Notes under the pieces: generated by a model | What the model saw: only the letters and a program-made list of their open reading frames with translations | Database searches by the model: none | Told to the model about the DNA's origin: nothing | Assembly: GCF_007860125.1 (NCBI RefSeq) | Contig: NZ_SJPW01000001.1 | Span: 558,001-622,000 of the forward strand | Source of the DNA: Rubripirellula tenax | GTDB taxonomy: Bacteria > Planctomycetota > Planctomycetia > Pirellulales > Pirellulaceae | Reading direction: 5' to 3' | Length of the DNA stretch: 64,000 bases | Program-made: the position numbers and the translations under genes | Part shown: piece by piece, positions 1-64,000 of the stretch | Layout: each line of letters begins with the position of its first letter | Position numbering within the stretch: position 1 is the stretch's first letter

Positions 1-60
1 ATTAGAACGTCGGTAAGTCCACACGAAACGAACCTCACCGGGTTAGAGTTCGATTTTCTA

Positions 61-267
61 TCACTCGCCCTCACTCGCGTCGGCTGCCTCTTCATCCTCT
101 TGGATCATGCGTTCATAGTCGGCGATCGCTTTTGCGTCGGCATCGTCAGTAACCGCAGAAAGCTCTTCCGATCCTCCGCAGCCGGTCAAGGGAAGGATGC
201 ACGACATGCCCAGGATCGTTGCCATCGCAAATGAAACAGCGTTGAATCGTAAAAATAGTTTCGTCAT
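61..267 (-). CDS. Small lipoprotein of unknown function
   Basis: A 68-residue protein with a hydrophobic N-terminal segment (about residues 8-28) ending in a lipobox-like LPLTGC, so Cys30 is probably lipidated and exported. The mature part is very acidic (ADYERMIQEDEEAAD) and would sit outside the cytoplasmic membrane. It lies 115 bp downstream of, and on the same strand as, the DUF1559 protein. Tiny acidic lipoproteins beside DUF1559 genes are a common planctomycete arrangement (general knowledge), which suggests a joint envelope role. No catalytic motif is visible and I assign no function. Confidence 0.75.
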   Translation of the reverse strand: MTKLFLRFNAVSFAMATILGMSCILPLTGCGGSEELSAVTDDADAKAIADYERMIQEDEEAADASEGE

Positions 268-382
268 GAATTGGCTCTGTGATTGAATCGTAAAAAGGGT
301 TGATATGAAATTAGCGCAGGTGGCTCGCCAGAACCACCCACGCCGTAAAACTGTTCTATGAAGTAGTCATTCGATCAAGCGT

Positions 383-1579
383 CTAGATCTCTGTATCGAT
401 CACTTCGCTAGACGCACTCGTGCCAAGAGCTCCCCAAAGTCCATAGGGACTTTCCGCGCCAGCCTGATTATTGTTCGCGGCCGAACCGCTCGCGAGATTG
501 ACGACGGGGTTTCGCTGATTCCCAGCCTCGATCGAGTCCGTGATGAACTTAACTGCACCGTCACCCATCAGAACATGGACCCCGCCTTGATGGCGACTCG
601 AAGTTGTCCCGGTAGTCGAAGACGTAGCACTATTGGCACACAGTTCACCGTTGGGAGGCAAAACCGTGTAACAAGCTCCGAAGTTGGGCAGGTAGTCTGC
701 CCAGCGGTATCCACGGCCGTTGACGGCGGTAAGCGTCGTCGTGCCAGCGGCCCAAAATTTCGGACGAAGCGGATCGATCAAACCGACTGTATCACTGCAA
801 TGAGAAGGATTGTTTCGGAGTGTGTTTTCGTTAGGACCGTCCCAGCCGAGCGTCCGAACGTCGCGATCGCCTAAGTCCGTCGCGATCTCACCCGCAGCAA
901 TCGTGTTGGAGAGACCATCAAGACAGCTACGAAACCTTTTTTTATCGTGTGGCTTGAAAAAACCACGATTTTTCACCCGAGCATTCTGTGCGAAGGTGGA
1001 ATTTTCTGGGTACGGAAGTGCATTCGCGCCGGTGCGCACATGAAGGCTGCCGTCGCGTCCACGGTCGTAGGAATCTCCCGCACAGGCGACATAGTTGGTT
1101 CTGCCCAGGGCCGGCAAACCGACTCCGGGATCGCTTGGGCAGCGAAACGCAGGAAGTTCAGTAGCCCAAGGGCGGTAGTTAATGTTTTGCGGCGTGGGAC
1201 CCATCGCAGGGAACTGGTTACCAGCCCTGTCGTAAGGGTTTGAGATCTCCTCCCACAACCCTTGCTGCTCGATAAATGGCAGCAGCCCTACCAAAATGCT
1301 CAGCCGATGATTATTGCCTGTGCCGTGGGACTGCCAAATATCGCGTTTGATCGTCGGATGCGTCCCGGCACCGTGCAGCGGAAGCTGCTTGTACGCAGAG
1401 TGGTAATTGTGAATCGCGAGCCCGATCTGCTTAAAATTGTTGCTGCAGCTCATTCGACGAGCCGCCTCACGTGCCGCTTGGACCGCTGGCAAGAGAAGTC
1501 CGACCAGGACCCCAATAATGGCGATGACAACAAGCAGCTCGACAAGCGTGAAGCCACGCCCTGATCTAAATTTCCGCAT
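383..1579 (-). CDS. DUF1559 family protein with type IV pilin-like N-terminus
   Basis: A 398-residue protein. The chosen ATG at 1579 follows a GAGGTG ribosome binding site and gives the start MRKFRSGRGFTLVELL; the frame stays open 33 codons upstream, but that stretch looks like leader sequence. Residues 9-32 form a prepilin/pseudopilin signal (GFTLVELLVVIAIIGVLVG) for processing by a prepilin peptidase. It is followed by the family sequence AREAARRMSCSNNFKQIGLA and NYHSAYKQLP. Near the C-terminus is the family signature H..GGVHVLMGDGAVKFI. DUF1559 proteins are massively expanded in Planctomycetes, and their role is unknown beyond presumed envelope or extracellular assembly. The downstream small lipoprotein is probably co-transcribed. 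Confidence 0.93.
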   Translation of the reverse strand: MRKFRSGRGFTLVELLVVIAIIGVLVGLLLPAVQAAREAARRMSCSNNFKQIGLAIHNYHSAYKQLPLHGAGTHPTIKRDIWQSHGTGNNHRLSILVGLLPFIEQQGLWEEISNPYDRAGNQFPAMGPTPQNINYRPWATELPAFRCPSDPGVGLPALGRTNYVACAGDSYDRGRDGSLHVRTGANALPYPENSTFAQNARVKNRGFFKPHDKKRFRSCLDGLSNTIAAGEIATDLGDRDVRTLGWDGPNENTLRNNPSHCSDTVGLIDPLRPKFWAAGTTTLTAVNGRGYRWADYLPNFGACYTVLPPNGELCANSATSSTTGTTSSRHQGGVHVLMGDGAVKFITDSIEAGNQRNPVVNLASGSAANNNQAGAESPYGLWGALGTSASSEVIDTEI

Positions 1580-1920
1580 CAGACACCTCAAAGAAAAATT
1601 TCCAAATACCAGACAGCCAACCGGCGTCTGGTCCCCAAGTAGTGCTTGGTTACCCAGCCATGGTAGCGTCTTTAGCAACCGTTCCCTATTGAAACCCAGG
1701 AACGCCTACAGTTTTCTTGGATAAAGAAATGGGTGACTTGGTAACTGAGATCAATATTACTGAGAGGAATATCACTGAGAGCTAAGGAGTTGTTTCCGTA
1801 CAGATTCTAAGACGTGACGGTCATTGCAATCGACTCCGCATCCACCGAACATCCTCTCGTGGTCCGCACGCGCTAATCGCTCCGTGAACTTCCGGGGGTG
1901 GCGACCCGTGATGATCAGGG
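1580..1920. other. Intergenic region with short tandem repeat
   Basis: No gene is supported in these 341 bases. The part next to 1579 should hold the promoter and leader of the DUF1559 gene. A 15-bp imperfect tandem repeat lies at 1753-1767 and 1768-1782 (AATATTACTGAGAGG then AATATCACTGAGAGC), in an A/T-rich stretch. No clear terminator hairpin with a T-run was seen. Confidence 0.5.
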
Positions 1921-3231
1921 TCAAGCCTTTTCAAGTCCTCGAATGCCCGCCGCGGAGCTGGATCCGAACTGGTCGGTTTCGATGCCCATGTGCTGGGCCA
2001 TCGCGACGAACAAATTTGCCAGCGGTGTGTTTCGGGCGGCATCGTGAGCGACATATTTTCCGTGTCGATAACCTCCGCCGGCCATGATGATGGGCAAATT
2101 ATGCCAATCGTGGGCGCTGGCATTGCCAAGATTCGACCCAAACAGAACGGCCGTATGATCCAGCAGCGATCGGCCGGATTCGTCGATCGATCGCAGCTTC
2201 GATAGAAATTGCGCAAATACTTTGAACTCCGCTTGTTCGATCAGTTTCAATTCATCGATCTTCGCAGGATCCTTTCCGTGATGCGACAGCCCGTGCCAAT
2301 CGCTGGCGACACCTTCGACCTTCGGCACCGAATTGAGCCCGCCCAATTCGAACGTGATCGTTCGCGTCGAATCGGTTTGCAGAGCCAATACGATCATGTC
2401 GTAGATCAACCGCTGCCTTTCGATCGCGTCGTTTTTGTCTTGAACGTCCTTCGGCGGATCGACGTCGACGTGCGGTTTGGGACGACGAACCCAGCCCTCA
2501 CTTTGTTGCAGTCGCCGTTCAAGCTGGCGCACCGAATCGAGATACTCGCCCAACTTTTGACGATCGCGTTGGCCGAGCTTTCGCTCCAACGTTTCCGCTT
2601 TGCCACCAACGGTATCTAGGATGCTGCGTCCGCGCCGCAGGTTGCGAATTTCGGCTTCGATCTCTTTCGCATCTCCTTCGACGAACAGCGATTGGTACAG
2701 TTTTGCCGGCGACGCCACCGCCGGAATCGGAACTCCGCTGGGCGTCCACGACAACGAACGTCCCGACGTCGATAGTGCCAAGAATGGAAACCGCGTTTCC
2801 AGCCCGACCTGTGCCGCGATCATTTGGTCCAGTGATATCGAGTTGCGAAATCCGGCCAAGCCTGGTCGCATCGCAGACGTCAACCAAGTCATCTCCGACG
2901 CGTGTCCGTTATTGCCCTGCTGCTCGGGATGCGACAAACCGGAAAACAAAGTGAACTGATCACGATGCTCGGCCAACTGAGACAAATAGGGCGTCGAAGT
3001 CAGGTCTGCGTCATCGCGATCCGGAAACAAATGGGGGCCGTGAAAACCCAACCCCGCGCACATCGCCACGAAACGCTTCGGCGCGTTGTCTTTTGCATTG
3101 TCGGTCGTTGCACCGAGCGCCCGCCGTCCAACCGAGGGCCCCATCGCTTCTAGCAACGGCAAACCAACGAAGGCTGCGGCGGTGCCACGAAGGACCTGTC
3201 GTCGCGATAGAGGCCGTGATGGAATCAGCAT
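1921..3231 (-). CDS. DUF1552 domain protein, Tat-exported
   Basis: A 436-residue protein. The ATG at 3231 is preferred over an in-frame TTG one codon upstream. The N-terminus has a twin-arginine signal, SRRQVLRGTAAAFVGLPLLEA, implying folded export. The rest matches the DUF1552 family of Planctomycetes and Verrucomicrobia, related to the alkaline-phosphatase-like/DUF1501 superfamily (FVAMCAGLGFHGPHLFP; TAVLFGSNLGNASAHDWHNLPIIMAGGGYRHG). It starts 9 bp downstream of the multi-domain cytochrome protein stop codon, an arrangement seen repeatedly in planctomycete genomes. The two are therefore almost certainly one operon and probably partners at the cell envelope. The biochemical function is not established. 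Confidence 0.92.
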   Translation of the reverse strand: MLIPSRPLSRRQVLRGTAAAFVGLPLLEAMGPSVGRRALGATTDNAKDNAPKRFVAMCAGLGFHGPHLFPDRDDADLTSTPYLSQLAEHRDQFTLFSGLSHPEQQGNNGHASEMTWLTSAMRPGLAGFRNSISLDQMIAAQVGLETRFPFLALSTSGRSLSWTPSGVPIPAVASPAKLYQSLFVEGDAKEIEAEIRNLRRGRSILDTVGGKAETLERKLGQRDRQKLGEYLDSVRQLERRLQQSEGWVRRPKPHVDVDPPKDVQDKNDAIERQRLIYDMIVLALQTDSTRTITFELGGLNSVPKVEGVASDWHGLSHHGKDPAKIDELKLIEQAEFKVFAQFLSKLRSIDESGRSLLDHTAVLFGSNLGNASAHDWHNLPIIMAGGGYRHGKYVAHDAARNTPLANLFVAMAQHMGIETDQFGSSSAAGIRGLEKA

Positions 3232-3240
3232 CAATCCAAC

Positions 3241-5700
3241 TCACTTTCGACGCATTGCGTCACTGGAAACCACCCACAAAATCATGTCGCCCACCCGATG
3301 CCCGCCCGATCGTGATCGGTCCACCAAGTCATCGATCATCGATCGATCGGCGAACCCCATTTCGCGGCCTGTGGCGAACGTCAACAACTTGGTGATCAAC
3401 GATCGCGCCAGCGTATCATCGTCGCGGGCGATCATGTCGCGAAACTCAACGAAGTCCGTGAATCGGCGACCGTCAAGCAACTGGCCGCTGGCATCGACCG
3501 GCGGCCCCAAACGATACTGGACCTTTCGATTGTTGACTTGCTTGCTGATCCGATCGCCCGCACCCAAGCTGCGAAATCGCACGCGATAGCCACCGATCGG
3601 ATTGAAATTTTCCAGCGCGAATCCCGGCGGATCAATCATCGCATGGCAATTGCGGCACGTGTCGGAGTCACGGTGCTTGTCCAACAATTCACGCAGCGTC
3701 GATGCACCGCGGATATCCGGTTCGACGCCGACGATGCCGGCCGGTGGCGGTGGCGGCGTCTGGCCCAAAATCCGGTGCATCACCCACACCCCGCGAACGA
3801 TCGGCGAAGTGTTGGTGCCGTTGGCCGAAACTTTTAATACGCTCGCTTGCGTCATCAATCCGCCACGCACGCTGTCGGCCGGCAACCGCACGCGGCGCAG
3901 CTCGGGCGTATCGATGGTCTCCATTTCGCCCAAGCCAAATTGATAGTGCTTGGCCAGTCGATTGTTCAAGAACGCGATATCGCTTTTCACGACATGTCGG
4001 ACCGGCAGGTTTTCGGAGAACATTGCATCCACAAACGCTCTGGTTTCCTTGATTGCCGAGTCTTGCAGAAACATGTCGTATTCGGGAAACAGTTTCTGGT
4101 CGGGGCTTGTCTGTTCCATATCACGCAGGTTCAACCAGGCGTCTGCAAAGTCGCTGATGAAGCGCCCGTGCCGCTCGTCCGCCATCAAACGCCTGGCGTG
4201 CCGCACGATCGCGTTTGGATCCGACGTCAACTCGCCCGCGTCGGCGGACGCCCGCAGCGCATCGTCGGGCGATGTGCGAGTCAAAAAATACGACAACCGC
4301 GCCGCTAATGCGTGGTCGTCAAGCAAACCGACCTTCTCGCTGAAATAAATAAAATCGGTCGAACAGAAGATCGCCGCGATCGCCGTCCGTAGCGATGACT
4401 CCACCGATTCGCCAACGGCCATCTCCGCTTCGAAGAGACTCACATACGAATCGAGTTGCGGTGCATCGATGGGTCTTCGAAACGCTCGTGTCGCGATTCG
4501 CTGCAACACGCGTCGGGCATCATCCGTCGGAGTCGCCGATTCGATCTGGAATTCCGGCCGGTTCCACTTTTTCGTTTTCGCCGACGGGTTGCTGGGCTCT
4601 TTTTCGCGACGGTCCAGTCCGCCGAAAACGAGCTCGTGTCCACGTCCGGGCCAATCGGCGATCATCGGACCTTCGACTTCGACATGGTTGATGGCCAGCC
4701 CCGGGCCCGGATAGCTGCGGACGCCCTGTTTGCGAATGTTGTATTCGTTCGTTGTCAGTCCCCAAGGCGTGATCTCGACCATGTAGCCCGGTTCCAACCA
4801 AACACGCATCTCAAACGTACTCGGCCGACCATCGGTGGACTCGATCGGCGGCAGCGATGCATACGTGTACGTCGGCTTGGTCGAACCCGGCTTAAAACTG
4901 GTGCCGCCCAATCGGAACGTGATCGGCCGGCGTGCTTGGTACGCATATCCCGTCACTCGCAAACGATACCAGCCCGCCACATCGACTTCGGTACCACGCA
5001 ACATCCCAGTCGGATAACCGAAGTCCTGAAAGAAGACGACCGCACCGTCGTCGAGCTGCTTCCACACCTCGCCGATGTGCTTTTCGCCTTCGCGTGTTTC
5101 GACATAGGAAACACGAATCGACGTGCGTTCCGGCTGCGACGTCGTATCGGCGATCGCAGCGGTCAGCACCGCGTCGACGGCGGCCAGATAGCCCTGCAAA
5201 TGAACCGGCGAGATCCCCAGGGCTTCGCCCACATTGTCGAATTCATGACTCAGTCCGTCTTCGGGCAACAGCCCGGTAAGATCCAAGTGAGTCCCGAACA
5301 AATCGTTCATCGTGTTTTGGTACTCGGCCCGATTCAGTCGTCGCATCACCGTTTGCGATTGCCGCCGACTGGCGGCCGTCAACGCGGGCTGGACGGCATC
5401 GACGAAGACAGCGATTTCGGACTCATCCAATGCACCGGCGTCGGCCGGTGGCATTTCGCCCGTTCGCACGCGATCGAAAATTCGCACCCACGTCCCCAGC
5501 GTTTGCGCGTCATCGAAGTTGTCATCGAAGTTGTCATCGACGAGCGACAAATCCAACCCGCCCTCGGTCACCGCTGCGGAGTGACAATCGGCGCAGTGGT
5601 CGGCAAAGAATTTGGATGCAACCGCCAACTCGCGATCATCGGCCGCGACCGTCGCTTGAATCGCTGTGAAAACGAAAACGAACAGAACCGCGAAACGCAT
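3241..5700 (-). CDS. Planctomycete cytochrome c-type protein, DUF1587/1595/1592/1588/1585
   Basis: An 819-residue exported protein with an N-terminal signal peptide (about residues 1-20). It carries a heme-binding CADCH (C36, C39, H40) and a second CRNCH in the DUF1588/DUF1585 part near residue 682. Domains in order: cytochrome c (about 25-110), DUF1587 (RRLNRAEYQNTMNDLFG, about 120-185), a beta-rich insert (about 190-340), DUF1595 (about 390-450), DUF1592 (about 460-590), DUF1588 (about 610-710) and DUF1585 (about 740-815). The family always travels with DUF1552 proteins, here 9 bp downstream, and is thought to take part in extracellular redox or degradative chemistry; its substrate is unknown. 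The stop of the upstream MBL gene directly abuts its start, so three genes form one unit. A 12-bp in-frame tandem repeat gives the local sequence DDNFDDNFDD. Confidence 0.93.
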   Translation of the reverse strand: MRFAVLFVFVFTAIQATVAADDRELAVASKFFADHCADCHSAAVTEGGLDLSLVDDNFDDNFDDAQTLGTWVRIFDRVRTGEMPPADAGALDESEIAVFVDAVQPALTAASRRQSQTVMRRLNRAEYQNTMNDLFGTHLDLTGLLPEDGLSHEFDNVGEALGISPVHLQGYLAAVDAVLTAAIADTTSQPERTSIRVSYVETREGEKHIGEVWKQLDDGAVVFFQDFGYPTGMLRGTEVDVAGWYRLRVTGYAYQARRPITFRLGGTSFKPGSTKPTYTYASLPPIESTDGRPSTFEMRVWLEPGYMVEITPWGLTTNEYNIRKQGVRSYPGPGLAINHVEVEGPMIADWPGRGHELVFGGLDRREKEPSNPSAKTKKWNRPEFQIESATPTDDARRVLQRIATRAFRRPIDAPQLDSYVSLFEAEMAVGESVESSLRTAIAAIFCSTDFIYFSEKVGLLDDHALAARLSYFLTRTSPDDALRASADAGELTSDPNAIVRHARRLMADERHGRFISDFADAWLNLRDMEQTSPDQKLFPEYDMFLQDSAIKETRAFVDAMFSENLPVRHVVKSDIAFLNNRLAKHYQFGLGEMETIDTPELRRVRLPADSVRGGLMTQASVLKVSANGTNTSPIVRGVWVMHRILGQTPPPPPAGIVGVEPDIRGASTLRELLDKHRDSDTCRNCHAMIDPPGFALENFNPIGGYRVRFRSLGAGDRISKQVNNRKVQYRLGPPVDASGQLLDGRRFTDFVEFRDMIARDDDTLARSLITKLLTFATGREMGFADRSMIDDLVDRSRSGGHRVGDMILWVVSSDAMRRK

Positions 5701-6483
5701 CTAAAACTCCAAAACCATTTCGTCGGTTGCGAGCACTACTTTCGCATCGAGTCGTCGGCGAATCGATTCGACGTCCACCGGATCGTCGGAGCTCTCGATC
5801 GGGTTGATGTGAGTCAGCAGCAATGTCTTGGGATTCGACCGGGACGCGACGTCGACCACGCGGCTGGTCCAACTGTGACCGGTCTTCTTGGCCCAATCCG
5901 ACGCATTGTCGCCGAAGTAGCATTCGTGCATCAATAAATCCGCGCCGTCGCTCCACACCGCATGCTCGTCGGACAAGTCGCCCGTCGTGTCGGTGGCATA
6001 CACCAACCGCTTGGCTGGGCGATCACCGTCGGGTTTCCAGTCCAAACGGTACGCCACCGATCCGCCGGGATGATCTTGAGGACGCCACGCGACTTGGACA
6101 TCGCGAATCGAGAACTCGCGTTTTTTGTCGATCGCGACCCACTCGGCCGACAATTGGGCGGGAAAAATCAGCTCGTGAAAGAGGTGGTTTCGGATTGCGT
6201 CGATTTTCGCTGCCTCGCCGTAGATCGTTAGCGAATCGAGCGGCCGCCCTCGCAACTTCTCGGCTTCGAACAGCACATCGAGCAAAAACGTCAATCCAAA
6301 GGTGTGATCCAAGTGTGCGTGGCTGAGCAGGACGTCCAGGTGATCGGTTTGGATCAGCGGCGCCAATCGAAACGCGCCGGTGCCACCGTCCAAGAGAATC
6401 CCGGATTCGGCAAGGAAGTAGCACGACGTATGCCGCGACGCATTGGGATGATAGCCGACAGTACCCAAACAATTCAGTCGCAT
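5701..6483 (-). CDS. MBL-fold metal-dependent hydrolase
   Basis: A 260-residue cytoplasmic protein with the metallo-beta-lactamase motif SHAHLDH (H55, H57, D59, H60) and further ligand-type residues in TDTTGD and LMHECYF. These place it with the RNase Z-like/cyclic phosphodiesterase-like branch of the fold. The ATG at 6483 is preceded by AAGGTG at good spacing; an in-frame TTG lies one codon upstream. Its last base is adjacent to the first base of the cytochrome gene, so it is probably the first gene of a three-gene operon with the DUF1592-type and DUF1552 proteins. The substrate cannot be deduced; a phosphodiester or other small ester is likely. Confidence 0.88.
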   Translation of the reverse strand: MRLNCLGTVGYHPNASRHTSCYFLAESGILLDGGTGAFRLAPLIQTDHLDVLLSHAHLDHTFGLTFLLDVLFEAEKLRGRPLDSLTIYGEAAKIDAIRNHLFHELIFPAQLSAEWVAIDKKREFSIRDVQVAWRPQDHPGGSVAYRLDWKPDGDRPAKRLVYATDTTGDLSDEHAVWSDGADLLMHECYFGDNASDWAKKTGHSWTSRVVDVASRSNPKTLLLTHINPIESSDDPVDVESIRRRLDAKVVLATDEMVLEF

Positions 6484-6724
6484 CAAAAGGCACCTTGAAC
6501 AAAACGATCGAATCGATCAGCAGCGACGGCTAGTGGATTCGAGCCCGCCTTGATTCGGCCAATCACATCGCTAGGGAGAATTCGCCCCCTTCGACCCGTC
6601 ACCGGCGTCCCCAGTCTGACTGAAGCAGCCGACACACTCAATAACGATGGCGGGCAACAACGCCGCTTGTCAGAAAAAGGGTCACTCGATATCCTCCTTT
6701 TCTTCGATGATCAACGATCCACAT

Positions 6725-6808
6725 GCGGATGTGGCGAAATTGGCAGACGCGCAAGATTCAGGTTCTTGTGCCCGCAAGGGCGTGGAGGTTCAAGTCCTCT
6801 CATCCGCA
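6725..6808 (+). tRNA. tRNA-Leu (anticodon CAG)
   Basis: An 84-base cloverleaf. The acceptor stem GCGGATG (6725-6731) pairs with CATCCGC (6801-6807) and A6808 is the discriminator. The D-arm has GCG/CGC with loop AAATTGGCAGA. The anticodon stem CAAGA/TCTTG encloses loop TTCAGGT, giving anticodon CAG for CUG codons. A long class II variable arm (GCCC-GCAA-GGGC) is diagnostic of Leu/Ser/Tyr-type tRNAs, and the T-arm has loop TTCAAGT. The 3' CCA is not encoded. It stands alone between two minus-strand protein genes, with no integrase or attachment-site repeat nearby. Confidence 0.96.
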
Positions 6809-6813
6809 CTACT

Positions 6814-8049
6814 CTACCGCGACAATGTTTCGCGGCGGCGATTTCGATGCCGGCGACGAACCACCATGCCAACGACCGCCGCCGAAGCCAGACACGACAT
6901 CGCTAGGGTGCTCGGTTCGGGAACCGCGACGGCTGAAACCACGTAGTTCGCATACGTCTTTCCGCCCAGCGCATTGGTGATCGTGTCGCCGGTGTAGACC
7001 AAGTCGCCGCTCGCATTGGCCAACATTTCCGGCTCGGTGAACAAGCTAAAATTGTCGCCATATTCGCTGTTGAATGCGGTCATGAACAAATTGGCGAACA
7101 TCCCGTTGACGATCGTGTTGGGGTGAATGCCGTCATGAGTGAACGCGTCGGGGGTGTCATCGGTGATCACGCCGGGCGGCAGGGGAAGTTGCAGATAGTC
7201 GCGAAAATCGACGCCCGCCGTGCCGTTCAAATCGATCTCGACGCCGCCGATTTCAAACGTTTCTTTGGGGTTCAGATTGTCGCCCCAAATGTCCTTGGTC
7301 ATCGTGTACAAGTCGACGACGGGGACTCCAACATTTTGAGTCAGTTCGTCCGTCGCGTCGCGATTGTATTGGCCCATGACCGCGTCGATTCGCTCGCGTC
7401 CCAGTCCGACGGGGTACAAGAATTCCGTCAGCGGCGCGATCCCATACTCGGGTGCCGTCGCGACAACCACGTCAATCCCGGCGTTGCGAAGCGTCGTCGC
7501 CGCCAACGAGACTCGCGCGACCGCCGCCGAGGCAAAGGCATCGATTTCGGCGGTCGTCGCCAACCCAAAATAGATCGACTCGTAACTGCTTTGTGGAAGC
7601 GCCGTCACGGCCAGCGTGCTGGTGTTGTTCCCCACCGCTGCGGGAAACGGGAACAGGTCATTCGACCCGATCACGATCACAGCCTTTGCGACGCCCGCCG
7701 ATGCCGCTTGGCTGGCCAAGTTGGTGTGCTGGTCGCTGCCGATCATCGATTCGGTCGTCGAACCCGCAAGCGCCCAGTTGTACTCGTACCCGGTCCCCCG
7801 AGTTCCGCCCCAATTGCCCGTCGGGCCCGCATCGATCTTGCCCGCGTCGACCATCAACTGGATCGCATTGCGCGAGTAGTCCAGCGAGATCCCCGAAAAG
7901 CCCGATTGGTCAAAATGCTCGTCAAGCAAACTGTCACCAACGGCGCCCATTTTCGGCGGCACGGCCTGACCCCACGTGCTGCCCGCACCAAAAAGCATCA
8001 TGATCATGGCAGCGGAAACGATGTTGGCCACAGACGTTGGAAGTCGCAT
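6814..8049 (-). CDS. Secreted SGNH/GDSL hydrolase with PEP-CTERM anchor
   Basis: A 411-residue protein. The ATG at 8049 gives a clean signal peptide (MRLPTSVANIVSAAMIMMLF); an upstream start would add 16 residues. SGNH motifs are present: GDS in GAVGDSLLDEH, the N block in VIGSNDLF, and D..H in HDGIHPN. It is therefore probably an esterase or lipase-like deacylase acting outside the cytoplasm. The C-terminus is a PEP-CTERM sorting signal (AVPEPSTLAM, hydrophobic stretch, then RRRHRNRRR), to be processed by an exosortase not found in this window. It ends six bases beyond the tRNA-Leu gene, on the opposite strand. The substrate, perhaps acylated carbohydrate, is inferred only from neighbours. 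Confidence 0.9.
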   Translation of the reverse strand: MRLPTSVANIVSAAMIMMLFGAGSTWGQAVPPKMGAVGDSLLDEHFDQSGFSGISLDYSRNAIQLMVDAGKIDAGPTGNWGGTRGTGYEYNWALAGSTTESMIGSDQHTNLASQAASAGVAKAVIVIGSNDLFPFPAAVGNNTSTLAVTALPQSSYESIYFGLATTAEIDAFASAAVARVSLAATTLRNAGIDVVVATAPEYGIAPLTEFLYPVGLGRERIDAVMGQYNRDATDELTQNVGVPVVDLYTMTKDIWGDNLNPKETFEIGGVEIDLNGTAGVDFRDYLQLPLPPGVITDDTPDAFTHDGIHPNTIVNGMFANLFMTAFNSEYGDNFSLFTEPEMLANASGDLVYTGDTITNALGGKTYANYVVSAVAVPEPSTLAMSCLASAAVVGMVVRRRHRNRRRETLSR

Positions 8050-8406
8050 TCTGAATCCTCTCGATCGATGTCGCGGCAGATCGCACGCCGATTGCATGGA
8101 CCTTGCCTCCCCAGCCCAAGAACCGCCGGAACAGCGATGCCGAAAGGGGGGTCATGGATCCTACCGGACGAGTAGCCGAATATCAAGCAATTCCAGCCTT
8201 TGGCTCGAAATAGCGAACCGGCCAGTGTTTTACCGCTGCACGAAAACACATGGCGTGTCCCCGAACAGGTGTCGTATCCGACGCGATCGCAATCGGAGAG
8301 CGTCGCAGGATGTCGGCGAAAACGGCGACAGGTTGATTAACGCATCTTGCTGAGTTTGCACCGGAATTGAAACCAAATCGTCGGTCGTAAACAATCGATG
8401 CTGGCA
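8050..8406. other. Intergenic region, no gene seen
   Basis: These 357 bases separate two minus-strand PEP-CTERM hydrolase genes and should contain the promoter of the SGNH gene. Short open frames here show no family resemblance and no convincing ribosome binding site. No strong hairpin or repeat was recognised. Confidence 0.4.
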
Positions 8407-9927
8407 TCAGACTTGGCGTCGCCGCCGTAGCAACGACAGGGCCATGCAGGGAATAGCCAGCAGTATGGAACTGGCTTCCGGTACCGCAGAAACCGCGTTC
8501 AGGCGGATGCTGCCGATCCGGGTCGTCAATGTCGCCGGAAGCCCGGTGGAGGCGTTCGTCCGATCCGTGAATGCGAGCCGCCACTCCAGTTCTGCGCCCG
8601 CACCGGCAAAGAACGAGTCATTGAAAATGATCGTCCCGTTGTCACCACCGAAGCCTTCATAGGTGGAATCGAACTGCGTAAACGCCCCCGTACCGCCGAC
8701 TCGCAAAAACAGGCCCGCATCTCGCGCCGCCCACGAGGCCCCGTTCGACTGATTCACAAACATTTCAAAGCTGAACGAATCGAGCATCAAGTCCTCGGCC
8801 GCGATGAAGCTGCTACCGATCCACTCCCCATCGTCCAGCGCCGCGTCGGCAAGCGATCCGGATAGGGTTTCGCTTTCGCCGCCGAAGCGAATGAACTTGT
8901 CCGTTCCGCTGCCGAAGGTGACGGTATGATCTTGCGATCCGTGTTGCCCCCAATCGGTCGTGTTGCCACCGAACGATACCAGCGACTCGGCACTGTCGAC
9001 CAAGCTGGTTTGCGTCAAAGAATCGAGTAACCGCAGACTGGAAGTGCTGTCACCGTTGGACACTGAATCGTATTGCAAAATGGTCTGCGCGGCCGTTTGC
9101 AGCGAGTTCATTTCGGCGGCCCAGAGCGGAGCGAGCGTTTGGTAGCCGGCCGTGTTGAGGTGTACGTCATTTTCGCTGACCCATGAAAGGCCAGCGGTGG
9201 GAACAACGCTGATTCGCGGATCGACGGCCGCGACGTTGTTCAGTGCCGCGTTAACGTCAGCTCGCAGCGCAGCGTTCGTCGACACGCCTTCGCGGATTTC
9301 GGCCGCAACGATCGGTACATTGTTTCCGAAGACTTCGCGAAACCGGTACGTCAAGTTCTCAAAATTGGTTTCGTAAGCACTCACTGCTGTCGCACCCAAC
9401 ACAGCGTCACGCTCACCCTGAAACCAAAACAACCCTTTCACGACGGGTGTATTTCCCGCAGCAACAATTTCGGCGATCCGCGAACTGGTCCAGTCAACAA
9501 AGTCACCATAAAAACCGTCATCTTTGACTTGACCATTGGCCGGATCCGATCCCGGAAACCATGTGACCGCTTCTTGGTCAGAGATCGTGGTTCCTGGACG
9601 CGCGAACCCAAAAATCGCCTGATCGTTTGTCTGAAACAGCCCCTGGGAAAGCTGCGTCACGGCCTGTGACGTATCCAGCAAGTTCGATGAAAACGCCTGA
9701 TCCACGTAGGAAGGGTTGGTGAAGACCGTTCGGTCGCGGGCAAAGTTCAAGTTGTAACCGACGTCCGTCCCGCCCATGCCGGCCCGTTCCGCGAAATTAG
9801 CCGCGTTGGATTGCCCGGCAATGATGTACACGTCGACATCTTCCGCGACGGCCTTTTCGGTGACGTCCGCCAACGCCACAAGACTGATCAGACACGAAAA
9901 ACAGAATGGGCTGAGGCGAATTTTCAT
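8407..9927 (-). CDS. Sialate O-acetylesterase-like protein with PEP-CTERM-like tail
   Basis: A 506-residue protein starting at the ATG 9927 (MKIRLSPFCFSCLISLVALA, signal peptide); an upstream start would add 22 unlikely residues. The N-terminal half is an SGNH-type carbohydrate esterase of the sialate O-acetylesterase/DUF303 family: YIIAGQSNAANFAERAG (catalytic Ser in GQSN), FWFQGERDAV, and a D..H pair in NDVHLNTAGY. The C-terminal half is a beta-rich, LamG-like region. The tail VPEASSILLAIPCMALSLLRRRRQ has PEP-CTERM architecture but reads VPEA instead of VPEP. It probably removes acetyl groups from polysaccharides at the cell surface. Confidence 0.85.
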   Translation of the reverse strand: MKIRLSPFCFSCLISLVALADVTEKAVAEDVDVYIIAGQSNAANFAERAGMGGTDVGYNLNFARDRTVFTNPSYVDQAFSSNLLDTSQAVTQLSQGLFQTNDQAIFGFARPGTTISDQEAVTWFPGSDPANGQVKDDGFYGDFVDWTSSRIAEIVAAGNTPVVKGLFWFQGERDAVLGATAVSAYETNFENLTYRFREVFGNNVPIVAAEIREGVSTNAALRADVNAALNNVAAVDPRISVVPTAGLSWVSENDVHLNTAGYQTLAPLWAAEMNSLQTAAQTILQYDSVSNGDSTSSLRLLDSLTQTSLVDSAESLVSFGGNTTDWGQHGSQDHTVTFGSGTDKFIRFGGESETLSGSLADAALDDGEWIGSSFIAAEDLMLDSFSFEMFVNQSNGASWAARDAGLFLRVGGTGAFTQFDSTYEGFGGDNGTIIFNDSFFAGAGAELEWRLAFTDRTNASTGLPATLTTRIGSIRLNAVSAVPEASSILLAIPCMALSLLRRRRQV

Positions 9928-10175
9928 AGAACAGGCTGAACAATGGATCGGGATCGAGAACGATCCGCTGTTGACGAATGAGACTCTTATCAAAGCACTA
10001 ACTTACCCGGAACAGCAGCGATTGCCACACGTTGGGACGAATAGTGGTCCCTTTCCGGCGACACGCTTCGCTAGCTCCGTGGACAACGATGACAAAAGAT
10101 TTGAATCTGCGCGTTCGGAGTGAACGCTACCCCAGACGGTTCACCGCTGGCCCACTGAACGGGTACGTTACATAG

Positions 10176-12230
10176 TTACGACTGATTTCCGATCGGACGG
10201 GTGTCTGCTGCAGGCGTTCTTAGGCTCGCTTTTCGCTTTCTTCGCCAACGCCAGACCAGCCCCATGGCTGCGAGCACGACGAAACTGCCGGGTTCGGGAA
10301 CCGCGGTCACCTGGATCAGTCCGCTGGAGAGCTGGCGAAAATCCCAAACGCCATTGACCAGCGAGGGCGTGTCAAAGTTGTCGAAGTCGCCGATCACCGA
10401 ACCGGCGGTAAAGATTTGGAACGTGTCGCCGACTTGCGGTTGAAACCCATCGATCAGCGACAACTGCAACGTGACATCCGCACCGATGACGAGGCCGGTT
10501 TGAATCATCAGTTGATCGAAATCGAACAACGACCCGATCTCGAACGTGGCCAGTGACCCGTCTTGAAGCGTCAGTGAGTCCATCGTTAACAGCCCCGTGC
10601 TGTTGCCCGGGCTGATCGTCCCCAACGCATTCACATGCCCTCGGATGGTCCCGCTTCCGCCCAGGATGGCGTCGCTGGCAACGTTGACTTGGTTGACCAG
10701 CGTTTCTCCGTTGACCAACAACGACCCCACGTTCGCATGGATGTCGCCCGTGACAACATTGTTTCCGGACAGATTCAATGTGCCCGAGCCGAGCTTCCAA
10801 ATTCCTCTCACCTGGCCGCCCGGGCTGGCCAAAAAGTTGCCTTGCAAATCCAGTTCGCCCAAGACATCGATCGTCGTTGATTCGTAAAGCGTCAAGTCAC
10901 CCGAAAGTGTGTTGTCGGTTCCATCGACCGAGATCCTGCCGCCTCGCAATTGCATGTCGTAGGGCAAGTGAGTCCCCAAGGTCGGACTGTTCGTTCCGAG
11001 TCGAAGATTGGAATCGAAGTCCATTCGGAAGTATCCATTGCCCCGCGTTTCTCGAGTTTCGCTAATCGCTAGGGTACCGTTGTTGCCCTCACCGCCCATC
11101 AGACGAATCTGTCCGTCCACGTACAAACGATTTCCGTCCAACCGGACCGTGTTGTCGCCGACCTTTCGCAAGGTTGCATTTTCTTCGACACGAACATAGG
11201 CACCCGCATTCACACGCCAATCGCTTGAACCACCGATCGAACTGGCAAGCAAGGTTCCATCGTCGTTAGACAACGTATAGATACCGCCGACCGAATGACC
11301 GTCCATGGCGGGACCATCGTTCGTGAGCAAACCGCCGTGAAGGTAAAAGTAATCGCCGTTCTGCGACTGTCCGCCTAGGTCAAACGTTTCGCCCGCCGAC
11401 AAAACTTGCTCGGGAGTGTACGCCCGGCCGACGGGCGTCGGACGCCTCAATCCATAGGTGTCGGTCGTTGTCAGTCGCGTGTATTGATGGTCCCGGTCCT
11501 CGCCGAATTGGAACCAAGCGTAGCGATCCACATAGTCTCGCGCCTCGAGCCCCGCGATCGCGTGCTCTAAAAACGCGCTGTTGAACGCAACCATCTGCTC
11601 ATCGGTGTATTGGCCATCCCAATCCACCCCGGCGAACTCGGTGATCCATACCGGTCGGCCGTAGGTGTTGTGGTAGTCATCGACCCGCGCCAGAAAACTG
11701 TTCGCCGATCCGACCGGGTTATTGATGTTGACGTTTCCGTACCAATGGAAAGCAATCGCGTCGACCTGCATGTTGTTGGTTTCAACGCGCTGCATAAAAT
11801 CGGAAAGCCACTCACGACCGTGAGTGTTGTCCGATACCGCGGGGCTGACCAACTGGATCCCCGTGCCTTGGAAACGATTCTGGATCAGTTGCCAAGCATC
11901 GACCGCGCGATCGACCGTCGTGAAACCCTGGTCGGCTCTTTCGGGCTCGTTGAAGCCAAGGACATAATTGACTTGGTCGCCGCGATCCTGGATGTAGTCG
12001 ATCGCATTGTTCAACCACGCGTCGGTGTACCCGGCGTACAGCATCGGCATTCGCTCGCTGACGTTGTAGTCGCTATCGGCGGGATCAAGGTAATGCCACC
12101 AATAGTGCCACCGCGAATTCATGCCGTTGGCATTGGCCGAGGCGTTCCCCGAGATGCCGCGTTTGACGCTCTGGCCGCTGGCGACCGAGAGCGTGGAAAC
12201 CAGGAACGCGAGAGTGAGAAGAAACCGCAT
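10176..12230 (-). CDS. GH128-like glycoside hydrolase with autotransporter-type repeats and PEP-CTERM
   Basis: A 684-residue protein with a signal peptide (MRFLLTLAFLVSTLSVASG). Residues about 25-255 form a TIM-barrel glycosyl hydrolase of the Asl1-like/GH128 type: the acid/base candidate is E95 in LGFNEPE and the nucleophile candidate is E198 in VWITEFAG, with DAIAFHWYG between. GH128 enzymes cleave beta-1,3-glucans (family knowledge). Residues about 470-620 carry PATR-type autotransporter-associated repeats (GSGTLNLSGNNVVTG; GGSGTIRGHV). The C-terminus is a PEP-CTERM signal (VPEPGSFVVLAAMGLVW then RWRRKRK) with an unusually long basic tail after it. It is probably a surface-held glucanase, the third secreted carbohydrate-active protein in a row. 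Confidence 0.86.
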   Translation of the reverse strand: MRFLLTLAFLVSTLSVASGQSVKRGISGNASANANGMNSRWHYWWHYLDPADSDYNVSERMPMLYAGYTDAWLNNAIDYIQDRGDQVNYVLGFNEPERADQGFTTVDRAVDAWQLIQNRFQGTGIQLVSPAVSDNTHGREWLSDFMQRVETNNMQVDAIAFHWYGNVNINNPVGSANSFLARVDDYHNTYGRPVWITEFAGVDWDGQYTDEQMVAFNSAFLEHAIAGLEARDYVDRYAWFQFGEDRDHQYTRLTTTDTYGLRRPTPVGRAYTPEQVLSAGETFDLGGQSQNGDYFYLHGGLLTNDGPAMDGHSVGGIYTLSNDDGTLLASSIGGSSDWRVNAGAYVRVEENATLRKVGDNTVRLDGNRLYVDGQIRLMGGEGNNGTLAISETRETRGNGYFRMDFDSNLRLGTNSPTLGTHLPYDMQLRGGRISVDGTDNTLSGDLTLYESTTIDVLGELDLQGNFLASPGGQVRGIWKLGSGTLNLSGNNVVTGDIHANVGSLLVNGETLVNQVNVASDAILGGSGTIRGHVNALGTISPGNSTGLLTMDSLTLQDGSLATFEIGSLFDFDQLMIQTGLVIGADVTLQLSLIDGFQPQVGDTFQIFTAGSVIGDFDNFDTPSLVNGVWDFRQLSSGLIQVTAVPEPGSFVVLAAMGLVWRWRRKRKASLRTPAADTRPIGNQS

Positions 12231-12830
12231 TTCGCCTGAGTCCGGTTAATCGAGTTGCCCGTACTGCAAAAAATGAGGCAGCAAAAGATGATTGGAGAAG
12301 GTGTCGCGATCATAGTCATCATCCCAGTGTGTATCAACGCGATGGTGTCGCATGGAGGCCCGGGGCACGATAGGGACTGGTCTGAGAAAGAGTTCGGTCG
12401 ACGAATGACGTTTTCATCCGAAACAGCGAACAACCAACAAACTCACCCGAGCGGCACTGGTGACGTCCAAGAATGTGCCGATCCCGAGTCATCGCGATGG
12501 ACGCCTTCGTCTGGGGGGGTGCCTTCAGTCGATTGGTTCACATCGCGTGGAGGAGCGATTCACATCTTTTCCCACCTCGGGATACCGCTGAAACGGCCAA
12601 TGACATTTTCTGTGTAAGTTTTATATTTGGCGTCCAAAAATGCTTGCCAAGGTGGCGGAAAAGCGTTACGGTCACGCATGAGCAAGTCTTTCGGGCGCGA
12701 ATTCTTGCCTTCGGGCCACTTATCGACATCGCCAAGTGAATTGGCGCACCATGGGGAAAGTGGAAAGTGACTGACGCGATCTTTTCGAAGGCTCTGCCTG
12801 ACCCACTCTTATCTTGAGGCGAAGAAATTG
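12231..12830. other. Divergent intergenic region, 600 bp
   Basis: This lies between the divergent GH128-like and DUF1800 genes and must contain both promoters. Open frames up to about 120 codons occur, but none has a recognisable domain, signal peptide or ribosome binding site. An A/T-rich stretch near 12600-12640 is the best place for a plus-strand promoter, though no clear -35/-10 pair can be assigned. Confidence 0.4.
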
Positions 12831-14777
12831 ATGTCAACGATTCTTGTGGCTGATTTTCGGCGATTTGTGAAGCAAGCGGGGATCCTTGCGATCGGCATCG
12901 TGCTGTCGGCAACAGTGATCTTGTCTTCGTCGGCTTCGGCGGGCACGTTCACAGCCGAAAGTGGTGCCGATGCTCGGATGATTCAAGCGAAAATCCGCGC
13001 TGCACATTTCTTGTCAAAAGCAACATTCGGTCCGACTGTCGCCGACATTGAAACGTTGGCAACTCGGATCCGCCAAGTCGGATACCGACGCGCTTGCGAA
13101 GAATGGATCGATGACCAATTTGCCATCGTCGACAATCCAGGTCAGGGCGATTTGGTCCGCACGCACGAAGAAACCGTCCAAGAAATGCTGGTTCAGGCAT
13201 CGATGACTGACACGTTCGGCAGCACGGGCGTTTGGCGATACCGCAACCACGCATGGTGGGACATCGCACTGCGTGGCGAGGATCAACTTCGCCAACGCGT
13301 CGCCTGGGCCATGTCACAAATCTTCGTCATCGGCGGCGAAAACTTTCGATCGGTCACGGCAGACGAAACCGGCCACGGACGATGGCTGGGCACGGTTCGG
13401 TATTACGACGAAGTTCTCGTTGACGGCGCTTTCGGAAACTATCGCGACGTGCTGACGAACATGACGTACTCGCCGATCATGGGCACGTATCTGAGCCACC
13501 GCCAGAATCGAAAAGCAAACGTCGGTGCGAATCGCTACCCCGATGAAAACTATGCTCGCGAAATCATGCAGTTGTTTTCGATCGGCTTGCACATGCTTCA
13601 TCCCGACGGCCGTCCGATGCGGACGCCCGAAGGCGAACTGATCGCCACCTATGACAACGAAGACATCAAGTCGCTGGCACGGCTGTTCACCGGAATGAAG
13701 CAGAACAACACGAACACGAACTTCTACGGTCCGCAGAACGACAACGAACCGATGATCATCTATCCGCCGGAACACGACAACAATCGAAATTACAGCGATG
13801 AAGCGGGTGCTCCGGAACACAAGCGTTTCCTCGGTTCGACCTTGACCACGGTCTTACCATCTTCGCTAAGCAGCAACGCAGCGAACGTTGAACTCGTAAA
13901 GACCGAAATCGACGAAGGTCTGGATGTCATTTTCAACCATCCCAATGTCGGGCCGTTCATCAGCCGCCTGTTGATTCAGCGGTTGGTCAAGTCAAACCCA
14001 TCGCGTGCCTACATCCGCCGCGTCGCCAACAAGTTCAATGACAACGGTTCGGGCGTTCGTGGCGATTTCCGTGCTGTCGTCAAAGCCATCCTGTTGGATC
14101 CCGAACTGACTCGATCACAACGGGTTCGCCGGATGCGTGCGCCCGATCGGGTTACTGTTACGTCGCGTGGGACCGAATCGAGTCGCTTGCGGGAACCGCT
14201 TCTTCTTATCACTTCGATGGTGCGAGGTTTCAATCCGACAAGTGATAACATCGACGGCTACATGATGTTGAAGTTCACCATGGATGACTTCGGACAAGAA
14301 CCCTACGGTGCCCCGAGCGTTTTCAATTTCTATCTGCCTAGCTACCAACCGGCCGGCGCTCTGCCGAATTTCCAACCGTCGCGAACGATTCCAACGGACG
14401 GTCTATCGGCCCCAGAGTTTCAGATCATGGACGCGGTTCTGGCCAATGAATCGGCGAACCAAATCTTTTCTTGGATTCGTTCCGAAGGAATCAATACGTA
14501 TTTGTATGGACTCGACGGAACGGGTTACCGGAACATCATCTCGTTCGATTTGTCTGCCGAAAGCGCGATGGTAACAGACTTGGCGGACGTTCCCAAGTTG
14601 ATCGAAGACCTGGATCTGCGATTCTGCAACGGAACGCTCAGCGACGAATCAAGAGCAGCGATCCTCGACGGTATCAATACTTATCTGCAGTCAAATTCGG
14701 CGGCCACGCTGTCGTATCGGCTGCACGAAACAATCATTGGTGTGCTGACTTCGCCGGATTGCATGATCGAAGAGTGA
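12831..14777 (+). CDS. DUF1800 family protein, secreted
   Basis: A 648-residue protein starting at ATG 12831, immediately after an in-frame TTG. A hydrophobic signal (residues about 15-38) ends near SASAG. The sequence matches DUF1800, common in Planctomycetes and Bacteroidetes: HFLSKATFGPT at the start of the domain, RQRVAWAMSQIFVI, a central YPDENYAREIMQLFSIGLH, and GPFISRLLIQRLVKSNPS. It is followed by a DUF1501 gene on the same strand 99 bp away. The DUF1800/DUF1501 pair recurs across bacteria and is often suggested to act in export or extracellular processing; its biochemistry is unknown. Confidence 0.93.
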   Translation: MSTILVADFRRFVKQAGILAIGIVLSATVILSSSASAGTFTAESGADARMIQAKIRAAHFLSKATFGPTVADIETLATRIRQVGYRRACEEWIDDQFAIVDNPGQGDLVRTHEETVQEMLVQASMTDTFGSTGVWRYRNHAWWDIALRGEDQLRQRVAWAMSQIFVIGGENFRSVTADETGHGRWLGTVRYYDEVLVDGAFGNYRDVLTNMTYSPIMGTYLSHRQNRKANVGANRYPDENYAREIMQLFSIGLHMLHPDGRPMRTPEGELIATYDNEDIKSLARLFTGMKQNNTNTNFYGPQNDNEPMIIYPPEHDNNRNYSDEAGAPEHKRFLGSTLTTVLPSSLSSNAANVELVKTEIDEGLDVIFNHPNVGPFISRLLIQRLVKSNPSRAYIRRVANKFNDNGSGVRGDFRAVVKAILLDPELTRSQRVRRMRAPDRVTVTSRGTESSRLREPLLLITSMVRGFNPTSDNIDGYMMLKFTMDDFGQEPYGAPSVFNFYLPSYQPAGALPNFQPSRTIPTDGLSAPEFQIMDAVLANESANQIFSWIRSEGINTYLYGLDGTGYRNIISFDLSAESAMVTDLADVPKLIEDLDLRFCNGTLSDESRAAILDGINTYLQSNSAATLSYRLHETIIGVLTSPDCMIEE

Positions 14778-14784
14778 ATCCAGT

Positions 14785-14806
14785 TGGCCGGCCAAACGGC
14801 TGGCCA
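14785..14806 (+). promoter_or_regulatory. GC-rich hairpin between DUF1800 and DUF1501 genes
   Basis: The inverted repeat TGGCCGGCC / GGCTGGCCA pairs over nine positions (one G-T wobble) around a four-base loop AAAC, eight bases after the DUF1800 stop. No T-run follows, so it is not a classical terminator. It could stabilise the upstream mRNA or attenuate readthrough into the DUF1501 gene. Confidence 0.45.
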
Positions 14807-14876
14807 TTCAAACCCGTGACTTCATTGCCGTCGTCCCTTTTCGTAAACCTATTCTTCTCTTTTTAAGTGTGCTTCG

Positions 14877-16370
14877 ATGTTGATCAAAAAAGACTCGCCG
14901 CTGCTTACGTCGCGACGCAGTGTACTGAAGGCCGCGACGGGTTGCTCGATGATGGGCAGCGTATCGTTCGCGTCTGCATTCTTGAATCTGCAAGCCACGC
15001 AGGCATTGGCGGCTGGCACAGCCGGCAGCGACTCCAAAGCTTTGGTTTGCATATTTTTGAACGGAGGAAACGATTCCTACAACATGCTGGCGCCGAAGGG
15101 TGCCGAGTACGCGGATTACAACACCGCGCGGGGCACGACCACCGATGGCGGCATCGCCATCGCCGAATCCGGGGTCGATTCCCTGTTAGACATCTCGGAT
15201 CCGTCCGGACGAACATTCGGCTTACACCCGAGACTGAATTCGGAAGTTGCCGGACTGAATTCGCCTACCACCGGCGGTGAGGGCATTCGAGGACTTTATA
15301 ACAGCGGCAAATTGGCGATGATTGCCAACGTCGGATCGCTCGTCGAACCAACCACCAAAGTTGACTATCAAGCTCGTCTGAATCTGCCCGTTGGGTTGTT
15401 CTCACACGCCGACCTGCAACGACACTGGATGACCAGCGTTCCGCAGGACCGTTCTCACTTGAACGGATGGGGCGGCAAGATGGCCGACATTTTGCGTGCA
15501 GGAAACGATCCGTCGGTGATCTCGATGAACATTTCGCTGTCCGGCGACAATAAGTTCCAAACAGGCCGGGATGTGTCGCCCTACAGCATTTCAACCAGCT
15601 CAAGCGGCGGCGCGACAATGATCAGCGGCTATTCAGTCGATCCGGCTGAAGCCAGCAACACGCGTTACCGTGCCTTCAACCAAATCCGTCGCGATTTGCT
15701 GGGCCAAACGTACGAAAACCTGCTCGCCGATACCTTGGCAATCACGAGCCAACAATCCATGCAAGCGGCACTCGAATTCAATAATGCGGTCAGCGGTGTT
15801 ACGATCAACACGCCGTTCGATAGTTATTCCTTTAGCCAGCGGCTGAAACGAGTGGCACAGGTCATCGGTGCCCGAGACTCAGGCCTGGGGCAACGTCGCC
15901 AAGTCTTCTTTGTCCAGCTTGGCGGTTTCGATAACCACGCCAACTTGATCACTGCGCATGCCGACAACATGGAACGACTAAGCATCGGGTTGGCGTCGTT
16001 CTACCAATCGTTGGTCGAATTGGGGGTCGAGAACGACGTCGTCACGTTTACCATTTCTGACTTTGCTCGCACGCTTTCCAGCAACGGTCAAGGGTCCGAC
16101 CACGCATGGGGCGGCAACCACATCGTCATGGGTGGGCCGATCGATGGCGGACGAATCTGTGGCACGTATCCGACGTCGCTGGTCACACCGACCCACGACG
16201 GTGCGTCGATCGACTTGGGCCGTGGCCGGTTGATTCCGACCACCTCCGTCGACCAGTACAACGCCGAGTTGGCGCGATGGTTCGGTGTCGGCGAAAGCGA
16301 TCTTCAGGACGTCTTGCCGAACCTCGCCAACTTCAGCGGCTCGCCCGCGTTGGATCTGTTTGCGACATAG
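14877..16370 (+). CDS. DUF1501 family protein, Tat-exported
   Basis: A 497-residue protein with a twin-arginine signal (TSRRSVLKAATGCSMMGSV), so it is probably exported folded. DUF1501 belongs to the alkaline-phosphatase-like superfamily. Visible family blocks are VCIFLNGGNDSYNMLAP near the start, LNGWGGKMADIL, FVQLGGFDNHANL, and TISDFARTLSSNGQGSDHAWGG near the C-terminus, with the Asp/His residues expected of a metal site. It is the partner of the DUF1800 gene upstream. No enzymatic function has been established for the family. Confidence 0.93.
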   Translation: MLIKKDSPLLTSRRSVLKAATGCSMMGSVSFASAFLNLQATQALAAGTAGSDSKALVCIFLNGGNDSYNMLAPKGAEYADYNTARGTTTDGGIAIAESGVDSLLDISDPSGRTFGLHPRLNSEVAGLNSPTTGGEGIRGLYNSGKLAMIANVGSLVEPTTKVDYQARLNLPVGLFSHADLQRHWMTSVPQDRSHLNGWGGKMADILRAGNDPSVISMNISLSGDNKFQTGRDVSPYSISTSSSGGATMISGYSVDPAEASNTRYRAFNQIRRDLLGQTYENLLADTLAITSQQSMQAALEFNNAVSGVTINTPFDSYSFSQRLKRVAQVIGARDSGLGQRRQVFFVQLGGFDNHANLITAHADNMERLSIGLASFYQSLVELGVENDVVTFTISDFARTLSSNGQGSDHAWGGNHIVMGGPIDGGRICGTYPTSLVTPTHDGASIDLGRGRLIPTTSVDQYNAELARWFGVGESDLQDVLPNLANFSGSPALDLFAT

Positions 16371-16388
16371 ACGATTCGCCCGAACGTC

Positions 16389-17345
16389 TTAACCCATCTC
16401 GCGTGACTTTCGTTGCGCGCGTTGTTTGTCGCGAAAGCGTTTCTTGCGTTTCGCGTCTTTTTCCTTCGCGGTCTCTTCTTTTTCGGCGACGATGCGTGCG
16501 GTCTCGGCCCGTTCACGTCGCATGGATTCCGGGGTTTCGATCGTCAAACGTCCCAACCCGCCGGAACGAAGTTCCGTCACAAGGATCCGCGACGCTCGGT
16601 CGATATCGACCATGCCGTTCTTCCCCAAACAGCCACGCTTCCGCCCGATCGCCTCAATCGCTTCCATTTCGGCCGTGGGAACTTCGTCAAGGTCATACCG
16701 ATCGACCAACCGATCGGGATAGTTGGCGATCAAATAGCGAGCGGCAAAGAAACCGATGTCGGCGTAGTCCATCGCCGTCTCTTTGATCGAACCCAACAGC
16801 GCCAACCGGTAGCCGCTGTTGACGTTATGAACGTTCGGCCACATCATGCCGGGCGTGTCGACCAAGGTCACACTGTCGCCGATGTTAACGCGCTGTTGCT
16901 GTTTGGTGACCGCCGGCGTGTTGCCCGTCTTTGCGACTTTCTTACCGGCCAAGTAATTGATCAGCGTCGACTTACCCACGTTGGGAATGCCGCAAATCAT
17001 CGCGTTGATCGCGCGTCCCTTGCGCTCGGGCAACATCTTCACGGCCAACCATCGCAGCCGCATGATTGTCGGCACATCATCGGTCGTGACCGCGCGGACG
17101 ACAACGCCGGGCGTTTCTTCCAGCGCTTCGCACCATCGCTCCGTCATATCAGGATCCGCCAAGTCAGATTTCGTCAGCACCTTGATGCACGGTTTGTCAC
17201 CACGCAAGTCAGAGAGCAGCGGGTTTTCGCTGGAGTACGGGATCCGCGCATCGAGCACCTCGATGACGAGATGCACTTTCGGAAGCGTCGCTTCCATCTC
17301 CAACCGGGCTTTGTGCATGTGGCCCGGGAACCACTGGATTGTCAT
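16389..17345 (-). CDS. rbgA: Ribosome biogenesis GTPase RbgA (YlqF)
   Basis: A 318-residue circularly permuted GTPase needed for late assembly of the 50S subunit. The ATG at 17345 gives the family start MTIQWFPGHMHKAR and leaves 8 bp after the SMP-30 stop; an upstream start would overlap that gene. Motif order is G4 (TKSD, 58-61), G1 (GIPNVGKST, 119-127), then G3 (DTPG, 163-166), the hallmark of the YlqF/YawG group. The C-terminal part has the helical RNA-binding region and a long lysine/arginine-rich tail (KEKDAKRKKRFRDKQR). It is probably co-transcribed with the sugar genes upstream, which looks incidental rather than functional. Confidence 0.94.
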   Translation of the reverse strand: MTIQWFPGHMHKARLEMEATLPKVHLVIEVLDARIPYSSENPLLSDLRGDKPCIKVLTKSDLADPDMTERWCEALEETPGVVVRAVTTDDVPTIMRLRWLAVKMLPERKGRAINAMICGIPNVGKSTLINYLAGKKVAKTGNTPAVTKQQQRVNIGDSVTLVDTPGMMWPNVHNVNSGYRLALLGSIKETAMDYADIGFFAARYLIANYPDRLVDRYDLDEVPTAEMEAIEAIGRKRGCLGKNGMVDIDRASRILVTELRSGGLGRLTIETPESMRRERAETARIVAEKEETAKEKDAKRKKRFRDKQRAQRKSREMG

Positions 17346-17353
17346 GTTGGTCG

Positions 17354-18340
17354 TCAGTTGGAGGTGGGTGAATAAATCGCGTAGCCGGCCGTCGACGTCG
17401 GAATTCGCCACAGCGAACCTCCAGCGGTAACGAACAAAGTCTTCCCGTCCGGACCGCCGAACGCACAGTTGGTCGTTTCGTCACGAAGGATTGCCGCGAA
17501 GTCGATCAACTTGCCATCAGTCGCGAACACGTAGATGCCCGCGGTCGCGGGGTCCGCCGTCTGGGCCGGCAGTCTAGGTTGGTTCAATCCGGCCGCGACG
17601 TAAAGGCGTCCGGCCTTGTCCAACTTCATCCCGTCCGGCCCGCGAGTCGTTTTCCAGTCATAGATCATCGTTTGAGTCGCGAAGTCGGGCGTGCCATCTT
17701 CATTCATTACAAAACGCCACAACTTTCGAGCCCCGTTCTCGGCGTTGTTGTTATCCGCAACGAACAGGTATCGATCGTCCGACGTGATGATCAAACCGTT
17801 GGGGCGATCAACTTGGTGGTCAATGATGCGTGTGACCGTGCCATCGACGTCGATTCGATAGATGCCTTCGACCATTCGCCCGTCGGCGTCCGTCATTTCC
17901 ATCCCCGAACGATCGCCGTATTGCGGATCGGTGAAATAGATTCGATCCTTAGAATCGATTGTCAGATCGTTGGGCTGATTGTATTTCTTGCCGCCGAACG
18001 AATCGGTCAGCACGGTAATCGTTCCATCGACTTCGGTGCGGGTGATCCGGCGTCGAACGTTCTCGCATGCGATCAATCGCCCCTGTCGATCGAACAGCAA
18101 TCCGTTGGTTCCCGCGTCTTTGCGGTGGACCGATGAATGGCCATCCAGATCGCGACGGTTGATGTGTCCGTCACCACTGGTCAACAATCCCAGCTCGGGA
18201 TGCCACATCGGACCTTCGCCGGCGCCCGATTCTTGAATCAACTCGGGCGGCGAGACGAAAACGGGCGACTCAGCACTGAGGGAAGCGAAATGGGTCGCGA
18301 CGGCAAGGGCGATCAGCGTCGGGATAGCGGTTGATTTCAT
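17354..18340 (-). CDS. SMP-30/gluconolactonase family protein, secreted
   Basis: A 328-residue protein starting at ATG 18340 with a signal peptide (MKSTAIPTLIALAVATHFASLSA). The beta-propeller has SMP-30/LRE-like blocks: EGPMWHPE (metal-ligand Glu), NQPNDLTIDSKDRIYFTDPQYG, RPNGLIITSDDRYLFVADN and GPDGMKLDKAGRLYVAAG, supplying the usual Glu, Asn and Asp ligands. Such enzymes hydrolyse sugar lactones; the substrate here is unknown. It lies between ribulokinase (89 bp upstream) and rbgA (8 bp downstream) on the same strand, fitting a sugar-use operon in which lactone hydrolysis occurs outside the cytoplasm. Confidence 0.9.
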   Translation of the reverse strand: MKSTAIPTLIALAVATHFASLSAESPVFVSPPELIQESGAGEGPMWHPELGLLTSGDGHINRRDLDGHSSVHRKDAGTNGLLFDRQGRLIACENVRRRITRTEVDGTITVLTDSFGGKKYNQPNDLTIDSKDRIYFTDPQYGDRSGMEMTDADGRMVEGIYRIDVDGTVTRIIDHQVDRPNGLIITSDDRYLFVADNNNAENGARKLWRFVMNEDGTPDFATQTMIYDWKTTRGPDGMKLDKAGRLYVAAGLNQPRLPAQTADPATAGIYVFATDGKLIDFAAILRDETTNCAFGGPDGKTLFVTAGGSLWRIPTSTAGYAIYSPTSN

Positions 18341-18429
18341 GAAAGTTCGCAATTCCGTGATTTTGGGCCGAAAGTGGACGGACCGCCATTCTGCTCTACA
18401 ACCACTCTTACAACTAGCCTGACACCCGA

Positions 18430-20031
18430 TCACGTCGACCGAAGGTGATCCGCCAATTTGCGATATTGGTCGTAAATCGAATCATAGGCATCCGAGCGTT
18501 CCGGGCGAGGATGCACGATCGCGGAAGCCACTGCGTCGCCGCCCGCCATTGCAGCGGCCGCCTCGGTGATCGAGGCGAAACCAGTAACGTCACTGCCCGC
18601 GGCACACATTCCCAGCACGGCCGCACCAACGGCGGGTCCTTGGGTGGACGGATGGATCTCGATCGGGCGGCCCAAAACATCGGCATAGACTTCGACGAAC
18701 GCATGGTTGTGATGGGGAAGCCCGCCCGTCGCGACGAATCGATCGACCGGAACGCCTCCATCGCGAAGCAGTTCTACGATCCACCGCAGCCCCATCGCCG
18801 ACGCTTCCATCAACGCCAAATACAGATGCTCCGGCCCGTGATCCAGACTCAGCCCCGTGAACGCTCCACGCAGGGCTCCGTCCATCAACGGCGTTCGGCA
18901 TCCGTTCATCCAATCCATGCACAACACACCATCCGCCCCCGGCGGCAACTTCATCGCGGCTTCGGCCAGCTTGTCGAACGAATCCAGTCCCAACAGATTT
19001 CGCAACCACGCAAACGCATCCCCGACCGCCGCCTGTCCGGTTTCGTAACCGAACAAATCGGGCAGGATGCCGCCTTCGACAACGCCGGCGACGCCCGGCA
19101 CATCCGCAAACTGGGTCGCGTTCAGCATGTGACAACTGCTGGTCCCCATCACCATGACCATTGTCCCCGGGTCTGCCGCTCCTACGCCCGGCACCGCCGA
19201 ATGAGCGTCGATGATGGCGGTCGAAACGGGCGTACCCGGCGCCAATCCCATGCGTTCCGCCATCGCCGCACACACCCCACCCGCACTCTGTCCGGGCGAT
19301 CGCATCACACCAGGCAAACGATGGGCAATCGCTTCGGCAAGCTTCGAATCGACGGCCTCGAAGTAAGCCGACAACGGGTAACCCTCCGTCGCCGACCACA
19401 TCGCTTTGTAACCCGCTTGGCACGTCGAACGCGTCAACGCGGCCGCATCACACCCGACCAATTGCCACACAAACCAATCACCGGCTTCGATCCACACCGC
19501 GGCAGCGCCGGCAACCTGCGGCGCGCACTGGATCGTTTCCAACATCTTTGGGAAGAACCATTCCAATCCGATCGTTCCGCCGTAGCGTTTTAAGAACGAC
19601 TCGTTGCGATCACGGGCGATAAGGTTCATACGTTCTGTTTGCGAGATCGCGCCGTGATGTTTCCACAACTTCGGCCACGCCATCGGTTGATCGGCAAACT
19701 TTGGCAACTCGCACAGCGGAGTGCCCTCGATCGTCGTCGGCAACATTGTACAACTGGTGAAGTCGACGCCGACGCCAACAATTTCACGACTAACAATGCC
19801 GGCCTGCTTGATCGCAGCGCGAGTGGCGGCGATCGCAGCATCAATCCAATCGGCCGGCGATTGCAATGCGAATTTTGGCGGCAAGCGTGCGCTCGATCCG
19901 GGCAGCGACTCGGTGATCTGTCCGTGCTTAAAATCAACCGCAGCCAAACCCCGTTGGCGTCCCGTCGCATCGACCAGGATCGCCCGTACGGACTCGGTTC
20001 CAAAATCTAGTCCCAGTGCGATCGCAGTCAT
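18430..20031 (-). CDS. araB: Ribulokinase, FGGY carbohydrate kinase
   Basis: A 533-residue cytoplasmic kinase. The N-terminal phosphate-binding block LGLDFGTESVRAILVD and the long body match bacterial AraB-type ribulokinases of about 530-570 residues. Further blocks are GVGVDFTSCTMLP, GMVMVMGTSSCHM-like ATPase residues near 290 (MVMVMGTSSCHMLN), MDWMNGCRTPLMD and the C-terminal ATP site VATGGLPHHNHAFVEVYADV. Ribulokinase phosphorylates L-ribulose (and ribitol or other pentuloses) to the 5-phosphate. No isomerase or epimerase gene is in this unit. An SSS transporter lies 82 bp upstream, suggesting uptake then phosphorylation of a pentulose or pentitol. Confidence 0.88.
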   Translation of the reverse strand: MTAIALGLDFGTESVRAILVDATGRQRGLAAVDFKHGQITESLPGSSARLPPKFALQSPADWIDAAIAATRAAIKQAGIVSREIVGVGVDFTSCTMLPTTIEGTPLCELPKFADQPMAWPKLWKHHGAISQTERMNLIARDRNESFLKRYGGTIGLEWFFPKMLETIQCAPQVAGAAAVWIEAGDWFVWQLVGCDAAALTRSTCQAGYKAMWSATEGYPLSAYFEAVDSKLAEAIAHRLPGVMRSPGQSAGGVCAAMAERMGLAPGTPVSTAIIDAHSAVPGVGAADPGTMVMVMGTSSCHMLNATQFADVPGVAGVVEGGILPDLFGYETGQAAVGDAFAWLRNLLGLDSFDKLAEAAMKLPPGADGVLCMDWMNGCRTPLMDGALRGAFTGLSLDHGPEHLYLALMEASAMGLRWIVELLRDGGVPVDRFVATGGLPHHNHAFVEVYADVLGRPIEIHPSTQGPAVGAAVLGMCAAGSDVTGFASITEAAAAMAGGDAVASAIVHPRPERSDAYDSIYDQYRKLADHLRST

Positions 20032-20113
20032 ATTAAAGGTCTCGTCAAGAAACGTGGCAAGTGAAACGTCCGCCGCCCGCCGCGGATCAGTTTATCGACC
20101 GCAGCGTCGCCCG

Positions 20114-21742
20114 TCATTGCGATTGAACGGGGCCAGACGTTTGCGTCACGACTTTGCCCAGACCGATGATCATGATCGGCCCCAAGACGATCACCAACCA
20201 GGGATGAAACGGGCTGACGAACGATGCCAATGAATCGGGCCAGTACGTGGTTTGCGAAATCGACATCCACGCGATCAACACCATCCCCGCGACCAGCGCC
20301 GCGATCGCCCGCCGCCCATGAATCGTCGGCACAACGACTCCCAACAAAAACAAGCCGATGATGCCGGCCCCCAGCACTCCCGACAATAACCACCACACGT
20401 CAAGGATGCTGTCGGACAATCGGACCAACGTCAACGACATGCACGTCCCGAAAATCCCCCAAGCGACCGTCGAGATCCGCAAAACCCCGACGTGATCAGC
20501 GTCGGTCGAATCGGGTCGATACAAACGCTTGTAGAAGTCGCTCATCACTAAGGTTGCCGACGAATTCAACGATGTCGAAACGGTACTCATCGCCGCCGCA
20601 AACACCGCCGCGATCAACAGCCCTCGGGCACCCTGCGGCAGATGCGCGGCGATGAAGTGAGGAAAAACACGGTCGCCTAAATCGGTTTCCGACAACGACG
20701 CCGCTTTCGCATCGCGTTGGGCCACGTAGTCCGGCGCTTCGGTGTCCACGCCGGCTTGCATCAACCGTTGTTCGGCGACGATCTGGCGAACTTCGGCCAT
20801 ATCGGTCGGATGGGTGTCATAGTACGCGTACAGCGACGAACCGATGAACAAAAACATCGCGCTGACGGGAACGTACAACAACGCCCCGAACCAAACGCTT
20901 CGAGCCGCATCGCGATCGGTGCGCGATGCGATGTAGCGTTGGACATAACTTTGGTCGATGCCGAAGTTGCGCAAGTTGTCGAACAAACCGTACGCGAAAA
21001 CAATCCAGATCGTCGGTTCCGAAACCGTCAACAGCGACGGACTTCCGAGCGAAAACTTACCGGCATCATTTGCCACGAGAATGACTTCCGACGGCCCGCC
21101 CGGCATTCCCATCAGTAGGATCACCAGTGCCAACAACGCGCCGGCCAACAACACCACCGCTTGAACTGCGTCCGCCCAGATCACAGCAACGATACCGCCG
21201 ACGAAAGAATACAACGTCACCACAACGCCCGTGACGACAATCACCACACGGATGTCCCATCCGAACAAGATCGCCATTGGCAGCGCCATCAAGTACATGA
21301 CGACACCGATCCTGGCGATCTGATAAAGCAAATAGAACCCGCTAGCGAACAAGCGCGCCCACAACCCGAAACGGACTTCCAACAACGAGTACGCCGATAC
21401 TTCACCCGACCGGCGATACAACGGCAAGAAATATCGCACCGCGATCGCGGCCGCCGGTGGAATCGCCAGCGAGTACATGAACACGTTCCAGTTGGCGACG
21501 AATGCTTTTCCCGGCAGCGCTAGATAACTGATGCTGCTCAAGTAGGTCGCAAAGATGGAAAGCCCGCACAACCATCCCGGCAACGAACGACCCGCCGCCG
21601 AAAAATCGTCAGCCGACTGATTGCGTCGCCAGAAATAAAACCCCAATCCCATGATGCCGACGAAGTATCCGACCAAGACGGCATAGTCGATCCCATTGAA
21701 GAACATCACCGCCAACGGGGATCCGTGCGAGTTGAAAGGCAT
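20114..21742 (-). CDS. Sodium:solute symporter (SSS family)
   Basis: A 542-residue integral membrane protein with about 13 predicted hydrophobic helices and the SSS opening GYFVGIMGLGFYFWRRNQSADDFSAAGRSLPGW, here seen as its parts (VGIMGLGFYF; SADDFSAAGRSLPGWL). LSSISYLALPGKAF and the SSTLVMSDFYK-type block (NSSATLVMSDFYKRLY) are also family features. Possible starts are TTG 21748, ATG 21742 and ATG 21706; the last also gives a complete first helix, so the start is uncertain. It imports an organic solute, probably a sugar, with sodium. It heads the unit with ribulokinase and SMP-30 and is divergent from the sulfatase gene, pointing to use of sulfated or pentose-containing polysaccharide. Confidence 0.9.
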   Translation of the reverse strand: MPFNSHGSPLAVMFFNGIDYAVLVGYFVGIMGLGFYFWRRNQSADDFSAAGRSLPGWLCGLSIFATYLSSISYLALPGKAFVANWNVFMYSLAIPPAAAIAVRYFLPLYRRSGEVSAYSLLEVRFGLWARLFASGFYLLYQIARIGVVMYLMALPMAILFGWDIRVVIVVTGVVVTLYSFVGGIVAVIWADAVQAVVLLAGALLALVILLMGMPGGPSEVILVANDAGKFSLGSPSLLTVSEPTIWIVFAYGLFDNLRNFGIDQSYVQRYIASRTDRDAARSVWFGALLYVPVSAMFLFIGSSLYAYYDTHPTDMAEVRQIVAEQRLMQAGVDTEAPDYVAQRDAKAASLSETDLGDRVFPHFIAAHLPQGARGLLIAAVFAAAMSTVSTSLNSSATLVMSDFYKRLYRPDSTDADHVGVLRISTVAWGIFGTCMSLTLVRLSDSILDVWWLLSGVLGAGIIGLFLLGVVVPTIHGRRAIAALVAGMVLIAWMSISQTTYWPDSLASFVSPFHPWLVIVLGPIMIIGLGKVVTQTSGPVQSQ

Positions 21743-21860
21743 CACCAAAACCAGAAAAGGAACTCGTCAAGTCGGGGAAAGCACGATTCTATCGAGTTCA
21801 TCCGGCTAAGATATCGTTTTCATCACCTCGATACCGTGCTTGAATCCGAAGGAGTCGCTT

Positions 21861-23384
21861 GTGAACCGCGTCAATCTGGCAGCTCTATTTTGCGTGGTGC
21901 CCATGTGCATCGCGATTTCCGCCTTCGTGACACGGCCTGATGCCGTCGTTGCCGCCGAACCGCCTTTGGAAACCCGTCCGAACATCGTCTGGATCATTCC
22001 CGATGACATGTCGGCCAATTTTTCGTGCTACGGCGAGACGGCGATCGTCACGCCCAACGTCGATCGCTTGGCCGACGAAGGCGTCAAGTTCACCCGCGCT
22101 TTCGTGACCGCGCCGGTCTGTTCGACGTGTCGGTCTGCGTTCATCACGGGAATGTATCAAACGTCCATCGGTGCACATCACCATCGCAGCGGGCGCGGGG
22201 CACAGAAGATCGCATTGCCAGCCAACGTAAAAATGGTTCCCAAACTGTTCCAAGACGCCGGCTATCACACGTCGATTTCGGGTTGGCCCGTCAACGGAAA
22301 GCTGGGCAAGACCGATTACAATTTCGCATGGAACCCCGACGTCTACGACGACAACGATTGGTCGTCGCGAGCAGAGGGTCAACCGTTCTTTGCACAGATT
22401 CAAACGCAAGGCGGCAAACTTCGCGGGAAAGATGCCAAGGGTTGGGACAAGACGGCCGCATCGGCGAAGGCCGCCTACGGTTTGCCAACTCCGATCGAAT
22501 CGGTCCGACTGCCGCCGTACTACCCCGATCACCCCGACATCGTTCGCGATTGGGCCGCGTATCTTGATTCAGTACGATTGACCGACATGATGGTCGGCGA
22601 AGCGATCGAGCGTCTTAGCGCCGAAGGCGTGCTGGAAAACACGCTAGTCATCTTCATGACCGATCACGGGATCAGTCACGCGCGAGGAAAACAGTTTCTA
22701 TATGACGAGGGGATTCACGTTCCTTTGGTGATCCGCGGCCCGGGAATCGAGGCGGGTTCGGTACGAGAAGACTTGGTCGAACACATCGACATCGCGGCAG
22801 TCTCGTTGGCGGCGGCCGGCATTGAGATTCCGTCGAACATGCAGGCCACGAATTTGTTGGCGAGCGACTACAAGCCTCGCAAAGCCGTCTTTGCCGCTCG
22901 AGATCGGTGCGATGAAACCGTCGATCACATTCGTAGCGTCCGGACGCAAGACTACAAGTACGTCCGCAACTTTCTGCCGCAACGTCCGTACTTACAACCC
23001 TGCGCCTACAAAGATGCCAAAGCGATTCTGATTGCGCTACGACAATGGCACGGCCAAGGGAAACTGAACGAAGTGCAACAATTGCTCTTCCAAAAGGTTC
23101 GCCCAAAGGAAGAGCTTTACGACTTGGTCATCGACCCGTACGAGACCAACAACCTTGCTTCGGATCCCGATGAATCGGCAACCTTGAAATCGATGCGCGG
23201 GATGCTTGACCAATGGATGAAAACGACAGGCGATCAAGGACGCCAACCGGAACCCGACTCGATGTACGACAGCGACATGGAAGTGTACTTGAAGTCGCTG
23301 CGCCGCAAAGGAACGGATTCGAACTTGAAAGAAGTCGAACAAAACATCGCGTTGATGAAACAGTGGGCCGCGGACGGAAAATGA
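21861..23384 (+). CDS. Sulfatase, secreted, with unusual CSTCR active site
   Basis: A 507-residue protein. The GTG at 21861 sits six bases after AAGGAG, a strong ribosome binding site, and gives a signal peptide (LAALFCVVPMCIAISAFV); an upstream TTG is less likely. Family blocks are RPNIVWIIPDDMSANFSCYG (metal Asp pair), the formylglycine region APVCSTCRSAFITGMYQT, then HHHRSG and FMTDHGISHARGKQ. The usual signature C/S-x-P-S-R reads C87-S-T-C90-R91 here, with Thr in place of Pro. It probably removes sulfate from polysaccharides outside the cytoplasm. The stop overlaps the ATG of the next gene by four bases. Confidence 0.92.
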   Translation: MNRVNLAALFCVVPMCIAISAFVTRPDAVVAAEPPLETRPNIVWIIPDDMSANFSCYGETAIVTPNVDRLADEGVKFTRAFVTAPVCSTCRSAFITGMYQTSIGAHHHRSGRGAQKIALPANVKMVPKLFQDAGYHTSISGWPVNGKLGKTDYNFAWNPDVYDDNDWSSRAEGQPFFAQIQTQGGKLRGKDAKGWDKTAASAKAAYGLPTPIESVRLPPYYPDHPDIVRDWAAYLDSVRLTDMMVGEAIERLSAEGVLENTLVIFMTDHGISHARGKQFLYDEGIHVPLVIRGPGIEAGSVREDLVEHIDIAAVSLAAAGIEIPSNMQATNLLASDYKPRKAVFAARDRCDETVDHIRSVRTQDYKYVRNFLPQRPYLQPCAYKDAKAILIALRQWHGQGKLNEVQQLLFQKVRPKEELYDLVIDPYETNNLASDPDESATLKSMRGMLDQWMKTTGDQGRQPEPDSMYDSDMEVYLKSLRRKGTDSNLKEVEQNIALMKQWAADGK

Positions 23385-25033
23385 TGACTCCTATGCTTCA
23401 GCGAACAGCGATGCGATTCGTCACCGCGTTGATGGTTGTCCTGACCATCGGCCCGATGTCGTCTGCCGGGGCCGACGGTTGGCCTCAGGGCCCCGGCCCC
23501 GAATCGAACTTCCGTCGCCGCGACGCCAAAGCGCCGACCCTATGGAGCGCCGTCCGGAACGAGAACATCCGCTGGCGAAAGACGCTGCCCGAGACCGGAC
23601 AGAGCAGTGTCGTCACGTGGGTCGACCGCATTTTCTTCACGACGATGCAACCCGTTACCCGGGACGCCACATTGGGTCAAAACATCGTCGGTTGGTGCTG
23701 TGACGCGGATACGGGCGAAACAGTTTGGAAACGGACAGTCACCGCCGATCATCCGCTGCAGCTTTCCGGCTGCTTCAGTGACAGCAGTTCGCCGTCGCCT
23801 GTCACCGACGGGTCAACCGTTGTGTTTTTCAACGCATCCGGGTCCATCGCGGCATTCGACTTCGACGGCAATCCTATCTGGCAACGGTTCGTCATGCCGG
23901 TCGGACGAACACAGCCGACGATCGTCGACGGAACAGTGCTGTTCATTCGCCAGACTTATCTGCCCGACGACCACGGACACTTCACTCACGACCACGCCGA
24001 TGCGCCCGTTGATCAATGGACTCAGGTGCAAGCGATTGACTTGCAGACCGGCGCCGACGCGTGGAAGTCGTCATGCGGAGCCAACATGGGTTGCGTGCCA
24101 TTGTTGTTGGATCGGTCCGACGGACGACGCGTCTTGGTGGTCGGTCGCGGCGGCGGACACTCGCCGCCTGAAAAACCCGAAGGGGTCTCGATGATCGACG
24201 CCACCGACGGCAAGACATTGTGGACTTTGGAACTGCCGGGCTTCATGAGCACGATGACGTATTCCCAGTTCGGCGACGACGTGTTGGTGTTTCACGCGGA
24301 CAAGCATTTATGGGTCGACGCGGTGACGGGCAAGGTCAAGCGAGAAGTCTCGATCATGGAAAACGTACCGGTGCGGGCGCACGTCGATGGCCAATGGGTC
24401 GATCGACGAGAATCGCTCGATACCGAATCCGTCTCTCGCGCGATCATTCAACAATCCAACCTGCTGGTCGGAAAGTACCACTACTTTCGTTCCTACACCC
24501 AGCCATGGATCGGCCGGGTGAACTGTGCTAGCGGCGATGTCGAGTATCTGCAACTGCCGGTTCAATCCATGCCCGGCGTCGACCGCGCGCGTGACACGTG
24601 GCTTTGGGATCCGTCTGGCATGGATCCCGCCCTGGTTCAGCAACTTCTCGCCTCGGGGCGCAAGAGGAACAAACAATTGCCCATCACCCAGTGGGCATTC
24701 GCGCCCAATGACATGCTCAATTCACAGGGTTTTCGCGTGGCCGGTGACAATCGTTCGGAAGGCAACGGGTGGGGCCATCACGCGTCGGCGATCCCCACGG
24801 TCGTCGGCGATGCGTTGTATGTGTCGACGATGGCGGGAACGGTTTACGTGATCGATTGGAATGCCGAAGCACTGACAGAATCGGCGATCAAAGCGATAAA
24901 CGATTTGGGCGTACCCGGCCAATCATGGAATCGCGCCAGCATCACGGCGTCGCGTGGCCGGCTATACGCCCACACGATCCACGAAATTCTGTGCATCGAC
25001 GCACCGATGAAAACAATCTCGCCTCATCCGTAA
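23381..25033 (+). CDS. PQQ-like beta-propeller protein, secreted
   Basis: A 550-residue protein. The ATG at 23381 overlaps the sulfatase stop in ATGA, implying translational coupling. The signal peptide (about residues 10-30, ending SSAGA) is followed by GWPQGPGPESNFR, the usual opening of planctomycete PQQ-binding-like/BamB-like propellers. Blade motifs of the type VDAVTGKVKREVS, VQAIDLQTGADAWKSS, MIDATDGKTLWTLELPG and YVIDWNAEAL repeat every 40-60 residues. There are no clear dehydrogenase cofactor residues, so it may bind rather than oxidise substrate. Pairing with the sulfatase suggests an accessory role in sulfated glycan use. Confidence 0.87.
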   Translation: MMTPMLQRTAMRFVTALMVVLTIGPMSSAGADGWPQGPGPESNFRRRDAKAPTLWSAVRNENIRWRKTLPETGQSSVVTWVDRIFFTTMQPVTRDATLGQNIVGWCCDADTGETVWKRTVTADHPLQLSGCFSDSSSPSPVTDGSTVVFFNASGSIAAFDFDGNPIWQRFVMPVGRTQPTIVDGTVLFIRQTYLPDDHGHFTHDHADAPVDQWTQVQAIDLQTGADAWKSSCGANMGCVPLLLDRSDGRRVLVVGRGGGHSPPEKPEGVSMIDATDGKTLWTLELPGFMSTMTYSQFGDDVLVFHADKHLWVDAVTGKVKREVSIMENVPVRAHVDGQWVDRRESLDTESVSRAIIQQSNLLVGKYHYFRSYTQPWIGRVNCASGDVEYLQLPVQSMPGVDRARDTWLWDPSGMDPALVQQLLASGRKRNKQLPITQWAFAPNDMLNSQGFRVAGDNRSEGNGWGHHASAIPTVVGDALYVSTMAGTVYVIDWNAEALTESAIKAINDLGVPGQSWNRASITASRGRLYAHTIHEILCIDAPMKTISPHP

Positions 25034-25187
25034 AACTAAAAGCCTGGAAATCCGAGATTATGGCCCTCCATTCGCGCATCGCGAGAACCATTTTCTTACA
25101 ATCGAACCCGCTTTCCCTTCGGTAGGCCAGAGTCAGACGTAGACGGCTCGCGAAAATCGAAGGCGTAAATGTGACTAGGGGATTTAG

Positions 25188-26212
25188 ATGGTTCGTTTTT
25201 TTCTGTTGCTCGTGGCTTCCTTAACAACAATCTCATCATCCTACGCGGCAGTCGTCTTTGGGCTCGACGGAAACGGCAGCCTAAGCGGCGGTTCTCGTTG
25301 GAATGCTGCCCCGCGAACATTCTCGACCTCGCAAGGTTCGATAGAACGATCGCTGGACGGTGGCCTAAGGTTTTCGGTCTCCGGCGGAAACTACGAAGCG
25401 TTCCGGGATCAGTTCAACTGGTCGGTAACGCCTAGCGTTCTAGCGTTACGGATGCGTTTATTCCTTGGACGGCAACGGACCCGGTTACTGGCCTGGGAAC
25501 GTCACTTTCTTTCGTTGAAGATCTCGGTACCGCAGTGAATTCCGGCATCGAAGCAAACGTTCGACTCGGTGCGGAGATCGATCTCTTTTCGGGCAACATT
25601 GGCACCGGATTTCGAGGCCAAGCCTACTTCAACGGAAGCAGCTCGGGCAGTGTAACGTTGACAAGCGGCGTTTCCGGATACTCCGGGTACTCGATCACCG
25701 GTGCGGACATCACGATGAACAACAACAACGTGTCATGGAACCTGAATACGTTTCAGACCATTCTTACGCACGAGATCGGGCATGCGATCGGGCTGGGCGA
25801 CGTCGAAGATACTTTTGGCAACGGATTCATCGATAACAACTTCGACATAAACGACCCGCTGACGACGTTAACAGACTCATGGGCTAATTTGGTCAATCCG
25901 CTTGATCCTGGTAACTCGCCCGGCCTAGCACTTTACAACGTCCCAAATTCTTCGTCCGGCATCGATCGGGCTGGCGTCGATATTTTGATGGAAAGCGCCA
26001 TACCGAATACCTTTTTCGTGAACGGCGCAACGCTCCAAAACGACGACTTTGGCGGGCGACAATTTTTGTACCCGCACGTGATGGCGGTTCCCGAACTTTC
26101 ATCGCTCGCATTCGTTTCGTTCGGCGCAGTCGTGGCGCTGGGCTATCGACGCAATCGAAGGCGATCGATTCTATCGCATGGACCGATAGCGACGGATCAG
26201 TTGATTCGTTGA
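25188..26212 (+). pseudogene. PEP-CTERM zinc metalloprotease broken by an 8-bp tandem duplication
   Basis: The ATG at 25188 follows AGGGG and opens with a signal peptide (MVRFFLLLVASLTTISSSYA). The frame runs normally through QFNWSVTPSV, then enters nonsense and stops at 25538. In another frame, translation from about 25448 gives TDAFIPWTATDPVTGLG and continues to a matrixin-like zinc site HEIGHAIGLGD and a PEP-CTERM-like tail (VPELSSLAFVSFGAVVALG, then RRNRRR). At the break CTAGCGTT occurs twice head to tail (25432-25439, 25440-25447). Removing one copy exactly restores a single 338-residue frame. It is either inactivated or switchable. The 3' end overlaps the convergent pgi gene by 42 bp. 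Confidence 0.88.
25432..25447 (+). repeat. Perfect 8-bp tandem duplication causing the frameshift
   Basis: CTAGCGTT is repeated twice with no spacer. Eight bases are not a multiple of three, so the second copy shifts the reading frame of the surrounding metalloprotease gene. With one copy the codons read CCT AGC GTT ACG GAT and the frame continues into the zinc-protease domain. Confidence 0.95.
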
Positions 26213-27796
26213 ACTGTCGTGCTTCAGGTCCGATTTTGATTTCGGGTCGAGTTCGGGGATGATGTTCTTGGCCAGTACTTTGCCCAGCTCGACGCCCCAT
26301 TGATCGAATGCGTCGATATTCCAAATGATGCTTTGCACGTAGACGCTGTGTTCGTACAACGCGACCAGTTTGCCAAGGATGGCCGGCGACATCACATCGG
26401 CGAAGATGGTGCTGGACGGTCGGTTACCTTCGAACGCACGGTGCGGCACCAGCCACGCCTCGGTGCCTTCGGCGGCAACTTCATCGGCCGTTTTTCCGAA
26501 CGCCAGGGCTTCGCTTTGTGCCAACACATTCGCCATCAGAATGTCTTGGTGGTCGCCGATCGGATTGAGCGACTTTCCGAATGCGATGAAGTCGCAAGGA
26601 ATCAAACGCGTTCCTTGATGGATCAATTGATAGAACGAGTGTTGGCCGTTGGTGCCCGGTTCGCCCCAGTAAATCATGCCAGTGTCGTAAGTGACTCGGT
26701 CGCCATCGGTCGTCACATACTTGCCGTTGCTCTCCATCGTCAACTGTTGCAGGTACGCGGGGAATCGCTTCAGGTATTGTTCGTAGGGCAGCACTGCCGT
26801 CGTCTCGCAACCGAAAAAGTTCGAATACCAAACCGCCAACATACCCATCAACACGGGCAGGTTTTCGGTCAACGGCGCGGTGCGAAAGTGCTGGTCCATT
26901 TCATGGAAACCGTCAAGCATTTCGCGGTAGTGCTTCGGTCCGATCGCCAACATCGTTGACAGTCCGATTGCCGACTCCATCGAATAGCGACCGCCGACCC
27001 AATCCCAGAACTCGAACATATTTGCGGTATCGATGCCGAACGCCGATACTAATTCGGCGTTCGTCGACAACGCGACGAAGTGCTTAGGAATCGCCGCTTC
27101 GTCGCCACCCAATCCGGCCAGCAACCACGTGCGTGCGGTGGTCGCGTTGGTCATCGTCTCGATCGTTGTGAACGTCTTCGATGCGACAATGAACAGCGTC
27201 TCGGCCGGATCCAAGTCGACGGTGGCTTCGGCAAAGTCAGTCGCGTCCACGTTGCTGACGAACCGCATGGTCAAGTTGCGATCGCTGAAGTGCTTCAGCG
27301 CCTCGTAAGCCATGACCGGACCAAGATCCGATCCGCCGATGCCAACGTTGACGATGTTGCGGATCCGCTTGCCCGTGTGCCCCTTCCAATCGCCGCCGCG
27401 GACGCGATCACAAAACTTGGCCATCTTATCAAGCACCGCGTGGACATCGGGAATCACATTCTCGCCGTCGACCATCACCGTGGCGCCCTTGGGTGCTCGC
27501 AGTGCTGTGTGCAATACGGCGCGGCCCTCCGTCAGGTTGATCTTCTCGCCCGTAAACATCGCTTCGATGCGACCTTGTACATCCGCTGCTTCGGCCAGTC
27601 CGACTAGCAAGCCCATCGTTTCTGCGGTGACTCGGTTCTTTGAATAGTCCAGGTACAAACCGGCAGCCTCGACCGTCAACGTTTCGCCTCGCGATGGGTC
27701 GTCGGCAAACATTTTCCGCAGATGAACGTCTCGGATGGCGTCGAAATGCTTGGCGAGCGATTTCCACTGGGGCAGCGACGTCAGGGCGGAAGCCAT
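26171..27796 (-). CDS. pgi: Glucose-6-phosphate isomerase
   Basis: A 541-residue cytoplasmic enzyme interconverting glucose-6-phosphate and fructose-6-phosphate (glycolysis/gluconeogenesis, and sugar-nucleotide supply). The ATG at 27796 gives [18 protein letters not shown], the usual Pgi start; an upstream frame extension of 47 residues is not family-like. Signature blocks are [75 protein letters not shown], the catalytic region [18 protein letters not shown], and [10 protein letters not shown] near the end. The length is typical. Its 3' end overlaps the convergent PEP-CTERM gene by 42 bp. Confidence 0.97.
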
Positions 27797-28027
27797 GGTT
27801 GATCCTTGTCGTAGATTGTTTCGGTGTTTCAGATTTGGAGCCGATAGGATAGCGGAAAAACCGATTTCATTGCGAAGGGTAGGGCAACGCGAGATGCGCT
27901 GGCGGCGATGCACGGATTCGTGACCTAGGCTTTCCACAGTCGCTGATGCTCGTCGGCGATCACGGGTCTCACAACCGGTTCAACCGGCACGATCCCTTTT
28001 CACCGTCCGCACTCGCGTGGTTGCGTC

Positions 28028-29161
28028 ATGAATCCGCCGGTAAAACACGATCTATCGCCCGAAGCCAAACAGACATTCTCGGTCGTTGGTTTGTTGGCGA
28101 CGGTATTGGTGGTCGGGATCCATTACAAGTCCGACGTCCCCGACCAGCCATTTGCTTCGCTGGCGACCGCGAATCAATTGGCGCAAGAGTTCGTTTTTGG
28201 CGGATTGGCTCGTGTTGCCGTACCGATTTTTGCTTTCGCCGCGGGGCTGTTCTATTTCCGAAGTGATGATGGAACCTTTGCCAGCTACAAAACCAAGTTG
28301 GCCGGGCGAACTCGCACCGTCTTGATTCCGTATTTCATCGTCGCATCCGTTGCGATGCTATTTTGGTTGTTTGTACGCCGGGCCGAAGGCAAGCCGATCG
28401 ACGTCACCGCGCCCCAGTTCGTGACAACTTGGTTGTTGCGTCCTCCGGCCGAACAGCTTTGGTTCTTGCGTGATTTGATGATCTTGGTTGCGATAGCACC
28501 GGCGATCGGTTGGTTTTGTCGTCGCCCCGTCGCTTGTCGGATTTTTATTGGCGCGGTTGCGACCGCTTGGGTCGTGGATTGGCAAGTGTTTCCGATGTTG
28601 GCCGGATGGCGGTCGCTGCAGATGGAAACGCTGCTGTTCTTTTCGCTCGGGTGCATCGCCGTATCTCATTACGACGTGATCGAACGTATCGGCCGATCGC
28701 AGACGTCGACGATCGTTGCGGCAGTCACCCTTTGGATGTCGCTGGTGGTCGTCAAGATTCTGGTCCGCGCCAATTTTGACATGTGGTACTGCGACGATCA
28801 CTCGTTGCCCGACGTGCTCTTGCACCAGGCATCCATCGTTGTGGGTGTGCCGGTGCTGTTTGCGATCGCGTGGCGAATGAGATCACCGTGGTTGGTCCGT
28901 CTATCGGGCGGATCGTTCTTTGTCTATTTGGTCCACGAGTTTCCGCTGCGAGCGGTTGCTCATCGCATCAGCGACCGCTTCATCGACCACGACTATTCTT
29001 GCTGGATTTTGACACCGCTGGTGTTGGTTGGTTGTTACACAGCAGTCGTTTTGATTAGCCGCTTTTGCCCCTCCGCTATTTCCATGTTGACCGGCGGACG
29101 TATCCCTGGCCTGCAAAGCAAGCCCGTTGGAAAGCTATCTCCCCTGAGCGAACCGAACTGA
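28028..29161 (+). CDS. Membrane acyltransferase (acyltransferase-3 family)
   Basis: A 377-residue polytopic membrane protein with about ten hydrophobic helices. The early helix has VGIHYK and the next VAVPIFAFAAGLFYF, typical of acyltransferase-3 (OafA/WecH-like) proteins; later blocks are PPAEQLWFLRDLMI and SGGSFFVYLVHEFPLR. These proteins transfer acetyl or succinyl groups to sugars of exopolysaccharide or lipopolysaccharide, using the periplasmic or cytoplasmic face. The stop overlaps the ATG of the following O-antigen ligase-like gene (TGATG), so the two are coupled and open the polysaccharide locus. Confidence 0.87.
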   Translation: MNPPVKHDLSPEAKQTFSVVGLLATVLVVGIHYKSDVPDQPFASLATANQLAQEFVFGGLARVAVPIFAFAAGLFYFRSDDGTFASYKTKLAGRTRTVLIPYFIVASVAMLFWLFVRRAEGKPIDVTAPQFVTTWLLRPPAEQLWFLRDLMILVAIAPAIGWFCRRPVACRIFIGAVATAWVVDWQVFPMLAGWRSLQMETLLFFSLGCIAVSHYDVIERIGRSQTSTIVAAVTLWMSLVVVKILVRANFDMWYCDDHSLPDVLLHQASIVVGVPVLFAIAWRMRSPWLVRLSGGSFFVYLVHEFPLRAVAHRISDRFIDHDYSCWILTPLVLVGCYTAVVLISRFCPSAISMLTGGRIPGLQSKPVGKLSPLSEPN

Positions 29162-30546
29162 TGGAATTTCTAGTCGCCCTATTTACTATCGCCGCTCTTG
29201 TGTGGCTGGTGCCCGTTTTGCAGTCCGGTCGATTGATGGCGGTTGCACTGTTGGTGTTGGCCGTGGGGACGGTGTTCGGTCCTGCGTTTTTTGCAATCGA
29301 TGGCCCGATTCAAATCAGTCTCGACCGTGTCCTTTGGGGCGGCATGTTTGGGATGGCCGCGATTGGTTGGCGGATGGGTAACGTCACTTTCCCAAAAATG
29401 ACTCGCATGGATTGGATGGTTGTTGGGATCGTCGGCTGGTTCTTCGTTCGAACATTGGGTGGTGGATCGGTTCCCGGCGGTTCGTCGCCGACGGCCCGAT
29501 GGTTGTTTTACATCGCAATGCCGGCGGGGATGTATGCGATCGCTCGTATTATCAAGATCGATCAGAAAGACGTACGATGGTTGACGTTGGGTGCGATCGG
29601 GCTGGGGGTGTATTTGGCAGTGACGGCCCTGTTCGAAGTCTTTGGCTTGCACGCCTTGGTCTTTCCTCGCTTCATCGTCAACGCTGAACAGTGGGAATTT
29701 TTCGGCCGGGGCCGAGGCCCGCTGATGAACCCGTCGGGCAACGGTATGCTGATCAGCATCGCGTTGACGGCCGCGTGTTTGCACTTCGTGTACGCCGACC
29801 GTCAGATGAAGGTCCTGTACGCGGCGATCGCAGGCGTCTTGCTTTTGGGTGTCTACGCAACTCTGACTCGCAGTGCATGGATGGGCGGAATCGCGGCAGC
29901 CGGTTTGGTCGCCATGACGTATTCGCCACGTTGGGTCCGTGTGCTGGGACTGATGACGATTGTCTTGTTGGGCGGCGCGTCGGTGATGGGACTGAAGGAA
30001 CAACTGGTACAGATGAAACGCGACAAAAACTTGTCGGCCGCCGATGCTCAAAAGTCGATGGCACTGCGGCCGTTGTTGGCGATCGTGGCCTGGGAAATGT
30101 TCAAAGACAAACCGATCGCCGGACACGGATTCGGCCACTACTATTCGCACAACGATCCCTATCACAACGACCGCAGCTACGACTTGCCGCTTGAGATGGC
30201 GCGCCCGTACAACCAACACAACGTATTCCTTTCCGTCGTGGTCGACACAGGACTTGTCGGCGCGTCCTTGTTTGTCGCGTGGCTGCTAAGCCTTGCCGGA
30301 ACCGCGTGGCGACTGGCTTATGAACCGGCCAAAAAACCAGAGGCTCGATTCATTGGGCTGATATTGTTGGGCACGATGCTGGCCTATATCGCCAACGGGA
30401 TGTTCCAGGACGTGTTGATCATTCCGATGGTCCACATGTTCCTGTTCTTCATCGGCGGAGTCGCAGTGACCGCGAAACAAAGCGGTATCCTGGTCACCGT
30501 TCCCGAACCGGCGTTCGCCACAGTTACGCGTCCGGCGCTGGCATAG
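29161..30546 (+). CDS. O-antigen ligase/polymerase-like membrane protein
   Basis: A 461-residue protein starting at ATG 29161, sharing one base with the upstream stop codon. There are about twelve hydrophobic segments and a large loop. The Wzy_C/WaaL signature region includes YATLTRSAWMGGIAAAG (the conserved Arg after the helix) and, in the outer loop, GHGFGHYYSHNDPYHN and RPYNQHNVFLSVVVDTGLVG with the conserved His. It likely joins or ligates undecaprenyl-linked glycan repeats on the outer face of the cytoplasmic membrane. It is one of three such proteins in the 28-50 kb locus, so the division of labour between them is unclear. Confidence 0.88.
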   Translation: MEFLVALFTIAALVWLVPVLQSGRLMAVALLVLAVGTVFGPAFFAIDGPIQISLDRVLWGGMFGMAAIGWRMGNVTFPKMTRMDWMVVGIVGWFFVRTLGGGSVPGGSSPTARWLFYIAMPAGMYAIARIIKIDQKDVRWLTLGAIGLGVYLAVTALFEVFGLHALVFPRFIVNAEQWEFFGRGRGPLMNPSGNGMLISIALTAACLHFVYADRQMKVLYAAIAGVLLLGVYATLTRSAWMGGIAAAGLVAMTYSPRWVRVLGLMTIVLLGGASVMGLKEQLVQMKRDKNLSAADAQKSMALRPLLAIVAWEMFKDKPIAGHGFGHYYSHNDPYHNDRSYDLPLEMARPYNQHNVFLSVVVDTGLVGASLFVAWLLSLAGTAWRLAYEPAKKPEARFIGLILLGTMLAYIANGMFQDVLIIPMVHMFLFFIGGVAVTAKQSGILVTVPEPAFATVTRPALA

Positions 30547-30555
30547 CAGTTTCGA

Positions 30556-31770
30556 TCAGCGAAGCGTTTTTGCTCGCGGAGTCCAGTCGGTGATCGGCGA
30601 TTGATCGGCCAGCCGAAGCTCGCTTTCGCACTTCATGTCCTCGTCTTCGCCTCGCAGCCGAACGTGAACAATCACGTCCTCGCCGTTGGGTCGTTCGTCT
30701 TGCCATTGAATCGGAACATGAAGTCCAACGACCGGGTGTTGGCGAATCAGCGTTTGAACTTGGCCGCGAGTGAAATCCCAGCGACCAATGTTCGCTGCGT
30801 CCGCCGGCCGCGACGGATCAAGCACAACGATGGACAGCTCGGCATCGATGTCAAAGTTCGTGATATCCACAGGACGACCTGCCGCATCGATCGCGTTGAC
30901 AACAATCACAGCTCCATCGACAACGCCATCGGTATGATGAGGCACCGAGAGCGTCGGGTGGATTTGCAGTTTTTCTGGCACGCCCATTTGAGCTTGAATT
31001 GCATCGGGCAACATGATCTGGCCGGGCGGCTTTTCGTCTTGGTTGCCCATCGGCGGAGGCAAGACTTCGCCCGGTTCGATCGGCGGAACGAGGGTATCGT
31101 TTTTACCCGGCGGCATAGGCCCACCCGGTGCCGGCAACAGTTCGGCGTCGCTGAAGTCATCTTCGAACGGATTCGTTTTCGAATTCGGCTTATCTAACGA
31201 ACGCGTTGATTTGGACGACTTGGCATCCGGTTTGGGAGCATCGATGGCTTCGGGATCCGTCAACGCATCGGTATCGACGGGCTCGCCCTCGTCGAACATC
31301 GGCAAATCGTATTCGTCGGTTTCTAGTCCCTCGCCCAAATCGAATTCGGGCAGATCCGCTTGTGGATCGGCATACGGCGTCGGGATCCGATGGGCCGAAT
31401 TGTGATCGCTGGGCGAATCGGGGCCGTATGGCTCGGGATGGTCATGGGGGCGAATCACCGACGGCGTCGGAATCCTGGCCTCAGCAACTTTCCGTCGATA
31501 TTGTTCCAGTTGGTCGCGAAGCACACGGTTTTCGTAGTCGGCTTCATAGAGCTGGTCTTCCAAAACACGCGATTCCGACATCAACCGTTGGTTGTACAAA
31601 TCGCGGTGAGCCCGGTTGTTGCACCCGATGGAGGCAACGATTAGTCCAAACGCTAGCAAGCACGCAAACTGCGAGCGGATGGGCAAACGGCGGGACTTCC
31701 TTGCACGCACCGGCGGAAACGTCAAATTCTTGGAATCGAAGAAAGAAGACTCAAGTCTTTCGATTAACAA
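30556..31770 (-). CDS. Lipoprotein with coiled coil and proline-rich middle, unknown function
   Basis: About 404 residues if read from TTG 31770; a GTG at 31710 would give a tidier lipoprotein signal, so the start is uncertain. The N-terminal part has basic residues, a hydrophobic stretch (FACLLAFGLIVAS) and lipobox ASIGC. A short coiled coil (RVLEDQLYEADYENRVLRDQ) follows, then a long acidic, proline-rich linker. The last 130 residues form a beta-rich domain (LQIHPTLSVPHHTDGVVDGA; VVGLHVPIQWQDERPNGEDV). It has no catalytic motif and I do not recognise it. It follows the GT4 gene by 27 bp on the same strand and may be an envelope factor of the polysaccharide locus. Confidence 0.72.
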   Translation of the reverse strand: MLIERLESSFFDSKNLTFPPVRARKSRRLPIRSQFACLLAFGLIVASIGCNNRAHRDLYNQRLMSESRVLEDQLYEADYENRVLRDQLEQYRRKVAEARIPTPSVIRPHDHPEPYGPDSPSDHNSAHRIPTPYADPQADLPEFDLGEGLETDEYDLPMFDEGEPVDTDALTDPEAIDAPKPDAKSSKSTRSLDKPNSKTNPFEDDFSDAELLPAPGGPMPPGKNDTLVPPIEPGEVLPPPMGNQDEKPPGQIMLPDAIQAQMGVPEKLQIHPTLSVPHHTDGVVDGAVIVVNAIDAAGRPVDITNFDIDAELSIVVLDPSRPADAANIGRWDFTRGQVQTLIRQHPVVGLHVPIQWQDERPNGEDVIVHVRLRGEDEDMKCESELRLADQSPITDWTPRAKTLR

Positions 31771-31797
31771 GCCGACGTCCCCAACGTCAACGTCGTT

Positions 31798-32907
31798 TTA
31801 GCGAACCGCCACGCCGCGATCGTTCAGGCATTGTTCGTAGAGTTCCAAATGCTGCTGTACCACGCGGTCGCGGGTGAAGTGCTCGACCACTCGGGTTTTC
31901 CCGCTTTCGATCATTTGAGCAGTCTTATCCGGTTCCGAAATCACCGCTCGCAGTGCGGCTGCGAAACCTTGACGATCGCCCATCGGAACGACTCGCCCGT
32001 CGATGCCGTCGCGGACCACTTCGGGGCATCCGTTGACGTCACAGATCACCACCGGCAACCCCATGGCCATGGCTTCGACCGGTGCGATGGGCAGCCCCTC
32101 ATAGCGACTGGCCAACAGGAACGTTCCCGTTTCGGACATGATCTTCAGGCCATCGTCGCGACTTTGGTGACCGTACATCCGCACGTTCGTCAGATTCTCG
32201 CGGGCGACCTGGGCACGAATCTCGTCCTCCATATCGCCGCCGCCGATCATGTGAAAAACAAAACCGTCGTCGGCCAGCATCGCGGCCAGTTCCAAAATCA
32301 GCTCGGGATACTTTTGATGCGTCACCCGCCCTAGCACGGCGACGTTTTTCGGATCGCGCAGCCCGTCGTATTGGGGAATGTCCGACAAACGCAGACCGTT
32401 ACGAATGACGGTGCTTCGTGACGGATCCGGCACGAACCCCAGTTGCAGCCCGACTTCGCGATCTTTCTCGCAAACGTGAACCGTCTTGTAGACCGATCGG
32501 CTGATGTGCCGCTCGGCGCGTTTCCCCAGGAACCGAAGCGGTGCCGGTTTGGTGTAAAAGTGGTAGCCACGGACGGTGTACAGCGACGTCGGAAACCGAG
32601 CCTGATTGCCACCCCGCGTCCAGGCGAACGCGGCCCTTCCGCCGTGGACGTGAACGATGTCGGGATTGACCTGCTCGACAACGGCGCTGAGTTCGCGAAC
32701 GATGCGCCGGTTCAGCCGTCCGCTAAAAAAGTCGAGGCCGTCACAAACTTGAGCGCCCAGAGCCGTTGCTTGCTCGATGGCGTACGAATCACGTTGGCTA
32801 CAAAAGGCGACGTCGACGGATCGACCGAGCAAGTCTTCGGTCAGGGCCAACACGTTGGTGGTTCCGCCGCCGGGGACACCGTCGGCGACGACCTGTAGGA
32901 CTTTCAT
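31798..32907 (-). CDS. Glycosyltransferase family 4
   Basis: A 369-residue GT-B fold enzyme. The N-terminal VLQVVADGVPGGGTTNVLALTE carries the glycine-rich acceptor-side loop. The C-terminal donor-binding part has NVAVLGRVTHQKYPELILE, MIGGGDMEDEIRAQV and the E-x7-E motif in SRYEGLPIAPVEAMAMGLP. It transfers a sugar from a nucleotide donor to a lipid-linked glycan at the inner face of the membrane; the donor cannot be deduced. It is divergent from the flippase gene across a 421-bp region. Confidence 0.92.
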   Translation of the reverse strand: MKVLQVVADGVPGGGTTNVLALTEDLLGRSVDVAFCSQRDSYAIEQATALGAQVCDGLDFFSGRLNRRIVRELSAVVEQVNPDIVHVHGGRAAFAWTRGGNQARFPTSLYTVRGYHFYTKPAPLRFLGKRAERHISRSVYKTVHVCEKDREVGLQLGFVPDPSRSTVIRNGLRLSDIPQYDGLRDPKNVAVLGRVTHQKYPELILELAAMLADDGFVFHMIGGGDMEDEIRAQVARENLTNVRMYGHQSRDDGLKIMSETGTFLLASRYEGLPIAPVEAMAMGLPVVICDVNGCPEVVRDGIDGRVVPMGDRQGFAAALRAVISEPDKTAQMIESGKTRVVEHFTRDRVVQQHLELYEQCLNDRGVAVR

Positions 32908-33328
32908 TTCAGTTTCTTTGTTCCCATCCGCAACGGTTAGAGCGATAACAAGTTGGCTTAGGCCTTCTGCCTGTCATTCCGATTTTTGACAGACTAAAAA
33001 GCCTATCCTACTTCGACGATCGATCGTCATTTTTTTGTTCGCGAAAAAACGAAAACCCGATATCGGCCATCCCCTGCCAAGACGTATCACCCTTGCATTC
33101 CACACAATCAAGCGTCAACGGTAAAGACTGAAAACCAACTGAAAATTTTGCAAAAAAAAGCCGTTTTGACGCCGCGTCGGATTGATCTGCGAGGTAACTC
33201 TATGCGGATGAACGATTCCCCATCGCAATTTCGGAAGCCTCCATGAAGAACCTTGATAGTCGCCGAAGCTCGCCGATGGTTCGGCTTGCGTCAACGGATT
33301 CTCAAGTTGGTTCAACGGCTTGGGTCGG
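32908..33328. other. Divergent intergenic region with palindrome
   Basis: These 421 bases, between the divergent GT4 and flippase genes, are clearly A/T-richer than the surroundings (several A- and T-runs between 33020 and 33170). They should hold both promoters. A perfect 14-bp palindrome GACGATCGATCGTC lies at 33015-33028, followed by ATTTTTTTG. No plus-strand gene ends just upstream, so an operator is more plausible than a terminator. No gene seen. Confidence 0.45.
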
Positions 33329-34609
33329 ATGAACCAGACCGTCCGCCAACGCGTGATCGGATTTGCGACTCGCCGTACTCGAGGATCGCGTGAACACGCC
33401 CAGGCGTCTGCCGTGCTCGCCGTGGGCTACGTCGCTCAGTTGGTTTTCCAGATGGGCTACTTTCTGGTCCTGACGCGGATGTTGGGGGTCGAGCGTTTCG
33501 GTCAGTTTGCGACGGCGCTAGCCGCCATCAATCTGGTATCGCCGTTCGCAGGAATCGGATACGCGGAAGTCGCGCTGGTGCGAATCAGCAGCAACCGCGA
33601 CGAAACCGGTTTGTGGGCAACCAACTCGGTCGCGGCGACCGTTTTCTTGGGGATTCCGCTCTCGATCGCGTTGGCCCTGGCCTGCTATCTGTTCAACTCG
33701 CCGCATTGGATCGATTGGTACTTGATGCTGGGGTTGGCTTTGGGGGAATTAACCCTTGTCCGCGGCTGCAACGTGCTGGCGAGAGTCCATCAAGCCAGAC
33801 GCGAAATCACTCGGACTTCGATGATTAACGTCGCCATCGCAGCGGTCAAAGCCGTTGTTGCGTTTGGCTTGCTCATCGCCGGTCAGCATTCGCTGCTGCT
33901 GCTGATCATTTTCCTAAACATGAGCCTGCTGCCGCTGCTGGTTTATTTGTTCCATTCAATGACCCGATTTGCGCCCTATCACGGCATGAGTTGGTCAGCG
34001 CTAAACGCCAACATGGGCCTAGCGTTCTCGTTCACATCGGGCGTGTTTAGCAAAGCGGTCTACACGGACTTGGACAAGCTGTTCTTGGCACGCTGGACCG
34101 CACCCGAGATCGTCGGCATGTACGCGGCCGGTTACAAGATGTTGTCGCTCGCATTCTTACCCATCCGATCGATCCTCGAAGCAACCTTTCCGCGTCAAGT
34201 CGAACGTGCGGCGATCAGCGGCCGATCATGCGCCACATTTTCCTTGGGGCTGCTGGCAGCCAACGTTGGGCTGGCCAGCATCATGTCGGTCGCAATTTAT
34301 GTGATGGCACCGTGGGCGCCGCTGATTTTGGGCAGGGACTTTACCGACTCGGTTGCCATCCTGCGAATCGGCTGCATTCTACCGATGCTACAAGCATCGC
34401 ATTACAGCATGGGAAACTATTTGACGGCGATCGGGCGCCAAACCGTTCGCTCAACAACCCAAATGACAATCGTGGCCGCGTACGTCGTGATCGCGTTTTT
34501 GTTGATTCCCACCTATTCATGGCACGGCGCGATCTGGACCAGCTTGGCGTGTGAAGGCCTATTAGTCGTCTTGTTCGCGATCGCGTGTATGACGTTCAAA
34601 AAAAAATGA
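33329..34609 (+). CDS. Polysaccharide flippase (Wzx/MATE-like, MOP superfamily)
   Basis: A 426-residue membrane protein from ATG 33329 (an in-frame TTG lies three codons upstream). It has about twelve helices, opening with QASAVLAVGYVAQLVFQMGY and LTRMLGVERFGQFATALAAI, the typical start of polysaccharide_synt/Wzx-type flippases, with a later block SKAVYTDLDKLFLARW. It moves lipid-linked oligosaccharide across the cytoplasmic membrane for polymerisation outside. It supports a Wzx/Wzy-dependent route, in line with the polymerase-like proteins and the BY-kinase/Wzz protein downstream. Confidence 0.9.
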   Translation: MNQTVRQRVIGFATRRTRGSREHAQASAVLAVGYVAQLVFQMGYFLVLTRMLGVERFGQFATALAAINLVSPFAGIGYAEVALVRISSNRDETGLWATNSVAATVFLGIPLSIALALACYLFNSPHWIDWYLMLGLALGELTLVRGCNVLARVHQARREITRTSMINVAIAAVKAVVAFGLLIAGQHSLLLLIIFLNMSLLPLLVYLFHSMTRFAPYHGMSWSALNANMGLAFSFTSGVFSKAVYTDLDKLFLARWTAPEIVGMYAAGYKMLSLAFLPIRSILEATFPRQVERAAISGRSCATFSLGLLAANVGLASIMSVAIYVMAPWAPLILGRDFTDSVAILRIGCILPMLQASHYSMGNYLTAIGRQTVRSTTQMTIVAAYVVIAFLLIPTYSWHGAIWTSLACEGLLVVLFAIACMTFKKK

Positions 34610-34719
34610 CACAAAAGCCTTAGGATCGTGCGAGAACTAAGTGTCAACTATCACTCCGCGAACGTTCGTAAAATCGAAACTTTCGCGGCGCAAAAGACGA
34701 CGAGAAAACCCCGTCGGTC

Positions 34720-35877
34720 CTATGCGTGTTTTCCAGTGGCATAAATGTTTTGCAGACTCTGAACGCCGTTTTCGACCGAGAAATCGGATTGTCGAATCAG
34801 GTCTAGGCATCGCTGTCGTTGGCGATCGTGGTGACGAAGCCGAATCAGCGACGAATCCCAAGGTTCGCTAACCGAAAGCCAGGTCACAAGTTCGGGTATG
34901 GCAACGGATTCTCGCGCGATCGCATCCGACAAGACACAAGGCAACCCCGCCGCCTGCGCCTCAATGATTGCAAGAGGCAACCCCTCGTACTTTGACGGCA
35001 TGATGAAGACATCCATCGCTGCCGAAAGCAACCTTGGTACGTCGACACGATTTCCCGCGAATCGGACACGCTCGGCGATTCCAAGCTCCTCCGCTCGCGC
35101 CTCGATGTCACCGCGAAGCGGGCCGTCACCGAGCAGCAACAGAAACGCTTCGGGAATCTGCTTCACCACTTCGACGAACGTTTCGATCGTCAATCGATGA
35201 TTCTTCACGTCGACAAACCGCCCCACTTGCCCAATAACCCACGCGTCCCTTGGGATCCCCAATTCCTTGCGTGTTTCGGACCGATCGTGATTTAACGAAA
35301 AAGGTTCGAGATCGACACTACAGTGCATCACCTGGCACAAACCTTGCTCCTTCCAGTTCTCACCAAAAAGCGACAATGCTGCTGGAATACTCGCAGCAAT
35401 CCCCAGCGTCGCGTGCCGAAAAAGCAATCGCCGCATCATCCGCACATACAGCTTTCGACCGATACCGCTTTTTGAGTCGCGAATGGAAGAATCGGTATGT
35501 ATATGCGCGATTCGGCACGCTATTCGTTGGCGGCTCGCCAACCGCATCACATACCCATTGAAATGGTTGTAGTGACTGTGGACGACATCATAGGGACCGT
35601 GTTCACGAAGGATTCGCGTCAACCGACCACCATAGCCCACCGCCGCTCGGTCGCCGGTATAGTAAATTTTGGATCCCAACTGTCTGACTTCTTCGTCGTA
35701 GTCGCCGGCCCGATCGCTTTCCAAAACAAAATCGACGGTGAACCGCGTTCGATCGATCGCCCGAAGCATGTGCATCAGCCACGTTTCAATCCCGGCGCGG
35801 TTGAGCGTACCCACGAGGTGAAGCACGCGAATTCGTCGTGTTGTCTCTGACGCCTCGGCGTCGTTCGATCGATGCAT
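34720..35877 (-). CDS. Glycosyltransferase family 4
   Basis: A 385-residue GT-B enzyme; ATG 35877 is chosen over an in-frame TTG at 35892. The N-terminal block VLHLVGTLNRAGIETWLMHM and the donor-domain blocks VIGQVGRFVDVKNHRLTIE, LLLLGDGPLRGDIEARAEEL and PSKYEGLPLAIIEAQAAGLP (E-x7-E) are typical of capsule/EpsF-like GT4 proteins. It is convergent with the flippase gene (110 bp apart) and divergent from the methyltransferase. The sugar donor is unknown. Confidence 0.92.
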   Translation of the reverse strand: MHRSNDAEASETTRRIRVLHLVGTLNRAGIETWLMHMLRAIDRTRFTVDFVLESDRAGDYDEEVRQLGSKIYYTGDRAAVGYGGRLTRILREHGPYDVVHSHYNHFNGYVMRLASRQRIACRIAHIHTDSSIRDSKSGIGRKLYVRMMRRLLFRHATLGIAASIPAALSLFGENWKEQGLCQVMHCSVDLEPFSLNHDRSETRKELGIPRDAWVIGQVGRFVDVKNHRLTIETFVEVVKQIPEAFLLLLGDGPLRGDIEARAEELGIAERVRFAGNRVDVPRLLSAAMDVFIMPSKYEGLPLAIIEAQAAGLPCVLSDAIARESVAIPELVTWLSVSEPWDSSLIRLRHHDRQRQRCLDLIRQSDFSVENGVQSLQNIYATGKHA

Positions 35878-36212
35878 GATCGTGTATCCCAATTCTAAAC
35901 GTTTGAACTCGACGATACCGCAGAACCAAACCCGCCGGAAAGCCCATCTTCATCCCAACTGAAAGTCCAAATACATGCAGACAGCGAGCCGACGGCGCTA
36001 TCGGCGGATTTCGGGTGACGCTATTTTCGGGAAAACCGTGTTCGAATCCGTCGTTATATCCGCCTATGTTTCGACGACGATTAAAGGGCCTATCGGCGCG
36101 TTGTAAAGAAAATGTGCAATACTTGCATTGCCCCGACAAGGCTCGAATTGCGATTCCTCACCGTTCCACCGCCAAAGTTCGACTTGGTCTCTCCCATTCA
36201 AAGAACGACGCC
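35878..36212. other. Divergent intergenic region
   Basis: These 335 bases lie between GT4 and the methyltransferase. The methyltransferase frame stays open upstream to a GTG at 36015, but the extra 66 residues (basic, Cys-containing) do not resemble the family, so I leave them out. Promoters for both genes are expected here; none is clear. Confidence 0.4.
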
Positions 36213-36986
36213 ATGCCTGCGATGAAATTTCCCGAAAGAATCAACGAACATGCCCGGGGTGAAAAATTCGATAACCTCCTGGTGATACCGATCACACAAA
36301 CGGGCGCCATCAATGGCCGCGAGGATGCAATCACAGCGATGACGGCGGGTAAGCGAATTTTACACGTCGGATGCCTGGATCATATTCCGTTGATCGACGA
36401 AAAAATCAAGAGCGGAATTTGGTTTCACAAAATTTTGACGGACAGCGCGGAAACTTGCCTGGGGATCGATATAAATCAAGAGGGAATCGACTACGTTCGC
36501 AATTCGTACGACGTCACTAATATCATCAACGCCAATTTGATGACCGGTGAAGGATGCGAGCAATTTAACACCCAGGATTGGGACATCGCGATCTTCGGTG
36601 AAGTGCTCGAACATATTGACAATCCCGTATTCTTTCTGTCGCAGTTTCGAAAGTTTAGCCAGGGTCGGGTAAAGTCGATCATCGTGACGGTTCCCAACGC
36701 TTTTCGCCGCGCCAATGTCTTGGGCACATTCCGTTCGCGCGAACGGGTCAACTCGGACCATTTTTATTGGTTCACCCCATACACGCTCTTGCGTGTTCTT
36801 TTCCAATCGGGCTGGCACACTCGAACCCTCGAGCATTGCCAATTTGGGAAACCGCAGGGAATCATCGGACGTATGAAGTGGGCCGTGATTAGCCGCTGGC
36901 CCATGCTCGCTGATGACTTGGTGGCTACGGCCGATCTCGAAGCGATCGATTCAAAGAAACCGGCGGCGGAAGATCGTGGGAGATAA
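36213..36986 (+). CDS. SAM-dependent methyltransferase, class I
   Basis: About 257 residues from ATG 36213 (ATG 36222 also possible). The SAM-binding site is GKRILHVGCLDH (motif I) with acidic residue in CLGIDINQEG (motif II) and DIAIFGEVLEHIDNP (motif IV), the pattern of Methyltransf_11/23-type enzymes. The later SIIVTVPNAFRRAN and HFYWFTPYTLLRVL resemble sugar or lipid-glycan methyltransferases in exopolysaccharide loci. It probably methylates a sugar of the polymer made by the neighbouring enzymes. Confidence 0.85.
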   Translation: MPAMKFPERINEHARGEKFDNLLVIPITQTGAINGREDAITAMTAGKRILHVGCLDHIPLIDEKIKSGIWFHKILTDSAETCLGIDINQEGIDYVRNSYDVTNIINANLMTGEGCEQFNTQDWDIAIFGEVLEHIDNPVFFLSQFRKFSQGRVKSIIVTVPNAFRRANVLGTFRSRERVNSDHFYWFTPYTLLRVLFQSGWHTRTLEHCQFGKPQGIIGRMKWAVISRWPMLADDLVATADLEAIDSKKPAAEDRGR

Positions 36987-37093
36987 CAATTATCAGTGTC
37001 ACGTTGCGCTCCGGGAAAGTTAGTAGCATCGCAGCTTTCGTGGAGGGAAAGGCGACTTTAAAAAGGGTGCGACTGGCAAAAACCGCATTCTAC

Positions 37094-37582
37094 CTAGTCG
37101 TCGTTTAAAACTTTTCGGACGTGATCGGTGTACTGCCGGATGAAGTTGGCGGTCGAAAATTCTTCTGCGTGTTGACGACACACTTGCCAAGAAAATGACG
37201 CCGGGTCGAACCGCTCCTGCGCATCGATCAGCGAATCGGGCGTTTGGTCGTCGAAGAACAAGCCCGTCTGGTTGTCGATAACCGTTTCCAAGGCACCGCC
37301 GGCTCGCAATGCGATCACGGGCGCGCCGGACGCTTGCGCCTCCACCGGTGTGATGCCGAAATCCTCGATGTCCGGAGGCTCGAACGCATCACAACTTTCG
37401 TTTTGTTCTTTCAAGGATGAAAACGGTTGTCGCCGAAGAAACTCGATGTTCGATTTCGCGGACGCTTGAAGTGCTTTCGATTCCGGGCCACCGCCGATGA
37501 CAACCAACCGCTCGCAAGCGCAGTTGTAGGCATCGACCGCAGTGTCGATCCGTTTATAAGACACCAATTCGGAAATCATAAA
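37094..37582 (-). pseudogene. 5'-truncated copy of the GT4 gene at 42080-43171
   Basis: The minus-strand frame encodes only the C-terminal half of a GT4 enzyme, from ISELVSYKRID to the end. It matches the intact paralogue downstream along its whole length: IEDFGITPVEAQASGAPVIA is identical. A 56-base stretch is identical at DNA level (37281-37336 versus 42273-42328). Upstream of about 37580 similarity ends abruptly and the frame runs into unrelated sequence. Family residues have decayed (PPDIEDFG where the intact copy has FPGIEDFG; DAQERF for DAIERF). The N-terminal acceptor domain is missing, so it cannot be active. Confidence 0.88.
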
Positions 37583-38069
37583 CCTGCATCGGACAAGCGA
37601 TGCCCCAGATCGAACAAGGCGGTGAGTGTCGCGTGGAATCGCGTTACTTCTTGCAAAGCCGCAAAGCAAAAATGCGCGAGTTCGCCACGAGCGTACGAAG
37701 GCTCTGGCGCTTTGAATCGATTCATTGGGCTCTGGATCTGGATATTGCTTTACCCGATGAATCGAGTCGTATTCGCAGGGAAAACGCGGCCGCAAACGAC
37801 ACGTTCGCGACGGTATATCGTGTCTCTCGTCGAGCAAGACACTTCCAAGCATAGCTTGAAGCGGGAGCGAAAACTTGTCGGTTGGGACACCGACTTTCCT
37901 TCAAGAGCTACAGTTCCCGACCAGATTTCGATGCGCCCGCCACGTCCGCCACGCCCTCCCTCCCCCCCGGATTGTGGGGATTGTGTTTTATACTCTCATC
38001 ATCAAGAGTGATCACCGCAGCTCTTTGGTGACGAGTGCGGCATAAAACAACTCTCGTGGGCAACGAAGA
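37583..38069. other. Region between truncated GT4 and subtilase genes
   Basis: No gene is supported in these 487 bases. Minus-strand open frame extends into it from the truncated GT4, but its sequence matches neither the intact paralogue nor any family I know. The stretch near 37960-38060 changes to A/T-richer sequence and is the expected promoter region of the subtilase, with TATACT near 37989 as a possible -10 element and no good -35 element. Confidence 0.4.
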
Positions 38070-41000
38070 ATGAGAATGACGAAGCACTTGAAAAACAGCA
38101 AATGTTACAATGATCATGTGTCAGCGAATAGAATGTCAGAAAAGCAAATCAGGAATGCTGCACGGAGATCAGTTCTCAAGTTAGAGTTGCTTGAAAATAG
38201 AATCGCCCTGTCGGCGAACTCGCTTCTGAGTATTCCCACCAACCTACCCGAGTCTTCGCATGCTGTAGATTCGACTGAAAACAATATTGTCCGTGACATT
38301 GCAACTGACGTGCGTTCTGCGAAAATTAATGCGGATGATTTGGGTGATTCTTATTGGCATCAGGGCGAGCAAATCTCGTTGCTGCAACTTCATGACGAGG
38401 TCGTCGTTGGCCTTGTTGAAAAGGAAGAAGATTCGGCGGGTGTCTTCTCACCGGCTAGCCAAAATGTGTACCAGGTAAATTGGGCGGATACTGTATCGCT
38501 CGGTCAGGGAAGAAGAATCCTCACGAAAAACCTTAACGTAAACTCGTTTCCTGCTCTTAGTAGGGAGGCAGCCGACGCCAGCTTGGCTTACCAATTGGAC
38601 GAACGTGAAGATCTTTTGTGGTATGCCCCTGTCTTCTTCTCGCCGGAATACGACTCGAGAGCGGTGATAACGAATGAGGTTGTGGTTGCGCTGAATGATG
38701 CCGCAGACGCTAACGACGTTTTTGATACTCGATTTTCGAGTTATAAAAGAATTAGCGGTACTTCGAATCAGTTCGTAGCGATTCTGAAGAATGGGGCTGG
38801 GGCGTTAGTGTTACGACTTGCTAATGAGTTGACGATGGATTCCCGGGTAAAATGGGCATCGCCCAAAATTTATTCGGAAATCAAGTCGGCGGCGAGTCCG
38901 AATGACCCTCTCTTTAACCAGCAGGTGAACTTGCACAACACCGGCCAGATTGGGGCGGCGGACGGCGCAGATGCCCACCTACTCGAAGCCTGGGACGACA
39001 CGACCGGGATCGGTAGTGATGTCGTCGTTGCAGTACTTGATACTGGCGTTCAAACTGACCATCCCGATTTAAACATTTGGGTGAATCCAGGCGAGACTCC
39101 AAACAGTGGCATTGACGACGATGGGAACGGCTGGATCGACGATCTCAATGGCTGGGACTTTTTTGACAACGATAACAATCCTAACCCGAATGTTTCCAAC
39201 TCAGGTGGCACGGACAACCACGGCACGTCCGTAGCCGGGGTTGCTGCTGCAATAGGCAACAACAACCTTGGCGTCACCGGGGCTTCATGGGGTGCGCAGG
39301 TCATGCCCGTCAAGGTGTTCCGAAATGAAACATTTACGTCGTATACGGACGCGGCGCCTGCAATTTACTATGCAGCCGGTCGAACCAAAGATGCCACAGG
39401 AACCTGGGACGCCGCAGATATACTAAACCTGAGCTTTGGTGGCGGTGTACCCGAACAGGGATTCTCGGATGCACTTGCGTGGGCATCGGCGAATGGGAGA
39501 GGTGGGTTGGGTACATCCGTTTTCGTGGCGACAGGAAACTCTGCATCCTCGTTTGTGAATTATTCTCACAATCTTGATCGCGCCCATAATTATGCAGCTC
39601 AATGGCGGTATAGTGGGGGAGCGTCTGGGGGTGACACCAAATGGCTTGGACAATTTGTTTTTCCTGGAGACGGTTCCGTTGAACGATTTGCAACGAATCA
39701 ATTACCATTTGGGTGGTCATCCGGGGGTGATTTGACGTGGACGATTGTTGATGATCCAGGTCACAATTATGGCGTCAGCCAGTTTGTCGCGAAAGCGGGG
39801 AACGTCACAGGTAGTGGTGTATCCATACTAACATCACCCACGTTTACAGTCGATCCTTTCCTCGGTGGAAGTGAATTGAGCTTCCAGGCATGGACAAACA
39901 ACTCAGCTTCGTCCGATGACTTGAGTCTTTACATTTCCAAGGACGGTGGTCCGTTTGAGCTTGCGCTGGCACTCAACACTTACGACCCTAATTTTGGTTT
40001 AACTACCGCAGTTGCCTATCCGGCTAACCTGACCAGTACGATCGCAGTAGGCGCAAGTACTGATTGGGACTTTCGATCTGATTACAGCCAATATGGATTG
40101 GAACTTGACTTTGTTGCACCAAGCAACGGAGGCTTCTCCAATGTAACGACTACCGATAGAACCGGGCTTGTTGGCTACGGCGCCGGTGATTACACATCTC
40201 GTTTTAGTGGGACCTCCGCAGCGACTCCGTTAGCAGCTGGCATAGCCGCACTAATGCTTGCAAAAGCCCCCGAGTTGACCGCTTCCGAAATTCGTGAGGT
40301 GATGCGGGCATCTGCGGACAAGATTGGTGGCGTGGAATACACAAATGGTTTCAACAACTTTTATGGGTACGGGCGTGTTAATGCCGATTCAGCCCTTCGT
40401 CTGATCCAAACTTCTGACGCCTTGGTGAGCGAGCTCGATCCGGTAGCCGACACATTCGCTAGAGGAGGCGCTTATAGCATCGATAACTATGGGAGCGTTA
40501 ATGGTCTATCTGTAAAGAAGGTTGGATCGCCAGACTTCACCCGCGAAGCATTTTTGAAGTTTGATATTTCGGGGCTCGATTCCGCAGCGTATGCAACTCT
40601 TTCGCTTTCGGTCTTGTCGCACGATCTAGGAATCAACCCGTTGGATCATGAACTCTACATCATCGACCCTGTTTGGGGCTCGAACACCGAGTCCGGCTTA
40701 ACCTGGAGTAACTCACGATCACCAGCACTTCAGGGCACGCTTGCCGCGACCTGGACACTCAGTTCGACCTTGATCGCAAGCGGTTCACCCATTGAGATCA
40801 ACTTGACCGAAGCGGTTCGGGCTGCACTTGCTGCTGGCCAGAACACGATCGCGTTCCGCATTGCGAGTTCTGGCGCGACGGATCGCGGTGTTATTTACCA
40901 GTCGAGAGAGTCCGCGATTGGAAAGCCAACCTTAACAATATACCCAACGCCTCGAAAGCAATCATTGTCGTCGGTTGCCGATACGTATGTTCGAGGAGGC

Positions 41001-42014
41001 GTTTATAGCACTGATAACTATGGGAGCGTTGATGGTCTATCTGTAAAGAAGGTAGGATCGCCAGACTTCACCCGAGAAGCATTTTTGGAGTTTGATATTT
41101 CGGGGCTCGATTCAGCGTCGTATGCAACTCTTTCGCTTTCGGTCTTGTCGCACGATCTAGGAATCAACCCGTTGGATCATGAACTCTACATCATCGACCC
41201 TGTTTGGGGCTCGAACACCGAGTCCGGCTTAACCTGGAGTAACTCACGATCACCAGCACTTCAGGGCACGCTTGCCGCGACCTGGACACTCAGTTCGTCC
41301 TTGATCGCGAACGGTTCACCCATTGAAATTAACTTGACCGATGCTGTTCAAGCTGCAATTGCTGCTGGACAAGACTCGATTGCCATTCGAATCGCGAGTT
41401 CTGGGACAACCGATCGCGGCGTTGCCTATCAGTCAAGAGAGTCTACGACTGGGAAACCGACCTTGAACATTTATCCAATTCCCCAAACGCAAATACTGTC
41501 ACCAGAAGCTGACACGTTCGTGCGTGGTGGAGTTGTCTATAGCAATGACAATTACGGAAGCTTTAATTACTTGTCTGTAAAAAAGGTGGGATCGGAAGAC
41601 TACACGCGCGAGGCATTTTTGAAGTACGATATTTCAGGTGTTGGCTCTGCCTCTTACGCGACGCTCTCACTTTCGGTTTTTTCACACGACCTCGGAATTA
41701 ATCCGCTTGAGCACAAACTCTATGTTGTCGACCCAAATTGGGGATCCAGCAATGAGTCCAGCCTGACTTGGGGTAACTCGCGATCGCCAGCTATGCATGG
41801 CATCCTCGCCGCAACGTGGACAGTTAGCTCAGCGTCAATTGCAAGTGGATCACAAATAGAGATCAATTTGAGTGATGCTGTGCAAACTGCAATTGCGGCT
41901 GGACAGGACTCGATTGCGTTTCGAATAGTAAGTTCAGGAGCGACGGATCGTAGCGTGAACTATCGTTCCAGGGAGTCAACGAATGGACGGCCGATGTTGA
42001 ATATCTATTCCTGA
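38070..42014 (+). CDS. Large secreted subtilisin-like serine protease with three CBM96/DNRLRE-type repeats
   Basis: A 1314-residue protein. The N-terminus has KLELLENRIALSA, the LExRxLL(S/T)A-type motif of giant planctomycete secreted proteins. The peptidase S8 triad is present: D324 in VLDTGVQTDHPD, H384 in NHGTSVAGVAA and S716 in FSGTSAATPLAAGIAAL. The roughly 330 residues between His and Ser include a beta-rich insert (about 490-650). From about residue 787 come three repeats of about 177 residues (DNYGSVNGLSVKKVG; REAFLKFDISGLDS), resembling DNRLRE/CBM96-like glycan-binding modules. There is no PEP-CTERM tail. A/T-rich codons (AAT, TTT, AGA, TTA) are more frequent than in neighbours, which suggests transfer. 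Start could also be ATG 38076. Confidence 0.92.
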   Translation: MRMTKHLKNSKCYNDHVSANRMSEKQIRNAARRSVLKLELLENRIALSANSLLSIPTNLPESSHAVDSTENNIVRDIATDVRSAKINADDLGDSYWHQGEQISLLQLHDEVVVGLVEKEEDSAGVFSPASQNVYQVNWADTVSLGQGRRILTKNLNVNSFPALSREAADASLAYQLDEREDLLWYAPVFFSPEYDSRAVITNEVVVALNDAADANDVFDTRFSSYKRISGTSNQFVAILKNGAGALVLRLANELTMDSRVKWASPKIYSEIKSAASPNDPLFNQQVNLHNTGQIGAADGADAHLLEAWDDTTGIGSDVVVAVLDTGVQTDHPDLNIWVNPGETPNSGIDDDGNGWIDDLNGWDFFDNDNNPNPNVSNSGGTDNHGTSVAGVAAAIGNNNLGVTGASWGAQVMPVKVFRNETFTSYTDAAPAIYYAAGRTKDATGTWDAADILNLSFGGGVPEQGFSDALAWASANGRGGLGTSVFVATGNSASSFVNYSHNLDRAHNYAAQWRYSGGASGGDTKWLGQFVFPGDGSVERFATNQLPFGWSSGGDLTWTIVDDPGHNYGVSQFVAKAGNVTGSGVSILTSPTFTVDPFLGGSELSFQAWTNNSASSDDLSLYISKDGGPFELALALNTYDPNFGLTTAVAYPANLTSTIAVGASTDWDFRSDYSQYGLELDFVAPSNGGFSNVTTTDRTGLVGYGAGDYTSRFSGTSAATPLAAGIAALMLAKAPELTASEIREVMRASADKIGGVEYTNGFNNFYGYGRVNADSALRLIQTSDALVSELDPVADTFARGGAYSIDNYGSVNGLSVKKVGSPDFTREAFLKFDISGLDSAAYATLSLSVLSHDLGINPLDHELYIIDPVWGSNTESGLTWSNSRSPALQGTLAATWTLSSTLIASGSPIEINLTEAVRAALAAGQNTIAFRIASSGATDRGVIYQSRESAIGKPTLTIYPTPRKQSLSSVADTYVRGGVYSTDNYGSVDGLSVKKVGSPDFTREAFLEFDISGLDSASYATLSLSVLSHDLGINPLDHELYIIDPVWGSNTESGLTWSNSRSPALQGTLAATWTLSSSLIANGSPIEINLTDAVQAAIAAGQDSIAIRIASSGTTDRGVAYQSRESTTGKPTLNIYPIPQTQILSPEADTFVRGGVVYSNDNYGSFNYLSVKKVGSEDYTREAFLKYDISGVGSASYATLSLSVFSHDLGINPLEHKLYVVDPNWGSSNESSLTWGNSRSPAMHGILAATWTVSSASIASGSQIEINLSDAVQTAIAAGQDSIAFRIVSSGATDRSVNYRSRESTNGRPMLNIYS
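40429..42011 (+). repeat. Three tandem repeats of 531 bp (177 residues) in the subtilase
   Basis: Copies 1 and 2 are offset by 531 bp and share long stretches of identical DNA (for example 40600-40760 against 41131-41291). Copy 3 is clearly diverged, including at silent positions. So copies 1 and 2 arose by recent duplication or are kept alike by gene conversion, while copy 3 is older. Confidence 0.92.
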
Positions 42015-42079
42015 TCATCTTCATTCGCATCTAACCGATTCGTTATTGAGCCCTGGCACGTATGGCACTCAATTTCAGC

Positions 42080-43171
42080 TCATTCGTGCGGTTGCCGGAA
42101 CATATCTTGAACGTGATCGTTGTACTGTTTGAGAAAGTTAGCCGATGAAAAATTTTCGGCGTTGCTTCGGCAGGTCCGCCAGTCAAACGACGACGGATCG
42201 AAACGCTCGATCGCGTCGATCAATGAATCCGGTGTCTGTTCGTCAAAAAACAGTCCGGTCTGGTTATCGATGACCGTTTCCAAGGCACCGCCGGCTCGCA
42301 ATGCGATCACGGGCGCGCCGGACGCTTGGGCCTCAACAGGCGTGATACCGAAGTCTTCGATGCCTGGAAACACGAACGCTTCGCACGTTTCGAAGTGTTC
42401 TTTCAAGGATGAAAACGGTTGTCGCCCGAGAAACTCGATGTTCTGTTTCGCGGACGCTTCGAGGGCTTTCTTTTCGGGGCCACCGCCAATGACAACCAAC
42501 CGCTTGCCGGTACGGTTGTAAGCGTCGACGGCGATGTCAATCCGTTTGTACGACACCAATTCGGAAATCACTAAGTGAAAATCGCCTCGCGGGCGATCGG
42601 GAACAAAGTCGTCGGTTGCCACCGGAGGATAAATCACGGTCGATTCACGGTCGTAGTACTTCTTGATGCGGCCGGCGACGAATTTCGAGTTTGCGACGAA
42701 GTCATCGACGCTCTCCGACGACTTGCGATCGAACTCACGTAGCGACTGGGCAAACCGATCCAGCGCGATCCGGGCCGCGAACGAGGCTCGTTTGTAGTCC
42801 GAACCGAGTTCCCACAGATACCGTGGCGGTGAATGGCAGTAACAGACGTGCTTGGTCGACGGACCTTTCGGAATGCCTTTGATCAACGACGCATCGCTGG
42901 AAAGCAGCAGATCCACGTCATCGGGAACGCGCATGCCCGAAATCGCCCAGGGATGCAGCGGCAGCAAGTGACGATACGTACTCTGAATTTTCGGAAATCG
43001 GTTCAACCGGCTGGCATGGACCTTGTGTCCGCGCAGCCCCGGCACGTCGACGGTCGGATCGTGTACGAGCGTGTAAACATCGCTAGCGGGAAAGAGACTC
43101 GCCATTTGCTCGAGTACCTTCTCGCCACCTCGGTAACCGTTCAACCAATGGTGTGCCAGTGCAACTTTCAT
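42080..43171 (-). CDS. Glycosyltransferase family 4 (WbaZ-like)
   Basis: A 363-residue enzyme starting at ATG 43171 with the family opening MKVALAHHWLNGYRGGEKVLE; upstream in-frame sequence is not family-like. Central blocks are DLLLSSDASLIKGI, CYCHSPPRYLWELG and DDFVANSKFVAGRIKKYY. The donor domain has LVISELVSYKRID, LVVIGGGPEKKAL and the E-x7-E motif in PGIEDFGITPVEAQASGAPV. This subgroup includes mannosyltransferases of capsule and exopolysaccharide synthesis, so mannose or a related sugar is possible. It is the intact parent of the truncated copy at 37094-37582, and is divergent from the next polymerase gene. Confidence 0.92.
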   Translation of the reverse strand: MKVALAHHWLNGYRGGEKVLEQMASLFPASDVYTLVHDPTVDVPGLRGHKVHASRLNRFPKIQSTYRHLLPLHPWAISGMRVPDDVDLLLSSDASLIKGIPKGPSTKHVCYCHSPPRYLWELGSDYKRASFAARIALDRFAQSLREFDRKSSESVDDFVANSKFVAGRIKKYYDRESTVIYPPVATDDFVPDRPRGDFHLVISELVSYKRIDIAVDAYNRTGKRLVVIGGGPEKKALEASAKQNIEFLGRQPFSSLKEHFETCEAFVFPGIEDFGITPVEAQASGAPVIALRAGGALETVIDNQTGLFFDEQTPDSLIDAIERFDPSSFDWRTCRSNAENFSSANFLKQYNDHVQDMFRQPHE

Positions 43172-43347
43172 CCGAAAAGGCTCGCATATTCTTATACCCG
43201 TGGCAATGGCGATGATGCCCCGGAAGAATTGGTGAATTGAAGAATTGGTAGGGCGAGTATCCGCTGGAAAGCCTATGGTGACCGAAACAACACGATCAGG
43301 CGATTTTTGCCCGCCTTTGTTAGCTATCACTTTGGGTACCAGATGCC

Positions 43348-46071
43348 ATGTCACGGACAACCGCGCGATTGACGCCTCAGCGAAGTGTCAGAAAATCGGC
43401 CGATCCGCGATCGCGTGAAACGGCCCGTTGGCGAGTTGTGATGATGTGGGTCGCCCGCGCGATCGTGATCGGTGCGCTGGCGTATGGAACATGGCTGAAC
43501 GGAGCGACCGATGCCTCGACGCTTTATCGGATCGCGATCGCCTTGTCGACGGCGACACTGTTGACGGTAGTCGCTTCGATGGGGCAACCTTCGGTCCGGA
43601 TGCCGCGAATCTTTTTCGCGCTATGGGTTGTTTGGATCGTATATGCAGCCGCACAAACGGCTCCCGTGAATTCGGTGACGCGGTACTTTTTTCGCGGCCC
43701 GGCTTCGATTCAGGATGAATTCGTCGAGCCAGGGCTAGCCGATTTATCGATCGATGTCTCCGGCGAAGGCGCTGACGAAGTCGTTGGCGAAGTCCCCGAT
43801 GAATCGGTTTCCTCGCGATTTCAATATATTCCCAGAGGAACGGTTTCGTTGGACGAAACCCGCCGCGCGATCACGCCATACTTGGTCGGATTCGGGTTTG
43901 CGTTGCTGGCGTCGCGGCTGTTCACCACCAGCGCCAGCCGTCGCGTGCTGTTGTGGTGCATCGCGATCAACTGCACGCTGCTAGCGGCTTGGGGGATTCT
44001 GCAACGGGCGGGCGGTTCATCGGATCTGCTACCCGGACTGAGCAGCCCCTACTCGTCACCGGCATTTTCAAGTTTCATCTACAAGAATGCGGGGGCCGCG
44101 GCGATCTTGCCCGGCGCCGCTGCCGCGATATTGCTGGTCCTGATCAACCGATCTAGCATTCGTTCTCGAGCGGGATACCGAGGAAGCCACCCAATGCTGA
44201 CGCGGCGAAACATCACATTGATGCTGGCGCTGGCAGTGATGGTGATTGGCCTTACCGTTTCGCTTTCGCGCGGCGCCTGTGTCAGCGCATTCATTGCGTT
44301 CGTGGTCGTGGCACTGATTCGCCGACGCGGATACGGACGAGTCGCCAAGTACTCGACCATCTTCTTCGCCGTCATGGTGATTGGTGTGTTTGCAAGTTCT
44401 TTCGTGACCGAACGATTGACGGAATCGATGCAGCGTCGACTGGGCGATGTGTCTCTCGACGCCCTATCGACTGACCAGCGATGGAAGCATTGGCAAGACG
44501 GGTTCACGACGGCGGTTTCGAACTTCCCGAGCGGCACAGGTTTGGGGACCTACGGCTACGCTACGTTGCCGTACCAAGAAGAGACCTTTCCGTATTGGTT
44601 CCGCGAAGCCCACAACCAATATCTTGAAATTTTCACCGAGATGGGTGCCATCGGTATCGTGATCTTGGTCGCGATGATTGTCTGGTTTCTTCGCTTGTGT
44701 CGTAGTGGCTTTCGTGACCAAGCAAACGGTTCGACGGTCGAATGGGCTTCCTTCGGCATCGCACTGGCCTTGATGGCCGGAATCCAGAGCGTCGTCGACT
44801 TTGTGATCGCGATTCCAGCGAACCTGTTCGTCTATGCCGTCTTTATCAGCACGGTGGCAACGCGATTGAGTTTGACCGTTGATCCGGCCAGCAAAGTGTC
44901 CCTGAAGAAAACCGAGCCGCGGAATGTGACCGCGATCGTGCGTCCGATTCTAATGGGCGTCGTCGCCCTAGCGTCGTTGGCACCCGCGATCTCACTGAGT
45001 CAGCAACGCGCGATTGCTGACAAGGCTCTCGACGAAACGATCCTATCGTCGGCGAACGATTCTCAAACGATTGAGTTCGCCAACGAGATGCTATCGCGAC
45101 TGGACAAAGCGATTGTAGCGGCGCCCCGCAATGCCAGCCTTTGGGAACGACGCGCGTGGTGGCATCTAATCGCATATCGCGTCGGGTTGATGGAAGAACT
45201 CCAAAATCGCGGCGAGAATGTTGTTTGGACATCAACCGACCCGATCAACATCAACGAGTTCATCACGCTGACGCCAGCGGAAAACCGAGACGCGACACGA
45301 AACGTTTTTCGATCAACGGACTCACTTCGTCAATCGCTTGAACAGATGCAATTGAGCGCAAGCGAGGCGATTCGTTTGAATGCTCTGCAAACCAGCAGTT
45401 ACTATCGGTCCATGCTGGTCGCCGAATTCACGGGCCTGGATCGGTCTTTTTGGAAGGACAAGTCGGCCCGCCTTTCCAACAACGATGCGAGACGCCTATT
45501 CGTCAACGGTTTGATGGCCTATTTGTCCAGCGATGACGAGCAGATGATCGACCAGTGGAATCGATCTCTTTCCATCGATGATCGAAACTGGAAGCCGATT
45601 ATGCAGATTGCAACGACCCGCATGACGCCGCTGAGAGTGGCCGAGCGATTGGTTCCGTCCCGATCGCCGAACTTGATACTGGATCTGGCCGTGGCGAATG
45701 TTCCGGATCGTCAGACGGATCCAAAAACAATCCTGCCCACCGAGTTTTTTGATCCCAAGGTGGCTCGGGGACTGATCGAGTATTGCGAGACCGACTCTAG
45801 ATTCGACAACCGCCTGCGATTCCAGACGCTCGCGCAACTGCATGAAAAGTTGGACGATTTCGCAGCGGCCGGTAAGTACTGGGACATGGCGCTGACCGAG
45901 GCGCCCGAAAATCCGGGTTATCGGATCCGTTTGATCGAGGCGTTGATGAAGCAGCAAAAATTCGCCGAAGCGTTAGATCAAGCGATCGTCGGACGATCAC
46001 TGCATCCGAACGAAAAACGATTCCGCAGCTTGGTTGCTCAGTCACGTTCGGGTCTGGCAAACCAGCACTAG
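43348..46071 (+). CDS. O-antigen ligase-like membrane protein with C-terminal TPR region
   Basis: A 907-residue protein. The first 30 residues are basic; ATG 43441 (MMWVARAIVIGALAYG) is an alternative start. About twelve membrane helices span residues 30-560, including the Wzy_C region with GLTVSLSRGACVSAF and GTGLGTYGYATLPYQEE, then REAHNQYLEIFTEMGAIGI with the conserved His. The C-terminal 340 residues are soluble, with helix pairs of TPR type (LAQLHEKLDDFAAAGKYWDM; LIEALMKQQKFAEALDQAI). Such ligase-TPR fusions are found in exopolysaccharide loci of PEP-CTERM-bearing bacteria. It probably polymerises or ligates glycan, with the TPR part as a docking platform. Confidence 0.88.
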   Translation: MSRTTARLTPQRSVRKSADPRSRETARWRVVMMWVARAIVIGALAYGTWLNGATDASTLYRIAIALSTATLLTVVASMGQPSVRMPRIFFALWVVWIVYAAAQTAPVNSVTRYFFRGPASIQDEFVEPGLADLSIDVSGEGADEVVGEVPDESVSSRFQYIPRGTVSLDETRRAITPYLVGFGFALLASRLFTTSASRRVLLWCIAINCTLLAAWGILQRAGGSSDLLPGLSSPYSSPAFSSFIYKNAGAAAILPGAAAAILLVLINRSSIRSRAGYRGSHPMLTRRNITLMLALAVMVIGLTVSLSRGACVSAFIAFVVVALIRRRGYGRVAKYSTIFFAVMVIGVFASSFVTERLTESMQRRLGDVSLDALSTDQRWKHWQDGFTTAVSNFPSGTGLGTYGYATLPYQEETFPYWFREAHNQYLEIFTEMGAIGIVILVAMIVWFLRLCRSGFRDQANGSTVEWASFGIALALMAGIQSVVDFVIAIPANLFVYAVFISTVATRLSLTVDPASKVSLKKTEPRNVTAIVRPILMGVVALASLAPAISLSQQRAIADKALDETILSSANDSQTIEFANEMLSRLDKAIVAAPRNASLWERRAWWHLIAYRVGLMEELQNRGENVVWTSTDPININEFITLTPAENRDATRNVFRSTDSLRQSLEQMQLSASEAIRLNALQTSSYYRSMLVAEFTGLDRSFWKDKSARLSNNDARRLFVNGLMAYLSSDDEQMIDQWNRSLSIDDRNWKPIMQIATTRMTPLRVAERLVPSRSPNLILDLAVANVPDRQTDPKTILPTEFFDPKVARGLIEYCETDSRFDNRLRFQTLAQLHEKLDDFAAAGKYWDMALTEAPENPGYRIRLIEALMKQQKFAEALDQAIVGRSLHPNEKRFRSLVAQSRSGLANQH

Positions 46072-46175
46072 CGGATCCACCGACACAATCTAAACCTACC
46101 GCACAACAGGTTTGATTGTTGGAAGCGTGCGTTTTTCGGGGGAAATGGCTGTGGACCGCGAATCGGTCGAAAAAC

Positions 46176-46430
46176 CTAGACGTGTAGAAGCACGTCTAGC
46201 TGGACAGCGCCACTTTGGATTAGCCGTCTGGGCGTCAGTCCCGGTTTTCACGGGTAGAACCGTGGCGAACGCCAAAGCGGCTGATGTGTTCGGAAGTGCC
46301 ACGAATTTCGGTGAAACCCACCCAACGTGGCGCTGTTCAGCTAGTGCATTGTCAATATTTGAACGTGGGGTAGGCATCCTGCCTGCCAATGCGCAGATGT
46401 TGGAAATCGCAGGCTGGAAGCCTACGCCAC
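46176..46430. repeat. Composite fold-back element with nested inverted repeats
   Basis: Within the 454-bp gap before the BY-kinase gene there are three sets of inverted repeats. A perfect 9-bp hairpin CTAGACGTG/CACGTCTAG with six-base loop lies at 46176-46199. Long imperfect arms at 46190-46218 and 46322-46347 share AGCGCCAC and CTAGCTG/CAGCTAG cores around a centre that itself folds. Near-perfect 22-bp arms at 46365-46386 and 46409-46430 share TAGGC and GCCTGC. No open frame with a known domain is present. The form suggests a MITE-like or REP-like dispersed element, or a structured RNA leader. I cannot test copy number. Confidence 0.75.
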
Positions 46431-46525
46431 GAAAGTGCCAACCCTAAATTTGAGTTCTGACAAAGCACGAGGCATTTGCACGCCTGCCAACGCCTGAACC
46501 GACGTTTCGCCTCCTTCTTGATCCA

Positions 46526-49009
46526 ATGCGAAGTTCACTTATGCGAACGAATTCACCAGACCAACGACCCGGGAAACCGTCCATCGAAATAGATGTTTTC
46601 GCAATGCTGCGGCGGCGTTGGTTCCACCTCGTATTGGGAACGTGTTTGGGTATCGCGTTCGCACTATTGTATTTCTATGCGACGAAACCAACCTACGAAT
46701 CTCATATTGAAATTTTGGTGGGACAGCGCTCCAGCGAATTGACCACCAGCGGAACGATGAGCAATTCGCAGGCCAGTGGCGACACGATCCAAGAAGACTT
46801 GCTGGCGACCCACGTTCAATTGCTGACCAGTCGTTTGCTCATCTCCGACGCCATCGCAACAGAGAATCTTGAAAAGCTGCCTTCCATCGGCGCTGTCGTG
46901 GCGGGTGGAGACAACGCGGTCGACTACATCATCGAGAACCTTGACGTTGCCCGCGGCGGAAAAGGCGCATCGAAAAACGCGATGGTCTTGTCGGCGACGT
47001 TCCGTGACCCGAATCCAGATGATGCAGCGACCATTTTGGCTGCCATCTATGGTTCGTACGAACGGTATGTCGAGAGCCACACCCAGGACACCAGCCGCGA
47101 AGCAGCCGAGTTAATCGACGCGGCACGCATCGAAAACGAAAAAGAATTGGATGCTGCCGATCGCGAATACCGTGAATTCATCAGTTCGGTACCTGTCTTG
47201 TTGGAGGGCGAACGTGTTCGCGATGTTCACAAGACTCGCCTGGAACAACTCGAGAGCGAACTGAACACCGTCCGCACTTCGTTGGCCGAAGCCAAGTCGC
47301 GATTGAAGGTCATCGAAGCGTTCACCGACGAGAACGAAACCTCGGTCAACGACTTCGATAAGCTGGCACTGTTAAGCCAGAAAGACGTCACGCGATTGAA
47401 ACTTTTCTTGGATATGACACGGGGCGAATCCCAATCGGAAACGTTCCAAGCTGAACAACCTGCTCGTGCCGAGGCCGCGCGAGCCCAATACAGTCGCTTG
47501 CTTGACTTGTTGCAAAAAGAACGCACGCTCGTCAGCGTCTACGGAGTCAGCCACCCGTTGATCAAGTCGACGAGAGAAGAAATCGACGTGATCGAACGAT
47601 TCGTTGCCGCCAACGCACCGGCCGCTCTGGAAGAAGAAAAGAGCACGATGAATCCTCGGACCATGTTGACCACGTTCACCCGATTGCTGAAAAACGACAT
47701 CGCAGAATACGAAATGCGTGAAGCTATCTTGGTCGAAACCAGTAGCGAAGAATTGCAATTGGCCAAAGACGTCGAAAACGCATTCCTTGAAGGCAACGCC
47801 AAGAAGGCGAAAGTGACGCGCGCCCAGATTCGATACGACGAAGTGATCCGACGCCTGCAAGAACTGAATTTGGCGGGATCCTACGCCGGCTTCTCGACGG
47901 ATTTGTTATCGAATCCGGAACCGGCCAAGAGTCCAGCTTGGCCGCGATTGCCGATCGTGTTGGTGTTGGGGTCGTTTCTCGGTTTCTTCCTGGGAATCGC
48001 CACAGGCATCAGCGCGGAACTGTTGGACACAACATTCCGTGACGTCGAGGACCTTGAAACGACGCTTCAGGCTTCGGCCATCGCACACGTTCCTTTGTTC
48101 AACCTTCGCAAGTTGCCGATTCCGTCGCCGGACCAGACTCCGCTAGCACCCTCGTTGGTGACGGCGCACTGTCCGCGTTCCGCGGAAGCCGAAGTCTATC
48201 GCGTCGCGCGAACATCGTTGATGATTCGTGCCGATGGCAGCGACACCAAGGTGTTGATGATGTCCAGCCCGCACCCTGGCGACGGGAAATCGACGACCAT
48301 CTCGAACTTGGCCATTTCGTTTGCTCAAGCAGGTAAGCGAGTCTTGCTGATCGACTCGGACCTTCGACGTCCTGTGATCGCGGGCTTGTTTGGTGTCGAT
48401 GGCGGCCGTGGCCTGGGTGACATTTTGATGGGCGAAGCAACGCTCGAAGACTCAACTGTCGCTTCGTCGGTCGAAAACTTGGACATCCTGCCTCACGGGA
48501 AAGCGACCAGCGTGCCCGCAGAACTCTTACAGTCCAATCGCATGAGTGTGTTGGTCCAAGAAGCACGGCGAACCTATGACTTGGTGTTGATCGATGCACC
48601 GCCTGTGCTTGCAGTGGCAGATCCTTCGATCGTCGCACCGCTGGCCGATGGTGTCATCTTGACCGTCCGGATTGCCAAAAATGGTCGTCGCCCCGTCGAA
48701 CAAGCGGGACGCATTCTTAACGACAACGGAATCGTGCCGCTCGCCCTAATTGTTAACGGTGTCGATGCGGGCAAACGATCGTCGTACGGGTACGGCGGGT
48801 ATCGTGCAAACGAATACGCCTACGTTGGAAAATATCACAACGAATATGCCGCAAGTGAACCTTCGTCGATCTCGACACTGCCTCGAGTGAAGGGCGCAAC
48901 AAAGTCGGCCACCTCGTCGGGTTCGCCGAATGCCTCGCGTGCGGTGGTCCTTGGATCCGCGACCCCAACCCTGCCTGGCATGGCCAGCCAGAAGGCGGCT
49001 TTGGAATGA
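46526..49009 (+). CDS. Polysaccharide co-polymerase / bacterial tyrosine kinase (Wzc-like)
   Basis: An 827-residue protein with Wzz chain-length and BY-kinase parts. The first helix is at about residues 32-50 (FHLVLGTCLGIAFALLYF), followed by a long periplasmic coiled coil (about 180-450). The second helix is at about 470-495 (IVLVLGSFLGFFLGIATG). The kinase has Walker A PHPGDGKSTTISN (about 581-593), Walker A' VLLIDSDLRRP and Walker B YDLVLIDAPPVLAV. The C-terminal tail has seven tyrosines within 25 residues (YGYGGY, NEYAYVGKYHNEY), the expected autophosphorylation cluster. Cycles of tyrosine phosphorylation control polymer length and export. Its stop overlaps the next gene by four bases. 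Confidence 0.94.
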   Translation: MRSSLMRTNSPDQRPGKPSIEIDVFAMLRRRWFHLVLGTCLGIAFALLYFYATKPTYESHIEILVGQRSSELTTSGTMSNSQASGDTIQEDLLATHVQLLTSRLLISDAIATENLEKLPSIGAVVAGGDNAVDYIIENLDVARGGKGASKNAMVLSATFRDPNPDDAATILAAIYGSYERYVESHTQDTSREAAELIDAARIENEKELDAADREYREFISSVPVLLEGERVRDVHKTRLEQLESELNTVRTSLAEAKSRLKVIEAFTDENETSVNDFDKLALLSQKDVTRLKLFLDMTRGESQSETFQAEQPARAEAARAQYSRLLDLLQKERTLVSVYGVSHPLIKSTREEIDVIERFVAANAPAALEEEKSTMNPRTMLTTFTRLLKNDIAEYEMREAILVETSSEELQLAKDVENAFLEGNAKKAKVTRAQIRYDEVIRRLQELNLAGSYAGFSTDLLSNPEPAKSPAWPRLPIVLVLGSFLGFFLGIATGISAELLDTTFRDVEDLETTLQASAIAHVPLFNLRKLPIPSPDQTPLAPSLVTAHCPRSAEAEVYRVARTSLMIRADGSDTKVLMMSSPHPGDGKSTTISNLAISFAQAGKRVLLIDSDLRRPVIAGLFGVDGGRGLGDILMGEATLEDSTVASSVENLDILPHGKATSVPAELLQSNRMSVLVQEARRTYDLVLIDAPPVLAVADPSIVAPLADGVILTVRIAKNGRRPVEQAGRILNDNGIVPLALIVNGVDAGKRSSYGYGGYRANEYAYVGKYHNEYAASEPSSISTLPRVKGATKSATSSGSPNASRAVVLGSATPTLPGMASQKAALE

Positions 49010-50310
49010 ATTACCAAACTGTCGTAATCGCTTTCACGCTACTGGCAATCTTTGTTCCCCAGTTCGTGATCGCGGTTCCAGAGTTTGGCGATCAAATCAA
49101 AACAACCGACTTGTTCGCCGTGCTTTCGGTTCCGGTTGCGTTCTTTGCGTTCATGAATCGACGCTCGATGCAACTGGTTCAAATCGTTGCGATCGCAGTC
49201 ATTTGCTTTTCCGCAACCGTTGTCATTACGAACATTTTCCAAAGCAGCGACCGTCGTCTCTATCAAGAGAACCTGCCGCACCTAGCGCGACTGTTCTCAA
49301 TCCATTCGTTGTTATTCTTAGTCGTGGCGATGCCCACCGACAGGCAATTCTTATCCCGCAGCTTGATCGCATTCGGTTGTCTGGCCACATTCGCCAGCGT
49401 CTGTATCGCGGTTCTCTATCACTTTGGCAGCGGTGCCTTCGACGCCCACCAAACATTCGAGCGTGACGGTGGTGCGTCGGTTCACCGTCTTGGTGGTTTG
49501 GTTGGTGAATCCGGCGCGTACGCATTCAACGCAACGATGGGTTTCCAGCTACTGTTGGCCGGACTGGCGATGGTAAACAAGCGTCGTTTGTACTTCATCG
49601 CGTTGTGGATTGTCTTCCCAGTCTTGGTGGCATTGATCTACCACGAGTCGTTGGTTCGCATCTCGCTTCTGATGAGCATTTTGTTCTTTTTGATTTGCGT
49701 GACTGTGGTAAACCACTCCGCAACAGCCTTACGCGGTCTTCTCGCCGTCTCGATATTGAGTGTGGTGACCGTTGTCATCCTGATGTCCGCAGCGGGTCAT
49801 CCGATCGGCGACATACAAATCGACCGCCTTGAATTCGACGGGGATGCGAATCGTCTATCATCTGGACGAGTTGCGAACTGGGTCGAGGCGGCTGACGTGT
49901 GGACGAGCGAACCGATGTGGATTCTATTCGGGATGGGGCACCGCGCATCCGACTTCGTCTTGATGCACCCCATCGAAAACATGGCCGTCTTTCATCTCGT
50001 GAACTACGGTTTGATTGGATCTGCGTTGTTTCTGATGCTGTACGGTTACATCTTCGCACCGATCTTCAAGCAAGCACTGCGAGGTGACTTTGCCGGAGGT
50101 GTCTTTTCTGCATTGATTTTGTCAGTGCTTGTTCAGTGGCAAGTCAACGATATCAACTTGTACTTTCAAACCTTCCCGATCGTGCTGTTCTTCTCGGCCT
50201 GGTATTCTTCGAACCTCCGATCGGGAGTCGACTCGTACGAGCAACCAGAATCGGAACCGTCACTCGATTCTCGACACGGTGAAGTTTACGAACTGAGGAA
50301 CGCTCTATAA
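49006..50310 (+). CDS. O-antigen polymerase-like membrane protein
   Basis: A 434-residue protein starting in the ATGA overlap with the BY-kinase stop, so it is translationally coupled. About eleven hydrophobic helices (TVVIAFTLLAIFVPQFVIAV; SLLFLVVAMPTD; LLMSILFFLICVTVV) with an outer loop holding GLVGESGAYAFNATMGFQLL. It lacks a strong sequence signature, as Wzy-type polymerases usually do. Position and topology argue for the polysaccharide polymerase acting with the Wzc-like protein. A 123-bp gap separates it from the PP2C gene. Confidence 0.8.
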   Translation: MNYQTVVIAFTLLAIFVPQFVIAVPEFGDQIKTTDLFAVLSVPVAFFAFMNRRSMQLVQIVAIAVICFSATVVITNIFQSSDRRLYQENLPHLARLFSIHSLLFLVVAMPTDRQFLSRSLIAFGCLATFASVCIAVLYHFGSGAFDAHQTFERDGGASVHRLGGLVGESGAYAFNATMGFQLLLAGLAMVNKRRLYFIALWIVFPVLVALIYHESLVRISLLMSILFFLICVTVVNHSATALRGLLAVSILSVVTVVILMSAAGHPIGDIQIDRLEFDGDANRLSSGRVANWVEAADVWTSEPMWILFGMGHRASDFVLMHPIENMAVFHLVNYGLIGSALFLMLYGYIFAPIFKQALRGDFAGGVFSALILSVLVQWQVNDINLYFQTFPIVLFFSAWYSSNLRSGVDSYEQPESEPSLDSRHGEVYELRNAL

Positions 50311-50433
50311 GTCTCGCGGACCGGTTCGGGCATCCGATCAAAGCTGCTACAATCGACTTTCCTCTGCTTTCTAAGATTCGTTGAATGGTTTCTTGGAGAC
50401 GAATTCCGGTATCGCAACGCGCCAAGGAATGTC

Positions 50434-51669
50434 ATGAAGATTGTTGCCTCTGCACTCAGCGATCGCGGATTATTGCGTGATGGGAACGAGGATCAGTATC
50501 TTATCGATGAGTCGCTCGGTCTGTATATGGTTTGCGACGGCATGGGAGGACACGTGGCCGGCGAAGTCGCGGCAGAGCGAGCCATCGAGTTTGCTTCGGA
50601 ACACATTTCGGCACATTCCGAAGTACTCGAGTCGGCGGCAGGACAACCCGACAGGTACGTCCGCATTCAACAAATTGCTGAAGAAGCGGTCCAAACGGCC
50701 AGCCAGGAAGTCCACCAACTTTCTAGGTCATCGCCCAAGTACGCTGGCATGGGCACGACGCTGACCATGCTGGTGATCGTCGACGACAAAGCAATCATCG
50801 CACATGTCGGCGACTCGCGCATGTATTTGATGCGCGGTGGCGAGATTCATCAATTGACCGTTGATCACACGCTGGCCAATGAAATGTTTCTATGTGGCGG
50901 ATTGACAAAAGAGGAAGCCGCAACGAGTCGCTATCAACACGTTCTGACGCGCAGCATTGGCCCCCACCAATTCGTCACCGTCGACACGCTGTTGTTTGAC
51001 TTGATCCCGGGTGATCGACTGCTGCTCTGTTCGGATGGCCTAAGCAACTATTTTGCGGACGAGTCGGTGATCGCAGAATTACTCGCCCAGAAAGAAATCA
51101 CCGGCCAACCGCAACAACTGATCGAGTTTGCCAAAGAGGCGGGCGGCGCTGACAACATCACGGCGGTCGTTGTTGATACGTTGTTGGATTCGGACGCGGA
51201 ATCCGAACCGGACGCAGACGAACGCATGGAAGCTCTCCGCAACAGTTTCCTGGGTCGAGGGCTTTCGGTTCGTCGACTACTTTATCTGATCACGACGTCA
51301 ACGGTGATCCATTGCAATGCGGGAAAAGAGTTTCTTGAGATGGGCGACAGGTGCCCGGGCATGTTCATTGTCCTCGAGGGTTCCTTTCGTTTCACCGATG
51401 ACGATTCGTTTGAATCCAAATTGGTTAAAGGGGATTGCTTCGGCCAAGGCAATCTGATCTTGCCCGCGAAGTCGCACGCTCGATTGATTGCGAACGAACC
51501 ATCGCGAATGCTGTTGATCGACCGAGAGAAATTCAACCGTCTTACGAAGCGAATTCCCCGACTCGGAAATGCGCTGCTGCGAAACCTGTCCCAACACCTC
51601 AGCAAAGCCATGGTCGCCTCAACCGATTTCAGCCCTGGCCGACGGAAAGATCTGGGAACGTCGTCATGA
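50434..51669 (+). CDS. PP2C-type protein phosphatase fused to a cyclic nucleotide-binding-like domain
   Basis: A 411-residue soluble protein. Residues about 1-250 are a PPM/PP2C phosphatase with all metal-site blocks: RDGNEDQYL, VCDGMGGHVAGE, HVGDSRMYLMR, LCSDGLSNYF and GGADNITAVVVD. It should therefore be an active Ser/Thr phosphatase using Mg or Mn. After a short acidic linker, residues about 285-400 have the fold pattern of a cNMP-binding domain (GDRCPGMFIVLEGSFRF; GDCFGQGNLILPAKSHARL). The phosphate cassette is weak: FGQ instead of FGE, and SHA where RSA is usual, so it may not bind cAMP or cGMP. The stop overlaps the ATG of the first ion-channel gene by four bases, tying the phosphatase to the channels. 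Confidence 0.93.
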   Translation: MKIVASALSDRGLLRDGNEDQYLIDESLGLYMVCDGMGGHVAGEVAAERAIEFASEHISAHSEVLESAAGQPDRYVRIQQIAEEAVQTASQEVHQLSRSSPKYAGMGTTLTMLVIVDDKAIIAHVGDSRMYLMRGGEIHQLTVDHTLANEMFLCGGLTKEEAATSRYQHVLTRSIGPHQFVTVDTLLFDLIPGDRLLLCSDGLSNYFADESVIAELLAQKEITGQPQQLIEFAKEAGGADNITAVVVDTLLDSDAESEPDADERMEALRNSFLGRGLSVRRLLYLITTSTVIHCNAGKEFLEMGDRCPGMFIVLEGSFRFTDDDSFESKLVKGDCFGQGNLILPAKSHARLIANEPSRMLLIDREKFNRLTKRIPRLGNALLRNLSQHLSKAMVASTDFSPGRRKDLGTSS

Positions 51670-52778
51670 TGCGTGCGACACACCCGCTACTCTCCCTGAC
51701 TGCCGTTTTGATCAGCTTGTTCGGCGTCGCATCGGACTGCATCCCGCAAGAACCTGTTGACGCAGTAACGCCCGTGTCGGCTGATGCGGACATCCTGCTG
51801 AAGGTCGGCACGAAGCAGAGCCCGCCATTTGCGATCAAGCATGCCGATGGATCTTGGACCAGAATCAGCATCGAATTGTGGGAACACTTGGCCGACGAAC
51901 TGGATCTTGAGTTCGAGTTCCAAGAATTGACGCTGCCAGAAATGCTGGTGGGTTTAGAAGAGGGGCGGTTGGATGCAGCCGTCGCAGCCATCAGCGTGAC
52001 TTCCGAACGACACGAAAGGATCGACTTTTGTCATCCGCACTATTCCACCGGTTTGGGGATCGCGGTCAGCACTCGCGACCGTTCGACGCCCTGGAAATTG
52101 CTGGGCCGCGTCGTCACCAGTCGCTTACTTAAACTCGTCGCTGCGATGATCGTGACCGTGCTGGGTTGCGGATTTCTGTTTTGGCTATTCGAACGCAAAT
52201 CGAACGCGACCATGTTTGGTGGCAAGAAACGTCACGGTCTTGGCATGGGATTTTGGTGGTCGATGATCCTGCTGCTTGGAAACAAGAGCTTGATGCCTGT
52301 CAGCACCATGGGACGCTTGCTTGCGACCCTGGCGATGTTTTCAAGTTTGATCGTGTTATCGATCCTGACCGGCGTGATCACATCCGTACTGACCGTTGGA
52401 CAACTTGACACGGGAATCCGACGGTCCACTGATCTTTACAATGTTCGCGTTGCATCGGTCGCGGACAGCACAAGCGCCGACTATCTGAGACAACGTCACA
52501 TTTTCTTCCGCGGCTATGAAAATCCGCGAGCAGCAATGGAAGCGGTCGACGCTGGCAACGCAGACGCATTTGTGTACGACGCGGCGTTATTGAAGTATTT
52601 GGCAAGCGACGAGTTTGCCAACCGCATCGACGTGCTGCCGGTGATCTTCAATGTTCAGGAATACGCCATCGCCCTGCCGCAAGAGAGCGAACTTCGGAAA
52701 CCTCTGAACGAAGAACTGCTTCGCTACCGCGAAAGCGATGCGTGGGACGAACTTGTCTATAGGTATTTAGGAGAATGA
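51666..52778 (+). CDS. Ionotropic glutamate receptor-like channel, atypical pore
   Basis: A 370-residue protein, ATG coupled to the PP2C stop. After a signal sequence, a type 3 solute-binding fold is split by a two-helix pore: S1 (about 44-140), M1 (about 154-176, LKLVAAMIVTVLGCGFLFWL), pore loop (about 193-215), M2 (about 218-244) and S2 (about 250-370). This is the GluR0 topology. R115 in SERHERIDF corresponds to the Arg that binds the ligand carboxylate in glutamate receptors, and DAFVYDAALLKYL gives the conserved Asp. The pore reads WWSMILLLGNKSLMPVSTMG: the potassium filter TVGYGD is absent. It may be a regulatory subunit, a channel of other selectivity, or non-conducting. Confidence 0.88.
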   Translation: MMRATHPLLSLTAVLISLFGVASDCIPQEPVDAVTPVSADADILLKVGTKQSPPFAIKHADGSWTRISIELWEHLADELDLEFEFQELTLPEMLVGLEEGRLDAAVAAISVTSERHERIDFCHPHYSTGLGIAVSTRDRSTPWKLLGRVVTSRLLKLVAAMIVTVLGCGFLFWLFERKSNATMFGGKKRHGLGMGFWWSMILLLGNKSLMPVSTMGRLLATLAMFSSLIVLSILTGVITSVLTVGQLDTGIRRSTDLYNVRVASVADSTSADYLRQRHIFFRGYENPRAAMEAVDAGNADAFVYDAALLKYLASDEFANRIDVLPVIFNVQEYAIALPQESELRKPLNEELLRYRESDAWDELVYRYLGE

Positions 52779-52779
52779 G

Positions 52780-53937
52780 ATGACGGAACGGAATCGACTT
52801 CGCACGGGATCGATACAAGTAGCCCTACTTTGCGTCGCCGCCTCGCTCGCGATGGCTCAGGACGAATCGCAAAATCCATCGCCGGAAGCTGATTCCATCC
52901 GGTTGGATGTACCAGATATGCTGCGCGTCGCCACACGAGAAGTCCCGCCGTTCGCGATGCGCAATGAAGCGGGACAGTGGACAGGAATTTGCATTGACCT
53001 GTTACGTGAAATCAAAGCCTCGCTGGAAATCGAATCCGGACACCCGATCGAGATCGAGTTCCGAACACTACCGCTTGCCGAGATGCTAGATGCTGTCGAA
53101 GAATCGCGGGTCGACATGGCCGCTGCCGCTATCACGGTGAATTACGAACGGGAAAAGCGGATGGACTTTACGCATTCGTTTCACACCTCCGGACTCGGTA
53201 TCGCGGTGGGGGCGAGGCTACGCCAATCCGGATGGTCGGGAATCATTGACGCCGTCTTTTCAAAGACTTTCTTCCGCATCGTTTCGGGGCTTGTGCTTGC
53301 GATGCTAGCCAGCGCCGTTGGTATCTATCTGTTTGAACGCAAGGCGAATCGAGAGCAATTCGGTAAAGGCTGGGTCTCGGGAATCGCAGCCGGCATGTGG
53401 TGGGCGGCCGTGACCCTGACCACCGTTGGATATGGAGACAAGGTACCTCGCACGTTGGGAGGACGATTGATTGGCTTGATCTGGATGTTCGCCGGACTTT
53501 TCATCATCGCCGGGTTCACCGCGGCGGTTACCTCAGCACTGACCTTGACGGAGCTAAGAACTCAGATCAACGGCCCGGCCGACCTATCCCGCGTTCGAGT
53601 CGCAACCGTCGAAGGTTCGACGTCCGCCGATTACCTGCGATCGCGACACATCTTGTTTGCGAACCATGCCGATGTGGACTCCGCAATCAAAAGCCTGGTA
53701 GCGAACCAGTGCGACGCTGTCGTCTATGACGCAGCAATTTTGAAACACCAGACGTACCAAGAATGGTCCGGCAACGCCTACGTACTGCCTGCTTCGTTCG
53801 AGCGACAGAACTACGCGATCGCGCTGCCCACCGACAGCCCGCTAACGGAACCCATCAACCAGATACTGTTAAGAGAAACATCCAGCCCAAAATGGGAAGA
53901 AGTGCTGGCCACATACTTCGGCGAAAACCTGCCTTAG
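52780..53937 (+). CDS. Ligand-gated potassium channel of GluR0 type (ionotropic glutamate receptor-like)
   Basis: A 385-residue protein, one base after the previous stop, with TAGGAG as ribosome binding site. Signal peptide (about 10-26), S1 ligand lobe (about 47-145, with FAMRNEAGQWTGICIDLL), M1 (about 164-186), pore helix and filter T214-T-V-G-Y-G-D220, M2 (about 229-255) and S2 lobe (about 262-385). The filter is identical to that of K+ channels, as in Synechocystis GluR0. R124 in YEREKRMDF and the Asp in CDAVVYDAAIL fit amino-acid binding. It should open a K+ pore when an amino acid binds outside. It shares M1-pore-M2 sequence and gene position with the upstream paralogue, so heteromers are plausible. 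Confidence 0.92.
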   Translation: MTERNRLRTGSIQVALLCVAASLAMAQDESQNPSPEADSIRLDVPDMLRVATREVPPFAMRNEAGQWTGICIDLLREIKASLEIESGHPIEIEFRTLPLAEMLDAVEESRVDMAAAAITVNYEREKRMDFTHSFHTSGLGIAVGARLRQSGWSGIIDAVFSKTFFRIVSGLVLAMLASAVGIYLFERKANREQFGKGWVSGIAAGMWWAAVTLTTVGYGDKVPRTLGGRLIGLIWMFAGLFIIAGFTAAVTSALTLTELRTQINGPADLSRVRVATVEGSTSADYLRSRHILFANHADVDSAIKSLVANQCDAVVYDAAILKHQTYQEWSGNAYVLPASFERQNYAIALPTDSPLTEPINQILLRETSSPKWEEVLATYFGENLP

Positions 53938-53980
53938 CGATGATCTTCTTTTCGCTATGCTCGTCGCAACGCAATCGCAT

Positions 53981-54652
53981 TTAAAACTGACGCTTCTTGG
54001 ATGTGCGTTTTTGCCGTCGACGCTGGAAGATCAATCCGCAGGCCGCTAGGCCGAACATCGCGAACGACGATGGCTCGGGAACGGCTACTGCAGAGACTTG
54101 GAAATCAAGCTTGTAAGTCGTCGCTGGTCCAGTCTGTTGGAGATAGACCGTATAGTCGCCGGGCCCCAATGGGCCTTCGGCGGGCAACCCATCCGCCGCG
54201 AACCCTCGACCGATGAAGAGATTGTTGTTCCCAATTCGAGGCAACAGATTTGTGCCAATTTGAGCCGCTGTTCCGACCAATAGGCCGCCCAGAAATTCGT
54301 CTCCACTAAGTGAATTTCCGTCAAACAACAATGTGTCTTCCGATACGGGAAATGTTGTGTCGTTTTCGATCGCGAAAAACATTCGGTTGAAGTGGGACGA
54401 ATAGTCCACCAGCAGAATCCCCGTGAGCGATTGACCGGGAACAATTTGAAACCGAAAGACGTCGTTTCCATTCGCTGGGAAACCGCCTTCGACGCGATTG
54501 AGCCCCACATCGAACGCACCCAGATCCGTCGGATTGGCGGACTCTGTGCTGAGACTTTCGTTGACTTCAACGTAAGTGACAAGAGCAGACATGGCGGGAC
54601 TTGCCAGGCTACTTGCGAAAAAGAGAGCGAACGCGGAAAGCATTTTGAGCAT
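53981..54652 (-). CDS. PEP-CTERM surface protein, unknown function
   Basis: A 223-residue protein with a signal peptide (MLKMLSAFALFFASSLASPA) and a beta-rich mature part (NDVFRFQIVPGQSLTGILLVD; GPGDYTVYLQQTG). The C-terminus is a PEP-CTERM signal: VPEPSSFAMFGLAACGLIF, then RRRQKRTSKKRQ. It has no catalytic motif. It is convergent with the GluR0-like gene (43 bp apart). It is probably a surface or matrix protein sorted by an exosortase encoded elsewhere. Confidence 0.87.
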   Translation of the reverse strand: MLKMLSAFALFFASSLASPAMSALVTYVEVNESLSTESANPTDLGAFDVGLNRVEGGFPANGNDVFRFQIVPGQSLTGILLVDYSSHFNRMFFAIENDTTFPVSEDTLLFDGNSLSGDEFLGGLLVGTAAQIGTNLLPRIGNNNLFIGRGFAADGLPAEGPLGPGDYTVYLQQTGPATTYKLDFQVSAVAVPEPSSFAMFGLAACGLIFQRRRQKRTSKKRQF

Positions 54653-55062
54653 GGTATTGAGACGCCAGAATCAAGGTTTGCACGGGTGGCCGTGGGCGGC
54701 AAAGACAAGGCCATTAGTATAGCAAGCTCGATTCGCAATTAAACGATACGATGGCGGGGTTTCTTGATTTTCGAGGTTTATTTGGCCTGCTTGGTTCTGC
54801 CGCCTTCGCTGTGCGTGCGTGGATTCTCTACCTTTCCGAATTGGACATCCCCAATCGGACGCCGTATGGCGGATGGCTTATGCTCCGCGTGGGGGGATGC
54901 GATTGGGCTTCTGAAGCGTGGCGAGAAAGACCGGTACACGCGAGCGATTGGACATCCATCCAAACATCGAGCGGTGGCCGTGCAATGGCCTGCACCAAAG
55001 CGGAGCTGCTGCGGTGCCGGCTATGATGGTTGCAATCCGTGTTTCTCCGTGGAGTCGCTACT
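54653..55062. other. Intergenic region with nested inverted repeats
   Basis: No gene is supported in these 410 bases. CCCAATCG (54850-54857) pairs with CGATTGGG (54900-54907), and CATCCCC with GGGGATG just inside and overlapping. GCGGA/TCCGC forms an inner stem. ATTGGACATCC occurs twice (54840-54850 and 54947-54957). The structure lies 150-220 bp upstream of the ceramidase/dehydrogenase fusion gene and may be an mRNA leader, a small RNA or an operator region. Confidence 0.4.
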
Positions 55063-58000
55063 GTGTCTTCTATCTATATCCATCTCGGTTGCCTCTTCGG
55101 ATTTTTCTTCGCCGCTGCAACCGCCTGGTCAGTCGAATCCCACACTCGCTGGCAAGCCGGTTTTTCACGTATTGATGTGACGCCCGTCGAACCAGTTCGC
55201 ACGACCGGATACTCCGACCGTGATCGGCCGAGTGAAGGAGTCGACACGCCGCTGAACGTTCGTGCGATGGCGCTGCGACATGGCGACGAAGCCATTCACG
55301 TGCTGGTCACCGTCGACAGCATCGGTATCAGCGGAGTGCAGACGCAACGACTGGCATCCGATATCGAAACGGCTCACGGAATCAAACGCAACCGACTTGT
55401 CATCAGCAGCACGCACACTCACGCGGCACCCGACTTGGTAACGGGACTGGACAATATCTTTATGACGCCGCTAAGCGACGATGAATCGGCTGCCCGCCAG
55501 CGCTATTCCGAACAACTGGATGCCGCCATCCTGAGGGCCGTCGATGAAGCCATCGATGACTTGGCACCGGCCGGCTTGTCGCATGGCCAGGGGGCGATCG
55601 GCTTCGCGGTGAACCGTCGCGTGATCCAGGACGGACGCTGGGTTCAATTCGGCGTTCAAGCCGATGGCCCCGTCGACCAGAGTGTTTCGACGATTCGCGT
55701 TTCGGACGCAGACGGAAAAATCCGCGGAGTTCTTTTCAACTACGCGTGCCATTGCACGACGCTTCCCGGAAACTATTTCCGCATCAATGCCGATTGGGCG
55801 GGTTACGCGGCGACGCAACTTGAAAAGTCGCATCCGGATTGTGTCGCGATGTGTACGATCGGATGTGGCGCCGATGCCAACCCGGAACCTCGTGGAAAAC
55901 CCGATATGGCGGCGATGCATGGGCTAGCGCTGGCTGGCGAAGTGAATCGTGTGATCAAGGAAGACATGCGACCGATCGACGAGCCGATCGAAGCCAACTT
56001 TGGTTTCGCAGGATTGTCGTTCGACTCGCCAACGACCGACGAATTGGCCGCGCGTGCCGCCAACGATGGGATTCAATACCAACGCAACGCGAAACATCTG
56101 CAAGAGACGCTGAAGGAACATGGGCGGTTGCCCGCCACCTATCCCGTACCGATTCAATCATGGCGTTTCGGCGATGACTTGACCATGATCTTCCTGGGGG
56201 GCGAAGTCGTGGTGGACTATGCGTTGCGATTGAAAAAAGAACTCGACGATCCGAGTCTTTGGGTGTCGGCCTACTGCAACGACGTACTCGGCTACATCGC
56301 TAGCGAGCGCATGCGTGGCGAAGGCGGCTACGAGTTCGATCGTTCGGCCGTCTTCTACAACTTGCCTGGACCGTGGGCGACCGGCAGCGAAGATTTGCTG
56401 ATTCACCGAGTCCATGAGATTCTCGAATCCGCTGTAAAACCATCACCGCTTACGCCCGACGATGCTCTGAACAGTATCCGTGTTCCCGATGGGTTCGCAG
56501 TGCAACTGGTTGCTTCGGAGCCACTGGTACGCGACCCGATCAACATCGCGTTCGGTCTCGACGGCCGGTTGTGGGTTGTCGAAATGGGTGACTATCCGGG
56601 AACCAATGACAACGCAGTGCCTCGCGGAAAGATCAAGTTCTTGTCGGACACCGATGGCGACGGAGTGTTTGACGCGGCGACGACATTTTTGGACGGCATC
56701 GAGTTCGCCACGGCGGTGCATCCGTGGAAGGACGGCTTGATCGTGTGCGCGGCGCCCGACATCTTTTTTGCTCGCGATACCGATGGTGACGGTGTGGCGG
56801 ACGAGCGGACGACTTGGTACACGGGCTTTCCGCTGGCGAACCCGCAACACCGCGTCAACGGATTCACTTACGGACTCGAACACGCGTTGCACTGTGCCAG
56901 CGGCGACAACCTGGGCGACTTAAAAGCGGTACGGACGGGCGAGACTGTGAACGCGTCGGGTCGTGACGTGCGGATCTGGCCGACGACGGGCAAGATCGAT
57001 CTGATCAGTGGACGGACCCAATACATTCGCTCTCGAAATGACTGGGGCGAGTGTTTCGGGAACGACAACAGTCGGCCGATGTACCACTACCCCATCGAAG
57101 ATCGCTATCTGCGACGCAATCCGGCCGCTGCGATCAGCAGTAGCCAGCAGCAACTGTTCAACCCGCCGTCGGCGCCGCCGGTGTTCCCGATCAGCAAAAC
57201 GGCGGATCGCTTCAACGACCTGTTCGCGGCGAACCGATTCACTTCGGCGTGCAGCAGCGTTGTGTTTCGTTCAAACGGACTGGGGGAATCGCTTGCGGGT
57301 GCCGCGCTGGTTTGCGAGCCCGTTCATAACTTAACCCACCGCTCGAAATTGGTATCCGATAGATCGAGCTATCGGGCCGAGCGTGATGCGTCGGAGTTGC
57401 AAAGCGAGTTTATCGCGTCCACCGACCCTTGGTTTCGTCCGGTTCGAGCGATCGAAGGAACCGATGGCATGCTGTGGGTTGTCGACATGTACCGACAAGT
57501 GATCGAACACCCCGAGTGGATCCCCGAGTCGTGGCAAAAACAGGTGGATTTGCGCGCCGGTGCGGAACAGGGTCGAATCTATCGCGTGGTACCGAAGGGC
57601 ACGTCGCCGAAAATTGAACTGCCGAATATCGCGGCGACTCCGGCGATCACCGTGGCGGCAATGTTGGATTCGGATTCGGGCGCGGTTCGCGATTTGGTTC
57701 AACAGCATTTGTTGTGTCACCCGGAAGCTGATGCCAAAGCGACACAGTGGCTGTTGGAGTCTTACTTGACCCGAGGCAAGACGCCTCAAACGCGACTGCA
57801 TGCCTTGTGGTGCCTGGCCGAACGCGACGAGCTGACACCCATGCTGTTGAAAATTGCGCTTGCTGACCGCCATTTCGGCGTCGTTCGATCGGCGATCTTG
57901 CTGAGCGAGTCGCGTTTGGACGAGCACCCCGATCTGCTGACGGCGCTGGCGAAGCTTGCCGACCACGATGACGCGCGGGTAAAGCTGCAACTGGCGCTCA

Positions 58001-59271
58001 CGCTTGGCGAAACGTCCGATAGCGAGGCAGGCGTCATTTTGGCTGAACTGGTCGACGATGCGACCACCGATGAATGGCTGGCGCGGGCGCTGATCACATC
58101 GGCGACGCCGCACGTGGACGTGTTGTTGCAAAAAAGTTTGGCCCGGATTCGCGATGGGTCGTCCGATGCCACCAGCACCGAAACGATTCGTTTGATTTCG
58201 CAGTTGATTCAAACGGCCTCGCAACACGGTTCCGGTGAAGCGATCCATCGCGTAACAGAGTCGTTGGATGCGGCGACCGAGGAATCGGAATGGGCGATAC
58301 CGCTGGCGACCGCTTTGATGGATCGCCGGAACAAATCTTCGTCCGATGGCAAGTGGTCCGAAACGTTGGTCCGTGTCTATCGGCAAGCAGCCGAAACAGT
58401 CGCCAGCGACAACGCAAGCGATACACGTCGCTGTCAGGCGATCGGATTGTTGGGCCGAGGTCTCGCCGACGACGATCTCGACTCACAAACGATGGTCGAT
58501 TTGATTTCGCCTCGCGTGCCGCTTGCGGTTCAGCTTGCCGCCGTCGCGCGTTTGGGGCAGATCGGACACGCGGCAGGCGGCGAGGCGTTGATCGCCACGT
58601 GGCCAACGATGTCTCAATCCGTGCGTGCCGCCACGATCCAACAAATGTTGACGAACGGCGAATGGACGACAAAGTTGCTTGCCGCGATGGAACGGGGCGA
58701 GATCTCGTCGCAAGAATTGAGTCCGGCCGCGAAACAGACGTTGCAAACGATTGGCAGCCCATCCTCCAAAGCACTGGCGCGGCGGTTGTTGGGCGATGTG
58801 GGTGCGACCGATCGCCAAGCGATCGTTGTGGACTACCTTTCAAAATTGAACGACGACGATGCCGATGTGACTCGCGGTGCGGAAGCGTTCAAGCGGATGT
58901 GTGCGGCGTGTCACGTCGCCGATGACCAGGGGCGGATGGCCGGCCCGAATCTGGTGAATCTGACGGACCGTTCGCCACGAGCTCTCGTCGAAGCCATCTT
59001 GGATCCGAATCGAGCGGTCGACCCGCAATATCGAAGCTACACCGTACTGCTCGAAGACGGCCGCGTGCTCAGCGGCGTGGTCGCCGAAGAAGCGGGCGAA
59101 AGCCTGACGCTGGTCCACGCCGACGGGAAACGAACCACGATTTCAAGACGCGATATCGACCAGATGCGAAGCACCGGATTGTCCTTGATGCCCCAGGGAT
59201 TCGAATCCGAATTGCCGCCACCGCTGATGAGCGATGTGTTGAAATATGTGCGAGAGGCGATGGTGCGTTAG
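55063..59271 (+). CDS. Fusion of ceramidase-like domain, PVC-type dehydrogenase, HEAT repeats and cytochrome c
   Basis: A 1402-residue secreted protein; GTG 55063 after GTGGAG gives a signal peptide (CLFGFFFAAATAWS), while a TTG at 55030 would add 11 residues. Residues about 25-440 resemble the neutral/alkaline non-lysosomal ceramidase N-terminal domain (ISSTHTHAAPDL; FNYACHCTTLPG; TIGCGADANPEPRG, with His/Cys residues near a zinc site). Residues about 470-850 are the PVC-type membrane-bound dehydrogenase propeller (PDGFAVQLVASEPLVRDP; LDGRLWVVEMGDYPG; FLSDTDGDGVFD). HEAT-like helices follow (about 860-1270). A CxxCH heme site lies at C1280-C1283-H1284 (MCAACHVADDQGRMAGPNL). It may hydrolyse amide-linked lipids or sugars and oxidise the product, passing electrons to the heme. 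Confidence 0.9.
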   Translation: MSSIYIHLGCLFGFFFAAATAWSVESHTRWQAGFSRIDVTPVEPVRTTGYSDRDRPSEGVDTPLNVRAMALRHGDEAIHVLVTVDSIGISGVQTQRLASDIETAHGIKRNRLVISSTHTHAAPDLVTGLDNIFMTPLSDDESAARQRYSEQLDAAILRAVDEAIDDLAPAGLSHGQGAIGFAVNRRVIQDGRWVQFGVQADGPVDQSVSTIRVSDADGKIRGVLFNYACHCTTLPGNYFRINADWAGYAATQLEKSHPDCVAMCTIGCGADANPEPRGKPDMAAMHGLALAGEVNRVIKEDMRPIDEPIEANFGFAGLSFDSPTTDELAARAANDGIQYQRNAKHLQETLKEHGRLPATYPVPIQSWRFGDDLTMIFLGGEVVVDYALRLKKELDDPSLWVSAYCNDVLGYIASERMRGEGGYEFDRSAVFYNLPGPWATGSEDLLIHRVHEILESAVKPSPLTPDDALNSIRVPDGFAVQLVASEPLVRDPINIAFGLDGRLWVVEMGDYPGTNDNAVPRGKIKFLSDTDGDGVFDAATTFLDGIEFATAVHPWKDGLIVCAAPDIFFARDTDGDGVADERTTWYTGFPLANPQHRVNGFTYGLEHALHCASGDNLGDLKAVRTGETVNASGRDVRIWPTTGKIDLISGRTQYIRSRNDWGECFGNDNSRPMYHYPIEDRYLRRNPAAAISSSQQQLFNPPSAPPVFPISKTADRFNDLFAANRFTSACSSVVFRSNGLGESLAGAALVCEPVHNLTHRSKLVSDRSSYRAERDASELQSEFIASTDPWFRPVRAIEGTDGMLWVVDMYRQVIEHPEWIPESWQKQVDLRAGAEQGRIYRVVPKGTSPKIELPNIAATPAITVAAMLDSDSGAVRDLVQQHLLCHPEADAKATQWLLESYLTRGKTPQTRLHALWCLAERDELTPMLLKIALADRHFGVVRSAILLSESRLDEHPDLLTALAKLADHDDARVKLQLALTLGETSDSEAGVILAELVDDATTDEWLARALITSATPHVDVLLQKSLARIRDGSSDATSTETIRLISQLIQTASQHGSGEAIHRVTESLDAATEESEWAIPLATALMDRRNKSSSDGKWSETLVRVYRQAAETVASDNASDTRRCQAIGLLGRGLADDDLDSQTMVDLISPRVPLAVQLAAVARLGQIGHAAGGEALIATWPTMSQSVRAATIQQMLTNGEWTTKLLAAMERGEISSQELSPAAKQTLQTIGSPSSKALARRLLGDVGATDRQAIVVDYLSKLNDDDADVTRGAEAFKRMCAACHVADDQGRMAGPNLVNLTDRSPRALVEAILDPNRAVDPQYRSYTVLLEDGRVLSGVVAEEAGESLTLVHADGKRTTISRRDIDQMRSTGLSLMPQGFESELPPPLMSDVLKYVREAMVR

Positions 59272-59394
59272 TCACTTTTGAATTCAACGTGACGCCAAGT
59301 GTTTTGGCCGTTTACGTCTCTTCCTTTCCCAACGTCGATGTGGCATCGATTAAGGTAGTCAGCAATCACAACCTTCAAGAGCGGATCACGTCGA

Positions 59395-62300
59395 ATGGCC
59401 TCACGCAATCTCCGTCGCATTCGCAAGTTCCAACGCGTTTTCGAGTCACTCGAGGCACGCCAACTTCTCACCGCCACCTTGGCCGACGTCGTTACCGTAT
59501 CTCCGCTGAGTTCGGCGTACGACGATGGCGGTTGGGTACAAGTTGGCTCGGTTGCGAAGCCGGAAATTGATACCGGCGGTCATTCGATCGTCACGTTGGG
59601 CGAGAACCAGTACTTTTTCGACATTCCGTTCCAGGAAAGTGTCGACACGCTTTCAACGATGGACCGAATCGCGGTTGACAAGGCAAATCGCTATCGATTG
59701 ACGGCTGACTCATACGACATAACATCCCGAAAACGATTGCGACTGGGCTACATCGCCTATGACGGAGACGGCTTGCCGATTTCGCCGGCTCACGTTTCTA
59801 AGTACGCGGGTTCGACAGACACGGCCCTGCTGGCTCCGGTGCAACCGGGTGATACGTCTATTTTGGTCGGAAACGCCAGCGGATGGAGTCAGTCCGGCAC
59901 CACCGGCACACGAGTACTTGCGTGGTTCGGATACCAGGATGGCGCTGGCACCGTTCATGCGGACTACACTTACACTCGCAACGTTCTCGGTACATCGATC
60001 CAACCGGCGTGGAATTCCGACGCGATCCAGTACGGTGTTGGCGACCGGATCACACTGAACCATCCGTGGTCCGGCCCGGCATTAGCCGCTGGGACTGCGA
60101 TTCGTAACGCGATGGTCGACGACGGATCGTTTTCGATCCCCTTTGAAGTCACCGAACACGGAAACAATCTGGAATACCGTGTCACCTGGGGTCAGGGCCA
60201 GAGCATCCGCTTCGATGCGAGCCTTGGCGGTCGTGCGTGGAACCCAAGTAGTGGTATGCAACGCGGGCTTCCACCAGGAGTCGCTTCGATCTCGATCACA
60301 TCCAACCTTCCCGTGTTCCGCGGCGTGTTGGTTCAAGAGAGCCCGGCGACGAATCACTCGCCGGTGCCGTTGACGTTTGGCGGACAAACGCGGTTGGTGG
60401 GTTCCCAGTCGATGCGAACGTCGGTGTCCGACCAAGCGACCCAGGTTGACCCGGCGATCGCCACGTCGTTGTCGGCAACTGTTTCCGTTCAAACAACGAC
60501 GTCACAGCCATCTGCCGTCGACGTTCATTCGATTGGCTATCAAGCCTACGACGCCGATGGTTTGCTGATCGAGTCGCAACATAGCCAACGTTTCGGAGCA
60601 TCCGTCGATACGATTTTGACGGCCGCTTTGCAGCCGGGCGACACACAAATCCACTTGCAGGACGCGACCGGATGGAACAACAACGGCGCCGACCCACGCG
60701 GTCGGTTGATTGCATGGTACGGATACACCGACGGCTCGGGCACGGCGCATCCCGATTATTCCTACACGCGCAACGTCGCAGGTGACCCGTCGGCGGGCTT
60801 GTGGGATGTGGGCGCGATTGTCGGCGACACGATCACGTTGTCGTCGCCTTGGGCGGGTCCAACGATTGCGGCCGGATCGGCCGTACGAAATACGTTTGCT
60901 GGTCAATCGCTGAATCCCGTGATTGCCGACCGATTGGTGCTGCCAACCAGCGCGACGCGAATGCAGTCTCCGTCGATGTCGGGATTCTGGGCCGACGGCA
61001 CGCCGACCGATCACCAATGGCCGCCCGGAACCGACTCGATACGCGCGGCGGTCGAGTTGAACCAAACAAATTTCACGGCCGATGATCGCGTTGTGGTTGA
61101 GTCATTCTTGGTCGCCTCGTCGGTGATCACAACGTCGGTTCCGGTTTCGGGAAGTCACACGTTGACGCTGGACGTGTTGGCCAATGATCCGATCGCGTCG
61201 TCGACTGTATCGCTAGTGAACGTGACCGCGCCACGATTCGGGACGGCATCGATCCGACCGGACGGAAGCGTCGACTATCAATCGGCTCCGAACTTTGTCG
61301 GCACCGACACGTTCATGTACAAGGCGACAGATTCGGCAACGTCGCTGTCGTATCAAGAAACCGTTGTCATCGAGATCCGCGGCTCCGACGTGGCACTCGA
61401 TCCGGCGCTGTCCCAAAGCATCGATTCGGCGGGCCAAACGGCATCCCAATCGAACCCACCGATCGCTGTGGATGACAGTGGACAACCAACGTTTCACGTC
61501 GTATCCGGTGCGACGCTATTGGCCGACGGTGTATCCATTGAGTCGGTCCTAGCCCACGACGGAACGAACGGACTTGGCCTGAGCGAACCGGTCGCCGTTT
61601 CGTTCGTCGACGGTCCTCGTCATGGAAGCCTGCGATTGGCGGCCGACGGAACGTTTACGTATCAATCGGTCGATGGCTTTGTCGGCACCGACTCCTTTCG
61701 CTACTCCATTTTCGATGGCGTCGACAGCGATACAGCGATGGTGGTTGTGGATGTTTTGGCGGACGAGGTCAAATTGGTGCTCGCGAATCTAAAGAGACTT
61801 GCGACGGCCGTACGCAACTACCACAGCGCCTTCAAGCAGCTTCCCGTTCAGAGCGGTTCGGGTACCGATGACTATTTCGATGCCGATGGCAAGCCGCACC
61901 TCAGTTGGCGTGTGCATTTGCTTCCATTCCTGGGTTACTACGACCTGTTTAACCAATTTCGCTTGGACGAACCCTACGACAGTTCCCACAACTTGCCGCT
62001 GGCTGCGCAGATGCCAGATGTATTCGGTGACGGGTCGGGAACGGCAACCGATCAAACACGGATCCAAACGATGGTATCGCTGCGGAGCCAGTTCGCATCG
62101 AATCCGCTGCCTGCCTGGGGACCAGTTGGCTTTAACCAAGACGAAGCCGGGACTAAGTTTCGAGACATTCTTGATGGGCTTTCAAACACGATCATGTTGA
62201 TCCAAACGGGTGCCGAAAAGTCCGTTACTTGGACGGCACCAGAGGACGCGACCTTTGACGTCGATGATCCCATTGCCACCGTGGGAACCATCTCGCCCGA

Positions 62301-64000
62301 CGGCGTCAACGTCGTCATGTTTGATGGATTCGGTATTCGCTTGCCTGCCGATATCGACACCAACGACTTCGGTTCTTTGGCGACTCGAAGTGGATGGTCG
62401 GACGAACCGCTGGTCAATGTTCGTGAAATCGCTCGCCAGATCGATGCGGTTGCTTACGACTACGGCGGTTCGCAGCAGGATGCGTCGCTATTTCAGATCA
62501 ATTTAGCCCTTAACAATTACCATTCCGCCTATGCTCAACTTCCGCCCAATAGCGGATGGCCAAGAGACACCAACGGATTTCCGCTATTAAGCTGGCGCGT
62601 GTATTTGTTACCGTTCATCGAGCAGCAGCAACTGTATGAGCGATTCAACTTGGACGAACCATGGGACAGCCCGAACAACTTGCCGTTGCTGGACGAGATG
62701 CCGGATGTATTTCGCAGCCAGAGTGACGCCGTCGACTCCAACACGACCCGCTTTAAAATTCCATGGGGTGTGGGTGGCGCTTACGACAAGCGTGCCGATG
62801 GAAGTCCCGCCGTGCCGAAGTTTAGCGATTTCCGCGACGGTCTGGAAAACACGCTGCTGGTTGTCGAAACGGGAACAGACACCGCGGTTGCCTGGTCCAA
62901 ACCCGATACGTTCGACTTCGACCTCGCAGACCCAAAGAATTTTCTGGGCAGCCTCCCCGACCCGTTCTTTCGCGCGATCGCCGCCGACGGAACGTTAATC
63001 CACTTACCGGCCGACATTGATGACGCGGTTCTATCGGCGTTGATCACCAAGAACGCTCAGACGACCTATGGCAACGGCAACGTACCGACCAGCGAGATCG
63101 TCGATGTGGAATCGCTGCGCACGAAATACACCTCGCTCAATTCGCCCGACGTTGCGATAGACCGCTCCAACGACATGAAAACGATCGGGCTGGCAACACA
63201 CAATTTTCATTCTGCTTTTCGAGCGCTGCCGGTCATTGATTCACCCGAATTTTTTGACGCCGATGGACGACCGCACTTGAGCTGGCGAGTGCATCTGTTG
63301 CCGTTCTTGGGTCACCGGACACTTTACGATCAATTTGCCCTTGATGAAGGGTGGGACAGCGCAACCAACTTGCCGCTACTTCAATCGATGCCCGACGTGT
63401 ATCGTTCGCTGGGCGATTCCTGGGATAGCGTCAAAACACGAGTGCAACGATTCGTCGACGGCGGAACCGAAGAGTTCGGATTTCGTAACGGCGCACCGTT
63501 CAGAAGCACCGGTGCCGCACCTCGGTTCCGAGACTTCCTTGACGGTTTGTCGAACACCCTATTGTTTGTCGAATCCGGCCCCGACGTCGCCGTGAATTGG
63601 ACCCAGCCCGATGACATCACCTTCGACCCGGCCAACCCGTTTGCAAATATGGGTGACGTGGCGGACGGATTCTGGGCGGTCTACGCAGACGGTGCAGTCA
63701 GCTTTTTGCAAGATGTCCGTGACGAAGACATGGCACTGTTGATTCGTGCGAATGATCGAACGATTCCCTCGACGACTCGCATGAGGTTCTCGGCGAAGAA
63801 AATCGATGTGGTCGAAGGCGGCGGAATTGGTAGCGTCGAAGTCGTTCCCGTCGAAAGATATGCCAGCTCCGTCGCCGTGACGGTGGACGATCCGAGTGCT
63901 GTCGAAATTTGGCCCAGTGTGCTGACGTTGACACCCGACGATTGGACGGTGCCGCGATCGATTTCGGTGCGTGCGATCGATGACGCGTTGACGACCGGAC
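59395..64000 (+). CDS. Giant secreted protein with Ig-like and three DUF1559-like modules (partial, continues past window)
   Basis: At least 1535 residues; no stop before the window ends. ATG 59395 gives a basic N-terminus and RVFESLEARQLLTATL, the LExRxLL(S/T)A motif of giant planctomycete secreted proteins. Two related beta-rich repeats of about 230 residues come first (GVGDRITLNHPWSGP; IVGDTITLSSPWAGP). Two cadherin/Ig-like units follow (DVLANDP; NFVGTDTFMYKATD; GFVGTDSFRYSIFDG). Then three DUF1559-like modules: NYHSAFKQLP with DILDGLSNTIMLIQTG (from about 61780), NYHSAYAQLP (from about 62490) and NFHSAFRALP with DFLDGLSNTLLFVESG (from about 63175). None has the pilin-like signal. The end (DVVEGGGIGSVEVVP) looks like the start of a Calx-beta-type unit. 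Function unknown, probably adhesion or matrix. Confidence 0.87.
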   Translation, partial: MASRNLRRIRKFQRVFESLEARQLLTATLADVVTVSPLSSAYDDGGWVQVGSVAKPEIDTGGHSIVTLGENQYFFDIPFQESVDTLSTMDRIAVDKANRYRLTADSYDITSRKRLRLGYIAYDGDGLPISPAHVSKYAGSTDTALLAPVQPGDTSILVGNASGWSQSGTTGTRVLAWFGYQDGAGTVHADYTYTRNVLGTSIQPAWNSDAIQYGVGDRITLNHPWSGPALAAGTAIRNAMVDDGSFSIPFEVTEHGNNLEYRVTWGQGQSIRFDASLGGRAWNPSSGMQRGLPPGVASISITSNLPVFRGVLVQESPATNHSPVPLTFGGQTRLVGSQSMRTSVSDQATQVDPAIATSLSATVSVQTTTSQPSAVDVHSIGYQAYDADGLLIESQHSQRFGASVDTILTAALQPGDTQIHLQDATGWNNNGADPRGRLIAWYGYTDGSGTAHPDYSYTRNVAGDPSAGLWDVGAIVGDTITLSSPWAGPTIAAGSAVRNTFAGQSLNPVIADRLVLPTSATRMQSPSMSGFWADGTPTDHQWPPGTDSIRAAVELNQTNFTADDRVVVESFLVASSVITTSVPVSGSHTLTLDVLANDPIASSTVSLVNVTAPRFGTASIRPDGSVDYQSAPNFVGTDTFMYKATDSATSLSYQETVVIEIRGSDVALDPALSQSIDSAGQTASQSNPPIAVDDSGQPTFHVVSGATLLADGVSIESVLAHDGTNGLGLSEPVAVSFVDGPRHGSLRLAADGTFTYQSVDGFVGTDSFRYSIFDGVDSDTAMVVVDVLADEVKLVLANLKRLATAVRNYHSAFKQLPVQSGSGTDDYFDADGKPHLSWRVHLLPFLGYYDLFNQFRLDEPYDSSHNLPLAAQMPDVFGDGSGTATDQTRIQTMVSLRSQFASNPLPAWGPVGFNQDEAGTKFRDILDGLSNTIMLIQTGAEKSVTWTAPEDATFDVDDPIATVGTISPDGVNVVMFDGFGIRLPADIDTNDFGSLATRSGWSDEPLVNVREIARQIDAVAYDYGGSQQDASLFQINLALNNYHSAYAQLPPNSGWPRDTNGFPLLSWRVYLLPFIEQQQLYERFNLDEPWDSPNNLPLLDEMPDVFRSQSDAVDSNTTRFKIPWGVGGAYDKRADGSPAVPKFSDFRDGLENTLLVVETGTDTAVAWSKPDTFDFDLADPKNFLGSLPDPFFRAIAADGTLIHLPADIDDAVLSALITKNAQTTYGNGNVPTSEIVDVESLRTKYTSLNSPDVAIDRSNDMKTIGLATHNFHSAFRALPVIDSPEFFDADGRPHLSWRVHLLPFLGHRTLYDQFALDEGWDSATNLPLLQSMPDVYRSLGDSWDSVKTRVQRFVDGGTEEFGFRNGAPFRSTGAAPRFRDFLDGLSNTLLFVESGPDVAVNWTQPDDITFDPANPFANMGDVADGFWAVYADGAVSFLQDVRDEDMALLIRANDRTIPSTTRMRFSAKKIDVVEGGGIGSVEVVPVERYASSVAVTVDDPSAVEIWPSVLTLTPDDWTVPRSISVRAIDDALTTG

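Follow-up and report, generated by a model that had tools for sequence, protein, structure and literature searches.

A K+-filter channel gene paired with a lysine-loop paralogue beside a PP2C phosphatase gene in planctomycetes: a possible mixed-subunit bacterial glutamate receptor

Two adjacent paralogous genes of Rubripirellula tenax encode membrane proteins with the layout of ionotropic glutamate receptors (iGluRs), of which one (hereafter referred to as B) carries a K+ selectivity filter and the other (hereafter A) a short lysine-bearing loop in its place. With a probability of roughly 0.5, A and B are considered to constitute a heteromeric amino-acid-gated bacterial iGluR, in which conduction would fall to B, with A modifying the filter as an accessory subunit. 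GluR0, the best-known bacterial glutamate receptor, consists of one K+-selective subunit and serves as an ancestor-like form of the receptors of nerve cells. A conserved bacterial pair with one filter-less partner would, if true, mean that animals are not alone in having evolved subunit mixing and given up K+ selectivity, and the A/B pair would offer a small, expressible model of a filter-altering subunit. The neighbourhood seen in several relatives, where genes for MscS, the phosphatase, A, B and CorA lie together, further provides a testable role in osmotic and cation balance. According to the authors of PMC13099474, in the part of that article available, a role for this receptor class in a bacterium was first reported in 2026.

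The genes were analysed in a stretch of 64,000 nucleotides, hereafter the window. On its forward strand lie the gene for a PP2C phosphatase with a cyclic-nucleotide-binding-like domain (PP2C-CNB; 50434..51669, 411 aa), that of subunit A (51666..52778, 370 aa) and that of subunit B (52780..53937, 385 aa). The 4-bp overlap and the 1-bp gap claimed in an earlier, sequence-only reading of this DNA are both present. The stop/start overlap of PP2C-CNB and A reads ATGA (51666..51669), and the A/B junction (52769..52782) consists of an AGGAG (52769-52773) inside the 3' end of A, the stop of A, the 1-bp gap and the ATG of B, the AGGAG being a ribosome-binding-like site that precedes the B start. The 4-bp PP2C/A overlap, counted with the start of the longest frame, recurs in all nine trios (ATGA in six, GTGA in three). 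A sequence scan yielded 2 promoter-like sites as compared to 2.2 expected and 9 terminator-like sites as compared to 5.0 (sd 2.1) expected, with no terminator-like site directly 3' of B.

Pfam assigns SBP_bac_3 and Lig_chan to A, and SBP_bac_3, Ion_trans_2 and Lig_chan to B, with no Pfam match to Ion_trans_2 in A; the two proteins are 39% identical. The K+ selectivity filter TxVGYGD is present in B as TTVGYGD (residues 214-220) and absent from A, the pore loop of which reads LLLGNKS (residues 202-208, with Lys207), is two residues shorter and follows the consensus LG[HN]K[GS] or [LF]G[HN]K[GS] across the rows of its clade; the loop has 17 residues in all 23 A-type sequences. This filter difference is absent from the sequence-only reading, and the two channels are not equivalent. 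The S1-M1-P-M2-S2 layout of GluR0, which that reading had assigned to both paralogues, was borne out by Pfam, AF2 and Foldseek. The AF2 models, computed for monomers from 7-row alignments, display S1, M1, pore helix, M2 and S2 in both proteins with moderate confidence (best of five models: pLDDT 73.7 and pTM 0.47 for A, 70.2 and 0.45 for B; weakest of five: pLDDT 50.6 and 55.7, respectively). The top Foldseek matches of both models are full-length AMPA, NMDA and delta receptor chains, with TM-scores of ~0.5, rmsd of ~6-11 A and best E-values of 3.2e-19 for A and 1.5e-17 for B. An Arg in S1 and an Asp in S2 clamp the amino acid, as described in the available part of PMC2950845. The clamp residues are S110, R115, S268-T269 and D305 in A and T119, R124, S280-T281 and D317 in B, and the Arg and the Asp are present in every sequence compared (20/20 for A and 19/19 for B), so that an amino-acid-type pocket, as proposed earlier, is supported for both channels.

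A-type genes were identified in 23 planctomycete genomes. In a tree of 71 rows, the A clade comprises 21 rows (support 100/99), all of which, and no row outside, carry [LF]G[HN]K[GS], and the B clade comprises 29 rows with VGYGD in 29/29; the rows were labelled as K or A-type by the pore motif, and the motif counts are meaningful only together with the clades. The clades were recovered again once the pore columns were dropped, the A clade with an unchanged support of 100/99 (69 rows, the long-branch rows G025 and G290 being left out). The trees include frames of at least 300 aa, which leaves aside the two A pieces of genome G402; the A-type sequences of G1047 and G1129, which also have the motif, bring the total to 23. 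The motif is shared between different families and orders and extends to a distant member of the phylum.

In 20 of the 23 genomes A and a K-type gene are direct neighbours and share a strand (A-then-B in 18, B-then-A in 2), and a B-clade gene without an A match occurs in nine genomes (G125, G359, G342, G496, G499, G164, G172, G095 and G901). Such an asymmetry is expected of an accessory subunit. The coupling is not absolute, since A and the K-type gene lie on different contigs in G383 and G740, and A is present with no K-type gene found in G426 (99% complete, 200 contigs), which rules out co-occurrence as an absolute rule. The full trio of PP2C, A and B was found in 9 of 241 family genomes, and the three-gene order, the conservation of which in relatives the sequence-only reading had set as a test, is thus conserved. 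The genome scans, which differed in E-value limit and overlapped in genomes, are samples with the exception of the family scan; most matches of one scan and several of the phylum scan are not among the retrieved loci. A scan of genome contigs yielded five loci, namely two planctomycete trios, one channel of a Nitratifractor MAG and two partial matches.

Half as probable as a mixed receptor is the formation of separate homotetramers from one operon, B being a K+ channel and A an amino-acid-gated channel of another selectivity, either a non-selective cation channel or an anion channel by virtue of a four-lysine ring. A indeed keeps the full layout, M1/M2 and the ligand clamp, occurs without B in G426, and prokaryotic channels with a non-K+-like P region (Group 2) are described by Ger et al. 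2010 in the available part of PMC2950845. However, the presence of a K-type gene beside most A genes, together with the nine genomes having B-clade genes alone, argues against independent channels, as does, to a smaller degree, the correlation between A and B distances. This correlation (r 0.87 in 19 genomes, G426 being left out as it has no B) persists with the PP2C distance removed (r 0.66, permutation p 0.0002 in 9 genomes), and lends weak support because it is confounded by shared ancestry and close kinship, 6 of these 9 genomes being close relatives.

The A genes are under purifying selection (dN/dS 0.08-0.20 in seven pairs) and 96 positions of their products are invariant among 20 sequences, the set on which the codon and clamp counts also rest and which leaves out G740a, G1047 and G1129. 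Purifying selection and the invariant positions led us to reject A as a pseudogene. A functionless, decaying duplicate of B, to which hardly any weight is given, would account for the absence of A from nine genomes with a B-clade gene and for contig 17 of G402, where frames of 147 and 62 aa are what is left of the A copy lying between PP2C and B; however, contig 12 of the same genome has A and B intact as a pair, and the low dN/dS, the invariant positions and the wide taxonomic spread of a single pore motif are all contrary to decay. Rather doubtful, though far more credible than decay, is a non-conducting A, either a receptor anchored in the membrane to sense the ligand or a dominant-negative brake, which would tune B from outside the pore or signal to PP2C. 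The filter motif is lost in every member of the A clade, and animal receptors of the GluD type, which signal with little current, are a parallel. However, the pore loop region of A (block 201-220, identity to the majority 0.78) is about as conserved as its ligand-domain blocks (residues 41-140 and 261-370, 0.68-0.84), which counts against this possibility because a receptor acting outside the pore would not need it.

The phosphatase comprises a PP2C domain (residues ~6-248; PF13672/PF00481) and a domain of the cNMP-binding fold (residues ~294-390; PF00027), with 5iti and 2j82 as its best PDB matches (phmmer, E 3e-40), and scores 228.7 bits, just below the NCBIfam Stp1/IreP cut-off of 230. Both the fold and the metal-binding Asp residues of PP2C are present, the motifs DGMGGH, GDSR, SDG and DNIT being exact in 14 of 15 sequences; the variant sequence, of G581, has DGLGGH and GDCR. 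The fusion and the fold proposed in the sequence-only reading are thus supported by Pfam, while a cyclic-nucleotide ligand is weakened. The phosphate cassette of cNMP-binding domains has the motif FGE...Arg, and the position of this Arg, counted gap-free from FG with the window protein aligned with PKA RI-alpha, holds Ser in 14 of the 15 sequences and Pro in the remaining one, which likewise weakens the protein as a canonical cAMP/cGMP sensor. In G508, G510 and G511 an Arg precedes this position by one residue, and in G383 an Arg follows it by one; it could conceivably serve in a shifted role in these four. The pair does not require the phosphatase, as PP2C does not adjoin it in 11 of the 20 adjacent A-B pairs. 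G190 and G266 have PP2C with no channel found, which rules out a strict PP2C-channel linkage; an MscS gene lies beside the channel-less PP2C in G266.

In seven of the eight other trio genomes an MscS channel gene lies upstream and a CorA transporter gene downstream, which points to cation/osmotic homeostasis. The gene directly upstream of the trio is MscS in these seven and a divergent CorA in the eighth (G478). In 17 of 56 loci a channel has CorA within 100 bp on its own strand, and in 10 of them MscS of at least 40% identity lies upstream of a channel among all 56; this MscS count leaves out the G1016 match (24%, overlapping the channel frame) and a second MscS of G400 (28%). The 56 loci have flanks of unequal length, comprise two each from G402, G383, G342, G478 and G740, and include G508, which supplied the queries for MscS and CorA. 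MscS, CorA (on the opposite strand), PP2C-CNB and a K-type channel also occur together in the distant phylum member G581. CorA adjoins 4 of the 11 pairs without PP2C (G222, G105, G1047 and G1129), with MscS as well in G222, and neither was found in the fetched stretches of the other seven (G011, G071, G402a, G365, G140, G674 and G810).

Neither MscS nor CorA was found near the trio within the window, and the MscS relative (54%) of the same genome adjoins a CorA on another contig; the place of the trio in the window thus looks secondary. The trio here lies downstream of a gene with Wzz and AAA_31 matches in Pfam (46526-49009) and a membrane protein gene (49006-50310, + strand). The former is BY-kinase-like, as the sequence-only reading had held, and the latter, its 'polymerase', has no Pfam match. 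A part for the trio in exopolysaccharide regulation with the upstream BY-kinase, as that reading had suggested, could draw on the shared strand and the distance of 123 bp from the membrane protein gene. It was rejected as the directly upstream setting is not shared by the other eight trios, the secondary location also speaks against it, and it is regarded as very improbable.

A mixed receptor of A and B is preferred, and its working may be outlined from the genes and their relatives. A and B would join as subunits in a single receptor channel of the inner membrane that is gated by amino acids; as in GluR0 and the animal iGluRs, the ligand domains would lie in the periplasm, and the pore loops would enter the membrane from the cytoplasm. 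B would provide the K+-selective filter and may work alone in some species, and A would be a paralogue, apparently of a single origin (the tree is unrooted and gene transfer is possible), in which the TTVGYGD filter gave way to a short loop bearing an invariant lysine. In a mixed tetramer, for which a 2:2 stoichiometry is guessed from iGluR architecture, A may lower or alter the K+ conductance and add a second amino-acid site controlling gating, much as animal GluA2(R), GluN1 and GluK4/5 do; a lysine ring might render the mixed pore weakly selective or anion-permeable. PP2C-CNB, co-translated where present, would be the cytosolic arm, most likely controlling the phosphorylation of the channel or of MscS/CorA-type transporters encoded nearby, with the cNMP-fold tail as a putative non-canonical regulatory domain, and the module would serve cation and osmotic homeostasis. 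The order of the genes, their filters, the clade, its conservation, the purifying selection and the neighbourhood are observed; co-assembly, gating, ion flow, the phosphatase target and the physiological role are what we infer from these genomic patterns. The data suggest that bacteria too may build mixed-subunit iGluRs. Somewhat short of an even chance is given to the broader proposal of obligate-type heteromeric iGluRs in bacteria, made of a K+-filter and a lysine-loop subunit independently of animal GluN/GluA2(R), and coupled translationally to PP2C in some lineages, within an operon for cation/osmotic homeostasis.

PP2C-CNB shares the whole catalytic domain and its motifs with phosphatases of the tPphA/PstP/Stp type, and differs in the C-terminal cNMP-fold domain without the usual Arg and in its place in a channel operon. 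The open-licence literature yielded no report on planctomycete or Rhodopirellula glutamate receptors or on PP2C with CNB in planctomycetes and, among the matches listed and by titles and abstract starts, none on a bacterial heteromeric receptor. Among PDB entries, the sequences of both A and B match best the ligand domain 2pyy (E ~3e-29), with which their clamp Arg and Asp align and which belongs to a bacterial iGluR from Nostoc; for this protein the ligand domain only is solved, and the entry has no partner subunit. The ligand domain of GluR0 (1ii5, 1iit) is likewise a solved relative of A. GluR0 (Synechocystis, Slr1257), which belongs with the K+-filter prokaryotic iGluRs (Group 1 in Ger et al. 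2010), shares the S1-M1-P-M2-S2 layout and the Arg/Asp clamp with both proteins and the TxVGYGD filter with B, whereas here a filter-less paralogue is encoded alongside; PMC2950845, in its available part, treats the proteins singly. K+ conduction, inverted topology and volume control under KCl stress are described for GluR0 in the accessible portion of PMC13099474. Group 2 (unrecognised P region) resembles A in the absence of a K+ filter and the retention of the clamp. In a tree built without Group 2 sequences, A forms a single clade of planctomycete genes that have an invariable loop and, in most cases, a K-type gene next to them. Animal iGluRs are built of paralogous subunits, some of which require a partner (PMC12551409, part available), and their Q/R/N site overlaps the GluR0 filter (PMC3483616, likewise in part). 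In contrast to the animal heteromers (GluN1/GluN2, GluA2(R) mixtures and GluK4/5), A and B are bacterial, have neither an amino-terminal domain nor M4, include in B a subunit K+-selective by motif, and are candidate rather than established partners; their full length matches the LBD-TMD fold of animal iGluRs.

The three genes lie on the plus strand of the window where the sequence-only reading had placed them: PP2C-CNB, a phosphatase with a cNMP-binding-fold tail (50434-51669), channel A (51666-52778) and channel B (52780-53937). The end of PP2C-CNB and the start of A share an ATGA overlap, a one-base gap separates the A stop from the B start, and AGGAG precedes the latter. Pfam searches detected both the PP2C and the cNMP-binding domains in the first gene, confirming the proposed fusion, SBP_bac_3 and Lig_chan in A, and SBP_bac_3, Lig_chan and Ion_trans_2 in B; the last, a K+-channel family, was matched in B only among the three proteins. 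The GluR0 layout suggested for both channels is borne out by AF2 models of moderate confidence (S1-M1-pore helix-M2-S2), each of which is aligned by Foldseek along AMPA/NMDA receptor chains with TM-scores of about 0.5. Among PDB sequences, A and B both match the ligand domain of a bacterial iGluR best (2pyy, E ~3e-29); next come NMDA receptor chains in the case of B, and amino-acid-binding proteins together with GluR0 (1ii5, 1iit) in the case of A. A PEP-CTERM protein gene (53981-54652, minus strand) lies head-on to the trio, and a 1413-aa frame at 55030-59271 combines DUF7133 with an N-terminus resembling ceramidase (PF04734) and has weak hits to HEAT and cytochrome c.

A and B are 39% identical and differ in the pore, a point overlooked in the sequence-only reading: B carries the filter TTVGYGD, whereas A has the loop LLLGNKS, two residues shorter, with its lysine aligned against the second Gly of GYG. 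Relatives were searched in five overlapping scans with unequal E-value limits (80 relatives, 396 genomes of the order, all 241 available of the family, 392 of the phylum and 397 of the class), and A-type genes were identified in 23 genomes. In an IQ-TREE phylogeny of 71 channel rows, the A clade (support 100/99, unchanged in 69 rows with the pore columns removed) has [LF]G[HN]K[GS] in 21/21 rows, a loop absent from every row outside it, and the B clade has VGYGD in 29/29. Genomes G1047 and G1129 add two A-type genes to those in the tree; all 23 A-type sequences have a 17-residue, lysine-containing loop between WW and GR/AR, in the variants LGHKG (17), LGNKG (3), LGNKS (2) and FGHKG (1). On this unrooted tree, the loss of the filter in A needs only one change at the site, the replacement then being kept.

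Four tree rows carry other filters, neither VGYGD nor the A-type loop. Among the many relatives of family f8 matched in the order scan, pores were read in three, single genes from another family of the same order in which VGYGD is replaced by GSCDD, GGCDD or GGCEN (locus L088 6490-7608, genome G106; L031 3574-5448, G055; L032 5333-7144, G072). These motifs are reminiscent of GCD in animal AMPA receptors. On a contig of a Nitratifractor MAG, a receptor channel with 35% identity (L035 6270-7355) has TTVGNVEM replacing TTVGYGDK.

The ligand domains are conserved in both subunits. The S1 Arg and S2 Asp, which hold the amino acid in prokaryotic iGluRs according to excerpts of PMC2950845, are kept in 20/20 A and 19/19 B sequences compared, and the position five residues before the Arg is Ser in A and Thr in B. 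Each subunit is thus expected to bind an amino acid or a close analogue, and their ligands possibly differ. Just after the ligand Arg, a C-x-P-H stretch (A residues 122-125, window 52029-52040), invariant in 20/20 A sequences and not present in B, could be metal-binding.

A gene with the K+ filter directly adjoins A on the same strand in 20 of the 23 A-bearing genomes, with A preceding B in 18 and following it in G1047 and G1129. The two lie on separate contigs in G383 and G740, and in G426 A is alone, a search of that genome with B yielding no other channel. Since a B-clade gene occurs in nine genomes in which A has no match, as against this one lone A, B seems able to function without a partner, and A rarely so. 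In seven pairs, Nei-Gojobori dN/dS ranges from 0.08 to 0.20 for A and from 0.10 to 0.27 for B; for PP2C-CNB the range is 0.10-0.18 (six pairs). Distances of A and B are correlated (r 0.87, 19 genomes); with the PP2C distance removed the correlation is 0.66 (p 0.0002), which carries little weight because most of its nine genomes are close kin. In G402, the A copy that lies between PP2C and B on contig 17 is broken into two frames (L119 6131-6574 and 6574-6762) matching A residues 11-130 and 309-370, and contig 12 carries an intact A-B pair.

Orthologues of PP2C-CNB with at least 57% identity occur in 13 of the 241 family genomes, the window's included, with a further homologue (41%) in G002. 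The three-gene order, whose conservation in relatives had been proposed as a check, is kept in nine of the 13 (G000, the window's own genome, G319, G400, G448, G478, G508, G509, G510 and G511); the trios of TBK1r (CP036432.1) and Rhodopirellula sp. SM50 (NZ_NTFY01000117.1) are most likely two of these nine. All nine have the 4-bp PP2C/A overlap (ATGA in six and GTGA in three, from longest-frame starts). PP2C-CNB accompanies the broken A and B in G402 and is joined to B by the same kind of overlap in G383; G190 and G266 have PP2C-CNB, and searches of both genomes gave no channel match. In 11 of the 20 genomes where A and its K+-filter partner adjoin, no PP2C stands next to them. Fourteen of 15 homologues match the catalytic motifs exactly, and the remaining one, from G581, deviates at two single residues; the phosphatase is therefore predicted to be active. 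The cNMP-binding fold is clear by domain and sequence searches. The phosphate-cassette Arg is the defining residue of the cNMP-binding cassette; its position, located in the window protein by alignment with PKA RI-alpha, is occupied by Ser in 14/15 homologues and Pro in 1/15, making cAMP or cGMP binding in the usual mode doubtful. An Arg lies one residue earlier in G508, G510 and G511 and one later in G383.

The proposed link to exopolysaccharide production fares less well. Seven of the nine trio genomes have the order MscS-PP2C-A-B-CorA, followed by MgtE in five, the MscS being of the large, porin-domain type where scanned; the G478 trio has a divergent CorA upstream. Neither MscS nor CorA is found near the trio in the window, and on contig 6 of the same genome an MscS relative (54%) adjoins a CorA (40% identical to the trio-adjoining CorA of G508), the two genes lying at 359128-360216 and 360387-363773 (L206, L208) with no trio between, unlike several relatives that hold the trio there. 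Thus, on present evidence, the exopolysaccharide neighbours are a local feature. In G581, a distant phylum member, MscS, an opposite-strand CorA, a 38%-identical PP2C-CNB and a K+-filter channel stand side by side. Across 56 channel loci, a same-strand CorA lies within 100 bp of the channel in 17, an MscS (identity 40% or more) upstream in 10, CNNM/CorC genes nearby in four and bacterial SLC12-type (Na-K-Cl cotransporter-like) genes in two (L119 13556-15808; L205 10427-12622). Counting against a cation or osmotic setting, seven of the 11 pairs that lack an adjoining PP2C have neither CorA nor MscS in the fetched stretch.

We favour a mixed A/B receptor, in which the subunits would co-assemble, B setting a K+ conductance that A would alter, with gating by periplasmic amino acids. 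PP2C-CNB, where present, would be a cytosolic regulator acting on a presumed phosphatase target, and the module may serve osmotic and cation balance. This picture fits findings on Synechocystis GluR0, which is reported to carry K+ and to influence cell volume during KCl stress (excerpts of PMC13099474). Single prokaryotic iGluRs, with a K+ filter or a non-K+ pore, are already known (PMC2950845, in part); searches of the open-licence literature, for broader queries among the matches listed, yielded no description of paired or heteromeric iGluRs from bacteria. In animals, some iGluR subunits require a partner (PMC12551409, in part), and the Q/R/N site setting iGluR permeability overlaps the GluR0 filter (PMC3483616, in part); by alignment, the lysine of A falls in this region.
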